Assembly: GCA_035578905.1 (NCBI GenBank)
Contig: JAQJVL010000057.1
Coordinates: 2,046,001 to 2,110,000, forward strand
Direction of reading: 5' to 3'
From: Stictocephala bisonia
Taxonomy: Eukaryota; Arthropoda; Insecta; Hemiptera; Membracidae
Length of the DNA: 64,000 bases
This document shows positions 1 through 64,000 of this stretch, piece after piece. Under the pieces are notes generated by a model. The model ran no database searches. It was not told the DNA's origin and was given only the letters and a program-made list of their open reading frames with translations. The stretch's first letter is position 1, and each line of letters starts with the position of its first letter. Position numbers and translations under genes: made by a program.

Positions 1-564
1 ATTAAACTTAAATGGTATTTTGTGTAATTAAGATAATTTTTTTTAATTCAAGCTCATTCTCAAAAAATAAAATATAACATATCATTCAAAAATATCAGAC
101 CCTACAGGTAGTAACTCAGTACCATTACCTATGGTCAAATTGCATAATATTATATTTATTGCTACAACAATGTTTTGTTTGAACATTTTATTTATTTTTT
201 TATTTGATCTGTAAGTATAAAGTAAATTATTTTTTATAACCATGCACACATTCCTGTTAAAGTAATTTAACTAGTGATGGTAATGATCAGTTTGAGGGAA
301 AGTGTGGATTTAAAATTGGCAAAGATTGAATCATGCAGGATGAACTTAAGGTAAGGATTTACTCCCTACAAATACCAACAGCTTCTGGCTTCAACATGGA
401 AGATATAATTTGAGGAATCAGCGACCTTTTAATATTCTCATATACCAGCTGCCAGACAGTCAGAGCTAACACTTTTAAACTAAAATCACTCACAATTAGA
501 GTCAGATTTACGAATTCACTTAAGACACGTGTTTTATCCTCAGTCTTTAAAATATTTAACTATT
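1..564. other. AT-rich intergenic sequence, no gene seen
   Basis: No exon-like reading frame, RNA gene or terminal-repeat structure was recognised here. Confidence 0.5.
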
Positions 565-665
565 TAGAATTCTCAGGCCTATTGCTAGCTAGCTCAGTGG
601 TTGTCACTTCTGCTTTATATGAAGAAGGCCAGGGTTTAAATCCTGGGATGTCCACTACAAGTTTG
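565..665 (+). repeat. tRNA-like SINE head
   Basis: The stretch carries a box A-like TAGCTCAGTGG near 589 and a box B-like GGTTTAAATCC near 633, about 35 nt apart, as in a tRNA-derived pol III promoter. The following 60 bases do not look like a functional tRNA 3' half. A SINE head or decayed tRNA copy is more likely than a working tRNA gene; no clean cloverleaf was folded. Confidence 0.45.
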
Positions 666-1917
666 GTGTTTGGATTTGGACCGTTGTCATGTCCTGTAAA
701 AACTTTGTAAAATAAGGAAAAAATTCTGATTTTGAGCTTATAATGCTATTTGTGAATGTCCTATTAACAAAATGCTGATATGAAATAGTTAACTATGGTA
801 ACTTAGTAGCTCGGATATAATTATTGTATGAAACATATTTGTTAGGCTATATTTTAGTGAATTTGAGAAGTTTTTATTTGTGTTAGATGTATAGTAGCCT
901 AGACCTTATAGAAATATAATAGACCACAGTATTACTTTACTGGGAGAACTATATGTTTTAATTCTACATTTAGAGATATATTTGTTTCATTTTCCCCTTT
1001 GAGTATCATTTAAAAAAGAATGGCTGGTTAGCGTCTTGATTGAGATGCATTATGTCAAGCATATTTAATTTTATTATTACGCCGGTACAGTGCACATTAA
1101 TGCGTACTTTAATATATCGTTTTGTTCTACGAAAACCATAGAGTAATAATCATTCATAGTGAAGTTATTTTTGTTCTTCAAAAATGTATGTTGGCAGTAT
1201 TGAAAACTACTAAATGATGATAACCCACAATAATATGTTGTGTCATATTTATACATAGGAAGCATATTTTATAATATTATTTGAACAATAAGGCATACAT
1301 TGAGAAACAATAAATAATAATGATAACATTAAATGAACATGATACAACTTGAAACAATAAAGAGAAACAATAAATCATCACTTATATGTGATTAGACAAT
1401 ATGTGTATATATTTTCAATCTAAAAAACATTTTGAACTATTTTGCTATTTTAATGTTTTAATTAACGAAAGTATAAGGACCCAACATGTGTACAAAAATA
1501 AAAAAATATTCTAAAAAAAAACATTTTTAAAATATAATTTTGATAACGTGGGCAGATGGAATTTTTCGGTAATTTTGATTTTTTTCATATTTATATTCCT
1601 TGTATTTTACTGAAAATAATGATACATAACTCTTAGTATATTGTGTTATTTATGCATTTTTTACAATCTTTTATAAAAATCCTTGCGAATTTGCCATTTA
1701 TAGTTTAGCGGTGGAGACAAAAAGGCTCACCGGTTCTAGGGCTAACTTTTAAATTTTTTGCCTTTTGTAAATACATTTTATCCTCTTTAAATCCTAGCTA
1801 TTCTGTTTTATTTATATAAGGATATAAATTGACAGTAAATTAGAATTAGTCCAAATGGTGTTGCAAAATAATTATTGTGATAGGGCCAATATCAACAACT
1901 ACAGATATAACTAATAT
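666..1917. other. AT-rich intergenic sequence, no gene seen
   Basis: Only short chance reading frames are present. There is a more GC-rich patch near 1700-1740, but no paired end could be found for it. Confidence 0.45.
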
Positions 1918-2302
1918 AAAGCATAGAAATAGGTTAGGTTAAAGGGCACTAGGCCAGGAATTAGTATATTAGAGAGATAGGACATCAGCAAACTTACCTT
2001 AAAAGACAAGTTCACTAACATCAGAGTAGTAGTCACAAACACAAAATACACAAAAGCTCACAAATTTTCAACACCACTGGCATTTTCTTCAGGTGAGTAG
2101 AGGGAGAGAGAGAGAGACACTCAGTGTCTCTCTCTCTCTCCCTCTACTCACCTGAAGAAAATGCCAGTGGTGTTGAAAATTTGTGAGCTTTTGTGTATTT
2201 TGTGTTTGTGACTACTACTCTGATGTTAGTGAACTTGTCTTTTAAGGTAAGTTTGCTGATGTCCTATCTCTCTAATATACTAAAAAAAAAAGCATAGAAA
2301 TA
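1918..2302 (+). mobile_element. poly(A)-ended insertion made of a perfect palindrome, with 14-bp target duplication
   Basis: AAAGCATAGAAATA occurs at 1918-1931 and again at 2289-2302. Between the copies lie about 29 bases (1932-1960), a perfect palindrome (arms 1961-2121 and 2123-2283 around the single base 2122), and an A run (2282-2290) at the right end. The target duplication plus A tail is the hallmark of LINE-driven retroposition. The palindrome centre is a (GA)n/(TC)n tract. The arms hold donor-like CAGGTGAGT (left arm) and AAGGTAAGT (right arm). The parent sequence was not recognised and no long reading frame is present. Confidence 0.75.
1961..2283. repeat. perfect inverted repeat, 161-bp arms, 1-nt spacer
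   Basis: I compared the two arms base by base and found no mismatch. The first non-pairing position is 1960/2284. A transcript of either strand would fold into an uninterrupted hairpin of about 160 bp. Confidence 0.93.
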
Positions 2303-2560
2303 TTAATGGAATGACAGATATCTTAGCTGATAAGGAATCACTCACTCAGCTCATGTTCACAGACTAATGGTGATCACTTATTCTGAAAAGGGAAGTAAAA
2401 TATAGGAAGTAAAAATATAGAACATACACTGTCCTGTTTATTATTGTTAGTTCAAAATTAATATAGTGAATTATTACAAAACCTGAATAAATCAATAATT
2501 GAATTTATTGCTTCGATACTTAACTCTCCAAGTTTTGGATGTTAAGTTATCAATGTTAAC

Positions 2561-3177
2561 GTTTTGGACAGAGATATTGTTACTTCCGTGTGAAGTGTTA
2601 CCATCTCGGATCAAGATAATTGCTGAACACACTGTACAACTCAGGAGGCTTACCATGGCACTTGGCTTGCGTGTGAGGGTAATAATATTAAGAGTGAAGG
2701 TCCCACCACCGTCGTACCCCTTAGTTACCATCTCGGATCAAGATAATTGCTGAACACACTGTACAACTCAGGAGGCTTACCATGGCACTTGGCTTGCGTG
2801 TGAGGGTAATAATATTAAGAGTGAAGGTCCCACCACCGTCGTACCCCTTCACCATGCAACTGATCTCTTAGTTCTTGTGTTGCACAATGAGCTGCGCTTG
2901 CAGCGTCGTTCTCTTAAGAAAAGTATTTATTGTTTGGACAGAGATGTTGTTACTTCCGTGTGAAGTGTTACCATCTCGGATCAAGATAATTGCTGAACAC
3001 ACTGTACAACTCAGGAGGTTTACCATGGCACTTGGCTTGCGTTTGAGGGTAATAATATTAAGAGTGAAGGTCCCACCACCGTCGTACCCCTTCACCATGC
3101 GACTGATCTCTTAGTTCTTGTGTTGCACAATGAGCTGCGCCTGCAGCGTCGTTCTCTTAAGAAAAGTATTTATTGTT
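2561..3177 (+). repeat. complex tandem repeat (127-bp and about 243-bp periods)
   Basis: A unit starting GTTACCATCTCGG and ending GTCGTACCCCTT is present at 2597-2723, 2724-2849 and 2967-3092. The first two are directly tandem at 127 bp. The third follows an extra block (2847-2936) that is itself repeated at 3090-3177. The lead-in TTTGGACAGAGAT occurs near 2562 and 2932. The open frames here come from the repeat and show no known domain. The element family is not recognised. Confidence 0.85.
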
Positions 3178-3180
3178 TGT

Positions 3181-4396
3181 TTACATTATTTATTACGGTC
3201 AATCAGAAAGGTCGTTTTCATTTTTTATTTTAACTAAAACCTCTTACTCCTAAAATAAACACAACCTCTATATTGGCTTTGCAAAGCCTGCTCTGAAAAT
3301 CGGCACTTTAATTTGCTTATAAATAAAATTATAATCAATAAATCTATAAACAAATGAATCAAAAATAACTTTAAATGCGCTATTTATTAAGTAATAACTA
3401 TCACAATAATCAATAAAGACAACTAAAGTAAAAATAAAAAAGTCAACAATTACATAAAATAGTTCACTTTTTAAATTTCACTAGAGTAAAATTGAAAAAC
3501 AATAACAAGGTTAAGTCAGGTTATAAACAACAACATAAATAACATGCTTTTATTTGCTATTTTTTTTATTTTCCATGTGGTGCACAATGACTCAGCGGCT
3601 CCCCCCCCCTCCTTTGAACGACAGTTAGTCTAATGCACATCGTCTAGCCAAGTGCCACGGTAAGCCTAGTGAGTTATACCAGCCCTATTTAAAATGTGAT
3701 CCAGTTATATTTTATAGTAAACTAAACTAGAAGAACTTATATTCCTATATATTGATTGAATTCTAGTTTGGTCCTTGCCTAAAAAAAATAGTGTTTTGTT
3801 GTTGCAATGCCAGGAAACTATAGTTTTGTCTTATAAAATTATTGCTTTTATAGATTATTTGTTTCTTATTTTATAACTGTGAGCTAAGCCTTTCCATCCA
3901 AACAGGAAATTGTTTCTTAATATGAACAAAATTTGTACGTTTTTGTCTTTATGGATCTTGCACATATTTTTGTAAAACTATAATTTTAGTTTTACGAAAA
4001 AATTAAAATTATTATATTTAATTTTATTCTTTACAACATTTTAAAAATTTCATGTATTATGGAATCTTTATGGAACATTTTCTTATCACGGTGGTAAAAC
4101 TTAATAAAATTATCATTTCGACAGTTGTTTTTTGTTGTTGCTACTTTTACCACGAGCTTTCTTATATAAATCCAGCTAACTTAAGTCTTTTTGCACTTTA
4201 GAATAATAGGCAAAATTTAATTGAGAACATTTTCATGTGTAGTATGTTATAAATTTCATGTGTTTGTATATATTTTTTATGTTTATTACAAAATGTCTGT
4301 GAGATACTGAAAAGGGGCAGCACTAAAAACTTTATTGTCAAGCACTTTAAGGGTTTACAGTATTAACTATTAGATATCAATTGACAATTTGTTGCA
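3181..4396. other. AT-rich sequence upstream of cby
   Basis: No coding exon was found. The end of this stretch (GTTGCAG, AG at 4396-4397) looks like a splice acceptor, so a 5' UTR exon of cby may lie further upstream; that exon cannot be placed by eye. Confidence 0.4.
3640..3682 (-). repeat. diverged inverted piece of the 2.6-3.1 kb repeat
   Basis: AGCCAAGTGCCACGGTAAGC near 3652 is the near reverse complement of part of the repeat unit. This suggests that the tandem block and this piece belong to one inverted-repeat element spanning about 2.5-3.7 kb. Confidence 0.5.
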
Positions 4397-4450
4397 GAAG
4401 ATACTGTAGAAGATTTAAAGATATTAAACTATGCCTTAGAATCAAGGTCA

Positions 4451-4631
4451 ATGCCACTATTTTCGAGTAGCAAATTTTCGCCAAAAAAGGCGCCTCAACG
4501 GAAAATTAGTCAAAACTTTCCAAAAATCAAAGGTAATGGACAAGATGAAGAGTTGAAGCTGGATATTGATAAGATAAAGCTTAATACTGGTGATCAGCTG
4601 ACAGTATTTGCAGATGGCGAGTGGATCCCAG
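4451..4631 (+). CDS. cby: cby coding exon 1
   Basis: Encodes residues 1-60 plus the first base of codon 61. The donor is CCCAG/gtaata at 4631/4632. The exon probably starts at 4398, giving 53 nt of 5' UTR. Confidence 0.9.
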
Positions 4632-7600
4632 GTAATATTTATTATGTAAGGTAATGTTTTTCTGTTATTTCTAAAAATATAACAGAACATATACATAGTT
4701 TTAATTTGGTATTTATATAAATAATGCTTGTTCAAAATATAATAGGTCTAACAGCTTTATTTTACGTCTTATCCTGCTTAATTACTGTTTATTGGCTTTA
4801 ATAAAACTCAGACAAGATTGCTACTTAGGGGCCTAAATTAGGTAACACTTGAAGGGGGGAGGGCAGTTTTTGGCAGCGCTACGGTATACACTGTTACGGG
4901 GGGGGGGGGGGGGTTCCATTACGTGTTGCGTAACTATTAAACCTCAACAATTTGTTTGAATTCATTAACACAATTTGATAATTTTTTCCCAAAACAGAAG
5001 ATTTTAAAGTTAATAATATTTTCGGTTCTCATTAGAAAACAATAGGAATAAAGTGTAAACAATGACTTTATCTTCAATCAGAATATGCAAGAAAGTGGAT
5101 GAAAATAAATTACGGGGGTTGGTACCAGCGTTAAGTAATATTTTAGGGGGGTTTAGTTATCATTTAATTAACTAAAGGGGGGTTAAGTTTAATCATTACT
5201 AGGCTGTTACACTGGGGGAAGGGGGTCTGAAAAGCCAGATTTTAGCATTACGTAATTTAGGGTCTTAATAATAATTCCAAATTTGATTTAAAAAGAGATT
5301 TTATTAGCATGTACATCGGGTCGAAGTGTCTAAATACTTATTTATTGAGCATGAACTGTCTAATTATGATTCTAATCTTATACAGTCTATCTGCTAAAGA
5401 CAAAAATTTGCACATCTACTATTGGTGCATAAATTATGTATACCCAGGTTTTAAGGCTGTTTATACTAAGAAACCATAAGACCTACAACAAATAAAATCA
5501 TACCGTTGTTTTTCTCGTTTATTTGTAGGTTATTTCAAATGCATTTTTAATTTTTACCCTAGTTGGAACAAAAAAGTACTGTTAATTTGAATTTTAAATC
5601 TTCAAGAAAAAAAGTTCATTGAATTTCATAAAACAACATTTTCTTGGCTTCTAGAGGTTGTAAAATTAATTATTTGGTCACGCTGGCATTCTTATTGAAT
5701 GTATACGCCCAGTAAGGATAAATTACTTTGATGTGTGTTAATGAATGCAATGAATTTAAATTGATTAAAATTACTGCATTTACTCTTATGCTTATAAAAG
5801 TAATTTATTGTAACAATGCATTTCATAAGGATTACAACATAACCAATTAATTAATTTTACGACCTCTAGAAGCCAAAAAAATGTTGTTTCAGGAAATGAA
5901 TCATCATGAAAATTAAAAAATCAAAATAATTGGATTTGAAAAATTTATAATTTAAAACGCTAGCATTTTTTAGGTTTATCCAGTAGTTAGGAAGTGTATT
6001 AGTATTTTGAAGAAAAAGTTTTTTTTTTAATTACACATATTTGGTTTTCATTTTTAGCTCAACCTTTTTTACAAAATTAAGAATTTTAAACATTTAATAC
6101 TTCCAAACATATTAACAATACATAAATAAAGAGAAGATGACTAATTTAATTAAGGTGGTAATTAGGGGTTTTTTGTGATTTTTTTCACTGAAATAAAATA
6201 GGGACCTATTGATAGAGGCGTATAGCTGTGCTCATGACCTTGTCATGTTGGGTTATAGTAAGATGAAGAATGCTGAGGGGTTTAATCAAAGCATTCCTAA
6301 AAACATTAACAGTACAGCAGAGTTGATTTTATTGATAGGTATAGTACAATTTTTATAACCGTAGACTCGGTCTTGCACTACTAACCTAAACCAATAAATG
6401 CAGTCCAATGAGTCATTCTTGCACCGAGTTTTTGTAGTGTTGAGCGAATGTTTGTAAGACGCTCTTTATAATGATACTCTTCTCGCCTACCGCCGCTTCT
6501 GGACTCCAAGTCTAGCATTATAAAAATTTAACTATAATAACAACTGATTTATGATTTTAATTGAGTCAAAAGAAATATCAGAAAATACAGAAAGGCAGGT
6601 TAATGTTATAAAGAAAATTGTAATTGTTTAAATGATAACTTAAAGAAATAATATTGTTTGCCAAGTTTTACTCTTAGCTGAGATTAAAATTATGATTCAC
6701 TCACCAATATCGGTATAGAGTGATATATTTTTACTTGGTAGAACAGTTTTAGTTTTGGAACATGGTTAGTACAACTATAAACAAGCAAAAATCCTGCGCA
6801 CTACTATTTGCCTCCATATATTCCTCATTTTCATCGTAACTTGTTAAATTGTTGTACTACAGACTTTTACAAAATGTAAAAGAATGGTCTTTTAGAGTAA
6901 TTTAAAAAAGATATTTTAAATTTTCCTTTTTTCCATTTTTTACTAAGAAAATAGATGAAGTACCTTAAGGGCTGTCTCAATAATATGGTGATAATGCATC
7001 TTCTCTATAAATATTCAATCATTATTGACAAGATTGAAAACCTTGCTACACTCAGACCTGAAAATACTCTTAACATGTTATACATATCGTAACAGTGATA
7101 CTTTTTTGTTGTTGTCTTAGCTCAAAAACTAAATTGGTAACATCTTTGTAACATTTATTATATACTTGGAAAATGTCTAAAGTAAAGATTTGCATATTCT
7201 TATAAGCACTTTTAATGGCTATTAAAATATAAAAGTTGGGATTAATAACTTCAAAGGGATCTGCACTTATATTTACAGTAATTTACAATGGTTACTATCC
7301 GCGTGGACACTATTAGAGAAGTCTGGGGTGTCCATGTTGGGTGGTAGTCAGTGTCTGAATTTTGTCTAAGGGAGAGTGCTTATCATTATGATTCAGATTC
7401 CACATAAACCTGTAGGTCCTTAGGTGCCCCTGGCTATTGGGCTATTAATAAATGGCCCTTTCTGAGGAACAGTTGAAACCCAGTAAGTAACTGGACTACA
7501 CAAATCATCCACACTCATCCTACATTCGTGCAATCATTCATATTTGCCTTAAAATACGCATGATCAAAGTTGTGTCGGTGTCTCAAATTTAATAATCAGT

Positions 7601-10600
7601 TAAGCAATTGGTAGGTAACATTGAGTAGGCTATATGTTCGTTAGAAATGTCTAGAATCAAAAATATGTATATTTTTGATTGTCAACAAATATTTTGTCAT
7701 CAAATATAAATTGTGATGTCACATGATTAATATTAATTGTATGTTGACAGAAAGTGGTGCAGTGGGTAACAAACACAAAGAAACACAGAGATTGAGACAA
7801 CAAGTACAACGACTTGAAATGGAGAATAACTTCTTGCAACTCAAAACTGAGATTTTACTTGATATGGTAAAAACAAGAGCTGAGATGATTTATATTTTAG
7901 GCATATTTGATTGAAAATTAACTGATTGCTATCTCACTCGTCCTTCTTAGGAAAAACAATTATCGCTAGGGCTCTTACAAACTCTACAAACACAACTGAT
8001 GGTGTACTGTAGACATACTATATACAAATATACTTTATTGAGTCACTTTTACATGGATATAGGAAGATGCTACCACTGGAAATATAAGTGGAGAGTGGCA
8101 AATGATCATTCATGTGATTGCAAAGTCGAAAATCATCACATAGTTAATGATTGCCCATTACGTTCATTTCATGGGGATCAGCTGGTCTTCATTCAATCAA
8201 AGATGAAGATGTTGAATTGTTATGAAACCTGCATTTAGCTTTGTGATGGGAGGATAATATAACACTAAGACACAATAACTTTGTACTATAAATTTTATTT
8301 TATTTATATGTTATTGGTTTGATTTTTCTAAATATTGTATTCATACTCCCTTTAGTTGGGTAGTAGGCTTTGAAAGCCATATGGTGTATGTAGTGTATAC
8401 AAAAACATAAATACCAGTAACTTCTTATCCATCCTCCACAAGGTGATTAACTAAGTTCTCCCCCCCTCCTCACTTCTTACCCTACTTATATAAAAAGTGA
8501 CAATAATATTGTACAAATACAGTTATGGAAAAAATGTTTAGTGAGTTATAGCTTGTGAAAGATTTCAGTGTGATTCCATGGTAAAGGGTGAATAGAAGCC
8601 ATATCAAACTTCTGGAAAGATAAATCAACCCTTCGCAAACTGTTGAACAATATACGATGTATAGTCAAAAAGTTCCCAGAATTGGTTGAAATATGTTTAT
8701 TGGACAAAGATAAAATTTTACAAGCCTATATTCCTTCATAATACTCTTCTCCTACAACAATACACTTGTCCCTACGATCATACAAACAGTCAAAACACTT
8801 TTGACACTTATTTTTTAACTGTATTTCAATACTTTTATCACATTGTTACTGATAGCTTTAGCATCTGCAAAATGATTTCCTTTTATTGATGTTTTTACTG
8901 TGTGAACAGTAAGAAATCGGCTGGAATGAGGTCAAGTGAATATGGAGGATGTTCTAACATGGTGCTTGACTTGGTAATTACGTACTAACAAGAATCAATG
9001 TGCAGGGGTATTGTCATGCAGCAAAATTCAATTGTTTTCTGCTCATTTTTTAGGCTGTTTCCTCGTAATGGCATCTTGAAACTTTTGTGTGGATTCAGTT
9101 TGCATGGACATTTTGCGGAACTTGCTCAATTTTGTGTGGTTGCAGTCGTAGGGCGTCCACTACGAGAGTCATCTTCAATGTTTATGCAACCTTAATGAAA
9201 ACGCTTGTGCCTTTCGTAAAATTGGCTTTTCTTCATCGCCTTCATTCTGTATGCTTGAATTGAAATTTCAAGTGTCCCGGAGGACGTCTTAAAACAAAAT
9301 TTAATTTTTTTTTGCTGTTCATTAAATAAATTTTCTAAACGCGACAATTTAAATGCGAATAGACGAAAAGTGCACTCCACAGACTAACAATGGCAGCTGG
9401 GCGATACTCACGCTACCTATATCCTTTCTCCAGGAGTAGTACTAACTGATAGACGACAAAATTCCTACCGGCAACCAGGCTGTGTGTCTCTGGATATCGA
9501 TTCCGGGAACTTTTTGACTGTACCTCGTATTATCTTTTGTGGTGGGCACAAAAGCGACAATGTAGACAAAACATTGTCCCTATCTCACCGGTTTAAAAAG
9601 ACTGCTAGATGATATTTCGTCCAGTTGTAGTCTTGTTATTTTTTACGAGTTAGTTATCATCAATTCAAACTTGATTGCCAAGGAATTGTCATTTTGTGGT
9701 CTTTGAGATGTTTTCTAATCATTTTAGTACTATTTCATTGATGAGACAGAAAAAAATTAGCTGGTTTTTTTAATGATTAATCTGCAGATGACTCGAAGTG
9801 CACAGCTGCCAAGTTGGCGTGTAAATACAGCTGACGAGTTCGCACAAAAATACAGCTGTAGAGTTGGCGTGTAACACTCACTGTTTTCTGCTGATGTTTC
9901 TTATGAGATTAAAATGTATCCCTAATAGAAGACATAGTTATGGTATTGTTCTTTGGGGTTTTACGTCCTAAAATAACTTTTTGAGAGTTTTTCTTCTCCA
10001 AAAAAAGGCCAATATGAATAATGGCAGGAGTGAGTAGACGAACATGTTGTCAACTACTTTTTAAGTCCTAGGAATGCTTCAATTTACATTCTGGAAACTA
10101 ATTTTATTACAGATTCAGGTCTATATTTCAAATCTCCACAGTTATACACCCATATTATACGAGACAAAGACAACACAAAAAACAGACTTCATGCAGATTT
10201 TCGACCAATTTTCCACAGACCTTTTTATATTTTAATATAAATATAATTTAATATAATATATATTATTTTATGTTTTCCACAGGGCCCTCTATTTTAATAT
10301 TTTACCTAATTATATTAAAATAGAGATTCACCCTAACAGATTTCAAAATTTAATTAAAATCCTGTAACTCTATAAACGATCTTATTGAGTATTGTATTAA
10401 AATAAAATTAGTAAGACATGATATTGAATAACCAACATTTATTTTGAATTAGTATTTTCAGTATTTGTTTGCAGCACTTGCTGTTGTATTAATACAATAC
10501 TTAGAACTATTTTTTTAGTATAAAGACCATTTCAGTTGACCATCATAATACAAATGTATTGTCTGTTACAATAATGAAATTTGATTAATTTTTCTGCTAA

Positions 10601-12658
10601 ATATTTTACATCTTCCCTATTAACCTGACACATGCATTTTTAAATTTTATTAAAAGTTTTAATAATTTGTATCCTAGTTAGAACAAAAAAGTACTGGTAT
10701 TTGAACTAATTCTCATTTTTCAAAAAAATTACACCACTATTACTCAAAAACTTCAAAATGTAGTATATTTATATTTAATTACGTGGTTGGTAGGAATGTT
10801 TTCTATAAGTTTTATAAATTTTAGAATTTTATCTTTTCAAGAAAAAACTTCTTAATTATTCCCTGAAACATTGATTTCTTGGCTTTTATAGGTAAAAATA
10901 TTAATTTCTTGGTCTTGTTATAACCTAACAATATTATCCTTATGATACATATTGTTAGGTTACGATACATTATTATTATATGCATAAGTAAATGAAGTGA
11001 TTTTATTTTGATTTAAATCTATTTTAAATTGATTTAATTTGATTTTAAATCACTGCATATGAAAGTAATGTATTATAACTATACAAGTCATAAAGACTAC
11101 ATAAAGACCAAGTAATTAATTTTACAACCTCTAGAAGCCTAGAAAACAATGGTTCAGGGAATTGATAAGAACTTTTTTCTGAAAAGTTAAAACTGTGAAA
11201 CTTATAAAACATTCCTATCAACTACGTATTAAAATATAAATGCAATACATTAACGTGATTTTTGGAAATAATGCTGTAAATTTTATGTACAGTGAAAACT
11301 AGTTCAAATCCCGGTACTTTTTTGTTCCAACTAGTATAAAAATGATTTAAACTTATTATAAAATTTAAAAATTCATTTGTCATGATGCAAACTTAAACAA
11401 GGAAAACAATGGTGTGATTGGAGTTTTCATAGGACAGTTAATTTTTTAGTAAGCAGTCTTCAAACTCAGTTGTACAAAATTTCTGCTCCAAGAGTAGGAG
11501 GGTTGTTTCCCTCTGTGAAAAACCTGTGAAAAACGCCAAAAACATAGGTCTTTTGCAACAATTTGTTTATAACAATAATCCTACAATAACACTTTATAAG
11601 TGTTATTTAAAATGTCAAGGCCTATTCTAGTGAACTATAAGTTATTTTTTGTAAAAACGTAAAAAAAATTTTCAATGCTTTTTTCACGGTTAAATATATG
11701 AAACTTTAAATGACATTCTTGATGATTTTATATTAAAAGTTTCAAATCAACTTATGGTCCTCTAAAATGGGCCTTCAATAATCATAATATGTTCACTATA
11801 ACTCATAATAATAATAAACACAAACCATGCAATTGAAATAGAAAAGCATATTTTGGCCAGCTGAAGGTAAAGTTGCATTGCTACCATAGAGCTGTATTGG
11901 CCTGTCAACCTTCCAGCATTGCCTTGCCGGTTTGAGAAACAGTCACCTTAGGATCATTGTTTCAGTTTATTCTAAACGTGATTGTTTTCCTTGTCCATTT
12001 TCCAACACAGTATTTTTATAAAACATTGTAAACTTGGTAAATTTCAATTAAATTTTACATTAAAATCAACACCAAAAATTCTTCATATGACAATAACTGA
12101 GATATTTAAAGAAATTGTTTTTAGGTTCGCTATAAATAACCTAGTATTAACAAATAAAATTTATCCACCAAAATAATTTACCTAACATAATCATAACTTA
12201 AAAACCTAACCCAACTGTTTTGTTAAATATCTCAGTTACTTTTTGTCATAGGTAGATTGGAGGAAAAACAACATAATATTAACAAGGTAATATAAAAAGA
12301 TTTTTTTATTTTCTTTAAAAAATTGTTATTTTTGCGGAAAAAATTCTTCAGATTTATGTTTGCGAGGTTAATATTGACTAGTTGATATAAAAATTGTAAA
12401 AATCGGGTAGAACCCTATATTCTATATTTACCAATATTTTTACTTATTCTTGGCCAAGAAAGATAAATAAAATGATATATTACAATCAGCTGTTTTTTGA
12501 GTGTATTAAATATTAAAATTTTATTCTATTTCAAACAGAAGAAACATAATGTTTTTATCTGTTCTCAGTTGACGGAGACTACTGCTGAGGCACATCTTCA
12601 AGACAAAGAAATTTCAAGGCTACGTCAAGAACTTTCCAGAATATCAACCTCAGCATAA
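4451..12658 (+). CDS. cby: Chibby, beta-catenin antagonist / ciliary base protein (3 coding exons)
   Basis: Joining 4451-4631, 7751-7866 and 12569-12658 gives 387 nt and a 128-aa protein, the usual length of animal Chibby (human about 126 aa). It opens with MPLF followed by SPKK and a basic stretch, the family N terminus, and has the conserved FADGEWIP block (residues about 53-60). A leucine heptad coiled coil from about 70 to 120 (QRLRQQVQRLEMENN, then LQLKTEILLDM) matches the dimerisation region. Chibby binds the C terminus of beta-catenin and blocks TCF-dependent transcription; in many animals it also acts at the ciliary transition zone/basal body, which in insects is the main known role. 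The start is the first in-frame ATG after a likely acceptor at 4397. Introns are 3119 and 4702 bp, in phases 1 and 0, and carry several transposons. Confidence 0.93.
4828..5264. mobile_element. non-autonomous DNA element with G-run interior, in cby intron 1
   Basis: The ends GGGGCCTAAATTAGGTAACA (left) and, reversed, AGACCCTAAATTACGTAATG (right) form an imperfect inverted repeat. Inside lie several runs of 5-17 G (for example near 4897-4913) and no reading frame. The target duplication is unclear, so the superfamily is not assigned. Confidence 0.5.
5562..5960. mobile_element. fold-back element copy A, right end missing, in cby intron 1
   Basis: Begins after TA with GTTGGAACAAAAAAGTACTG. The inner arms around GGCTTCTAGAGGTTGTAAAA (near 5645) and its reverse complement (near 5870) pair with each other. 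The outer right arm fades near 5960. It is related to the complete copy at 10677-11331. Confidence 0.65.
5961..7287. other. cby intron 1 sequence, nothing recognised
   Basis: AT-rich with scattered short repeats; no exon or clear element end. Confidence 0.4.
7288..7575 (+). repeat. SINE (head type 2 plus shared tail) in cby intron 1
   Basis: The head resembles the inverted copies at 48.4-49.2 kb and the copy at 56372. The tail carries GGCTATTGGGCTATTAATAA (7437-7456) and the CATCCACACTCATCC segment, which recur in four other repeats of this window. The A-rich end is decayed. Confidence 0.6.
7751..7866 (+). CDS. cby: cby coding exon 2
   Basis: The acceptor is TTGACAG/AA at 7750/7751 and the donor GATATG/gtaaaa at 7866/7867. 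It encodes residues 61-99, including the start of the coiled coil. The 116 nt plus the carried base restore phase 0. Confidence 0.9.
7867..8661. other. cby intron 2 sequence, nothing recognised
   Basis: A 79-codon frame (7999-8238) has no recognisable domain and no donor/acceptor context that fits cby. Confidence 0.4.
8662..9520 (-). mobile_element. internally deleted mariner-type transposon in cby intron 2
   Basis: Terminal inverted repeats TAGTCAAAAAGTTCCC (left) and, reversed, CAGTCAAAAAGTTCCC (right) are flanked by TA at 8660-8661 and 9521-9522, as expected for the IS630-Tc1-mariner superfamily. At 859 bp it is shorter than the usual roughly 1.3 kb. Transposase remnants run on the - strand. 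Confidence 0.85.
8915..9380 (-). pseudogene. mariner transposase remnant
   Basis: Read on the - strand, the N-terminal helix-turn-helix segment (IKFCFKTSSGTLEIS..., ending FYERHKRFH) is followed by SRSGRPTT, the usual linker. After a deletion come the catalytic blocks LLHDNTPAH and LEHPPYSLDLIPADF in shifted frames with stop codons. The order and motifs are those of mariner (D,D34D) transposases. The middle of the gene is lost and it cannot encode an enzyme. Confidence 0.8.
9521..10674. other. cby intron 2 sequence, nothing recognised
   Basis: A short direct repeat (TACAGCTG followed by GAGTT, near 9826 and 9850) is the only structure noted. Confidence 0.4.
10677..11331. mobile_element. fold-back MITE copy B, complete, in cby intron 2
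   Basis: TA at 10675-10676 and 11332-11333 flanks a 655-bp element whose two halves are imperfect reverse complements over nearly 330 bp each. The ends are GTTAGAACAAAAAAGTAC and, reversed, GTTGGAACAAAAAAGTAC. The TA duplication suggests a Tc1/mariner-type MITE. It has no coding sequence. Confidence 0.75.
11334..12568. other. cby intron 2 sequence, nothing recognised
   Basis: AT-rich with no clear repeat ends or exon-like frame. Confidence 0.4.
12569..12658 (+). CDS. cby: cby coding exon 3
   Basis: The acceptor is TTCTCAG/TTG at 12568/12569. It encodes the last 29 residues (LTETTAEAHL... to STSA) and a TAA at 12656-12658. The sequence resembles the ESTAESHL-type C-terminal half of other Chibby proteins. 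Confidence 0.9.
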   Translation: MTETTAEAHLQDKEISRLRQELSRISTSA

Positions 12659-12753
12659 GCCAAGCATTAATTCCAGCAACAACTTAAGTCAAAGTTGTGT
12701 GATATTTTTTTAAGTTAAATGTATTAAGACAGTCAGTACAGTACCTGTTAAAA

Positions 12754-12759
12754 AATAAA
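12754..12759 (+). promoter_or_regulatory. cby: AATAAA poly(A) signal of cby
   Basis: AATAAA lies 96 nt after the stop codon, in an otherwise plain 3' flank, just before a piggyBac-like insertion at 12812. Confidence 0.6.
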
Positions 12760-12811
12760 CCGTCCAGTAATTAAATCAAATATTTATATGCTGTGACTTA
12801 TTTCTCCTTAA

Positions 12812-13488
12812 CCCTACAACTGGCCAGTATTCCTACCTGGACTGGCCACCCTTTTTGGCAAAATGTAGGCGTATGAATAAACATCTCTAAAATCTATAAA
12901 TGTTGTCCAAATTTTATAATTTTTATGTCATTTACTTAGAAAATGTCACTTATTATTGTAAAACATAAGAAATGTGTAAATAAATATTTTAAAAATATTA
13001 TATACATACATAAATTTTGTGTATAAAAAACTAAAAATATTTTTCAGATATTCCGTCCTACAGACAAAATTTTTTTGGGTAAACAAAAAATCCAAAATAT
13101 ACAAAATGTTCCAAATTTTATACTTATTCCAAAAATATATAGGTTTATTACCCTTTTTATTTAGTTTTGAGTGTTGTAACACTTGTTATCTCTATTATCG
13201 CACCCTGTATGTACTACCTATTCATATACTGCTGCAGTTGTCGTAACATACTTGTCAAAGAGAATCAAAATAAAATTATTAAAAAGTTGTTATAAACTAA
13301 CAAATTATATATTATATGAAAGATAAAGTATTCTTCTTTCTATAAATATCAATATTAACACCGCCACAACTATTTTATATGTTTAAAATATCGAAATAAT
13401 GACGACTGTCTTTGTCGCCCGATATCGGGCGTTGCCAGTCGTACGGCAGGCGTTGGCGCCCGATATTGGGCGTTGGCCAGGGACTGGG
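12812..13488. mobile_element. piggyBac-like non-autonomous element 1
   Basis: TTAA at 12808-12811 and 13489-13492 flanks a 677-bp element. The ends CCCTACAACTGGCCA and, reversed, CCCAGTCCCTGGCCA match over most positions. Two GC-rich palindromes built on GCCCGATATCGGGC lie close to the right end (13417-13470). No transposase sequence remains. It sits just past the cby poly(A) signal. Confidence 0.75.
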
Positions 13489-13769
13489 TTAATTTAATAA
13501 TAATTATTGATAATTATTGTGAATAAATTATTTCATAATACAGTTGGCTATTCAGTAATGTGGTTGTTGTTTGAAGTTGATTAATCTCTGCAACTTGCTA
13601 CTCAATGTTGTAAATGTTGAGTGTGTTGATCTACACAGAATTGTCAACCCCTGGAACTCAATTGTACATTTAATATATTGTACAGACATTCTAGAACATT
13701 TTTTCAATTCAAATTGTTATCATTATAGGATCTATATACTGTACAGAGATAATAACAATTGTTTCTTTG

Positions 13770-15245
13770 ATTAATAATAAATAAATAAATAAATAAATGA
13801 TTTATTGCGTAGAACATAGTAAAAATATGCATTGCAATCGTCAAGCTATCCATTATTGCTATTCGCTATTGTTTAGCCATTCATTCTTCCATCGAGATCC
13901 CTTTCAAACATACAAAACACGTTAATACACGCATTCATCTCATAAACCCACTCAGTAGCCTAACCCAATAAATTTCGCTAGGTCTCCCAGTTGTGTGCCA
14001 TAAATTCGTCTAAGCTGTAGAATGCCTCTGCAATCAGCTTTGCTTTTAGACGAGATTTAAACGCCTTCAGTGTGGGGGCACTTTTAATTGAATTTGGCAA
14101 TTTGTTGACAAATTTTACTCCTGCCTGTACAGGCAGTCGCTCATAAACTACCGTTCTGTGCCTCCCAGAACGGTAGTCGCCCCTGCCTCTAGTGTCATAA
14201 GAGTGTATGTCGCAACCTCTTATAGCATGACATTTTGATTTGAAAAAGAGACAAGTTTCCAAGATGTAGAGGCAGAGTAATGTCAACAAATTCAGATTTT
14301 TGAATACTGGCTTACACGACTCTCTTTGTTTCAATTTTGCAATTGTTCGCAACGCTCTTTTTTGGAGGATGAAAACTCTTGAGAGGTTTGAGTTTGAGCA
14401 TCCACCCCACACAGTCAGTCCGTAGGAGAGATGAGGGTAGATGACTCCGTAGTACGCCGTCATCAGAACCTGAGTCGGGCAGTACTCTGATAGTTCTCTC
14501 AAGACATAAATTCCTGAGGAAAGTTTTGAGCAAACATGGTCTACATGGCAATCCCACGTCAAACCTTTATCAAGATGTATTCCGAGGAATTTGGTTGTGT
14601 AGACCTCTTCGATCTCAGTTCCATCTAACATGACCGCTAGACTGTCTAAGTCTTTTTGGTGCAAAGAGAATTTAATGAAATTTGATTTTGTTGGATTGGT
14701 TTTGAGGTTGAGCTCGTTGAAATGTTGAATGGTGCTGTTGAGCTCCACGAGAGCAATTTGCTCGAGTTCTTTTATTGAGTTCGCTTTCAGACAGAGAGTC
14801 GTGTCATCTGCGTACTGAACAATGTGTCCGTTTTGTACAGATGTGCCAACATCATTGACGTAGATTAAGAAGAGAAGCGGACTAAGTATGGACCCCTGCG
14901 GAACTCCATAGTTCAGTCGCCTCTCTCTCGATCTAGCGTCAGATATTCCAACGAATTGCGTTCTATTACTGAGATACGATTCAAGCCACCTGAAGGGCAC
15001 TCCCCGTATCCCGTAATATTCCAGTTTGTGAAGAAGTGAAGTGTGATCAACACAGTCGAAGGCTTTTGACAAGTCGAGAAATACACTTAGTGTCTCTCTT
15101 CGACCTTCAATTCCCTCTGTTATCATCTCGTATTCTACAGCAGTTGCTTCACAGACCATTTCAACTAAAGAATCTCTAACTCTGGTCAATTCAAGAAAAT
15201 CTATATTCTCCTTTACAAATATACAAACTATGAAATCAACTGATC
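13770..15245 (-). mobile_element. 5'-truncated LINE, jockey/BS-like, with long open RT frame
   Basis: The 3' end is an (AAAT)n tail at about 13770-13798 (reading - strand). The element enters reverse transcriptase without any endonuclease upstream, as in a 5'-truncated insertion. Its 5' boundary, near 15245, abuts another LINE tail. Confidence 0.8.
13978..15245 (-). pseudogene. LINE ORF2 fragment: reverse transcriptase and C-terminal domain
   Basis: The frame is open for over 400 codons. RT motifs are in order: TLSVFLDLSKAFDCVDH (motif A), GVPQGSILSPLLFLIYVND (motif B region) and the catalytic YADDTTL. These are followed by the thumb-like FLGIHLDKGLTWDCHVDHV and the LQKRALRTIAKLKQRESC block of jockey/BS-type LINEs. 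The frame continues upstream to 15408, but residues there derive from a second LINE tail. It lacks the endonuclease and ORF1, so it is not autonomous. The unbroken frame points to a fairly recent insertion. Confidence 0.85.
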
Positions 15246-15420
15246 CATTCTTAGATATTAATAAATAAATAAATATAATTTTATTGTCATTAAACTTTAC
15301 AGCAACAGACAATGTCAGGTTACAAATATTTACAAATGTACAACAAATTGTATATTGTAGACAGACTGCCTTTGGTTGCCTCTTCAAACTTTGCTGCAGG
15401 TTTAACATAACCTAATATGT
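15246..15420 (-). repeat. 3' end of a second LINE (AAAT tail)
   Basis: A second (AAAT)n tract at about 15259-15276 followed by sequence like the 3' UTR near 13.8 kb marks another truncated copy in the same orientation. Confidence 0.5.
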
Positions 15421-15867
15421 TATAAGAGCATTCTTGTGACCTGCTTGCAAGTGTAGATGGAACATGCCTACTTTGGCTGTCAGAATAAATAGTCACGTTT
15501 GATACAACTTCTCTTGGTAATGTAGGCTTAGGCCTAGTTGATTTTATATGTTTAGGCCTGCTGATGTGATCAAGGTTCGGCTGAAACTTGTGTTAGATTC
15601 ACCTATGTTAAGGCCTGTGAATCTAACACAACGTGAAAAATAAATATAGAGTGCTCATTTTCAGTTCCTAATATACTATACTGTATCTATTGAATAAAGG
15701 GGGGAAATCATTCTCAAATTTAACTTGGCATTGAGCGTTACCTTTCTTTTTAGACTTAATTATTTTCCATTCAGAGCTAGTATTAGAAATTACACTGTTA
15801 TAACTACCTCTTTTGGAATTACTTAGAGGAACCTGGATGGAGAGGCTTAGAGGGCGTGTCCTTCATC
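15421..15867. other. sequence upstream of the outer LINE, nothing certain
   Basis: May be the 5' UTR of the LINE that follows. An inverted AGGCCTGNNNNTCTAACAC-like pair lies near 15595-15630. Confidence 0.3.
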
Positions 15868-16561
15868 ATGGATACCCTAAATGAAGTGTGTACAATTCTG
15901 TTAATTTAAATGAAGTAGTTCAGAATGTAGCTATTAATTTGATTTCTGTAGTAAGTTAGTCCCTAATTGTCCTGAAATTAATTTCAATGTCGTTTTAAGT
16001 ACAGTAGCCAAGCTAATTAAATTTATTGACAACCTTTTTGAGGAGAATTTGTCAAAATCTGCTCTAAATGATACCTTAAAAAGTGAAATAGTTCTTATTT
16101 CTGACAAATTAATTAGTGAACAGGATAATCGAATGAAAGAGGCTACAATTTCTTTCACATGACTGACGATAGCACCACTCACTAGAGTGTTGTTTATTGA
16201 CTATTAAGTTAAAGTAGCTTATCATTTTGACTCCGCTGGCAGATTTAACGTTCCATATGCTAAAAAAACTGCTGTAAAGTTTAATATATCTCCTGATAAA
16301 TTTGTTGAAATGTCTTTGAAATGCCACCAAAAAAAAAAAACTTTGAGTTTGGGTTGAATATAGTTGTCAACTTAAATCTCAACCTACAATTTTATATATT
16401 AACTAAAGTTTAAAGTAACTTCAAGACTGGTTTACCTCATATTGTAATGTTGACAAGCCTGCGTTACCTTCCACCCAACCAGTCACAGTACAAGATAGTC
16501 ACCCCAGTATTGTGGTCAAAAGTCATGTTAAGCTAGTTATTAAAAAAGTAGCAAATAACGA

Positions 16562-17238
16562 GTGGAAAGTAACAAAAAGAGTCCTAAATCTGTAGTAGTG
16601 CAGAATGATATCCACTTGCAGAATATGTTTTCTATTCATTTACCTGACGATCTCTCTGTAAGTAATATAGCATATCCACACACTCAATCATCGTATACTG
16701 GGTCTGCGAGTGCTAGTGTCAGTAAAAAATCTTTACTTAGACAGGTCAAACTCATTAGCTGTGAAGTGAAACGTAAAGTTGTGTTACTCGCTGACAGTTA
16801 TGAGAGGGGACCGAGTAGCATGCTGCAAGATAAACTTGAAAGTGACGTGTCTGTCACTGGTATTGTTAAACCTGGTGCGTTGTTTGAGAGTGTGGCCCAG
16901 GTTAATAACTCAGTTAAGTTGTTATGTACATACGATGTCTGTGCTGGAACAAATAGTGCTTCTGATCGATTGTGGGAGGTAACCGATTTCTTAAAATCTT
17001 GTTTGCAGGATTCAAAGCGTACAAATGTTGTAATTGTTGGAGTACCAAAGACATTCGATCATATTGATGTAAATGCTAATATTACCAAATTTTATAACAC
17101 TGTCCGGCTACTTATTTCTGCCCAAGAACATGCCGTCTATGTCTCTCTTCACAAATGTCTGAGGCATTGGTTCACCAGCCACAGCCTTCATTTTAACGAG
17201 CTTGGTAAGCGCAGCGTAACTAAGCTTATTTATGAAAT
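16562..17238 (+). pseudogene. LINE ORF1 with SGNH/GDSL esterase-like domain
   Basis: The block KVVLLADSYERGPSSMLQDK carries the serine block of the SGNH fold (D-S at the position of the catalytic Ser), and SLHFNELGK matches the C-terminal H-x-N/G block seen in ORF1 proteins of several insect LINE families. The usual H-G of DSHGRG-type copies is replaced by Y-E, and the central GxNx block is damaged (AGTNSASD). The frame runs past 17238 into the RTE insertion, so residues after LIYEIT are foreign. Confidence 0.7.
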
Positions 17239-18613
17239 TACCTTACCTACCTTACCTCCTTGGCCATTGAAACCCCAGTTGGTTTTTGGCCTCGCCAACA
17301 ATGCCTCTCCATTCTGCTCTGTTCTTTGCTGCCTCAGGTGTAGTCCCCAATTTGTAAATATCTTTGAGGACCTGATCTCTCCATCTAAGTCTTGGCCTGC
17401 CAAGGGGTCTTCTGCCGTCTGGGTTCGATCGTTCAATATAATTAATAATGGAGGTATTTTCTCGCCTCCACACATGTCCAGCCCACCTTAGTCTTCTACT
17501 TTTCACTAATGCTACTATATCTGGGTGAGTGTATAATTCTCTTAATTCTCTGTTCTTTCTTATTCTCCAAACATCTCCTTCGCATACTGGACCAAACACT
17601 TTTCTTAATACTCTATTTTCAAATACAATAAGCTTCTTCTCATATTCCTTTGTCAGTGTCCATGTTTCAGCTCCATATAGTAACACAGGGAGGACTAGTG
17701 TATGGTAGATTTTGATCTTAGTTTTCCTAGACAATATTTTGGATTTAAGTAATTTCTCTACTGCCCAGTAGGTCCTAGAGGCTAAGACTAGTCTATTTTG
17801 AATTTCGTTTTCCTCTTTTATGTTTTGTGCTAGCTTTATGCCAAGGTATTTAAACTCTTCGACTTTTTCGAATTCCCACTTGTCCACTTTAATATTTTGT
17901 ATTCTATTCATTCTCTGTCTTCTGGTTATATGCATATATTTTGTCTTATCCTGGTTTATTTCTAATCCCACCTTTCTGGTTTCTTGAATGAGCACTTTTG
18001 CTAAATTTTCCAGATCTGTTCTACTTTCAGCAAGAAGAGCAACGTCATCCGCAAAAGCTAATACATTTACTTTTGATCCAACATAGATCCCAGCTCTTAA
18101 ATCTTTTGTCTTCCTGAGTGCATCTTCTAAGACTAGGTTAAAGAGTAGAGGGGATATCCCATCACCTTGACGAACTCCTGTATTAACTTCAAAGTCCTCT
18201 GTATATTCTCCATTTACCTTCACTTTACATCTTGATTTATCTATACATATTTGTGTCAATTTTATAAGCTTATCTGGGATGCCAAACATTTGCATTTTTT
18301 CATACATTTTCATCCTATTTATGCTGTCATACGCTTTTTGAAAATCTATAAATAATAGGTGAACATCCTTATTAAACTCCCAATATTTTGAGAGAGATTG
18401 TTTTATGGCAAATATTTGGTCTATAGTAGAGCGACCTTGAACAAATCCTGCTTGGTGGTCTTTAATATTTTCTTCTATATACTCTTTCAGTCTATTTAAG
18501 AGGATTTTTGATAGTACTTTATATGCTGAACTTAGAAGAGAAATACCTCTATAATTTTTGCATAATAATTTATTTCTGAAATAGTACAGGTTAATGTAGT
18601 AAACATATTTCAT
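17239..18613 (-). mobile_element. RTE-clade LINE, 5'-truncated, inserted in the outer LINE
   Basis: The 3' end is a short GGTAA/GGTAG tandem tail (about 17239-17258, read on - strand), typical of RTE elements, which end in simple repeats rather than poly(A). The 5' end at about 18613 falls within the RT domain. Confidence 0.8.
17252..18613 (-). pseudogene. RTE-type reverse transcriptase, open but 5'-truncated
   Basis: Uninterrupted over 453 codons. Motifs in order: NYRGISLLSSAYKVLSKIL at the truncation edge, AGFVQGRSTIDQIF, the motif A region LLFIDFQKAYDSI, GVRQGDGISPLLFNLVLED (motif B), and catalytic FADDVALLAES. These are followed by LGLEINQDKTK-type thumb sequence and the C-terminal RRLRWAGHVWRR and GRPRLRWRDQV blocks common in RTE-type elements. 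The endonuclease is absent. The clean frame suggests a younger insertion than its host LINE. Confidence 0.88.
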
Positions 18614-18667
18614 TTAGCGTGAACAAACAAATAACCAAGAAACTTTGCGCCAGGTTTGTCGTCAAAG

Positions 18668-19036
18668 ATGGAGACCATAACTCATGCTAGAGATGTCACT
18701 GTAAATCCAACACGTCCCAACTCGATTAGTTTCTTTCATCAGAATATTTGTGAGATGAAGACTAAACAGAAGCTCCTTGAAATACACACTGAATTAGAAT
18801 CAGTAGATATATTGTGCATATCTGAGCACAATTTATCAGAGTTCCTTGCTTTGGCGTACCCTAATTATATAAAAGTGTCAACCTTCTGTAAACTGTTTAA
18901 ACAAAGAGGTGGTATCTGCATTTTAGCCAGAGAAGGTCTTGAAGTTGACCTGGTTGATGTTTCTCAATATGCTGCTGAGCTTACTTGTCAGCTGGCAGCA
19001 GCAAAGTTATATAAGGAACCCTCAAGAAGTAGTTGA
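18668..19036 (+). pseudogene. outer LINE ORF2 N terminus (endonuclease start)
   Basis: After ATG at 18668 the frame reads ISFFHQNICEMKTK... and VDILCISEHNL, the opening of an apurinic-type (exonuclease-endonuclease-phosphatase) LINE endonuclease. It then jumps near 19000 to sequence much further into ORF2, so most of the endonuclease is deleted. Confidence 0.75.
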
Positions 19037-19388
19037 TACATTTTGTGATTTCTTTTCATCAGCAGGACATATGCTGGATGAGGATATTTCAGCTTCTCCT
19101 GAATTTTTTAATCACATGGGTTCTTGTGTTTATTACTTGTTCCTTGACCTTGACTCTGAGCATGAAGTCAATTACATCGTCTGACAGATGAAATCAAAAA
19201 CATCTTCAGAACTGGATAACATCTCACCCAAAATCTTGAAAGAGTTTTGGTGAGAATTGATATATTGGCTCCAATTCTTACGTATCTCATTCGAAAGCGG
19301 CATATTTCTTGAAATCTAGGAAAATGCTATTACTCATCCTATTCACAAGAAAGGATGTAAAACAGACTGCTATCAGTACAGGCACATC

Positions 19389-20460
19389 TTGCTGACTCCC
19401 ACTTTTTCCAAGGTCTTAGACAAGTTGTTTGTGAAGAGACTTTTAGATTTCTTACTGAGAAACAACATCATGATGGCTTGTCAATTTGGGTTTACTAAGA
19501 GTAGATCAACTGATGACGCAATACAGTCTTTGATATCAGTCATTGTGAGAGATATTGATGCCAGGAATGTAAGCCTTTGTGTTTTTATTGACCTCACCAA
19601 GGCGTTTGACTTGATAAACCATAAAAGTCTATTATGCGTAAGCTCTTCCTCGTTGGCGTGAGAGATCCTGATCATTTGTGGGTCTCTTCTTTTCTTGCTG
19701 AGAGAAGTGGATCTGTACAACTTCTTCAGTTTGAAGATGAGAATGGGTTCCTTAGAAATATGAAGTCTCGTCAATCGTTGATTGATGTTGAAGTGCCACG
19801 AGGCTCTGTACTTGGGCCGCTCCTCTTTCTGCTGTTCATGAATGATTTGCCTCTGGGAATTCGCCAGTCTGCTTTGTCTGTTTGCGGATGACACGTCTCT
19901 TGCCGTTGGAGCTCCTGACCATTTGCAGCTGAAAAAAAGCCCATTATGAAATAAATTATGTCATGCAATGGTTTCATAACAATAAGCTTTCAATAAATCT
20001 TCCAAAGACTAATTAAATAAATTTTAGAATCTTTGACTCATCTAAAAAAGTTGACGTAATGACAGTTAATGTTTCGAAATTGAAACTCTGTTATGAGACT
20101 ACATTTCTAGGTATTGTCATGGACAATCACTTGAAATTACATAGTCACATTTAAATTGTCTGTAAAAAATTGCTTCAGGTATTTTTGTTATCGGTCGCCT
20201 TTCGAAATGTGCGACATCCCTCTTTTCGTAACTCCATATTACGGGTTGGTTTTCCCTCATTTATGTTATGAGGTAACTATTTGGGGCATTGAAAGTAAAC
20301 AGACTAAGTTTTTGTTTACGCTTCAAAAGAAAGACGTAAGAGCAGTTTTCAAACTAAATTATCGAAACTCCTGCAGGCAAATCTTTAAAATCAATAAAAT
20401 ATTTACCTTCCCCTGTTTATATATTTTTCAGTGTCTAATTTTTCTTAATAAAACACTTTA
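19389..20460 (+). pseudogene. outer LINE RT and C-terminal remnants
   Basis: Pieces in different frames: FGFTKSRSTDDAI and VFIDLTKAFDLINHKSLL (motif A, near 19480-19630), RGSVLGPLLFLLFMNDLP (motif B, near 19798), then ADDTSLAVGAP (catalytic DD, near 19883) one frame away. The C-terminal TPYYGLVFPHLCYEVTIWG block is near 20229. Several frameshifts and stops are present. Confidence 0.75.
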
Positions 20461-20844
20461 ATTCATTAATAAATAACGTGTCTCATCAATAAAGCCAGCG
20501 AAACAAACATAAATTGCCAATTCATCATCACAAAACCGCTTTCTTTGAACAACATTTAGATTATGCAGGCGTTTCAATTTACAGTTCTTTGCCTGATGAC
20601 ATCAGAGAGAAGAGCTGTGGTCGGGCTTTTGAGAGCTAGGAAGGTGAGAGGGTTCTTGATGGACGGTGCCTTCTACACTGTTGAGGAGTATTGTACAGCC
20701 AGTAGATATTAGTAATTAAATATACTTATTAATTTGTGTATATATCTTGAATTGTCTTATTCAATTTTATGTAGATTTCTATACTTGACTTCTACATGTA
20801 AAACAATGTTATCTATGGAATAAAGAGTTTTGAATTGAGTTGTT

Positions 20845-21014
20845 CTTTTTGATAAACTGTTTGCCAAGATTAGCACTAAACTCAGGCGACATTCAAAAGA
20901 TTGATGACCAATGGAGAATGCTCACAGGCTGGGATTTCTCTCAGAATATTAACATGGAAATAGATCAATTCTGGTCTAAAGTTAAGAAAACGAGAAATTT
21001 GTTTTTTTAATCTG
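20845..21014 (+). pseudogene. hAT transposase fragment, left part
   Basis: One + frame reads SGDIQKIDDQWRMLTGW then IDQFWSKVKKTRNLFF, resembling the region just before the C-terminal dimerisation block of hAT-type transposases. It stops at a T run, where the LINE at 21015 begins. The rest of the domain continues at 22962. Confidence 0.65.
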
Positions 21015-21201
21015 TTTAAATTAGGTTTTTTAAATACAAATACAAATACAAATATCTTTATTGCCATCAAACAAAGTAACTTGCATTAGCAATCGTCTTT
21101 ACAAGAATCTATTTAAAAGCTATAAACACATTTCTTATCAAAATAATCCTTAACACTATAAAAGCTATTTTTAAGGAGGAAACTTTTCACATTTCTTTTA
21201 A

Positions 21202-22257
21202 CCCATTGAGGTAGTAGTTATTTTTGCTATGTTGCTCTAGTGGGCAGCAATTAAAATGTGTGAAATTGTAAGAGTATAGTAGAACTGATATAACTTTTTT
21301 TATGTTATTGATAGAGTAATGAAAATTGCTTTATTGTTTTTCTCATAGAATTTGCTGTAATAAAATGTATACCTAAACTTTCTTTAGTAAATATTTGTTT
21401 GTTTGTTATTATTAATAAATTTATAATAACAAATTTAGTTTTGAAATTTCAAAAGTAGACTAATTTTTTTTATTTTAAATATTTTTTTATATGAACAAAC
21501 CATTTATTTTATGAAAGTACATATATTTTTGTACATAAAAAGTTACGATAACATATATTTTGAAATACAGTTTTCCTAAAAAAAATAAGAAATAAAATTT
21601 AGGCTACTGTGGCTGATTTTCATTGTTTCTAATGTAGCAAAGCTGTTGTTATGGAAATTTCAATAATGGTGTCTTACAGCAACAATTTATTATCTTGAAA
21701 ACTATATTTATATAAAAAAACACTATTTACAACACAAAATACTTTCAGGAACATTTGATTCAATTTCGTCAGCATCACTTTCGTCGTCATATTCAGAATT
21801 ATGGATATGCGAACTCATACACCGGGGAATTATTACATCGTCTTCACTATCAGAGTTTTCACTACCACTTGAACCAAACTCGTAATCACTATCCAAATAT
21901 AAATCTAATTCCGAATTACGCAATCTTTTCCGATTCATATCACAACCGCAATTATTATTACATTCACAACGCACATACCCAAAACAACTTCGCGAGCAGA
22001 CGAAAACAAACTGACCAATGCCAAACAATAAAACAAATAACAGCTGATTGAACCGTGTATATTCTGCGGACAACAACAAAATCAAAGGCATTTAATTCTT
22101 AAATGTCACGGAACAGCAATCCACCACTATCTGTTGAAAAACCTAGCAACTACGATCACAACTGCGTCATTAAAACTTGCGATGTGCTGGGCACGTCAGA
22201 CGGCACCCGGTCCCGCGGAAACGGGACGTGCCTGGCACGTCGAACTACCTTAATGGG
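21202..22257 (-). mobile_element. piggyBac-like non-autonomous element 2 (inside the LINE)
   Basis: TTAA at 21198-21201 and 22258-22261 flanks 1056 bp. The ends CCCATTGAGGTAG and, reversed, CCCATTAAGGTAG match except at one position. A GC-rich palindromic block (GGTCCCGCGGAAACGGGAC, GTGCCTGGCAC) lies near the right end at about 22190-22240. A short acidic frame on the - strand remains. Confidence 0.88.
21723..21938 (-). pseudogene. piggyBac transposase N-terminal remnant (acidic)
   Basis: Reads MNRKRLRNSELDLYLDSD and then a Ser/Asp/Glu-rich stretch (SGSENSDSEDD, DDESDADEIES), 71 codons. Low-complexity acidic N termini after a basic start are typical of piggyBac transposases, but no catalytic DDD domain follows in this copy. 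Assignment rests mainly on the TTAA context. Confidence 0.55.
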
Positions 22258-22261
22258 TTAA

Positions 22262-22955
22262 AGGTAACAAAATTACATTCTTGTTTTAGATTGATTGGAA
22301 GGTTATTGAAAATTTTTATACAGTTATAAAATGTGTGGTTTTTGAAAAAGTGTGATCTGTGTGGTGGTATGTTATAGTTGTACTTGTTCCTGGTTTTACT
22401 ATATAAAGATGGTAGAAATTCAGAGAAAATGTGCTGGTTCCTTTTCATAAAAATAAGTGACTCCAAAATATAAATCGATGGAAAAGTGAGCAAATTGAAA
22501 TCTTTGAAGTAGGGGGCACATGATTCTGTTTGGCAAATTCCTGCAATTATCCTCACAGCTCTTTTTTGAAGAATGAAAAGAGTCTTTGTATAAGAGCTCT
22601 CAGATCCCCAAATGGCAACTGCATATGAGAGAAAAGGATATATAAGGGCATAATATGCGGAAAGAAGAATTTCAATGCTGGAATAGGTGGAGAGACGTCT
22701 TAATATAAAAACTCCTGACGACAAACGGCTCGCGACATGTTCGATGTGAGAGTGAAATTTCAAATTGGCGTCAAGGTGGAGCCCCAGGAATTTTACACCA
22801 TCTTCCGCAGTAACGATACTTTCTCCTATGGAAAAGTTTAGGGGAAATGTCTCTTTATGGCCAATGGAAAAATCAAGTAGTTTAGTCTTATTTGAATTGA
22901 CACACAAGAAATTTTCTTGGAACCATTGTACAATGTTGTACAATGTTGGAACCAT
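22262..22955 (-). pseudogene. LINE ORF2 C-terminal segment, interrupted by piggyBac
   Basis: Open reading through the RT C-terminal region (WFQENFLCVNSNKTKLLDF, then the AYYALIYPFLSYAVAIWG block). The last residues before the TTAA junction, NFVTF, are followed across the piggyBac insertion by sequence near 21198-21060 that continues the same protein end. The catalytic YADD region is absent because of 5' truncation. Confidence 0.8.
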
Positions 22956-22961
22956 TGTACA

Positions 22962-23290
22962 AATCTGGGAAACTTTGCACTTGACGTTCTCGTCCTTCCG
23001 CAATCCAATGCAGCTTGTGAAACGGTGTTCTCCCAAGCTAATCTAATTAAATCAAAACAAAGAAATAAAATCGTGACAGATAGAAACAGTAAGTGGCGTA
23101 CTTTAAGCTTTTCAATGTGTTCTTTCTTACGGAAGCTATGAATCTGAAGAAATTTTAAAATTGACGACATCTCAAAATTTGTAAACCAGTCAAAATTTTT
23201 TAATCTCACTACCTGCAGAATATTTGCAAGATATATTTGACACATGTGACGATGAATTCACATATGGAAGCAATTAAATAAGATATTACT
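22962..23290 (+). pseudogene. hAT transposase C-terminal dimerisation fragment, right part
   Basis: The frame from 22963 reads LGNFALDVLVLPQSNAACE, followed by TVFSQANLIKSKQRNKI. This is the hAT C-terminal dimerisation block (P-x-SN-A-x-CE-x-x-FS). It continues the fragment at 20845-21014 once the LINE is taken out. Stops follow after about 23085. Confidence 0.75.
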
Positions 23291-24833
23291 AGTTAGCTCA
23301 AAAATAAAAACTTTTATTTTAGAATTATTTTTTGTTTATAAACATTTGTGCTTTGGACACTATCATCTATTAATCAAATTAGAACAACATGAAGGACCTC
23401 CGGACGAGCGACTCAAGAGAAAGAGAAAGAAGTGGGGAATGAGAGGGGTAATTAGTTTCCTTTATTACTCACAGGTTGCGCACTGAACAGTCAAAACTTG
23501 AGGCGATTTCGCCTTCTTTAACTCTATTAACAACAGATAGCAGCACGGTCGCTCCCATATTCCGTGCCTCAATATTGGATGGAACCATCTTCTATCAATG
23601 TTAAAGTCAATGGTAAGACTTAACATTTTTGTATTACTTTCTTTTAAATTTACGTATATATATATATATAATAAATAATGAGTGTAATGTTGCTTTTATA
23701 GTGTACTGATTATTTGAGTTAACAGTACTTTGGATTAGAAAAAAGGACAATAGAAAAAAGAACTCGTCACTTTAGTGGTGTTATGGGTGACAAAAATAAT
23801 TTTATCGAAGTTAATGTAAAATATATTTTATTTCTTACATTTGAACTAAGAAATAAGGTGCAAGGTGAAATTAAATCGAGACAAATTATTTGATACTGAT
23901 AAATTGGCTTAAGTGTTAGTAATTTATCTTCCTGGAAAATGTATGATAATTTTAATGTTTCCCCATAATTGAATCGTCTAGCCCCCATAATTTCATGTTT
24001 GAAGCCTGGCAACACTGATAGACTACAGCTGTGTATGTCAGACGCTAATCTCTTATATTAATATTTCCATTCAATTCGTGTTTACGTTTTGAAGTTTGAA
24101 ATCAGCTTTCTGCCTTTCTGCTTGTATTTAGTAATTACACAGTAGTATTTATTTTGTGTTAACTTTGTAATTAGCCAGCTCATTTAATTGTTTATATTGT
24201 ATTTTGTATCCTCAGTTTATACTTGGAACCAAGTTTTGTTCTTGTTTTAGCAGTACCAAAATTGTGGAATTAGGGATTTGCTTGAATTGTTAATAAAAGT
24301 TAGTTGTTCCTCACTGTGATTTTGTACAGAATGAAACTGATAATAAATTATTTGAAAGAGAACATTATGCTCTTTTCAGTTGTTTTTTTAACAATGGGCT
24401 AATTTGAAGGTTCTTCACAAGACCAAAACCTAATATAATCGTACCAAACCTAACATAACCATACCAAACATAACAAACAAAAATAAAATCTTAATGTAAC
24501 CAGTACATTTCTAACTCTTAACACTGAATAATTTTCTGATTTCAAAACCCTTGCCATATTTGTGATCAGGACGAAATGCCATATAATTTGAGTACTCAGA
24601 AACCTATATTTACATCGACGATGCTAGAATTACAAACCAAAAAATTATTCTGTTTTCTTCATTTTCATAACTTTCCTAGCTTTTCTTCCCTAATTGAAAT
24701 ATGCATAGTGTGCTCTTTCCAATAATTACCGCAATGTTTTATAGCTGTTGAGAAACATATTACCTGGAATAAAATGTGTAGTTTTCAATCTCATTAATTT
24801 TTAACATGGTTTACAACAAATATTTTGTGATTT
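23291..24833. other. intergenic sequence, nothing recognised
   Basis: More GC-rich at 23395-23560 (possible decayed DNA transposon interior, no ends found), otherwise AT-rich without exon-like frames. Confidence 0.4.
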
Positions 24834-24837
24834 TTAA

Positions 24838-25494
24838 CCATCCAAGTGGCAGTAGAAACATTCAGTGGCACGACATTTTGAGTAATTTTGCATGCCTCAA
24901 CTAAAAGCCTCATATAAACATCTCGAGTAATCAAAATATGGTATATAATATATCAAATTAAAGCTTGTAACATGCACAATACAATAATAACATAATTGAA
25001 GTACGTATTAAACACTTGAATAAACAATCTTGTGTTGCACCCAAAAAAATTGTTCAAAATTTTGTTTTTATTTGAATGCCCAATTTGAGTATATGTAGAA
25101 GGAAGGACCACATAAAAAGTGAGATAGTCAGTTTTTCTAAATGTTATTGTTAGCAAAAAAATGTACTGTATAGTTTATTTATACAACTAAATACTATAAA
25201 ATCACAATAAAAATAACAGAGTAGAACTAACTTAGTGACTTGTAGTGTTGCCTATCAACAGACTCTCAGTGAACAAAAAAGTTAAAGACTCAAATGACAA
25301 AACGAGGAAAAAAACAAGCATGAGTACAATATGAAAGGATAATTAGAATCCTCATTCATTTATTATAAGCGACAATTAGTTTTGGACACCCATAAGTTAT
25401 TTAAACCCATAAACAAAAAAAGGCTTACATTGATGGACGCTGTAGCCTATCTAGGGGGAGATAGATGCTACAGCATCTTTTGCCTCTTGGAGGG
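24838..25494. mobile_element. piggyBac-like non-autonomous element 3
   Basis: TTAA at 24834-24837 and 25495-25498 flanks 657 bp. The ends CCATCCAAGTGGCAGTAGA and, reversed, CCCTCCAAGAGGCAAAAGA agree at 15 of 19 positions. A palindromic block (TGTAGCCTATCT / AGATAGATGCTACA) sits next to the right end, as in the other copies. Confidence 0.7.
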
Positions 25495-25636
25495 TTAAAT
25501 CTACTTTCTAGTTAGAGTGATTTGTTATTGTTATGGTACCTGCACTCATTTCCATCAAAAATTCATATAGGGACTAATCTAAAATTCTATGCTTAATTCT
25601 ATTAAATAAAAAATATGCAAGAAAGTATGATTTATG

Positions 25637-25672
25637 GTTATGAAAATGTAGCCATTTCTCGAAGGGTCTGCA
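25637..25672 (+). repeat. 36-bp direct repeat, copy 1
   Basis: GTTATGAAAATGTAGCCATT and the following 16 bases recur at 26877-26912 with one mismatch. Confidence 0.8.
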
Positions 25673-25944
25673 AATTCTTAAAACTGTCTTCATCTTTCTG
25701 GCTAGTCTATTGTATTTTAGGCCAGTTTCCAAAAGGGTTAAAAGCTGTTATTTTTCATTTAATATGTGTTTTTTACGCATAATACGAACATGTAAATAGT
25801 TTTGAGGAAAGATTATAATGTTTACCTATAAAAATCTCTAAACTAATGCATACTTTAAAAAATTTTAGATATGCGTTAAATTTGTGTTCCTGACCGAGTA
25901 GCATTTATTAATAGAATATTCTGAAGCATCAGTTGAACTGTGAA

Positions 25945-27190
25945 TAGTGATGTAAAATGCCTGGACATTTATAAGTCAGGGCAAATGCCCAGGGAACGTG
26001 CCTGGGAAAATGCCCTAAATCCATAAATGCCTGGGCATTCATATACTTTAAATGTAAATAGGCCTCAACAATAGAGAAAAGTGTTATGACTCTAATTATT
26101 AATACATTTTTAAATCTCAATATACATACATATATTTGTATAGGCCTATATATATATTTAAGGGATTATATCTATATTATCTAAGGGAAATATTTGGTGT
26201 CTTTAGTTGATTTATAGAAAAATTTTAAATGTTGATTTACTACAGTATCTAACACATAATTGGGTTTTATAATTGGGAAAAGATATTCAGACTAGTAATA
26301 ACATTTATTATTAATATTTTTCTTATACATGTTAATTTTTTTTAATAAGCAATTTCAACTATTTGCTAAATGAAAAACTAATTAGGTTTATTACATTATT
26401 TTCACTACAAAGTCTCTTTATTTCAAATATTTCATTGGGTTAAAGAACAAAATTGCTTAATGTTTTATCACAAAACAACCATTATTAGACAACAAATATT
26501 AAACACTTATTGACCACATTGGTGGCTTTGCTCCCATTCAATGCCTCCAATCATCCCTCCATAATTTTTTTCCAAGCTTATTTCTTTATCCAGCCCCCTT
26601 GAATTAAAAGTGAGTCATTTTATGTTTTTATTGAACTAAGTAGGGGTAGTCCTAATGAATTCGCAGTGAGAATATATTTATCTGATAATATTGAAAATAT
26701 ATTTTTCAATAGTTTATACTTTAGTTGTTCATACCCTTAAAAATAATTTCTATCCTACTAATGTAATTTATTATAATTTAACCTAAGGCTAATTTTTAGA
26801 ATTTATAGGGTGCAAAAAAAGTGCTTAACAATTCCACAATATATTAAGGCACTCAGATATATCTATTGTAGCCTCAGTTATGAAAATGTAGCCATTTCCC
26901 GAAGGGTCTGCAATTTGTGCAAATGATATACGGAAGTTTTAAGGACTATATTTTAACGAGCTCAAGGTTTGTTCAATAACTACACCTTTGATAATGATCT
27001 TAAAGTAAGTTTTAGCAACCCAATGGTCTTAAAGAAATTTATAGGCAGTAGGCACTCAAATAAACATGTACAAGTAGTTAAAGGTTAAAACTACTTTTTT
27101 TATAAATGGCCAGTTTTGGGCGCTTAAAATTGCTTTGGGCAAATGCCCATTTATAAATTACCGGCCCACTGGTCCTTTGCCCGTCCCACT
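25945..27190. mobile_element. possible hAT-type non-autonomous element
   Basis: The left side has TAGTGATGTAAAATGCCTGG with GGGCAAATGCCC palindromes. The right side has GGGCAAATGCCCATTTATAA near 27139, then CCCACTGG. The repeated short palindromes and the TAGTG/CACTG-like ends suggest hAT. No 8-bp duplication was established. Confidence 0.35.
26877..26912 (+). repeat. 36-bp direct repeat, copy 2
   Basis: Second copy of the 25637-25672 motif, 1240 bp downstream in the same orientation. Confidence 0.8.
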
Positions 27191-27441
27191 AACTATGAAT
27201 AAGTCAGATCCTTCAATTGGTGACTGAACAGCTGAAGCGATGTCAGACTTTAACTGAAGAAAAGCAGCATCCGACTTTGGTGGAAGGGAAGTGACTGGTT
27301 ATTGCTGAAGATTTGGGTTTTCTTTGAACAATTAGGGATTAGACAAGCTTAATATGCAAACCATTATTTCTCTTTAGCTAGACAGAGATTTTTGTAAATA
27401 TTTTTGGTAGTTCTAACAAAGTCTGGATCTGGCTTTATGGT

Positions 27442-27840
27442 TCAGTATGACATACAGTAACCCAATAACTCGATTGTAATTTCTAGAAATTTACGTTTTT
27501 CACAGTTGATAGAAGTATTATATTTTAGAGTACTGAAATTAATGCAACCAGGAAATGTCCTATTGTTTGTGTCATCTAGATAAGCTGCAGATGTCTTCAT
27601 ATGTTTCTTAAAAATTATTTCAGTAATAATAAGCTTAAGAAAGGCTACAACGAATTTGGTTACAACGAATGGAGTTTGTTGGAACCGAAACAGCTTGCTA
27701 TCAGCTTCAGACTCTATAAACGGTTTGTCTTGTGCAATTAAAATCTGATGATAAGGAGAGTGCAAATCTAATATACTGTACATGTATGCATCACCGCCTG
27801 AATATTGTACCATTCTTTTCTTTTCATGACCATCTTTGAT
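27442..27840 (-). pseudogene. Ty3/gypsy-type reverse transcriptase fragment
   Basis: Reads YSILDLHSPYHQI (motif like SVLDLKSGYHQI of Ty3/gypsy RT), FRFQQTPF and a degraded catalytic YLDDTN. No LTR, protease or integrase was found nearby. It is a decayed piece of an LTR retrotransposon and cannot be functional. Confidence 0.6.
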
Positions 27841-28601
27841 ATAATTAATTATGTGTGCTCTCTAAGGAGATATTCTTCAATTATCTCTTCTGCCATCATG
27901 CTTTCAATTTAAACCTTAATAAATTAAAAATAATCACTAGAAGAGCAATCTAGACTTAATAGCAACCAGTCTATATTTTAGTAAAAGACTAGAAAAGAGA
28001 TGGAAAGGTTCAATATTAGGTTGGGCAAGACTACAGCTTTTGGATGGTTCATTCTATCTTCTAAATATAATTTCCAATGTCTTCATTGGCCAGAAGTGCG
28101 GGGAATTAGGGTGACTCATACCTTCCTTCCTACCGCCATCCTAGCTGGACAGACCGGCTTCACTCACGACGGGTCTATTGCCCCTCTATGTTATACTGGC
28201 TCGCTGGTATAAGCTACAATGAATTTCCAATCGAGATGGGTTTACCCAAGTGCACACCAAAACGGTAAACTTTGTTGTTTATGTGTAATTTTACAAGGTT
28301 ATTTACAAGAACGGAACTGTTATGTACCTTCGAACAGAACAAAAATGATGGTAGTTTGAAAAAAAAAAACATTATACTACTTACATTTAAAAACAACTAA
28401 ACACTAAAAATGTGTTATTCACTCGACTGGCCTCACACAATATGGGTCATCACTGTATATAGAAATGTGCACTCCTCTTTTGTAACTTGATGTGACAGAT
28501 TACTAAAGCTAACCTATTCTTATGTTGACTTGAAATATTGTGATATATTGCCTTAATATTCAAACAGATAAATAATAATGAAATGTAGTAAATGCTAGGA
28601 A
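27841..28601. other. intergenic sequence, nothing recognised
   Basis: A GC-richer patch at 28080-28205 has a 70-codon frame without recognisable domain. Confidence 0.4.
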
Positions 28602-28972
28602 TATCATTGTACGTGTATTGGCGGGCGGGCGGGTAAATATCAATGTACATGAATGGGCGGATGGGTGGGTGAATACCACTGTACATGAATGGGCGGGTGG
28701 GTGGGTGAATACCACTATATATGAATGGGCGGGTGGGTGGGTGAATAACACTGTTCGTGAATGGGCGGGTGGGGTGGGTGAATACCACTATACGTGAATG
28801 GGCGGGTGAATAACACTGTACGTGAATGGGTCGGTGAATACCACTGTACGTGAATGGGCGGGTGATTGGGTGAATACCACTGTACGTGAATGGGTGGGTG
28901 GGTGAGTGAATACCACTCTTCAAGAGATGTGGGTGAATACCACTGTACGTGAATGGGCGGTTGGGTGGGTGA
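28602..28972 (+). repeat. G-rich minisatellite, locus 1
   Basis: About ten diverged units of roughly 30-42 bp built as GGGTGAATACCACTGTACGT, then GAATGGGCGGGTGGGT. The G strand (+) repeatedly offers GGGCGGGTGGGTGGG, a G-quadruplex type motif. It is located 0.9 kb upstream of the RNPC3 start codon. Confidence 0.93.
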
Positions 28973-29832
28973 AATGTAGTAAAAGCATGCCCCAGACCAG
29001 CTTGAAAATAATATATAAATTAGTAGAGGGAAGCATTTTTATCCACATCAATTTTCAAGTATTTACTATCCATCTGTCACTTGGAAATGTCTTGTTTTAG
29101 CAAATGCTGGCTTTTATTCACATCACTAGTGCCTTGATTGGAACTGTTTGTGTGCTAGATTTGTACTTCCTTAGAGATCAATGCCTTTTTCAGCTTAAGA
29201 TTTCAGTCTACAAACTATGCCTACAATGGGGTAGGGTCATTGAGATCACAGAGGACTCGAATTGTGACTGCTAAGAAACCTTTTCATTGATTAATTGCTT
29301 TATATAATTATGAGAACATTTTTTATGGTTTGGTTAATTGTTAAGTCATGTTTTTTAACCATGTGCTGATTAATTTTTCTTATTTTACACCCTTTACTAG
29401 AATGTTATTTTATATAATCACATCCTAAATAGGTAGTGATGATAACTATGAGGCCTTCAGAAGATTGCTTCTTTTAAGCTGAAAAAAAAGATACTATGAT
29501 ACGGGTCAAGAAAAAAAAAAACTACTTGTAAATGAAGACTAAGGTAGTAAGTAACACCAGACAGGAGTTTTTTTACCTGTCGAAACGTGTTTATTCCTTA
29601 AAACACTTGAAGCATTACAAATCTCCAAATATTACCTACCAATCATAAAAAAAGTAAAGCGTTCAGTATGTAATTTTGATTTTAATCTACTTATATTTTG
29701 GATTTCTAAATAATATAGAAGACATGACACTGTAATTAAATTTTTACAATTTTATGTTAATTGAATTTTTTCTTTGATTTTAGGTGAAAATTATAATAAT
29801 TATGTCTTTATAATATAATTATAGCTGTAGCC
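28973..29832. other. sequence upstream of RNPC3
   Basis: No coding exon was found. A possible 5' UTR acceptor (GATTTTAG) lies at about 29783. No promoter motif was identified with confidence. Confidence 0.35.
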
Positions 29833-29975
29833 ATGAAACAAGATACAGTTTTGATACGCCACTTGCCTTCAATTTTAACCCATCAAGAAAAATCTGATTT
29901 GCTGAAATATTTTGGAGCCAAAGATGTAAAAATTGTTGGAAAGGAAGGAAAAAAATCAAATCTTGTGTATGCCAG
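29833..29975 (+). CDS. RNPC3: RNPC3 coding exon 1
   Basis: ATG at 29833 heads MKQDTVLIRHLPSI. The donor GCCAG/gtcagt at 29975/29976 leaves phase 2. It encodes the first half of RRM1. Confidence 0.9.
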
Positions 29976-32900
29976 GTCAGTATTTCTCCAAACTATATTA
30001 CATGCTTTTCTCAGTCATACAATTATTTTTTATCTATAATCCAATAGCGTAGCAAGGAAGACATTCAACAACAGAAGAAAGAACTTCAATGTCCGTTGAG
30101 TGTAATTCATGAAAAGATGTTGCAGCAGATGCAACTTCAGTGGCACTTTGACAAGAATTGTCAAACAAGTGGCAGAGGTTTGACGAGATTGAAAATCTTT
30201 TTAGAAATGCATTGTAAGTATCAATTCTCTTGTTTAACTCAGACAGAAGCTTGTTAATTATTAGTGTATAGCTTTCTTTGAATTTGTCATCCACGTTTTC
30301 TTCCGTAGTCTCTTTTTCTTCTTCAGAATCAGAAGAATCTCCACCCCCTCCTACTCATGATCCGACGCCAGCGTCCAGCCTGACGAAATAAGCCAGTCAT
30401 GCCCAACTCGCCTTGTGTACATCGACAGCTGCCCTTATACTCAGTGATGTACTACGCAGAATAATAGTGAAGTCTGATATAAAATATCTAATGTATTAAA
30501 AAACTTATCTTTGAACTTTTTATAGTTTTAATTAGTGTATAAATCTGAGTGAAAACAAAAATGTTGCATAAAACTGTCCTTCAAAATTTACCGCTCTGGG
30601 CCCGGGCCCATGTGCCCCATGCTTGAATTCAGCCCTGATGGTGATATATGGCTCAATATCTTGATGAGTTCAGACACAGTTGCATGTATAGCCTTTGTAC
30701 AATGAGGCTTGTTTTATTATCTGAGAGAGATACCTTTCCAGCAATGAAGGAAAATGCCAGTGACATTTAGTATTGTGTTTTATCATTGACTATAGAATCA
30801 AAAAGACAGAATAAAAAAAAAATCAATGCATTTGCTGTTGATGTGTACCTGTGCTGCTATCTAATGTTGAATGCATTAAAATAAGAACTTAGACGACAGT
30901 TTTGTGTACTATTAGCTCAGCTGTTATTTACTTCAGCATGTACTGAAGAGAGAAAGAGGAAGGATATTACACCTCTGAAGATATTACAAGGACTTCAATA
31001 GTTTCTTAGGAAGAGAAAACCACCTTCACAGGATTCATATGAGCCAACAGTCTACCTGTTCTTATTTATAGTTAATGGTTTTACTTTTTTACATGTTTTG
31101 TATTTCATGAACTTGTCTGCTCATTTACGTTAGGTGATAAGGAATAAGCTAACTCACTAAGATATGTACATGTTTTACATACAAAATGATATAGGTCTAT
31201 TATATAATTCTTAGGAAGAGTAATTGTTATGTTGCCCATCATATGTTTTTAATTTAGAGATTTTACCAAATTATTTATCAAGCTATGTTTGCTTTCTTAG
31301 GTATGAGAATGATAAAGCAGCTCAAGTAGCGATTCATAAACTGCATCAGTTAGATGTTTTGGGTGAAAGAATATCAGCTGAACTTGCAAGAGGCTCAGGT
31401 CCGGACACCGAGGATTCTGTTGATGCCAGGTTTGTATGAATGTGCTGGTATAATGTATATAATTATTGTCTATAAAATCAGCAATGCCCTTGTCAAAGCA
31501 ATCACTAATTTAAAATTGTTGTGATAACAATGATACATATTTTAATATTTTTAGTTGATTTGGTTAGTACATAATGTGTTTTCATCTTGAGTGAAAATTG
31601 TATCTTAGATTAAATCTGAAAATGATTTATGTATTATGTTAGACCCATTTTGATAGTATTTTGTTTTTATTTGAAATAAAACCCATTGAGTTATCGGTAA
31701 TTACAACTTAGTATTATCAGTTCTCAGTATTTCAGTTAAGTACACGTTAATTGATTAGGAAACAGGAAGTATTTTATATATAACATAACAAATTGTGCCA
31801 CAGTTCAAATTTCAATTTAAAATTCAAAATATTTATTACCTTCAGAATAAGTTTATATAAATTGTTTGTAGGAAAATAACCATAACTAAACTTAAAATTA
31901 AATAAACAAATTATTACTTTCTACTACCATAGCTAAAACATAATAAAAGAAACACTTTGAAAAAATAAGCTTACTTGTGCCTTCAATACCGGAGAAACTC
32001 AAGATTGCTCGAGGAGTTTGTCCCTTTGTCCCTTAACATCTTTAAGATCTTAAAGATGTCAACTTATCTTAAAGATCTTGATCTTTAAGATAAGTTGAAA
32101 AAGTCACTACCATTAAAATTTAAATTGTATTTAATACTCTTTGTTTACAGAGTTCTGAACATAACAGATGAGAAACAAGATAAAATATTAAAAGCAAGAG
32201 AAATATTTTTAAAGAAACTAGGACTTTCATTAAAAAATTTTGACTTTAATCAGCCACCTCCTTTAAACATTTATTACCAGTATCCTCCACCTACAAAAGC
32301 TGTGTTAACAAATATCTGTAAAGCGATGGCAAATGTACCCAAGTTATATACTCAAGTCTTACATCTTATGAACAAAATGAACCTTCCTTGTCCTTTCACT
32401 GATAATTACCCTCTGGACTCAGACTTATTTCAAGAAAAGAAATTTAATATTACAATTGATGAGGGAAACAGTATCATGGAAGAGGATAATGAAGATAGGT
32501 CCATGTCAGAAAACGAGTCCGAAATAGGTAGTGATTCTGAACACCGCCCTGGAGAAATAATCCCGATGAAAAGAAAAAGGAAAGAAAGAAAAGTGATTAA
32601 ACGACCAAGATTTGTGAAACCGCAAGCTCATACTGTTCAAAGCAGCAAAGTAGGTTTAAAGCCAAATGATGTTTTTGAAAGTGCACCGAGAGAGCATGTT
32701 CAAAAAAAGATAGAACTTAAAATCACTGCAGACTTAAGTTCTATACAAAATGCCCAAGAAACTCAGTACAAAGAGAGTCTTGGAGGATTTGATGTCATTA
32801 AAACTCCTCTTAAAATACAAGAAAAAATAATTGATCCTGAAGATAATCCTGAATGTAGCTTGGAAGAACAAAGTCCTACTTGTATTACTTCAGAACAATT

Positions 32901-35900
32901 AGCTGCAAACAGAATTTCAGCAAAAGGTAAGAAAAGTATTCATATAAATTATTTAAATGTAGCCAAACATTTTATGATGTACTTATAATCAATGTCTTGT
33001 TATTATCATTTTTATTTTCAGTGTATAGTAATTTTTGAGATCCAATACAGTTCAAAAAGTGAATTTAGCCTATAGAACAGTTTTAAGAAACAATTTATAT
33101 TATATTTGTTGCATTCTCTTATATACATATATAAGAGAATGCAACAAATATAAAAACTTGTATACAAGGTAGGCAGAAGTCTGGAATATATTTATTAATT
33201 TTGAAACCATTGAAAAAAAATTAAAAAACTGTAGTTATGTACATGTCCCTATACCAAACATTTAGACATATTTTATTCATTTTTCTTATAGCCAGGGGAT
33301 GGCCCATGAAGTAAGCCTTAGAAATTTTAAATGTAAGCCTACTTTGAGTTATATCTCATTTTAAAGGTGTTTTGTACAGTACTGAAGTGTAAACCTGAGG
33401 TCAAAAGGATGACCCAGTCAGAAAATAAAGCTACTCAAAGAATGTAATGTCATATAACTAATTCTTCTTAGTTATACAGCTATTTATTTATCACTATTGT
33501 TTAGTATGTTGTTAGTTGTTAACAATCATAACGTAAGAATGAGTTATAAAAATAACTATGTTATTTAACAAAAATAAAAATGAGAAAATAACTAAAACCC
33601 TTTTGACTGTACACTAAAAATAGTTTAAGAAAATTATTATAATAATTTGTTATAATTTTTTGTTAAAATGAATTAATTTATCATATTCTGTCTTTTCAAT
33701 TATAGCTGTATACAGTAATAGATAATAACTATCTTATCCTTGTTCTTTAGCAATATTAGTTTTATGACATTAAATTCATTGAGAGGCTATATTTTCTGAC
33801 TGAGTCATCCTTTTGACCTCAGATTTGCACTTTTGTTTATGTTATACATACAAAGACCTGTAAAATGAGATATGCGAAAATCAAGTAAAATATGTTTAAA
33901 TGTTTGGAATTGGGACATGCACATAACTACAAAGTTTTATTAGATTTCTTTCAATAGTTTTAAAAATAACAAATATACAAGGGAATACCTCTGCACACAT
34001 TGCATACCAACCTCGACATTCGCTGCCCTTGTGATACCTCGGCCTCGGCTCGTATTTGACTACAAATATTAGTAGTTAAACTGAATTAAGTAAAATCAAA
34101 TGGAGTAAACAAATTAATTAATAGGTCATATGACTCTGATGATAAATAAAAAAATGAATAAATAATGGTTCCATAAGAATAACATTGAAAGCTTGGAGGC
34201 CAGTGGAGTGGATTCCTGAGGTTGGAGAGAAAAAATAGTTATAAGTTTCAAATTTTGATTTTATGTAGTTTATTTGTCATTCTAATGCCTATTTTATTTC
34301 TTTTGCATTTTAATTCCTACTTGAAAATATCATATTGTGTATAATGAGGTTAACACGTTAAGTGCCATGTCGTTCCCATCGGCACAACAACTGTAGTTTC
34401 AAAGTAGTGACGTGTCGGCCGATCAGAATGACAACTGTACCGATACAAGGTATTTAAAAAAGTACTTCATCATTATTTAGCACTACCTATCGGACAACCT
34501 ATGAACGTTTTTAACAAATCAATATCCAAAGTAAACAGAGAAATGTTGTTCTTTTCACGTAGTTAAGTAATTATTGCTAAGTAACAAGTTTAAATCCACT
34601 ACTTTTTGTCGTTCCAATGGTACGACAGCACAGTTTACGATTCCACTAGTCCGCAGCTAGAGGGAATTATAATAAAAACAACTTTTGATAAGCTATTGTT
34701 CTTACATTTATTTATCAAATTACCAAAAACCTGATTTTAGAATGAACTTAACATTATTGAAAATTGGTATCATTAATTTTAATTTTATTCCTCGAAGCAA
34801 ATTTTGTACTTGAATGTTGTACCAAGCCACTTAGTTTGTTATGTTGTTACTCGTGTTATATTTTTGGCCTTCTTTCTGTTATTTATTGATGCTATACGCA
34901 TGTAGCTTATTTTAAATGTCTCTTATTTTTTCCAACTCCAAACAATTTGTTTGATTCCTTGGAGGTAGTGACGTCCTGTTTGTTTTACTGGAGAAAGTAG
35001 ACTAATCTGGAATCTCCATTAGGTTCATGCAGATGTCTTCCTTGTAATTAGTTATGGACCATCAAAATACAACCTTATGAAGCACAGGAAACCTGTATTA
35101 TTCGTCATAAGCAGAATAAAGAGAATTTCTTAATCGGCCGATCGTCCCAACATGTCATTTTACAATACATTTTTGGTAATGTAGAATTACATGCTGGACC
35201 GATCAGCCGACATTTCAAACACATATATAAATAGAAATTAATGTTAGATATTTGATCTAGTATCTATTTTGTTTGTGCATACCAAAAGTCATACATATAC
35301 GATGACAAATAAAGGTTGGCTCTACAGGGTAAGTTGCTCCGATACTGCCTTGGCACTTAACGTGTTTAGTAGTATAGAGGGCTGTGCAGCCCTACCTTTG
35401 CCTCTTGAATAAGAAATAATTTAATTGAAAAATATTTTTCATTTCAATATTTGTTACTCTTCTTTGAATAATATATTGTTAAGAACACTTTTTTACCAAC
35501 TGTAAGTTTAGATAAAATATAATATCTGATGTAGGTTTCACATTTAAAGCATTTAATATTGGGACAGAAAATTATATCGATATTTTTATAGATCAGAAAG
35601 TTCTACCAGTATTCAAAAATTACCAACCAGGAGCACCATCTTGCCGCCTGTACATTAAGAACTTGGCTAAAAATGTACAGACAAAAGATTTGCACTTCAT
35701 CTACAGGCGTTACTTCAAGCCTGAGTTAGAAGGAGAGCAAGGCACAATGTAAGTTATTAAAATAATTTGTGAGATTTATTGAACTGGAACTGAAACACAT
35801 ATCATACAGTAAAATTTATTCCAGTTTGAAACCTCTTTGTAGCAGGTCGAAATCCCTCAGTGGCAGGCCATGTTTGGCCATCACGCAATTTTTTTTTTTA

Positions 35901-38900
35901 ATTCATAAAAAAATATAAAACTATTTTAATATATATAGTGTTATATATTTTCTTGTTCAGAATAAAATAAAGAAAAGAATAAATAATAATAAAATTATTC
36001 TTTTATTAATTTTTGAGTGTATATTTTTATGTACATGTATTATATGTAGAAGTATATAAAAAACAATCATTAAGGGGTGATATCAATTGGTCGGTAGCGT
36101 AGTTGGTTCAATCCCAGCTTCATGTACTAAAGGTTCTCAGTTCGATCCCAATCAGAGTCAATACATTTTGAGAAGGATCAGCTGATAATCACCGGCTGTT
36201 CATTTGTCATTGGGCTATTAATTAATGACACTTTCTAAGGAATAGTCGGCCTTAGTTTGTAACAATGACTACATTCGCTCATCTACACTCATTCGAAAGT
36301 CATATTCGCCCATATCTTGACGATCAGTGTCTTATGAATAAATAAATAAATACTATATTTTAAAAACAATTTCTGTACCTTTAAAAAATAATACAGTAAA
36401 GGTTACAAATAAAATTCAAAATCTAATCTGGATATGAAATGAGTATATTTATTACTAGAAAAAAATTATTAAAGATGCTTGATATCTTCAGACTGCATTT
36501 TTAACTTATATTTGTATTTGAAGATTATAATGTTAGACATAATGTATAATAAATACTTCGTTTGTCAATAAAATAAAGTTAGCTTAATAACTTTGCCTCT
36601 CCATTAGGCCTATTTTATAAATGGATTTCTTTTTTCTTCTGCTAAGCTAGTGCTTTCTTACATTTAGTTCAAATAAACTCAAATAAAGTAATAATAAATG
36701 TGATTAATTTAATCAATATTAATTAATGGTATTTAAATAAACTGATATTTTAATATGAGAACAATTATTTAAATAGATATTGAAACATAAACTTCAGCTT
36801 GGCATAGGTGGAGTGAGAGTACACAGTGGCTTGTGGTGGACTTAGTTTATTTAATGGAAATAAATAAAATATTTAAATATAGAAGACATTTTTGTTAATA
36901 ATAATACAAAGTGAATAGAGAATGGCAAATATTTGACGATTGTTTAAAATGTGTGCTAGTAATGGTTAGATGAAGCTGATCTCACCAAGTGGTTCTTCCA
37001 ATGTATATAACATTAAAATTCTTCTGGATAAATTCTTGATGTTACTTGATTAAAAGTTGAACTTTACTGGTATGGTTATATTTAATTAATTCTTGATGTT
37101 AAAATCACTTACTATTTTATTTTATGAAAAACTTTTCATACATGAAAATGGCTTGCTTTCATCTCCGTTGCTGGGTGAAGAGAGAGAGTGTGTCTTTCTT
37201 CCAAGTTCATTGTTGAGAATTTAATTATACCATAATATGTTTTACTTTCACACTGGTCAGTCAGTTGAAGACTAACTGGTCTTTTAATTGGCGGAGAATA
37301 TTTGCCATTGAATAGGTTTTTGGAAAATGATTGTAAATTAATTTTGAGTTATATTATATCAAATGTATTAGAAATAAATAATATATAATTTTGATTAGTG
37401 ACTTAAATAAATAGTTTTATTACAATACAAATTAAATATGGAACATATGAATTATTCTATAAGTAGGTATACATTTGTATTAAAATTAGCAGGTGATTTT
37501 TTTAAAACACATAGGTCTATTTATTATTTATTTTATTTAAAAGAGTTAACCCTTTTAGTGCCGTGACCTTGAACGGCCTCTATGCTGAAAAGTGCCGAGC
37601 AATTCTGAGCAAAAATGTAAGGTTTACAAAAAAAATCATATTAAATTTATTTTTGGTCATAAACCTTTGAAATAAGTTTTGTTTTATTTTATGATTACTA
37701 TTGCACCTTTTGAATGTAAATTATTTTAAAATATTGTCTTCTAAGTATTTATAAACTAAAAAAAATGTATAAAAGATCAAAATAAAAATAAAAAATTTGA
37801 CTTTGAGTCCATAAATGTATATTTCAGTATTTTTTTTATTTTTTCCAGTAATACTGTCTTATAGTCAGTGGCGTATTTAGGGGGGGGGGCTATAGGGGCT
37901 GTAGCCCAGGGCGGCAGAATTTAGGGGGCGGCAAAGGAGTTGGAAGTTACCAGGCATGTAATGGTATTTTGAGAATATTTGAAAATTAAGGGTGTCAATG
38001 TCAAGTACAAAGTACTGTTCTTTACAAAATATTATCAAGTTACGGCTGTCATCTAACTGTGTTACGAATGTATGTATAGAGCGAGAGCGGCAGAAGTTGT
38101 GTACTTTTGTTGGTAGGTGGGTCCGGGGAAGAGGGGTAGAGGAAGACGTATGTATGTCTGATGTTCGCCGACAATTCGCGCCCCTACCCCACCCCCACCC
38201 TGAAACGGCCTCGAGTCTGACTGGAGATTCTCTTCCTCTTCGCGAATTCGCTGTGACGCACCGCGCCCTTTAAACGCAGATTATAGTGTATGGTACCGTA
38301 CTGTATTTGGTTGTGGTTTAGTGCACAGTGTGACTGTACAAGGAAGTATGGGGAGTCTGGAGTTGAATGGAACTGTGAACATTATTACACTTTAAACTAC
38401 TAACCGTACAAGTTTTTAGTACAACATTAGCTATGATACAAACAAAGGGCGGGGGGGTGGCAGATAGCAGCTATATCCCCTAGGCGGCAAAACGTGAAAT
38501 ACGCCACTGGGTGGGGGGCGGCAAATTGTGTCTAGCCCAGGGGCGGCAAATCTTCAAATACGCCTCTGCTTATAGTGCATCTAAAACTGAACAAAACCAG
38601 TATACCAAATATTACTTTCATGCAAACAATTCCCAATATTTTGCAAAATAAAAATATTTTACAATACGATAATTTACGGCAAAAACATATAAGTTATGAA
38701 AAAAATGTATTCTCTGTATTCTTATAAAAAAACAAAGTTACAAGAAGTAAATTACTATATTTGGAGCCTATTCTATACATAAAATATGTTGTAACCATAG
38801 TAATAATAAAGAATAATATAGAAAATAAATCATTACATACCATATTGATTGTTCAATTCAGATATTCAATTCAGATACTCTTCACCACTTGTAACGTCAT

Positions 38901-41429
38901 CTAAAAGATTCCTCAATAAACTAGAATCATCACAGTTTACTTTATTTCTATCCATTTTACAATAAAAATGATTAAAACTTTGATTTGAAAACACACGCAA
39001 ACTCCGATCGGTACAATGTAAACAAACAAATAGCGCAACTTTGTAAACTAATGAAACATCGATATATCGAAGAGTACATCGAAACATCGATCGAAACAAG
39101 TACTTCAATGCCTTTAGAAGCTGTTCGCATCGTTACTAGCTAGTTAATACAGTAAGATAGTACTATAATAAATTAAATACGGATCGACACGCTCCGTGTC
39201 GACGGCATTTTTAGTACAGAAATGCATCGACACGGAGAGTGTCGTGCGGCACTAAAAGGGTTAAAATGCCATAAGATATCAGCCACAAATACTTCAAATA
39301 TTTGCTCAGTTGATATTTGCCCACTCCAATCCTGACCCACTTTAGCAAATATTTTATATGCTTTTTAATCATTTATAGACCATTCTTATCGTGATTATTA
39401 ATCACTGAATTATGCTGTGTATTCAATAAATGGCGGTACTAAAATATGGCCCTTATTCAAAGCTACAAACACCCACCCATACAATGGATCAAAACCAGTT
39501 TACATGGATGGGTGGGTAGGTGTGTCAATACCACTATATGTGTATGGGGGTACTCGTTGATACTCGTGAGTATAGTAATATATTGATCTTCTCCGTTTGA
39601 ATTCTTCAGACTTGTAGCTTTTTCAACTTTTTATTTCCGTAATGCAATTTGTTTAGTGCTGTACAAAATTGACTCACATTACTGAACAATTAATTAACTC
39701 TGTATATTTCCTCAAAATTGCTGTTGACCTATTAGTACTGAACTGTCAGATGCCAGATTAGTGAGCTTTTAATGTGGATTGCTTCTTTTTTTTAAATAAA
39801 AATTATGTATTTACCTCCTACACCAGATAGATTTCTGTTCCCAAAGAGTAAAACTTTCAAACACTTAGACACCACTTCAAAGTTCTGTTCACTCTTTAAC
39901 TCATTACTGGTGACAGATGTGAAATGTTTTGGAGACTTCTTAAAGGGGATTCTTCAGGCATAATGTCTCTACATTGTACAAGAATTTTTATCAGGGGCCA
40001 ATCAATACCTAGCCCATTTTCAGATTATTAATTTTATTAAAATTGGTTCAATACTTAGAGATTGTAAAACCAAAGTATGTATTCAAAATTGTTGTTATTT
40101 CGTAATGGCACACTATTAAGCAGTGTAATATTGTTTTTTTCATAATATTTAATTTTATTTGAACATCTGAAAAACAGAATAAGTCTACATTATATTGTGA
40201 TATTTGTATACATTTTAAAAAGATAAAACAAATATTTATTCACTGATTCTTGCCTTAAATTATGTTGATTGCAAAATAAATGTTATATGTATTTTTTTTA
40301 TAAAAGTTAAAAATTATCAAATATATTTTAAGTAGGTAATCTTTTATTAAATATAAGTTTAAATATTATATATACAGTACGTATATGGGTGGGCGGGTGG
40401 GTCAGTACCACAGTACGTATATGGGTGGGTCAGTACCACAGTACGTATATGGGTGGGTCAGTACCACAGTACGTGTATGGGTGGGCAGGTGGTTCAGTAC
40501 CATTACCACAGTACGTATACGAGTGGGTGGGTAGGTCGTTACCACAGTACATATATGGGTGGGCACGTAGGTCATTGCCACAGTACGTATATGGGTGGGC
40601 GGGTGGGTCAGTACCACAGTACGTGTATGGGTGAGCGGGTGGGTCAGTACTACAATACGTGTATGGGTGGGTCATTACCACAGTACGTATATGGGTGGGT
40701 CAGTACCACAGTACGTATATGGGTGGGCAGGTGGGTCAGTACCACAGTACGTGTATGGGTGGGCGGGAGGTTTTTTTTTAAAGTATATCACTATATACTT
40801 GCTAAAAAGTGATAATTTGTTAACACATAACGGCTAGTAAAAACTATAACAGTTGTTTAACAACTGCAAATACAAGTTAATGCAATGTTCCAAGTAAAAA
40901 AATAAAGTTGTATCTTTGTTCTTCATATAAAACAAAAGCAACATAAGGTATAAAGAACTCTGTAAACAAGGTGTAATTTGTGTTGTAGTTTCAAAAAAAT
41001 AATAAAAGTATGTTGAAGAATTTGATATTTCCATGTATCTATGAAATGGAATAGCACAAATTTACAGCATTGCATCCAGATCCAATGCACTAAAAGGATT
41101 AATAGCACCTAAGGAACAAATAAATGATAATAATGACGCCTAAACTCATAGACTACTTAGAGCAGCAATTAAAACTAAACTATCTTAATTTAAGGCAATT
41201 TAGTCATATATCATATCTTGTGAAGCATAGAAAGTGAAGTTTTCCTAAAAAGAGTTTGTTATGCAGGTTTGACATCAGACTAATGCAGGAAGGCAGGATG
41301 AAGGGACAGGCATTCATTACTTTGCAGAGTGTGGGACAAGCACAGGCAGCCATCAAGGAAACCAACGGTTACATCCTTAAGGACAAACCCATGGTGGTGC
41401 AGTTTGCCAGATCAGCTGCTGCTAAATAA
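29833..41429 (+). CDS. RNPC3: RNPC3 / U11-U12 65K protein of the minor spliceosome (5 coding exons)
   Basis: Joining 29833-29975, 31301-31429, 32151-32926, 35592-35748 and 41267-41429 gives 1368 nt and 455 aa (human protein about 517 aa). RRM1 (about residues 5-80) has RNP2 VLIRHL and an RNP1 region at NLVYARYEN. A conserved middle segment (about 132-173) carries YPPPTKAVLTNICKAMANVP and the VLHLMNKMNLP block, which is diagnostic. It is followed by an acidic and then a basic linker (MKRKRKERKVIKRPRF). RRM2 (about 368-450) has RNP2 LYIKNLA and RNP1 KGQAFITL. In known orthologues RRM2 binds U12 snRNA and the N-terminal part binds U11-59K, bridging the U11/U12 di-snRNP for U12-type intron recognition in the nucleus. 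All four introns here are U2-type. Confidence 0.95.
30034..30345 (-). pseudogene. hAT-type transposase fragment in RNPC3 intron 1
   Basis: The - strand frame reads FKESYTLIINKLLSELNKRI and NAFLKRFSISSNL, resembling the region after the catalytic centre in ZMYM/52-kDa-repressor-like hAT proteins, preceded by an acidic SEEE-rich run. No element ends were found. Confidence 0.45.
30600..31300. other. RNPC3 intron 1 sequence, nothing certain
   Basis: A palindromic GGGCCCGGGCCC near 30598-30609 is the only distinct structure, perhaps an end of a decayed hAT element. Confidence 0.35.
31301..31429 (+). CDS. RNPC3: RNPC3 coding exon 2
   Basis: The acceptor is TTCTTAG/GTATG at 31300/31301 and the donor GCCAG/gtttgt at 31429/31430. 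It encodes ENDKAAQVAIHKLHQL to about residue 90, the second half of RRM1. Confidence 0.9.
32036..32097. repeat. two adjacent perfect hairpins before RNPC3 exon 3
   Basis: ACATCTTTAAGATCTTAAAGATGT (32036-32059) is given here by halves: ACATCTTTAAGA and its exact complement. Directly next, 18-bp arms 32060-32077 and 32080-32097 flank TT. The acceptor of exon 3 is only 53 bp downstream. Confidence 0.9.
32151..32926 (+). CDS. RNPC3: RNPC3 coding exon 3
   Basis: The acceptor is TTTACAG/AG at 32150/32151 and the donor AAAAG/gtaaga at 32926/32927. It encodes residues about 91-349: the conserved YPPP/VLHLMNKMNLP segment and the acidic-basic linker. Confidence 0.92.
33100..33153. repeat. palindrome, 26-bp arms, 2-nt loop, RNPC3 intron 3
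   Basis: The arms 33100-33125 and 33128-33153 pair without mismatch; the core is TATATACATATATA. Confidence 0.9.
33167..33998. mobile_element. long imperfect inverted-repeat element, RNPC3 intron 3
   Basis: Left arm about 33167-33440 and right arm about 33790-33998 are reverse complements at most positions, including GAGGTCAAAAGGATGA (left, near 33398) and its complement near 33808. The ends resemble CAGAAGT and, reversed, CAGAGGT. It is a MITE or fold-back element; the target duplication is unclear. Confidence 0.65.
34354..35364. mobile_element. piggyBac-like non-autonomous element 4, RNPC3 intron 3
   Basis: Ends CACGTTAAGTGCCATG and, reversed, CACGTTAAGTGCCAAG. Flanked by TTAA (34350-34353) on the left and a mutated TTTA (35365-35368) on the right. 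1011 bp with short CGGCCGATC-type palindromes in the interior. No clear transposase fragment. Confidence 0.8.
35592..35748 (+). CDS. RNPC3: RNPC3 coding exon 4
   Basis: The acceptor is TTTATAG/ATC at 35591/35592 and the donor ACAAT/gtaagt at 35748/35749. It encodes the start of RRM2 with RNP2 LYIKNLA. Confidence 0.92.
36090..36352 (+). repeat. tRNA-derived SINE, RNPC3 intron 4
   Basis: Head with a box A-like GCGTAGTTGGTTC and a box B-like AGTTCGATCCC about 30 nt apart. The tail GGGCTATTAATTAATG and CGCCCATATCTTGACGATCA ends in (AATA)n at 36337-36352. The tail is shared with repeats at 7.4, 41.6, 56.6 and 61.3 kb. Confidence 0.8.
36353..37545. other. RNPC3 intron 4 sequence, nothing recognised
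   Basis: Very AT-rich, no exon-like frame. Confidence 0.4.
37866..38568. mobile_element. hAT-type non-autonomous element nested in piggyBac-like element 5
   Basis: An exact 8-bp duplication CTTATAGT at 37858-37865 and 38569-38576. The ends CAGTGGCGTATTT and, reversed, CAGAGGCGTATTT differ at one base. 703 bp, with GGGGCGGCAAA motifs repeated inside. A second copy of the right end, exactly complementary to the left end, occurs near 38496-38508, about 60 bp inside. Confidence 0.9.
38866..38955 (-). pseudogene. short transposase-like N-terminal remnant in piggyBac-like element 5
   Basis: Reads MDRNKVNCDDSSLLRNLLDD and ends nine residues later; 29 codons, basic start then acidic, placed about 300 bp from the right end as in elements 2 and 6. 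Too short for a family call by itself. Confidence 0.4.
39470..39550 (+). repeat. minisatellite core, degenerate copy (locus 3)
   Basis: CATGGATGGGTGGGTAGGTG followed by TCAATACCACTATATGTGTA shares the core of the arrays at 28.6 and 40.4 kb; an inverted CACCCACCCATAC lies just before it. Confidence 0.75.
40376..40772 (+). repeat. G-rich minisatellite, locus 2, RNPC3 intron 4
   Basis: About fourteen units of 26-40 bp: GTACGTATATGGGTGGG, optional CGGGTGGG, then TCAGTACCACA. Long open frames on both strands here are products of the repeat. The core TACCAC-GTACGT-ATGGGTGGGCGGGTGGG matches locus 1. Confidence 0.95.
41267..41429 (+). CDS. RNPC3: RNPC3 coding exon 5
   Basis: The acceptor is TTATGCAG/G at 41266/41267. 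It encodes the end of RRM2 (FDIRLMQEGRMKGQAFI... to VVQFARSAAAK) and TAA at 41427-41429. Possible poly(A) signal ATTAAA at 41456. Confidence 0.92.
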
Positions 41430-41574
41430 ATACATGTATATAGACAATTTGTTTTATTAAATTACCCTTACTGAAAAACTACCAGTGAATATGATATGAT
41501 ATACTTTATGAGGGCTATCCAGAAAGTTCAAATTAGTTCTGTGGTGAATAGAGGGTGTAGTCATTATTATTAAT

Positions 41575-41705
41575 TAGTAAGGGGCTGTTCGTCAAGATAT
41601 GGGTGAATGAGTGTGATGAACAAGTGTAGTCAGTCATTGTTACTAAGTTTGACCTTAGTAACAATGACTAGAAGTCATTGTCCATCAGAAAAACTTATTT
41701 ATTAA
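41575..41705 (-). repeat. SINE/LINE tail, 3' part, split by piggyBac-like element 6
   Basis: Reverse complement of the shared tail (GATATGGGTGAATGAGTGTG). It runs to TTTATTAA at 41705 and resumes with TTAATAGCCCAATAGC at 42835, which is the same tail on the other side of the insertion. Confidence 0.75.
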
Positions 41706-42834
41706 TCCTTTCACTCCCAGATTTTTTTGGACGATCTGCATAAAAGCCCAACTGTTTTCCATAGTGATCAGCATAAAAGCCCAAGGCATTTTTATGGTTT
41801 TGACAGTATTCTAATTAACACCTTATATTTTTATTATTTTCCAACCAATTTCAATGATTTTTTTTTTTTTTTTTTGAAGGAGTTTCTTAACAAATATCAC
41901 CAAGCATAACATAAAAATAGTCATACAAATTATATAGAAATAAAAAAAACACCTTTTTTTACATCCAAAAATAAAATCCGTAGAAAGTTCAATATATACA
42001 TTTTTTTTGAATTAGTAAAAATCAAACTAAACACTGTACACTATTATATAACTGATACTGAATAACATTTCAAATTTTTGTTCATTTTCTTCCATAGATA
42101 AAGTTTTTATGGACACTTTTCAAAAAAAGTACGCATTAAAAAAATAGACCATCCTTAAACATATATTTTGTTTGTTGCTAGGTTACCAATAACTACTTAT
42201 TTCATCTATTAATTATGTTTACAGCACTTGAATAAATTACACAAATGTTCAAAATCAAGAAAAAAAACATCATTTACCAAATATTTACAGTTTATATACA
42301 AACTTTGTGTTAAAAACTGAGTAAACATTACTTTCACTTGACTCTTCAACAACTTTGGCAATTGTATTTTCACTTAACGGTGATCGTGAACGTTTCATTA
42401 TTCACTGATATGAACACAATAATACATTCACTGAAGTAAAGTAAATAAACACAATACAAACGACAATAAAAACAAACGAACTGTGATGTAAACAAACAAC
42501 TGCGACAAGCTTGGTGTACTGCAACTGCACTGACACAGCTGACGGACGACGCAATAAGTCGACAACCACTAAATCATTTATTTTAGTTCGTTGTTTCAAA
42601 TCCAAAGATATTTAAACTTCCATATATGAATAAAATAGGTCTTACTGATTATATTAACATAAAAATATAATTGATTTTGACGAAAATTGATTTTTTTAAA
42701 TTAAATACCAAAACGTCCGGTTAACCGGACGTTGGGCTTCTTTGCAGATAAGACCGACGTCCGGGAAACCGGACGTCGGGCTTCTTTGCGTATACATTGA
42801 ACGTCCGGAAAACCGGACGTTGGGATTGAAAGAG
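41706..42834 (-). mobile_element. piggyBac-like non-autonomous element 6
   Basis: TTAA at 41702-41705 and 42835-42838; 1129 bp. The ends TCCTTTCACTCCCA and, reversed, CTCTTTCAATCCCA match at 11 of 14. Three GC-rich palindromes of the type ACGTCCGG(N)CCGGACGT fill 42712-42822 beside the right end, two of them followed by GGGCTTCTTTGC. A short - strand transposase N terminus is present. Confidence 0.85.
42285..42398 (-). pseudogene. piggyBac transposase-like N-terminal remnant in element 6
   Basis: Reads MKRSRSPLSENTIAKVVEES and stops 17 residues later. Basic start then Ser/Glu-rich, as in element 2. No catalytic domain. Confidence 0.45.
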
Positions 42835-42838
42835 TTAA

Positions 42839-42866
42839 TAGCCCAATAGCGAGGGCAACTAATAAT
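42839..42866 (-). repeat. shared SINE/LINE tail, continuation right of piggyBac-like element 6
   Basis: TAGCCCAATAGCGAGGGCA is the reverse complement of the TGCCC..GCTATTGGGCTA segment at 7430 and 56545. Confidence 0.65.
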
Positions 42867-43508
42867 AATAATACTATAATATTTATTGCAGGTTCTATTG
42901 TATATAAAATAATACAAAATCTCATGCACTGATCTCCTCACCTCCACACAATATGTGTTAAACACATAAGTAAATATCCAATACGAAAACAAAATCACAA
43001 AATATTAAAGTAAATAATAACATTCTCATAAAGTACAGTCTAGTAAACAAATGCTTAAAAAATAAGTAATTAATACAACGTGACATATAAACATAACTAA
43101 AGGTAAAACTACAACTAACCTGTATGAGGGTCCTATAGAACTTTAAGGACCTACAATGTGCCCCTAACAGACCTATTGGTCCAATTAAAAGGAACACAGT
43201 ACGATGCATAATGAAAAAAGCCAATTTCTGTACCTCTTAGCCTTTTCCAGATATAATAACAGGTTATTTTTAGGGCAAAAATAATAAAACGCGCTTCTGT
43301 TTCATTTTTAACTGAAAGGTAAAAATTTAATTAATAAAACCAATACACAACCAAACAGTCAGAACATACATATGAATTATATTAGTAAAATTAAACAATA
43401 ATAACAAAGGAAAATACCAATAAAAAATATTCATACTCATACATCAGAAAAATCCACATGATCAATAAATAATCTTATAATAATAACTAAATGGAGTCTT
43501 ATACTCAT

Positions 43509-45178
43509 TCATTCCATCAGACGCAAGCATGCTGCTCTGAGAACCGCTGGTCTCATAGCGACATCAAAATCATTAGCTATAGAATTAAATAATGTAATTG
43601 ACGAATTTAGGAAAAAAGAAGCGTGAGCAACAGTACGAGCCCCACCAGGGTAAAACAGCCTGCTTGCCCGGCCACCGTACGCTGAAACGTACCAATTGAC
43701 CACACTCAGAGTCATCTACTATACCCTTAACAACAGCATGTAAGAAACAAAGCTGTGAAACTTTACGCCTTTTAGAAAATTGATCGAAATCAGAAATATT
43801 CAACATTTCTTCGTATCTAACAAGCCAAATTGGATGATTTAAAGGGCCAAATAATCTATAATACAATAATCACAAAACCTTCTTTTGAATTTGTTCAATC
43901 ATGTCAGAATATATTTTAGTTGAAGGTAACCAGATAACACTTGTGAATTCCAAACAAGAGCATACAAGTGATATGAATAATGTTTTTAATGTTTCAATAT
44001 TACTAAATTGCTTTCCAAGTCTTGAAATAAACCCCAGTGTGTTGTACACCTTTTTTAATATTCTAAGAATGTGTCCAGAAAAAGTAAATTCTTCTGAAAT
44101 AAAAACACCTAAGTCACTAAACTGTTTAACTCTATTCAGTATACTATTATTTATACTGAATAGAAATCGAATAGATTCTTCCTTTCAACAAATACATTTA
44201 TTTATATTCAAATTAAGAAAATGTTCCTGGCACCAGCAAGTTAATCAGTCTAAATCAACTGAATTTTATGACAACTAATTACATCCCTAATCACATTGAA
44301 TATTTTTAAATTAACAGCATACATTAAAACACTCGATTTTAATTTAAAAACTAGATCATTTGTAAATAAATTAAAAAGTACTGGGTCTAAATTACTACCC
44401 TGAGGACTGCAGACCCAGCTAGAAAAACGTTAGACCTATATTCCCAGTAAGATACATACTGCTGCCAATCAATGAGGTATGATCCAAAGAAATGTATTAT
44501 CTGATCAGAAAAGCTGTAGTAACTAAGTTTTTTATTTTTAGGCAACAGTTGATGATTAACTCTACCAAAAGCTTTAGTAAAATCAGTATAAATAACATCA
44601 ACCTGATTTTTACTGTCTAAAGCACAGGAAGTAAAATTAACAAAATTTATAAAATTCGTTTAAATTGAACGAGAAGGAATGAAACCATGTTGCTCCTGAA
44701 AAATAGGATTTCATGTGTGGAAAAATATTACTATGAAGAATAATTTTAAATACTTTTGCTGCAGTACATAATATAGATTCAGGCCTATAATTACATATAT
44801 CTGATTAGATTCCTTTTTAATAAATAGGTGTAATTTTTGTTGTTTTCCAAAATTTTGGAAATGTTGCTTTACATAAACAGAGATTGAACAGAGAGGCTCC
44901 AATAGGGATCCAGAGGAATCTTACACTACATAATTTGGAATAAGATCCAGTCCAAATGATTGTTTCGATGATAGTTTTTTAATTACCCACTCCACATGAC
45001 GAGGCGTGATGGTTGGCATGACCAGACACTGTACTCCAGGGAGAACAGGCGAACACTGAGCTGCAGCCACGTCTACTTGTACAGAACTCTCGTATACCGA
45101 ACCAAAATAGTCAGCGAATGCTGTGACAATTGATTGACTACATTTGTAACTTCTTTCATTTAATGTAAATTCAGGCAA
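43509..45178 (-). pseudogene. LINE reverse transcriptase and C-terminal remnant
   Basis: SSKQSFGLDLIPNYVV (DGIP-type start of RT), then RT motif pieces with stops (TDFTKAFGRVNH near 44560; a GSNLDPVLFNLF block near 44390). The catalytic YADD has become YAVN. The C-terminal EEMLNISDFDQFSKRRK and FLHAVVKGIVDD blocks are typical of BS-like LINEs. Not functional. Confidence 0.78.
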
Positions 45179-45777
45179 AAAATTAGAATTATTGTTCTTT
45201 TTAGATTTTACGAATTGCCAAAACCTTTTTGAATCTCTTTTTAATTGTTCCTAGGGATTTCCAATGTGATCTTTAAAAGCTTGTTTTACTAGTCTTTAAC
45301 AATCACCCTACGCTCCTTGAACCATGTTAAGTATATTTCCTTACCTGTGGTACTAAATTTTTTCCTAAACTTGTCTTTTTGTCTGATATTGAAAATAATT
45401 TCACGATTATACCAAACAGGATATTTTGGTTTTGTATTTCTTTTTTTTGGAACATGTCGATTTACAATATTATAAAGATTGTCATAAAACTATCTAAGTG
45501 CATCGTCAGGAATTTCCGTCTCAAATAAGGAGCCCCAGGAAATATGCCCCATATCATATTTAAAAGTATGATATGATGACATCAATGAATCTGACTTTTG
45601 AAAGTTGTATGCATATTCATTCTGTTCAACAACTTGAAATTTACTCCGTTGTATGTAAAATGTAATTGACAAAAGAGGGTGTTGATTATCAATCGGCACC
45701 AGTTCTTCTGTGCCTCTCGCTACACAAACCTCCAGAATACTAGCGATAACAAAATCATGAGTTCTCATGTTAATGTT

Positions 45778-46359
45778 TTAGATGTTATTACATAACCTCA
45801 ACGCACCAAAAGTTAAACAATTTTTAAGTTCTCTGTATATTTCGCCACCATGTACAAGATTAAAAGTACTGTCTGTAATAAGAGGTAAGTTATTATCACC
45901 AATAATGCACACTTTATTATCAAGAAGTTGAGAATGAACGTCGAACAACTCATAAAATTTGGAATATAATAACATGTTTGACCTTGGAGGGAAGTATATT
46001 ACACAAAGATAGAAATTGAACCTGTTATCATTTATTTAACTAAGCCAAATCATATCAAGGTCGCGTGCCAATTGAGATAAGTGTTGAGCTCGCCAAACCA
46101 AGTTCCTTATCGCCACCAAGACACCCGCTCCCCTAGACCTACCCAGACCGTCTCGTCTATAAACCGTAGATGAGTCGCAAAACAGTTCCGCAGAATTATC
46201 ACACTCATCCAACCATGTTTCAGTTAAATATAGCACACCATATTCTGTTATCAGACTGTTCTGATTTATTAAGTTTGTTTTAGTTTTAAACCCTCTTACA
46301 TTTTGATACAAAATTAATTCATGATCATGGCATTTATACAACCTATTGGAACTACACAT
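45778..46359 (-). pseudogene. LINE endonuclease remnant
   Basis: LILYQNVRGFKTKTN, LTETWLDE (the catalytic ETW) and YRRDGLGRSRGAGVLVAI are EEP-type LINE endonuclease motifs. CIIGDNNLPL further on equals the GDFN block with F lost. Frames are broken at 46036 and 45975. Confidence 0.8.
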
Positions 46360-46435
46360 CTAAAACATAAAAAGAAATGTGAAACAACAATTTTAAAAAA
46401 ACACATGACTGTAAAAGTAATACTTATTCACACAT

Positions 46436-46437
<2 letters not shown>

Positions 46438-46495
<58 letters not shown>
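46438..46495. repeat. (TA)n microsatellite
   Basis: An almost pure TA run of about 28 units inside the LINE between ORF1 and endonuclease. Confidence 0.97.
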
Positions 46496-46497
<2 letters not shown>

Positions 46498-47399
46498 AGC
46501 AACATACATAGAAAAAACATAATTTTCAATTTTAATGAATGTTATACAACTAAAAAAGAAAATTTATATCAGCAGAACATTAATTGTATAGTGTACAACC
46601 ATACCAATTAAATTAAGTAAACAAACACTCCTATGTAAATGGTAGAATAAATCTAGGCTGCTACTAAAAAACAAAACATTTATACGAAGCCAATCTAAAA
46701 AGCAAAAAAGGTTTTATAATTTTGTATTGATAAAATTAATATGTTAAATATATAGTTAATATTGGTGTAGAAACTAAACATCCTTAGAAACACAACTATA
46801 AGTAAATTCAGACTACCATTATATAACAAACAAAAGAAATATTTATATTGATTATTTAAACGAACTCTAAAACACACATACATAGTCATATGAAATATTA
46901 TATCTAACTCCAGGTAATTAACAATAAACTAAATTGAAGAGGGCATAAATAAATGCTGATCTAATATTTCAATGAAACTAATTTTGCTTGGGAAATTAAC
47001 AACTTTACTTTTACGAACAAAATAAAATCTTTTAATTAAGTAATAAAATGAGTTTAATATACAAATAAATTCGAATACCAATTAATAACATTAAACTTAA
47101 ATAAAAAGTATTTCCATGAAACATAAACAGATATTATACGGGACACAAGTATACAACAACATTTGACTCTTCAAGCAAATAATACCTGACTAAATTTCAC
47201 GAGATATAAATAAATGCAGCTTCAACATTTAAATTAAAAAAACTCAATTTATAAGGGAAATGACTGGTTTTAGGACTACGTTAAAACGTCAACCATACAA
47301 CAAACAAAATGTATATTGCAATGTAAAATAAGACAGAGAATAATTTATAAAATAATAATAATAAATACTTGGATAAGTCCTCGTCCATAACTGTTACAG

Positions 47400-48209
47400 T
47401 GGTTCCTCATTCCCGTTGTTTCTGTCGCCCTCAGTATCCGTCTTGCATCCGTGAAAATCTTCTCGTGACAGCTGCCGCAACTGAATCCTGGATGTTACAT
47501 GGATGAGGTGCACTTCCGCACAAGGATTTTACCATTAGTGAACCAGACAAATTTATAACCATGGTCCCTTGCGATGGATCTTGTAAATGAAAACAATGTC
47601 CGGTTTTCAGAAGTCATAGAGTGTAGAATGAAGATTCTATTATCCGAAATAAAACCTGCATCCGAAGCCTGGCTTGACCTTGGCTAACTGAATCAACTTG
47701 TCTTTGTCGATCTGCGAATGAACTTAATAATTATTCCAGGAGGCCTCGACAACACACCAGTCTTCCTCCCCAACCTGTGCACTGAGCCGACCATTTCTGG
47801 TTTCAAGTCAAACTTAACAACTTTAGCATATGTCTTTACAACATCCATTATATTCTCCGCCTTCACAAACGGAACACCATCAATGTCCACACAATTCACC
47901 CGTGAGTATTGTTGCAGTCCATGCACTTCAGTTTTCAAATCTTCCACTTGCCGTTTTGAGATGTATGTTTTCATCCTTTAAAGAATTCACCCCCTCCCTA
48001 CAGTATTTAATTTCACTGTCATGGCTATGAACCAATTTGGTTAAATCGTCAATTTTTTCATTGGTAAAATCAATTGACTTAGCCATCTTTTTCAACTCCA
48101 TGCGAAACTCTTCTACAAATTATCTAATTTGTCAGATATAGTTGTAAATGTTGTATCTGAAGACTCGTCTTTGTTATTCGACCTAGTAACTTTCTACGGT
48201 GCAGACATG
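47400..48209 (-). pseudogene. LINE ORF1, L1-like RNA-binding protein remnant
   Basis: Starts MSAP then a stop; a heptad-like segment is followed by LQQYSRVNCVDIDGVP (L1 ORF1 RRM-type start, compare LEQYSRRNNIEIxGVP) and SVHRLGRK, then PPGIIIKFIRR. After a frameshift comes NRTLFSFTRSIARDHGYKFV and KILVRK, the C-terminal domain of the same protein. Confidence 0.75.
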
Positions 48210-48419
48210 GTGAATTGCACAATATAACAGCGATAAGACCTTGACTAACTCAGCTCCGTCTAGCGCCTTGTCACGCACAAACAACCACAATTATTTAATT
48301 TAGTTGATAAAATGACAACTGAATTTCACTCAGAAACTTGCTATCAACACCACATACGCAAAATGACGCAAATCTGTTGTAAAACCCACAAAAATCACAT
48401 AAATAGACAGAGCTGAACA

Positions 48420-48655
48420 AAACATGGACTCACTCAGGCATCCGACTTTATCTCATCATAAGGTAGAAGCTAAAGCTAAGGGCTTTACGTGGCTAACTGA
48501 CAATGCAGGGTTTTCAGCTAACTGACAATCCTGACAGTTCTCTACCCTACACAATATCTGAACCTGGACTGCCATCCAACATGGACACTCCAGACTTCTC
48601 TAGTAGTGTCCATATCGATAGCAACCATTGAGTGGACACTCTATCAGTAGAGCTG
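48420..48655 (-). repeat. SINE head type 2, first inverted copy
   Basis: Reverse complement of the head seen at 7288 and 56372 (GGTTGCTATCGATATGGACA reading the - strand). Confidence 0.6.
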
Positions 48656-48959
48656 TTAGATGGGTGTTAAATTGGTCCACACTAAGTAAGCATCTTGGGA
48701 CTAAGTAGCAATACATCATTATTAAAAGAAATTTTTATCACACCGTAGCTTCAACTATATCTCTCACAAACGGCAAGCTGTTTTTGGGCATTTTGTAGAC
48801 AATTATCAAAAAACTGTAAAATGCAATAAATCTAGTTATGTTATACAGTATATCCCAGTTGATAAAACGACAACAGAATTTCACACAGAAACTTGCTATC
48901 AACACCACATACGCAAAATGACACAAATGCGTTGTAAAAACACATAAATAGACGGAGCC

Positions 48960-49200
48960 GAACAAAACGTGGACTCACTCAGGCATCCTACTTTATCTCA
49001 TCATAAGGTAGGAGCTAAAGCTAAGGGACCTAAAGCTTTACGTGGAATCCGAACCACGTAGTTTTTGTCTGATTTTCAGCTAACTGACAAACCTGACAGT
49101 TCTCTACCCTACACAACATCTGAACTTGGACTGCCATCCAACATGGACACTCCAGACTTCTCTAGTAGTGTCCATGTCGATAGCAACCAGGACGCTCTGT
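48960..49200 (-). repeat. SINE head type 2, second inverted copy
   Basis: As the first copy but with the box B-like GGTTCGGATTCC intact (- strand, near 49050); the first copy lacks this segment. Confidence 0.6.
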
Positions 49201-49412
49201 TAGTAGAGGTGTTAAATGGGTATTAAATTGTTCCACACTAAGTAAGCATCTTGGGACTAAGTAGCAATACATCATTATTAAAAGAAATTTTTATCCCACC
49301 GTAGCTTCAACTATATCTCTCACAAACGGCAAGCTGTTTTTGGGCATTTTGCAGACAATTATCAAAAAACTGTAAAATGCAATAAATCTAGTTATGTTAT
49401 ACAGTATATCCC

Positions 49413-50352
49413 TGTACTCACAATTAACTAGACAATCATATAAGCCTATAAAATGTGCAAATTTAATATGTGTGTATTTTTGTTACTAGTGAAATACAGT
49501 AATTTATAAAATAATATTCGTAAACAGACAGAGTGAGGATATGCCTGAGAAAGTTAAAATATTTATAAACTCCTATAAAATGTTATCTAGTTTTAGTCAA
49601 TATCAAATGATTTGTAAATTAACAAAAAAAGTCATGTTATATTATCTGCGTTTAGTGCAAACCAAATGATTCATGGAAACCATTGTATGAAAAAATTAAT
49701 AGATAATTTTCTGTTTAGACCAGAGTTGAAATTACTCTTAAACTTACAGTAAAGATATTTACTAATATAACATAATATAAATAATGTGGCTGCACTTTGG
49801 CTGTTAAGTGTAGTGAAAAGGGTATATTTGTTATACTTAATAGGTCACAAAAAAACGCAAATTATTTGATTCATTACATTCCGATTTTCAATATCTACAC
49901 TTAAAGTTAAACGAGAAAACCTGTTATAATGTGCATCCGTTATAAACATAGATTATTGATAATTTTCAAAATTAATTATTTTATAATCAATGAATTATCT
50001 GTAGCTTGAAAAAAAAACTTAACATATAAATAAGGATATAAGGACCCTCACTGTTTAACATAAGCTAATGTGTTAGTGTTGGTTGCTACTTACTGCTTGA
50101 TAGATGACAGCACACCTTAGCAACAATAGAAATATACCAGCAAGTCGTGGATATATTTCTGACATTACATGGTTGAATAAATCATATTGATTCTATTTAT
50201 TATAGGTGATTGGTATGTACTATATCAAATGATTATATGCCACATGTCAAAACTGACAGAAATACACAGGCCGCCTTAACCGACCTAAATACACAAGCCA
50301 CTGCTACTAGGTTTAAAAGACCAAATAACCAATCATTGTGTGCCTTTTGCTG
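49413..50352. other. intergenic sequence, nothing recognised
   Basis: AT-rich; no exon-like frame or element ends. Confidence 0.4.
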
Positions 50353-51105
50353 AATACAATACAATACAATACAATAGCTTTATTTGTAGTTTCTTTGAGA
50401 AATACAGTAGAGTCAGAAAAGTAATTTTTGTTCTTGCTTTACAGATTTTTTATTGTTCGATTTATTCTTCATTTCCTTCTTCCTTCTTCTCACTTCTTCT
50501 ATCTCCTTCTTCTTTCAATCTTCTATCTCATTCCTTCTTTCTTCAGAATCATGTCAATGGTCAGTTGTTTGGTTTTCAGGTCTTTTACTCTAGTTTTGTG
50601 CCTTCTCTCCAGTGTAAATATTCTTCATTTGAGTAGAAGGGTCGCTCTAGAAGCCAGGTATGGAGTTTTGTCTGCATATTTTTATGGCCTTTGATGTTCT
50701 TTATATCTTCAGGCAGGGTATTGAAGAATTTGGCACCAGTGTATGTAGGCTGCTTCTCGAAGAGAGTCAGTCTGTGTTGAGGGATGGCGAGGTTGTTGGC
50801 CGTTCTTGTATTGTAGGAATGAACGTCTAGTCCTCTTCTGATATTTTGCTTCTGTGCATGTATTATTGTTTCAAGGACATATAGTGATACTGTGGTTAGT
50901 ACCTTGTGTTTCCTAAAGGCTTCTCTGCACGATTCTTGCGGGGCAAGGCCTGCAAGTATGCGGATGGCTTTCTTTTGTAATATAAGAACTCTTTGCACAT
51001 TAGACTTTGAGGAGCCTCCCCAGGCAGCCAGTCCATATCTTACATGTGTTTCAAAAAGCGCAAAGTATGCGGTTCTTGAAGCAACTATGTTTGGCATCAA
51101 TTTAA
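50353..51105 (-). mobile_element. 5'-truncated LINE with (TTGTA)n tail
   Basis: The tail (ACAAT)n on the + strand at 50353-50379 marks the 3' end. The 3' UTR is GA-rich on the coding strand. The coding remnant lies at 50585-51100. Confidence 0.8.
50585..51100 (-). pseudogene. LINE ORF2 C-terminal fragment
   Basis: Open over about 170 codons: SRTAYFALFETHVRYGLAAW, LQKKAIRILAGLAPQESC, then HSYNTRTANNLAIPQHRLTL and FFNTLPEDIKN. These are the C-terminal blocks of jockey/BS-like LINEs, here without RT. Confidence 0.85.
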
Positions 51106-51114
51106 AGCATACCA

Positions 51115-51840
51115 TACAGGGTGATTCATGAAGTATGTAGTAACTTCTACAGAGCATTCTACTGCTAAAATTATTTTTTTAAATGTTATAAAAACATCGG
51201 TTCGAAAACAAATGAAATGGAGCCATAATAAACTTCTGCAAAGGCAAATTTTATTGAGAAATTGATGCAAGTCAAATAAAACAGAAATAAGTAGACCAAT
51301 TAATATTAATTTAGTTATGATACATTACTACTTTTAAGCAAAGTTGATGTTAGCAGCTTGTATCGCCTTAATAAAATAAATATTCACAGTTAAGGCCATA
51401 CATTTTTATGCACATTTGACTTCCCCTTATTTGAACAGTCCTTATAATTAATTTTTCAGGACAGTAAACTTTCGTTCTATAGGCAGTGTCTTCATCCATC
51501 GTTCCAAATACAATAATCCAATGGATACAGGCCAATCAGTGGCCAAGAGTAAAGCCATCCATGCCAATCCATTTAGCAAGAAATTGATTATTTAATCGAG
51601 TAAAAGAGCATGTCAAAAGTGGTGAAATACTACATCGTGCTGGAAGTACAAATGTCGCTTGACATTCCAACGAACATCCTCGAGCAGCAGCATGTGCTAC
51701 AAAGAAAGTACGGTGTCTGTAACACTTGATATTTGTCTCAATGTGGTGGGGCAGTTCCACTAAATTCGTTTTTCTACCTTAGGAAGGTCACCGTACTATG
51801 GCTAGTGTCCTGTGTACCACAGTTTGACAACCACTGATCT
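51115..51840 (-). mobile_element. Tc1/mariner-like transposon remnant
   Basis: The left edge ATACAGGGTGATTCATGAAG resembles the ACAGGGTGNNTCA end of many Tc1/mariner-like elements. The - strand frame (51760-51536) ends RLNNQFLAKWIGMDGF, matching the FPxRWIGRxGP block before the last catalytic Asp. No right terminal repeat was found. Confidence 0.5.
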
Positions 51841-51866
51841 ATGCTACTTCTAATACAAATGTTATA

Positions 51867-52771
51867 CAGTGGAACCACGATTCCACGAATCTGAAGGGGA
51901 TTGAACAATATTTGTGATAGTGAAGGTAAAAAGGACAACATTCGTCGTATAGAGGTTGGTTTTCATATGAAACAAATTGTTTATTATTAGTTTAATTACT
52001 TTACCAAGTACATATGTTAAATTGACTTAATCCATATACTGTAGGCTACTGATTTAATTTTGTAATGAGCAAAAATAATTCATTAGTCCTATAATAAACA
52101 AACACCGTGATTTGTATTGAAATACAGTATTGCAGTACAGTATGAATACACAGTGTTATGGTGGGATAATAAACAAAAATGAAACAAACACACAAATCCA
52201 TATGAAACATTTAATAATTACGTACTAACTGTAAAACATATGTAATACAATAAAATTATCCAATATGTATTGCTGCGAGCGCAAAAATAAAACCTTTCCT
52301 GTGAGAAACGCTTGCTAATTGATTACACTGAACGGCACTACACAACAAACCAAACTACTGTACGTAAACTCAGATACAAATCTACACTCAAATGTGCTGT
52401 CTAATTCAGGTCGGTATTGTACCAGTAGTCGTACCAAACGTAAGTTAGGGTTCTTGTTTCGACACAAATAAAATGTAAATATTCCTTCGTCTTACTGAGG
52501 TTATGACAGAGGGAATTCATCTTATAGAGGTCAAGTTCGTGGTATAGAGATGTTTGGCTATTAATATTTGTGCTATGAAGGTTTTGATTTCGTGCTCTCG
52601 TTGTCTTGAAAATCGAATAAAAGTCTTGTTATTGAGGTAGTTGGCCTGTAACATTCATGTTATAGAGGTTATTTTAATATTGAGTATTATGGGAGATTCA
52701 AGGGAATTTGAAAAAATTCGTGTTATCGAGGGTTTCGTGCTGTCGAGGTTCGTGTTATCAAGGTTTCAGTG
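51867..52771. mobile_element. pogo/Tigger-type non-autonomous element A
   Basis: TA at 51865-51866 and 52772-52773. The ends CAGTGGAACCACGATTCCAC and, reversed, CACTGAAACCTTGATAACAC are the pogo/Tigger-type pattern (CAGT..AACCTCGATAAC). The interior repeats GTGTTATCGAGG-like motifs near the right end. 905 bp without a transposase frame. It ends 180 bp past the ATPsynD stop. Confidence 0.8.
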
Positions 52772-52869
52772 TATAGTAAAGATTCTATTGAATATAATAT
52801 AATCGATATAAGCTTTATTTAACAGAAACAATAATAAATAAACAATTGTTTGTTTTATATAATAGTAAC

Positions 52870-52875
52870 TTTATT
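52870..52875 (-). promoter_or_regulatory. ATPsynD: AATAAA poly(A) signal of ATPsynD
   Basis: AATAAA on the - strand about 80 nt past the stop codon. Confidence 0.65.
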
Positions 52876-52955
52876 TAGATACACAACAATGACAGTAAAG
52901 GGGATTAGCTCAGTTGAGTTTATTTAAACCAGGTCTACTGTAGGACTGGGCAACT

Positions 52956-53189
52956 CTAATGGTGTTCTTCTATCTCCTTGTTGCCCTCAGGCCCGATCAT
53001 ATGCTCCTCAGTGTGGGGCCAGAAAGTGGGCTTGTTGATTGCGTCAAGTGCCTGGTCAGGGTAAGCATAGGCTAATTCTTCCATAGTCATATCCTGAATG
53101 GGTATCCTAGCCTCACACTTCTTCAATTCTGCTTCATATGTAGTAATATTTTTGACACATTCTTCTTTAAACTTTTTAACAGTTTCTAC
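52956..53189 (-). CDS. ATPsynD: ATPsynD coding exon 3
   Basis: Acceptor CAG/GTAGAA (exon start 53189). It encodes residues 99-175 and ends EEHH and TAG at 52958-52956. Confidence 0.93.
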   Translation of the reverse strand, partial: VETVKKFKEECVKNITTYEAELKKCEARIPIQDMTMEELAYAYPDQALDAINKPTFWPHTEEHMIGPEGNKEIEEHH

Positions 53190-56100
53190 CTGAAAATAAA
53201 TTATTGATAAAATGAGAACTTTAAGCGGTGTAATGAAATCAGAAAGTTTCTCACTTAAGCAAAGGTTTTATTAACCTGATACATTCTAATTTGTAGTTTG
53301 GGTGTCTTCAATCAATTATTGAGTGCTCGCATTAAATTCATATCCAATTGTTAATAAATACAAAGTAATGCAAGTAACAAAATTTGAATAGTCCTTTGTA
53401 AGATTCCTGATTTTCTTAATGTTGTTGCTGGAGTATAATTTTTTAGTTTTGTACTTGTAGTTATCTTCATAATTACTGAAGTGTTACCTTATTTGCTAAC
53501 ATGTCGGTGATGTCATCATTGACAGCTGTAGTAATGTTGAATCAGTGTATAGTCAGGATTTGTATATCAATGATTTTAGAGTTCAGGATGTTCTAATACA
53601 TTACATAATTTTAAAAACGGTTTGAGCTACCAAGCTAATTTAAAAAACTCAATAAAAGGAAGATTTGCATCTTTTGTGGCTGAAATTACGTTATACCACC
53701 AAAATATAACGTAGTAAGGTGTAGTAATCGATCGTTTAAATTATCCAAATACTAGGCATGCAAATCAAATAAGAACTCCTAGAGCAACAACATCTTTTTT
53801 TCAAAAGACATTTATTTTCCTGGGTCCTAAATTCTACAACAAATTACCTTTTAATATTATTCGTTTGGTCTCCTTATCAATATTTAAAACTACGTTGAAA
53901 AATTGGTTAATGTATCTTCCTGATAATGATTTGCATAATTTATTCTATATTGATCAATAGTGTCTCGAATAACCTTTGGAATGTATTTTTAGCTTTTTCT
54001 TGTTTGTTCTTGTTTATTACTATTAGATTATTCTTGTTCAAATTAAGTTCTTCTGATGCTCCGGCACACTGACAGGGATTGAATTTCCCTAGTGTGTTTG
54101 TATTATTTCCATAGCAACTCTCATGTTGTAGTGTACTGAATAGCCTTCTTTGTTTAATAATTAATTATATTCACTAAATATTATCATTTTCTGAATGTTG
54201 TATTGTATATTACATAATTTAAGAGTAGTTTATGTTTTCATATATAAGAGGGTTTGTTTAGCTTTAATGTTTTTTTTTTTTTTTTTTTAAATACTGGATT
54301 TTATTATTTATGATTTCGTTGTATTATAACTGAGAGTAACTTGATTTAAATGTTTTGATTTAAATGTTTTAATTGCTTTGGAAATAAATATTTTTTCATT
54401 TCATTTCATTTTCATTTCATATACATACATTTCTTAGCTTTCCATCTCATTGCTTAGTTTATCAACTAATATTTGCTGGTAGGGACTGAATTCAATTCAG
54501 TATTGATTGAAACAAAGCATCAACCTGGTATATTATTACTTTAAACTCAGGTTTCAAACTACATTAGCTATAATCATAGAATCAAAAGTTACAATTGACT
54601 GTCCATACAACAACAAGAAATACAATACTGAGATAAAAACAGCATATTATAAAAGTTTCTTTAAAAAAATGAGTTCGTTAATATAGATTTACTTACTGCT
54701 TCCTTTTCAGCAGCAGCTATTTGCGCCAGTGCAGAGCTATCATCAGGCAGAGGAATTTTAAATGCTTCGTACTTCTTTTGAAATTCATCAACCATTGCTG
54801 GAAGAGGAACCTTGGTTTTGTAATAAGCCCAGTCAATCTTGGGCGGCTGTTCTGGCAATGCTGTCACCCTGAAAAATACTCAAGTTAGCTCATTTATTTT
54901 CGAGTTTACGTTCAATTTCTAAGTAAAAATTGATAGAAAAGTAAACGTGTATTTGGAGGTTGAGATTAGCCAACTAAACTCCAACTAAACTTATGGGTCA
55001 GTAAAATATTGGAGAAATTTTAGCAGGTATTAACATTTTGGTCATTAATTTACTATATGAAATGTAAATCATAAATTTTATAAATAATTAGAGTTAATGG
55101 CTATAATATTTTAAATGTCATAGACTTCTATATTTTACATATCTAAGTAATAAATACAGTTGTTTGGGACTTATGAAGAGCAGAATTATCAGTCGCATTT
55201 AGTTATTTGTATCAATAAGTATTAAGATGATTAAGGTGGCCGGAATTAGAGTTGCCATTAGGTATAAAAATATTCCAACATTAGTAATGCATCGAGTCAT
55301 GGTTTTTGCTATGGTGATATTTTATAGGAAAATAGACTCATCACTTAATTTAGCTGTGACAAAGCCACAAAAACAGTAGTGCACCGGCCTTAGAAGCCGA
55401 GCTCATATGGAATTAACTCACAACAATCAAATGTTGACAAAATATTAGACACCAAACATTTAAAATGAAAGGGTTTAAATCCATGTATATATATTTCATT
55501 ATGAACTAAATTTATATCTGAATGTTTCACCTTAAAAGAATGTTTGGCAAAAAATCAATATTAGAATGAAAAAATTAAGTCTACCGTTGGTTTCAAAATG
55601 CAACATACTTAAGTTTAAACTACTGGTGTAAATCTAACATTAATTTATTTTCTAAAAACTATATACCAGTTTGGAAATGCTATATTGGAAATGTGTGTGT
55701 TTATAGGATTCTGAGATTGTAAGAGTTTACAATAATTACAAGAAATTTTTTTCATCAAAGTAAATATTCCAGAAATTACTCATACTATAAAAAAAAAATA
55801 CTGTGATCTTGTAACTTAGTTAAAATTTCAATATCCTAAGTTCAATAATTTTAAGTGAGACCTTGTTTAAAAATTACTACAAATTTATATTTATTTATCT
55901 TCGAACTACAATAAAACAAATTAATGGTTAATTCAAAATGTATAACTTCTATAGTAAGACACAGGATCAAATGAGGTAAAAATTGATATATCATTTTTAG
56001 AAATTGATTTAATATTAGATTTATACCAGAGGTTCAAACTTGAGTACATTCCATTTTGAAACCGAAAGTTAATCAAACTTTTCATAATTTATTATTAAGA

Positions 56101-59100
56101 CGCTGATCAATATAAGATATGGGTGAATATGAGGGGCAAATGAGTGTGATGAGTGTAGATAATGAGTGTTGTCACTGTTACTAACTAAGGTTGATTAAAG
56201 AAACTGTTCCTCAGTAAGAGCTATTCAAGGTTCCAAAATTCAAGACTTATTACAGCTTTTCAATGCAGTCCAGGTTGGTGCATTACGACTAATATGGTGT
56301 GTTGAGAGCCAGATTTTGGAAGACGTAGTGATCACTCATGTCTGAAGTGTGTTACTGTGTTCTCTCAATGGTTGCCATCGATGTGGACATTACCAGATAA
56401 GTCTCAAGTGTCCATGTCAGTTGGTAGTTTAGGGAGATGTTGTTTAGTAAAGAGAATCGAGAGTCAGGTTTGTCAGTTAGCTGAAAATCAGACCATACTA
56501 CATGGTTCGAACTCCACGTAAAGCTGTATATCCCTTAGCTGCCCTGGCTATTGGGCTATTAATAAATAGTTCTTACTGAGGAGCAGTCGAGCTTAGTTTG
56601 TAACAATGATTACACTCATTCCTCTACTCATTCAGCCCTCGTATTCGCCCATATATCTACTATGGCGTCTTACAAATGAATAATGAAAACTCTTCAAGGA
56701 AAGTCAAGGATCACCCAATCAATTTTTCTATGTCATTCATAAAGGATTTCATGATCCACCTGGCACAAAATTTGTGAGAGCCAAGCTTTTCAACAAAAAT
56801 TTCATTCTTAAATGCTTATTTTACTCCATTAACAAAATGACAAATAGTCCCTTGGTCTTCTTCTCAATCTTCACCAATCTCTACCTCCTATTACCAAACT
56901 GGTAACTATAAAACAACCATTGCAGCAAGAAGGCGAAAGAAATAAGGTTGAGAATTGCTTACTACTAGTGGCGAATGTATTAATGAATTACTGGATGGAA
57001 CCGAATGTATAACCGATTCTACAGACACAAAGATAGGTTGGCTTTAACAATACATCAGGTATCGACAGTTGTAACAATGAAGGGGATGGGCTAAATCAAT
57101 TTCAAATGCACTAAAGACACAGTGAATCTAACGATCAATTTTAGCTGCTTTGCGTCATTCTTTCAACAAATTATAGGCAGTTTTAAGTTTTTTTTTAAAA
57201 TTATTCCAACAACTTTTCCAGTTCACATAAAAAAAATAGTTTTTCAATTTAAAAATATTGCTCAGTCATTTTTGAATCTATAGATGAGTGACACCTAACC
57301 ACTGCCTTCAGAGTCAAAAAAATTAATTTGACTATGAAAGACCTAAATTATTAATCCGCAGCCAGATATTATATTTCTAGGTATTTCTTCTGATAATAAG
57401 ATACCTTCGGATCCATTAATAAATAACATAGCAGGTATTTTCTTTAGTAGGAAAGTAATTTATTTAGTATGAAATTTAAAATTCCTAGTATCTGATAATT
57501 ATGTAGGATCAGCATATTTCACTTTCTTTCAAGAGTTTTATCAAATGGGATTCTACTGAGGGAAAGTAGTAACCATTTTTATAAAATTAAACTTGTACAA
57601 AACAAAGTTATAAGAATAATTTAATTACTGACTCAAAAAGAGCAATAAACCACTGCAAATTAACATTTATTAAAATGCAGTATTTAACTGTGTATTTTAA
57701 TTTGCATACTTATTATGTCTTATTATAAATATTATAAACAATCTATCAAATCTAGACTAGATATACACGTTCATAACACTATAAATCGAAAATGTGTATT
57801 TCAAACATTGTCCAAAATATGAAATAAAATTATATTAAGTTATAATTTTTGTTAATAACCCTTGTTTTACTACCATTGACTCTAGTAAAACAGACAGACC
57901 AAGACAATTTTAACACTGATTAATTTCAAATAATCGCTATGATGGATGTTTGGCATACCATTAGGTTGTTAGTTAATTAGTTACATGTATAATATTTAGG
58001 CTATTACTTAACTCTAGATGATTTTTGCCCAAATGCAGACAAATTTTTATGACAGCTGAATGTTTCCCCCCTGAATTTAAGCGATTTGTCATATGCTCAT
58101 TTACCTTCATATAAATCACATACTAATAAATCTAACTAACCATTCTTTACATTTTTATTTTCCTTATGAAATTTAGAACAAAATATATATCTTGGTTTTA
58201 TATAATATGCACATAAATGTGCTCCAAGTGTCTGGTCTTAAAAAAAATAGACAATATTTTTTTCAATGCCTCAAAAGATTTGAGGGGTGAATCTAAGGTG
58301 TGGATGAAGGGTGGATCTAAGACATATATATTAAAGGCAATTGTACTATACACTTTAAGTAACAAATTTAGCTTACTTTAAGAAAATGTATTAAATTTCT
58401 CCTGCTGAGTAGCCTCACCCCAATCCTGAGCGAAGTCTTATGCCCTGAGCAGTTCAGATACCGTTGTGGTTACTCTACTATGCTCCAGCTTACAAGAGCC
58501 TGCCCACCTGGTCGACAACACCAATAGCAGGCAGTGCTCCTGGATGTCAGCAAGGCCTTTGGATGATGTACAGCTCTTCAAGCTAGTCAGGATTCCAGTC
58601 TCCATCCCTGCAGTCACTGATCTACTCCTACCTTTCAGGCTTTCGTTGACAGGGATCTCTCCGCTTCAAGAAGGATCAAAGCCAGTCCTGTAAGGCCACT
58701 TGCCAAAGGACACTTCCTTTGGCAGTGGTGTATTTGGTCTATACTAACAACATGTTGTTGGCGTCAATATCTCACTAAACATAAATGACGACTTCATACA
58801 CTGCAGCAGCATCAAACCATGTGGAGCTCATGTCACTGGCTCGACTCCCTTTATTCCTAGCTGAAGAAGTGGAGAATCCAAATCAGCCTGGAAAAGAGTG
58901 AGGCAGTCCTATTCAAGCAACAGAAAAATGCCAGGAGCCCCATCTCCCCTTAACCCTAGATAGCGAGTCTATAGCCTGGAAGAAGGAGGTCAAATACCTT
59001 GAAGTGTGCATAGACTGGAAGCTGTCATTCATCATTCATGTGACAGCCAAGGTCTCTTGAGCGTATGAAGATAACGAGACCACTTTTCCCCTGATGTCAT

Positions 59101-62100
59101 ACAGGAGGGCCTGATGTAATCCAGGCATTAGTGAACATGTTCAGAACAGCCGAGCGGATGTTCAGAAAGGCCGCCACCTCCCCCCACATTGCAGATATCG
59201 CCATGCAAATGGTACCCCGACATTTCATCTGCCAAGACCTATCCGTCATCTTGTACAATCCCCCCATAGTAACCATAATTACTGTTAAGGTTCCACTAGT
59301 AGGCTTTTCTGGCCTGCTGGCTATTGTTTGCCTGGGGTCTGTGGACACCCCCTTAGGTCAATGAACTTGAAGCAGGCTCAACTTAGTGCCGCCCTCCATG
59401 GAATGTTATTACATATTTGGTGAGCAATTAAGACACCGGGCTATTTATGAAGCCACTAGTAAGGCCTTCCAGTCTGTTAATTATTGACCTCCAGGGGGCC
59501 TTCGTACACCCTCTTAGATTTTTGTCAGTAACATTCATTATAGTACAGCCCACCCTTTGTGGAATGTTCTAATATTAGTAATAATGTGGGAAAAATTGTA
59601 CATATAAATACATAAAATGAGCATTAAAGAAGTATAAGGAAAAGTATACATTTACGTAAATTAAAAATTAAACTTAAAAAAATTAATATAAATTTAAAAA
59701 TAAATAAATTATAAAAAATATTTCTAAGAGGATTTTCAAAAGATCTGCTTCAGCAAATGGCTTAAGCCAAAAGCTGCGTTGGCAAAAGGAGCAATAAAAC
59801 CCCAGAGCTTCAGTGAGTCCGTCCATGTTACCTAGAAGTAAATGTTATATATATTTGTAATTTTATATGAAACTCTGTAAAATGATATAAAATCACTTTA
59901 CATCATATATCTGTTTTAGTGAAAAAGCTATAGGGTTACTTTTCAGGTTAGTCGATAAATTTTTTAATGAAAACCATTTTTTAGTGCATCAAATTAACAT
60001 TTTGTGATTATCTACTATTACTTACAGAGAATGCATGATAGAGCGGCAAATAAAGAGTCTAGCTGTGCATTTTAAAATCTTCTATGTACAGTACAACCTC
60101 GACTATGCGGCCTCGCATTATCCGGCAGTCTGTATCATATGGTTCGGCAAGCAGATAGCAATAAAAATTATTTACAAGATACATTTACAATTGATTGTAA
60201 GCATATTTCAGTTTTCAAATGCAAATGTCGTACACAAGTGTTTCGGTTTTGGAAAATTGCAGGTGCTAGTAGTCACCCTCTCCTGACAAGCGATCTAATA
60301 ATTTAATAATGCGCCTGAAGATGCGAGCTGGCAATGTTGTTTACTTTTGTTCAGTGTGACTGGCTGGATGAGACCATTTCGCGAGTGAGGGAAGTCGGAA
60401 ATGGAACAGTTCATTTAACGTACACAATTTTACATACACATAATATGCAGTTACATACCTGCACATATTTTTTATTCAGACGGAGTTAAAATTAAAATTA
60501 AGTATAAGATTTAATATTTTAGTAAACATATAATTTACATAACATTTACCTTCGAATTTTTGATAGCCTAATTAAAACACAGTTGTATTTTAAATATCTT
60601 TCGTATTGTATTGTAAAGCAGCGTCAAAGTTGGCGACCATGATAAAAATCTTTTGTTTAATTACAACAGCTGCAGAGCGTGTTGCGTCATGTGCAATTGT
60701 AGGCGCCCTGCTTACGTGTGCTGTCTTATCAGTTACTAAACGTGATTCTCTAATAAAACAAAGTTATTTATGACTTATGTTTTATCCGGCTTTTATCGTA
60801 TTCAGCTTGACCTATGCTACATTAGGCCGGATAATCGAGGTTGTACTGTACCCATTTAGGCCTAAGTTGACCCGCACACAGCGAGGTGTTGAGCAGCCCG
60901 TCATGCATCGACATGAAACTTGAATCGCCACAAGGGAATTCACCAATTCTTTTAAGCCATTCTCCTCTAGTTGACTCATGGCTTTCTTCACAACGGGACC
61001 TCTTGGGAGAGGTTTCTTCATTAACTTTGAAATGTTTGTTGGCAATCAGACACCGTGGACCTATTTGCAACCACACTAGACAATTTGCTGTTTTATCAAA
61101 GTTTTCTGTCTCACATAAAAAAATCAATGACAATAACAAACTACTTTTCCGAAAAAAAAAGTGCAAAACTTAATCATAAAACCTGCATATTTTATTTTGT
61201 TTATTTATTCATAAGACGCCGATTGCCAAGACATGGGCGAATATGGATTTTGAATAAGTGTGATGAGTGTATATGAGCACATTCGCAGTCATTGTTACAA
61301 ACTAAAGCCGACTAATCCTTACAAAGTGTAATTAATTAATAGCCCAATGACAAATAAACAGCCGGTGGTTATCAGATGATCCCTCTCAAAATTCACGTGG
61401 GAGAAATGATTTATCCACCTCCCACCAATCATTCTTCTTTGCCTTCCAAAATTGGAACAAGAACATCAACACCCTATGAAGATACCCTTGATTTTCACAA
61501 CTAGAAGCTGACTAATTTCTTACATTTAATAAGATCAACATTGAATTGAATTTCAAACAATAATGTAAAACCTGTTGTTATAATAATTAAATGAAATCTT
61601 AAAAATTTTCATTTCTTAAAATCGTGTGAACTGCACTACTACTAGTATAAAACATATGTAACATTTTGAGAGGCCTAATTACAAGTAATGATTAATTCAC
61701 TGTCAGAAAACATTTTACTGAGAACGCTATCCTCCACCCGAGTGACACTCATAACTCACAGATAGAGCACGTCCACTTCGCTAAACTCGGAGCTCTAGAT
61801 GCTAGCCTCTTGGCTCACCACTTGAAATAATACTGGTTTAGATTACCTTTTTCTGTCTTTAACAGTTCTTCAATTACATTACTGCTATGTACATTTCAAA
61901 GCATGTAAAAGCTTCATCATCAGGCTTCCAAAAACGTCACTGTTTAAAACACTTAAGATTATAAAACATTTAAACATATTAAAACACAAGTACAACACTT
62001 TTGCCAGCTGGTGAGAGACACCAACTGATGACTCTGAAGATTCATCGCGCTTGAATCTTCTAAAGTTAAAGATCGACTTTTATCACCAGACGAAGTTAGG

Positions 62101-62755
62101 AACCCATTTTAACACTTCACCTGGGGACCAACGGCTTAATATGACTTCCGAACCACGGGAGCAACAGGGCAAAAACTGATAATGGTCTTGTAGGAAATCA
62201 ACCCGAAACGGCTGCAACCGCTTTAGCCTCTTAGCTACGGTTGCTCCCTTAGGATTTAAATGGTCCTTTGATGGCGTTTAAACACTTTAATTAGAATTAT
62301 TTACTATAAAACCCTATAATTTATTTATTTATTGGTTCAACGGTTCCACCATTTTTACAAAACTTATAATGTGCCTATTGCTACAAAATCCACCATTTCC
62401 TCATCCACAATTTGCTCAATGTCCAATGGAAATATTCAGTGGATTCAATCTCATTGTGACTATTCTTCTTATGGATACTATTCTCATGAGCTTAACTAAT
62501 AAATTGTATTTGATAGTACTTTAAAACTAAAAAATATATTTTATTGAAAATAACTTATCTACTAAATGAGTAGCTTGTAGTACAATTGTATTGTAAGAAG
62601 AGAAAATTAAGGTAGGCTCAGAAGATTGCTTACTTGCGAAGATAGGTATCAGATTTAGCTTTGAAGGCGAAATATAATGGCTTTTGTTCGGCAGGTACCC
62701 GTTCAGCTATAGAAGCCCAATTTATTGTTGACTGTGCAACTCTTCTTGCAGCCAT
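52956..62755 (-). CDS. ATPsynD: ATP synthase peripheral stalk subunit d, mitochondrial (3 coding exons)
   Basis: On the - strand, 62755-62634, 54868-54697 and 53189-52956 join to 528 nt and 175 aa, the usual length for insect subunit d (about 178 aa). The N terminus MAARRVAQSTINWASIAERV and the following KPLYFAFKAKSDTYL, then PPKIDWAYYK, a coiled-coil-like middle, and the C-terminal DMTMEELAYAYPDQAL and KPTFWPHTEE are family signatures. Subunit d is part of the stator that holds F1 to Fo in the inner mitochondrial membrane. The N terminus matches the mature-like start found in insect orthologues, without a long presequence. Introns are 7765 bp and 1507 bp and both GT-AG. Confidence 0.96.
53735..54425 (+). 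mobile_element. LINE 3' fragment in ATPsynD intron 2
   Basis: An open frame at 53735-53959 reads NTRHANQIRTPRATTSFFQ and FLGPKFYNKLPFNI, the last blocks of a LINE ORF2. It is followed by a 3' UTR and a (TTCAT)n tail at about 54393-54420. Confidence 0.75.
54697..54868 (-). CDS. ATPsynD: ATPsynD coding exon 2
   Basis: The acceptor is TTTTTCAG/GGTGAC (exon start 54868) and the donor GAAGCA/gtaagt (exon end 54697). It encodes about residues 41-98 including PPKIDWAYYKTKVPLPAMVD. Confidence 0.93.
54871..56091. other. ATPsynD intron 1 sequence, little recognised
   Basis: A possible 165-bp short element at about 55233-55397 has ends TTAAGGTGGCCGG and, reversed, CTAAGGCCGGTGC. The rest is AT-rich and plain. 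Confidence 0.35.
56092..56225 (-). repeat. SINE tail fragment, inverted
   Basis: AAGACGCTGATCAATATAAG and ATATGGGTGAATATGAG are the reverse complement of the shared tail. It ends near AAACTGTTCCTCAGTAAGAG. Confidence 0.65.
56372..56690 (+). repeat. SINE (head type 2 plus shared tail)
   Basis: The head GGTTGCCATCGATGTGGACA is followed by a box B-like GGTTCGAACTCC (near 56514), then the tail GGCTATTGGGCTATTAATAA (near 56548) and CGCCCATATATCTACTATGG, and a short A-rich end. Together with 56092-56225 it forms an inverted pair of tails. Confidence 0.7.
56691..57339. other. ATPsynD intron 1 sequence, nothing certain
   Basis: Less AT-rich than the surroundings, without recognisable domain or ends. 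Confidence 0.3.
57340..57850 (+). pseudogene. very decayed LINE ORF2 C-terminal fragment
   Basis: + strand frames read ISSDNKIPSDPLINNIAGIF and VSDNYVGSAYFTFFQEFYQM, resembling the FLGI.DN and LRTAYFGLFQSHLSYGL blocks of LINE C termini, with several stops. Confidence 0.5.
58390..59350 (+). pseudogene. decayed jockey-like LINE RT fragment
   Basis: In changing frames: VLLDVSKAFGD-like text near 58540 (RT motif A), LPLAVVYLVYTNNM near 58720, EKSEAVLFKQQKNARSP near 58900, and VKYLEVCIDWKLSF near 58990 (the VKYLGVxLDxxLTW block). GC content is higher than in the surroundings. Many stops. Confidence 0.6.
59351..60086. other. ATPsynD intron 1 sequence, nothing certain
   Basis: Repeated CTCCAGGGGGCC/TGTGGACACCC-like pieces near 59490 may be the end of the LINE above. 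The segment 59740-59820 looks exon-like in composition but fits no ATPsynD join. Confidence 0.3.
60089..60848. mobile_element. pogo/Tigger-type non-autonomous element B, ATPsynD intron 1
   Basis: TA at 60087-60088 and 60849-60850. The ends CAGTACAACCTCGACTATGC and, reversed, CAGTACAACCTCGATTATCC match at 18 of 20. CCGGATAAT motifs recur near both ends. 760 bp without a transposase frame. Confidence 0.9.
60851..61166 (-). other. unrecognised open frame next to pogo element B
   Basis: A 100-codon - strand frame (61166 downward) reads NFDKTANCLVWLQIGPRCLI and RCEESHESTRGEWLKRIGEF. It is uninterrupted and less AT-rich than its surroundings, but no family was recognised and no splice context ties it to ATPsynD. 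It may be transposon-derived. Confidence 0.3.
61198..61405 (-). repeat. SINE, shared-tail type, inverted
   Basis: Starts with TTTATTTATTCATAAGACGC (tail end) and carries TAATTAATAGCCCAATGACA. It continues with CAGCCGGTGGTTATCAGATGATC, as in the SINE at 36090, but the tRNA-like head is missing. Confidence 0.75.
61985..62255 (-). repeat. tRNA-derived SINE, second family, inverted
   Basis: On the - strand: GTAGCTAAGAGGCTAAAGCG (box A-like) and CGGGTTGATTTCC (box B-like) 35 nt on. Then GGTTCGGAAGTCATATTAAG with CCGTTGGTCCC, a block I associate with a widespread arthropod SINE type from memory. No duplication was resolved. Confidence 0.65.
62256..62633. other. ATPsynD intron 1, near exon 1
   Basis: AT-rich; nothing recognised. 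Confidence 0.4.
62634..62755 (-). CDS. ATPsynD: ATPsynD coding exon 1
   Basis: Start codon at 62755-62753. The donor is CGCAA/gtaagc (exon end 62634), phase 2. It encodes residues 1-40. Confidence 0.93.
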
Positions 62756-62874
62756 AACTGTAATTTTCTAACTTTAAAGGTAAGATAAGTAAATTACTCC
62801 TCACAAACGACCTTCACAGGTTAAACGGTTGATCACCAGCAGACATCAGCAACCAGAAGAGCAGTAGCAGAAAG

Positions 62875-64000
62875 TAGTGATGGCCGTTATTTAACGTAAC
62901 AGGATAAGTAACACTGTTACCAAGCTGGAACCTGTTACCGCTATAACCTGTTATCTGAAATACCCAGTTAATTTTGGAACTTATAAAACAAGAGTTTTAA
63001 TATCAAACAATTTTGTCGTACAATTAATTTTGATGCAGCACCAAATCATATTACTAACAAATATGCAGTTTGCATGTTGGTAATAAGCATCGTTCTGTTC
63101 TGAACTCTCATGGAACAAACGATATCAAACGCTGGTCAATCCAGTTACAAAGTATCCAAGATGGAACACTGTTCTCTCGTGGAATCGTCACCAGAATGAA
63201 ACCTCGCCTGGCGTGGAGTTACCAGTGGCAGAGGGCGAACACTCATCCAGTTCCAGTTTCCGCGTAGAAATGTAACTGCATCACTGCTTGCTCGCTGTGG
63301 CCGTTCCAATTCTGTCGTGGAACGGTGGAACCACAGATGAAAGTAGGAGTTCCTTTATCTGTGGTGGAACTGAAGCGCCGGGGGAGGGGTATTCAAGTTA
63401 CTACTTGTCAGTTGTCAGTCATTTGTGATGTTAGTGGAAGCGGAATACGCATTTCATTTCCTTGTCTGTTACATTATTACATTGCTTGTTTATTAGTTTG
63501 TTGTCTGACGGACGTAGACAATAGAGTTTCATTATGCTTTATGTCTTTAGCATAATATTGCTCAAGGCTCACCAGCAAACGAGCTGAGCAACTAATATTT
63601 TTAAATGTTAATTTTAATTTATAATACATTTTGACATTTTTTCTTTTATCCTAATAATGTAATGTAATAATACATTGCCATGTTTTATTAAAGTTTGTTT
63701 TAAAGATAAACTAAGCCTTATTTTCAACTTTAATTATTGTGATTAGTAATTAATTATTGGTAATAATTAAACATCTTAGACTCCACAGCAGACCAGGAAC
63801 TGTAACTGAAACTAAAGTGTATTCGTCCTTTGATAACTCACGCCAGGCGAGGATTTAGCGAACGGCTAGCGCCCGTTCTGGTTCCACAAGGAACCAGCGT
63901 TCCACGCTAGACACATGGTAACTGGATGAGCTAGCTGTAACAGTCTGACTCTGGGGTAACGTCATGAACACTCGTTCCATGAGAGAACAGCATTACGTAC
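62875..64000. mobile_element. probable DNA transposon upstream of ATPsynD, runs off the window
   Basis: A hAT-like edge TAGTGATGGCCGTTATTTAA starts 120 bp upstream of the ATPsynD start codon. The parts 63078-63260 and 63820-63999 are imperfect inverted repeats (CCTCGCCTGGCGTG near 63204 against its reverse complement near 63842; TCATGGAAC near 63108 against GTTCCATGA near 63974). The short frames here show no known domain. The right end is not in the window. Confidence 0.45.

What the first reader, a model, noticed from the sequence alone, without database searches (positions are those of the whole stretch)
1918..2302. Perfect 161-bp-arm palindrome inside a retroposed, poly(A)-ended insertion
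The two arms are identical over 161 bp with one spacer base, flanked by a 14-bp direct repeat and ended by an A run. Simple LINE retroposition gives truncations or 5' inversions, not perfect self-complement. The source may be a fold-back RNA, a template switch onto the nascent cDNA strand, or snap-back synthesis. If transcribed, it makes a long dsRNA hairpin, the type of precursor that feeds endogenous siRNA in insects. The perfect identity implies recent origin or gene conversion between arms.
Basis: partly seen in the sequence, partly recalled or inferred. Interest (0 to 1): 0.8.

Follow-up and report, generated by a model that had tools for sequence, protein, structure and literature searches.

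The report
Two-ended Penelope retroelement insertion
The perfect palindrome is a very short insertion of an abundant Penelope-like retroelement whose two ends were probably copied separately from the element's RNA, one on each side of the broken target DNA, and then joined head to head.

Summary
The palindrome is real: 161-bp identical arms, 1-bp spacer, perfect 14-bp target-site duplication. It is not a LINE/poly(A) retrocopy. The arm plus the 29 bp between the left duplication and the left arm form 190 contiguous bases in other places of the same genome, part of a ~3.24-kb Penelope-like element (PLE; RT plus a weak GIY-YIG match, hammerhead-like motif, tandem pLTRs). The arm's outer 29 bases occur 1350 times exactly. 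The 29 bp match the known PLE "tail". In 18 of 18 simple head-to-head insertions read, one end stops at the tail site and the other ~29 nt inside it. Among 20 pairs taken by position, 16 have exactly one tail, 4 none detected, 0 two. Three tailless arms reach 46-519 nt further than their partners, which a fold-back copy could not do. Of 14 centres with both arms ending at the putative RNA start, 12 carry an unambiguous extra C, as if a cap had been copied; two, the window's included, are ambiguous. Best reading: both target strands primed reverse transcription, each at one of two start sites, ran to the RNA 5' end, and were joined. New member of a known kind.

The parts
1918..1931 (+). left copy of 14-bp target-site duplication AAAGCATAGAAATA; its last bases TA also match the element beyond the tail
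1932..1960 (-). 29-bp PLE 'tail' (antisense; element reference 3434-3406), i.e. the stretch between the two inferred RT start sites
   Evidence: contiguous with the arm in other copies; tail described in PMC3846280 and PMC11167929
1961..2121 (-). left arm: pLTR, antisense (element reference 3405-3245)
2122..2122 (.). spacer C: either a cap-templated base of the left arm or the reference -1 base (C) of the right arm; cannot be told apart here
2123..2283 (+). right arm: pLTR, sense (element reference 3245-3405), without tail
2284..2288 (+). five extra A between the 161-type end and the duplication; slippage or untemplated, inferred
   Evidence: MH161 = -5
2289..2302 (+). right copy of the target-site duplication
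2147..2187 (+). hammerhead-like motif in right arm: stem I CTCAC/GTGAG, core CTGAAGA...GAAA, stem II
   Evidence: unconstrained fold; no Rfam hit
2057..2097 (-). the same hammerhead-like motif in the left arm
   Evidence: mirror of the above

Best explanation
A minimal insertion of an EN-containing Penelope-like retroelement. The element's protein cut both target strands 14 bp apart. Each exposed 3' end primed reverse transcription inside the element's RNA, one at the tail site (position 190 of the pLTR), the other about 29 nt upstream (position 161). Because these sites lie in the 5'-proximal pLTR, both cDNAs soon ran off the capped RNA 5' end, at the A of TCAGTGT. The two short run-off cDNAs were then joined head to head, giving a perfect palindrome with one arm 29 bp longer. 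Shown: identity with the element, duplication, the two end positions, the arms' common stop. Inferred: RNA start, cap copying, separate priming, order of steps, joining.
For: Arm+tail is contiguous in the ~3.24-kb element. Its ORF has an RT (Pfam RVT_1, E 2.7e-10) and a GIY-YIG match (E 5.9e-4 for the C-terminal 200 aa, 0.0037 for the whole ORF; below Pfam's cut-off). In 18 of 18 simple inverted insertions one outer end is at reference 3430-3442, the other at 3401-3408, with 12-18-bp duplications; these are 18 of the 28 stretches examined (27 regions plus the window). In 20 pairs by position: one tail 16, none detected 4, two 0; pooled 37 distinct pairs, chance of no two-tailed pair 5e-7. Arms unequal by 46, 206, 469 and 519 nt in 4 of 18. 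Of 17 palindromic centres found (exact flanks, spacer up to 12), 14 stop both arms at A+1; in 12 of these an extra, non-reference C lies on at least one cDNA strand (18 of 24 ends, binomial 4e-7); in the other two, single-base spacers, C could also be the reference base. The anole PLE protein cuts and extends both strands and starts internally at two adjacent sites (PMC11167929, parts 1-3 of 4 read).
Against: In 14 of 18 insertions the inner ends agree within 15 nt, 8 of them away from the putative RNA start, which two unlinked cDNAs would not do; a shared (truncated) RNA molecule or fold-back is needed. L038 has a nearly perfect palindrome that includes 586 nt per arm of non-element DNA. Some centres contain what look like pieces of the nascent strand (L034, L040; by eye). 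Not all insertions are two-ended: L047 is a single-orientation copy with tail and 13-bp duplication. TSS and cap are inferred from DNA only. P-values assume independent insertions.
Confidence: 0.75

Rival explanations
1. Same element, but snap-back: one target end primed a cDNA from the tail site to the RNA 5' end; its 3' end then folded back (or RT switched onto the nascent cDNA) and copied it outwards, stopping 29 nt short; the end was joined to the other target strand through microhomology.
For: Inner ends coincide within 15 nt in 14 of 18; L038's long chimeric palindrome; centre fillers resembling local fold-backs; self-priming was proposed for PLEs in PMC3846280 (Discussion read), there on an antisense template.
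Against: The second arm would have to be a copy of the tailed arm, so the tailless arm could never reach further 5'. It does so by 46, 469 and 519 nt in L051, L057, L055 and by 6-13 nt in L040, L053, L056. A fixed stop ~29 nt short also needs an extra reason.
Confidence: 0.2
2. A pre-existing hairpin RNA (transcript of an already inverted pair) was retrotransposed whole.
For: Inverted pairs are common in this genome and could be transcribed.
Against: The 18 insertions read have different duplications, and many different inner positions and fillers. Among 17 centres only two kinds recur: TG, and a single C/G (the window's kind, once more at C2689).
Confidence: 0.03
3. DNA-level inverted duplication, or an assembly artefact, unrelated to reverse transcription.
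For: Perfect palindromes do arise by DNA fold-back and by chimeric library molecules (general knowledge).
Against: An exact duplication flanks the whole insert; the 190/161 asymmetry recurs at independent sites.
Confidence: 0.02

Closest known systems
EN-containing Penelope elements of Adineta vaga (PMC3846280; passages and Discussion read)
   Same: pLTRs, head-to-head inverted pLTR, target-site duplication, 31-bp tail optionally at one inverted pLTR, palindromes at the inverted junction
   Different: The typical structure described there has an ORF bounded by direct pLTRs plus the inverted pLTR; here only the pLTR stretch next to the putative RNA start is present, in two facing copies
Poseidon from Anolis carolinensis (PAc; PMC11167929, parts 1-3 of 4 read)
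   Same: RT plus GIY-YIG, tandem pLTR-ORF units, hammerhead motif with ATG at stem II, two adjacent internal RT start sites bounding the tail, both target strands cut and extended in vitro
   Different: The paper saw no start-site difference between strands in vitro; here each simple inverted insertion uses one site at each end. The start sites lie in the ORF there, upstream of the long ORF here
LINE-1 5' inversion by twin priming (PMC2912911, PMC12016303; passages read)
   Same: Both target strands prime cDNA from element RNA and the two are joined head to head, often with microhomology
   Different: In L1 the inverted cDNA is primed internally, elsewhere on the RNA, and shares sequence with the other cDNA only in part of cases (median 12 bp); here both arms copy the same stretch from start sites ~29 nt apart

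Membership tests
EN-containing Penelope-like elements | single ORF with RT and C-terminal GIY-YIG endonuclease | tested here: met
   964-aa ORF in L031; RVT_1 E 2.7e-10; GIY-YIG E 5.9e-4 on the C-terminal piece, 0.0037 on the whole ORF, both below the gathering score. Homologs: 1054 proteins at E<=0.001, 120 listed, most with RT and some with GIY-YIG domains
EN-containing Penelope-like elements | tandem or partial-tandem units forming pLTRs | tested here: met
   3244-bp units, 1 mismatch between two neighbours, L031
EN-containing Penelope-like elements | inverted pLTR with a 30-40-bp tail at one end | tested here: met
   29-bp tail at one end in 18 of 18 simple insertions; 16 of 20 by position, 4 none detected
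EN-containing Penelope-like elements | hammerhead ribozyme motif in the pLTR | tested here: inconclusive
   core and two stems present, unconstrained fold agrees; no hammerhead match in Rfam at E<=10 in 4 loci; cleavage untested
EN-containing Penelope-like elements | RT clade membership by tree | not tested
   no tree built; family-level homology only
LINE/SINE or processed retrocopy with poly(A) | RNA 3' end followed by a poly(A) tail | tested here: not met
   the element continues past the arm in other copies; only 5 extra A here and no comparable A run at this end in the other 17
L1-type 5' inversion (twin priming) | inverted segment lies upstream of the non-inverted one | tested here: not met
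   both arms cover the same reference stretch

The most novel reading that the evidence does not exclude
The two RT start sites of a PLE are a division of labour: a dimeric RNP loads both target strands on the same RNA, one RT at each site ~29 nt apart, and both run towards the same RNA 5' end, so that insertions are typically born as head-to-head pairs with exactly one tail. The tail would then mark which strand used which site, not be an optional feature. Single-orientation copies such as L047 would be cases in which the second cDNA failed or was lost; because of them I lowered this probability and no longer say 'every insertion'.
Probability: 0.3. Interest if true: 0.65.

Novelty: new member of a known kind. 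Interest (0 to 1): 0.45.

Why it matters
How Penelope-like elements finish integration is open: the 2013 paper proposed self-priming; the 2024 biochemistry found two internal start sites on both strands and equated the tail with the stretch between them, leaving later steps unvalidated. A family with 1350 exact copies of one end motif, many in simple duplication-flanked insertions, lets these models be told apart from genome sequence. Here the one-tail rule and the longer tailless arms favour two separately primed cDNAs, and the extra C suggests run-off to a cap. It also supplies natural perfect hairpins whose small RNAs can be looked for.

Tried and rejected
Rejected: known RNA or tRNA-derived element (Rfam none at gathering score; ARAGORN none); a first-exon/pre-mRNA retrocopy, my first guess, given up when the arm proved to be a PLE end; bilateral copying of two RNAs with different 3' ends (poly(A) versus read-through), replaced by two internal start sites; a TIR transposon (the tail/161 asymmetry and varying inner ends do not fit). 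'Tandem RTs on one RNA' predicts that the tailless arm is never the shorter one: ignoring differences of 7 nt or less, it is longer in 5 (L040, L051, L055, L056, L057) and shorter in 2 (L039 by 13, L052 by 206) of 18, so this is not established. Sharing of variants between arms was weak evidence: L032 has one private shared variant but also unshared ones. Searches that led nowhere: arm pattern in viral contigs and genome contigs (0 matches); PDB with the window's 32089-32985 frame and with the element ORF (none). Dropped before the 18-of-18 count: L031 (tandem only), L033, L035, L036, L037, L045, L048 (inverted joints inside tandem or complex arrays; no duplication of 7 bp or more found by my scan; L035 and L036 share one joint and look like one event), L046 and L047 (single orientation; L047 with a 13-bp duplication, L046 with only a 9-bp A-rich match), L054 (nested). 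In L033, L035 and L036 both facing ends carry the tail, so the one-tail rule is claimed for simple insertions only. Dropped before the count of centres: 3 of 17 in which an arm continues into the reference beyond A+1; 2 of the remaining 14 are ambiguous. Counting those two as well gave 20 of 26 ends, P 4e-8. The 20 position pairs come from the first 100 of 1350 places, the only ones listed, picked by eye; the other 60 places were not paired. The six inner ends called 'at 3245' were set from the centres read; their BLAST coordinates vary from 3238 to 3249.

Full report
Observation. The palindrome is as described: 161-bp arms at 1961-2121 and 2123-2283, spacer C2122, direct repeat AAAGCATAGAAATA at 1918-1931 and 2289-2302. 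Five shuffles of the window gave nothing near it.

What it is. The window lies in a 1.68-Gb genome (contig C57). The arm has at least 47 matches there, 43 of them full-length at 100% (40 of 724 candidates scored), and its outer 29 bases occur 1350 times exactly (backwards control 0). In other copies the arm is followed directly by the reverse complement of the 29-bp segment. So arm plus segment are one 190-base stretch, found in tandem every ~3.24 kb around a 964-aa ORF. The ORF matches RVT_1 (E 2.7e-10) and, below Pfam's cut-off, GIY-YIG (E 5.9e-4 for its C-terminal 200 aa, 0.0037 for the whole). Its best homolog is unnamed (75%); the nearest named ones, 61 and 58% identical, are leafhopper proteins (Macrosteles quadrilineatus), so the host is probably a hemipteran (inference). 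RT plus GIY-YIG in one ORF, in tandem pLTR units, is how EN-containing Penelope-like elements are described (PMC11167929, PMC3846280). The arm also holds a hammerhead-like motif whose expected two stems come out of an unconstrained fold, with an ATG at the start of stem II as reported for the anole element; Rfam does not recognise it.

Anatomy across the family. I read 27 fetched regions (L031-L057) plus the window. Eighteen of these 28 are simple head-to-head insertions, each with an exact 12-18-bp duplication. In all 18 one outer end lies at element reference 3430-3442 (tail present) and the other at 3401-3408 (tail absent). The side varies. Target and element share 0-7 bases at 33 of the 36 junctions; three show gaps instead (1, 5 and 6 bases; the 5 is the window's own A's). 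In a second sample, 20 head-to-head pairs recognised by position among the 100 places that one search listed, comparison with the tail pattern (826 exact places) gives 16 pairs with one tail, 4 with none detected by the exact pattern, 0 with two. One pair (L034) is in both samples. Over 37 distinct pairs the chance of no two-tailed pair is about 5e-7 if tails were dealt at random. The rule does not extend to the inverted joints inside arrays (L033, L035, L036), where both facing ends carry the tail, and single-orientation copies exist too (L047, with a 13-bp duplication).

Inner ends. In 14 of 18 the two arms stop within 15 nt of each other: 6 at or within a few bases of reference 3245 (the window among them), 8 elsewhere. 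In 4 they differ by 46, 206, 469 and 519 nt (tabulated in 104). A fold-back copy of the tailed arm cannot contain more 5' sequence than that arm, yet the tailless arm is the longer one in L051, L055 and L057 (46, 519, 469 nt) and slightly in L040, L053 and L056; the tailed arm is longer in L052 (206) and L039 (13). Hence at least some arms were reverse-transcribed separately. The frequent agreement of inner ends then needs a common RNA 5' end, or fold-back in those cases. For the stop at 3245 a transcription start is likely: the reference reads TTTCAGTGTC, and TCAGT resembles the arthropod initiator (recalled; a locust study whose passages I saw reports pyrimidine-purine starts, PMC8011201). 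Seventeen palindromic centres of this kind were found with exact flanks and spacers up to 12. In 14 both arms stop at that A. Twelve of these have an extra C on at least one cDNA strand where the element has G (18 of 24 ends, P about 4e-7). The other two, the window and C2689, have a single-base spacer that may be such a C or simply the reference base before the start. An extra C is what copying of a cap would leave; human insertions with a reverse-transcribed cap are mentioned in PMC2912911 (passage). For stops elsewhere, truncated or chimeric RNAs (L038, whose 1172-nt middle is 1170/1172 self-complementary) or fold-back remain possible, and some centres seem to contain pieces of the nascent strand.

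Mechanism. The best-supported account is double target-primed reverse transcription: both target strands are cut and each primes at one of two start sites ~29 nt apart. In the window both cDNAs would be run-off products of the 5'-proximal pLTR, joined with one extra base. Shown here: element identity, duplication, the two end positions, common stop, extra C in most centres of this class. Taken from the literature: cutting and extension of both strands and two internal start sites, in vitro, for the anole element. Inferred: RNA start, cap copying, use of one RNA molecule by both strands, joining by end repair.

Standing. Head-to-head pLTRs, one-sided tails and palindromic junctions are known for this class (PMC3846280). 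In the listings of my paper searches and in the parts that I read of the two PLE papers I saw no account of a one-tail-per-insertion rule or of a cap-derived C in PLEs; supplements and most subscription papers were not available, so this is not a claim of priority. The feature itself is a new member of a known kind; the family-wide regularities are what would interest a specialist.

Noticed in passing
L038:2360-3531: 1172-nt middle is 1170/1172 self-complementary non-element DNA mirrored between two PLE arms; suggests a chimeric template RNA copied twice, or fold-back. It contains CTAACCTAACCTAAAA, resembling the tail's end.
   Followed up: partly
window:2247-2252: GTAAGT after AAG (donor-like), and TACTAAT at the 161-type end, whose last A coincides with a branch-point-like A. 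An intron in the pLTR is possible; introns in Penelope are recalled.
   Followed up: no
window:28599-28973 and 40374-40767: Two 36-bp-unit minisatellites about 72% alike over ~300 bp, each open in one frame.
   Followed up: no
window:2563-3179: Partial tandem array (127- and 243-bp units, 98-100% alike) close beside the insertion, with an inverted remnant at 3646-3679.
   Followed up: no
window:5582-5929 and 10626-11382: Two inverted-repeat stretches (70-71% self-complementary) that share sequence with each other; may be old fold-back or MITE-like elements.
   Followed up: no
window:33100-33153: Short perfect palindrome with 26-nt arms and 2-nt spacer; unexplained.
   Followed up: no
window:13978-15411 (-) and 17255-18613 (-): Reverse transcriptase fragments (RVT_1 E 1.9e-23 and 5.3e-44), LINE-like by appearance.
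   Followed up: partly
window:32089-32985: Open frame resembling part of an RNPC3-like spliceosomal protein (recalled resemblance; no Pfam or PDB hit).
   Followed up: partly
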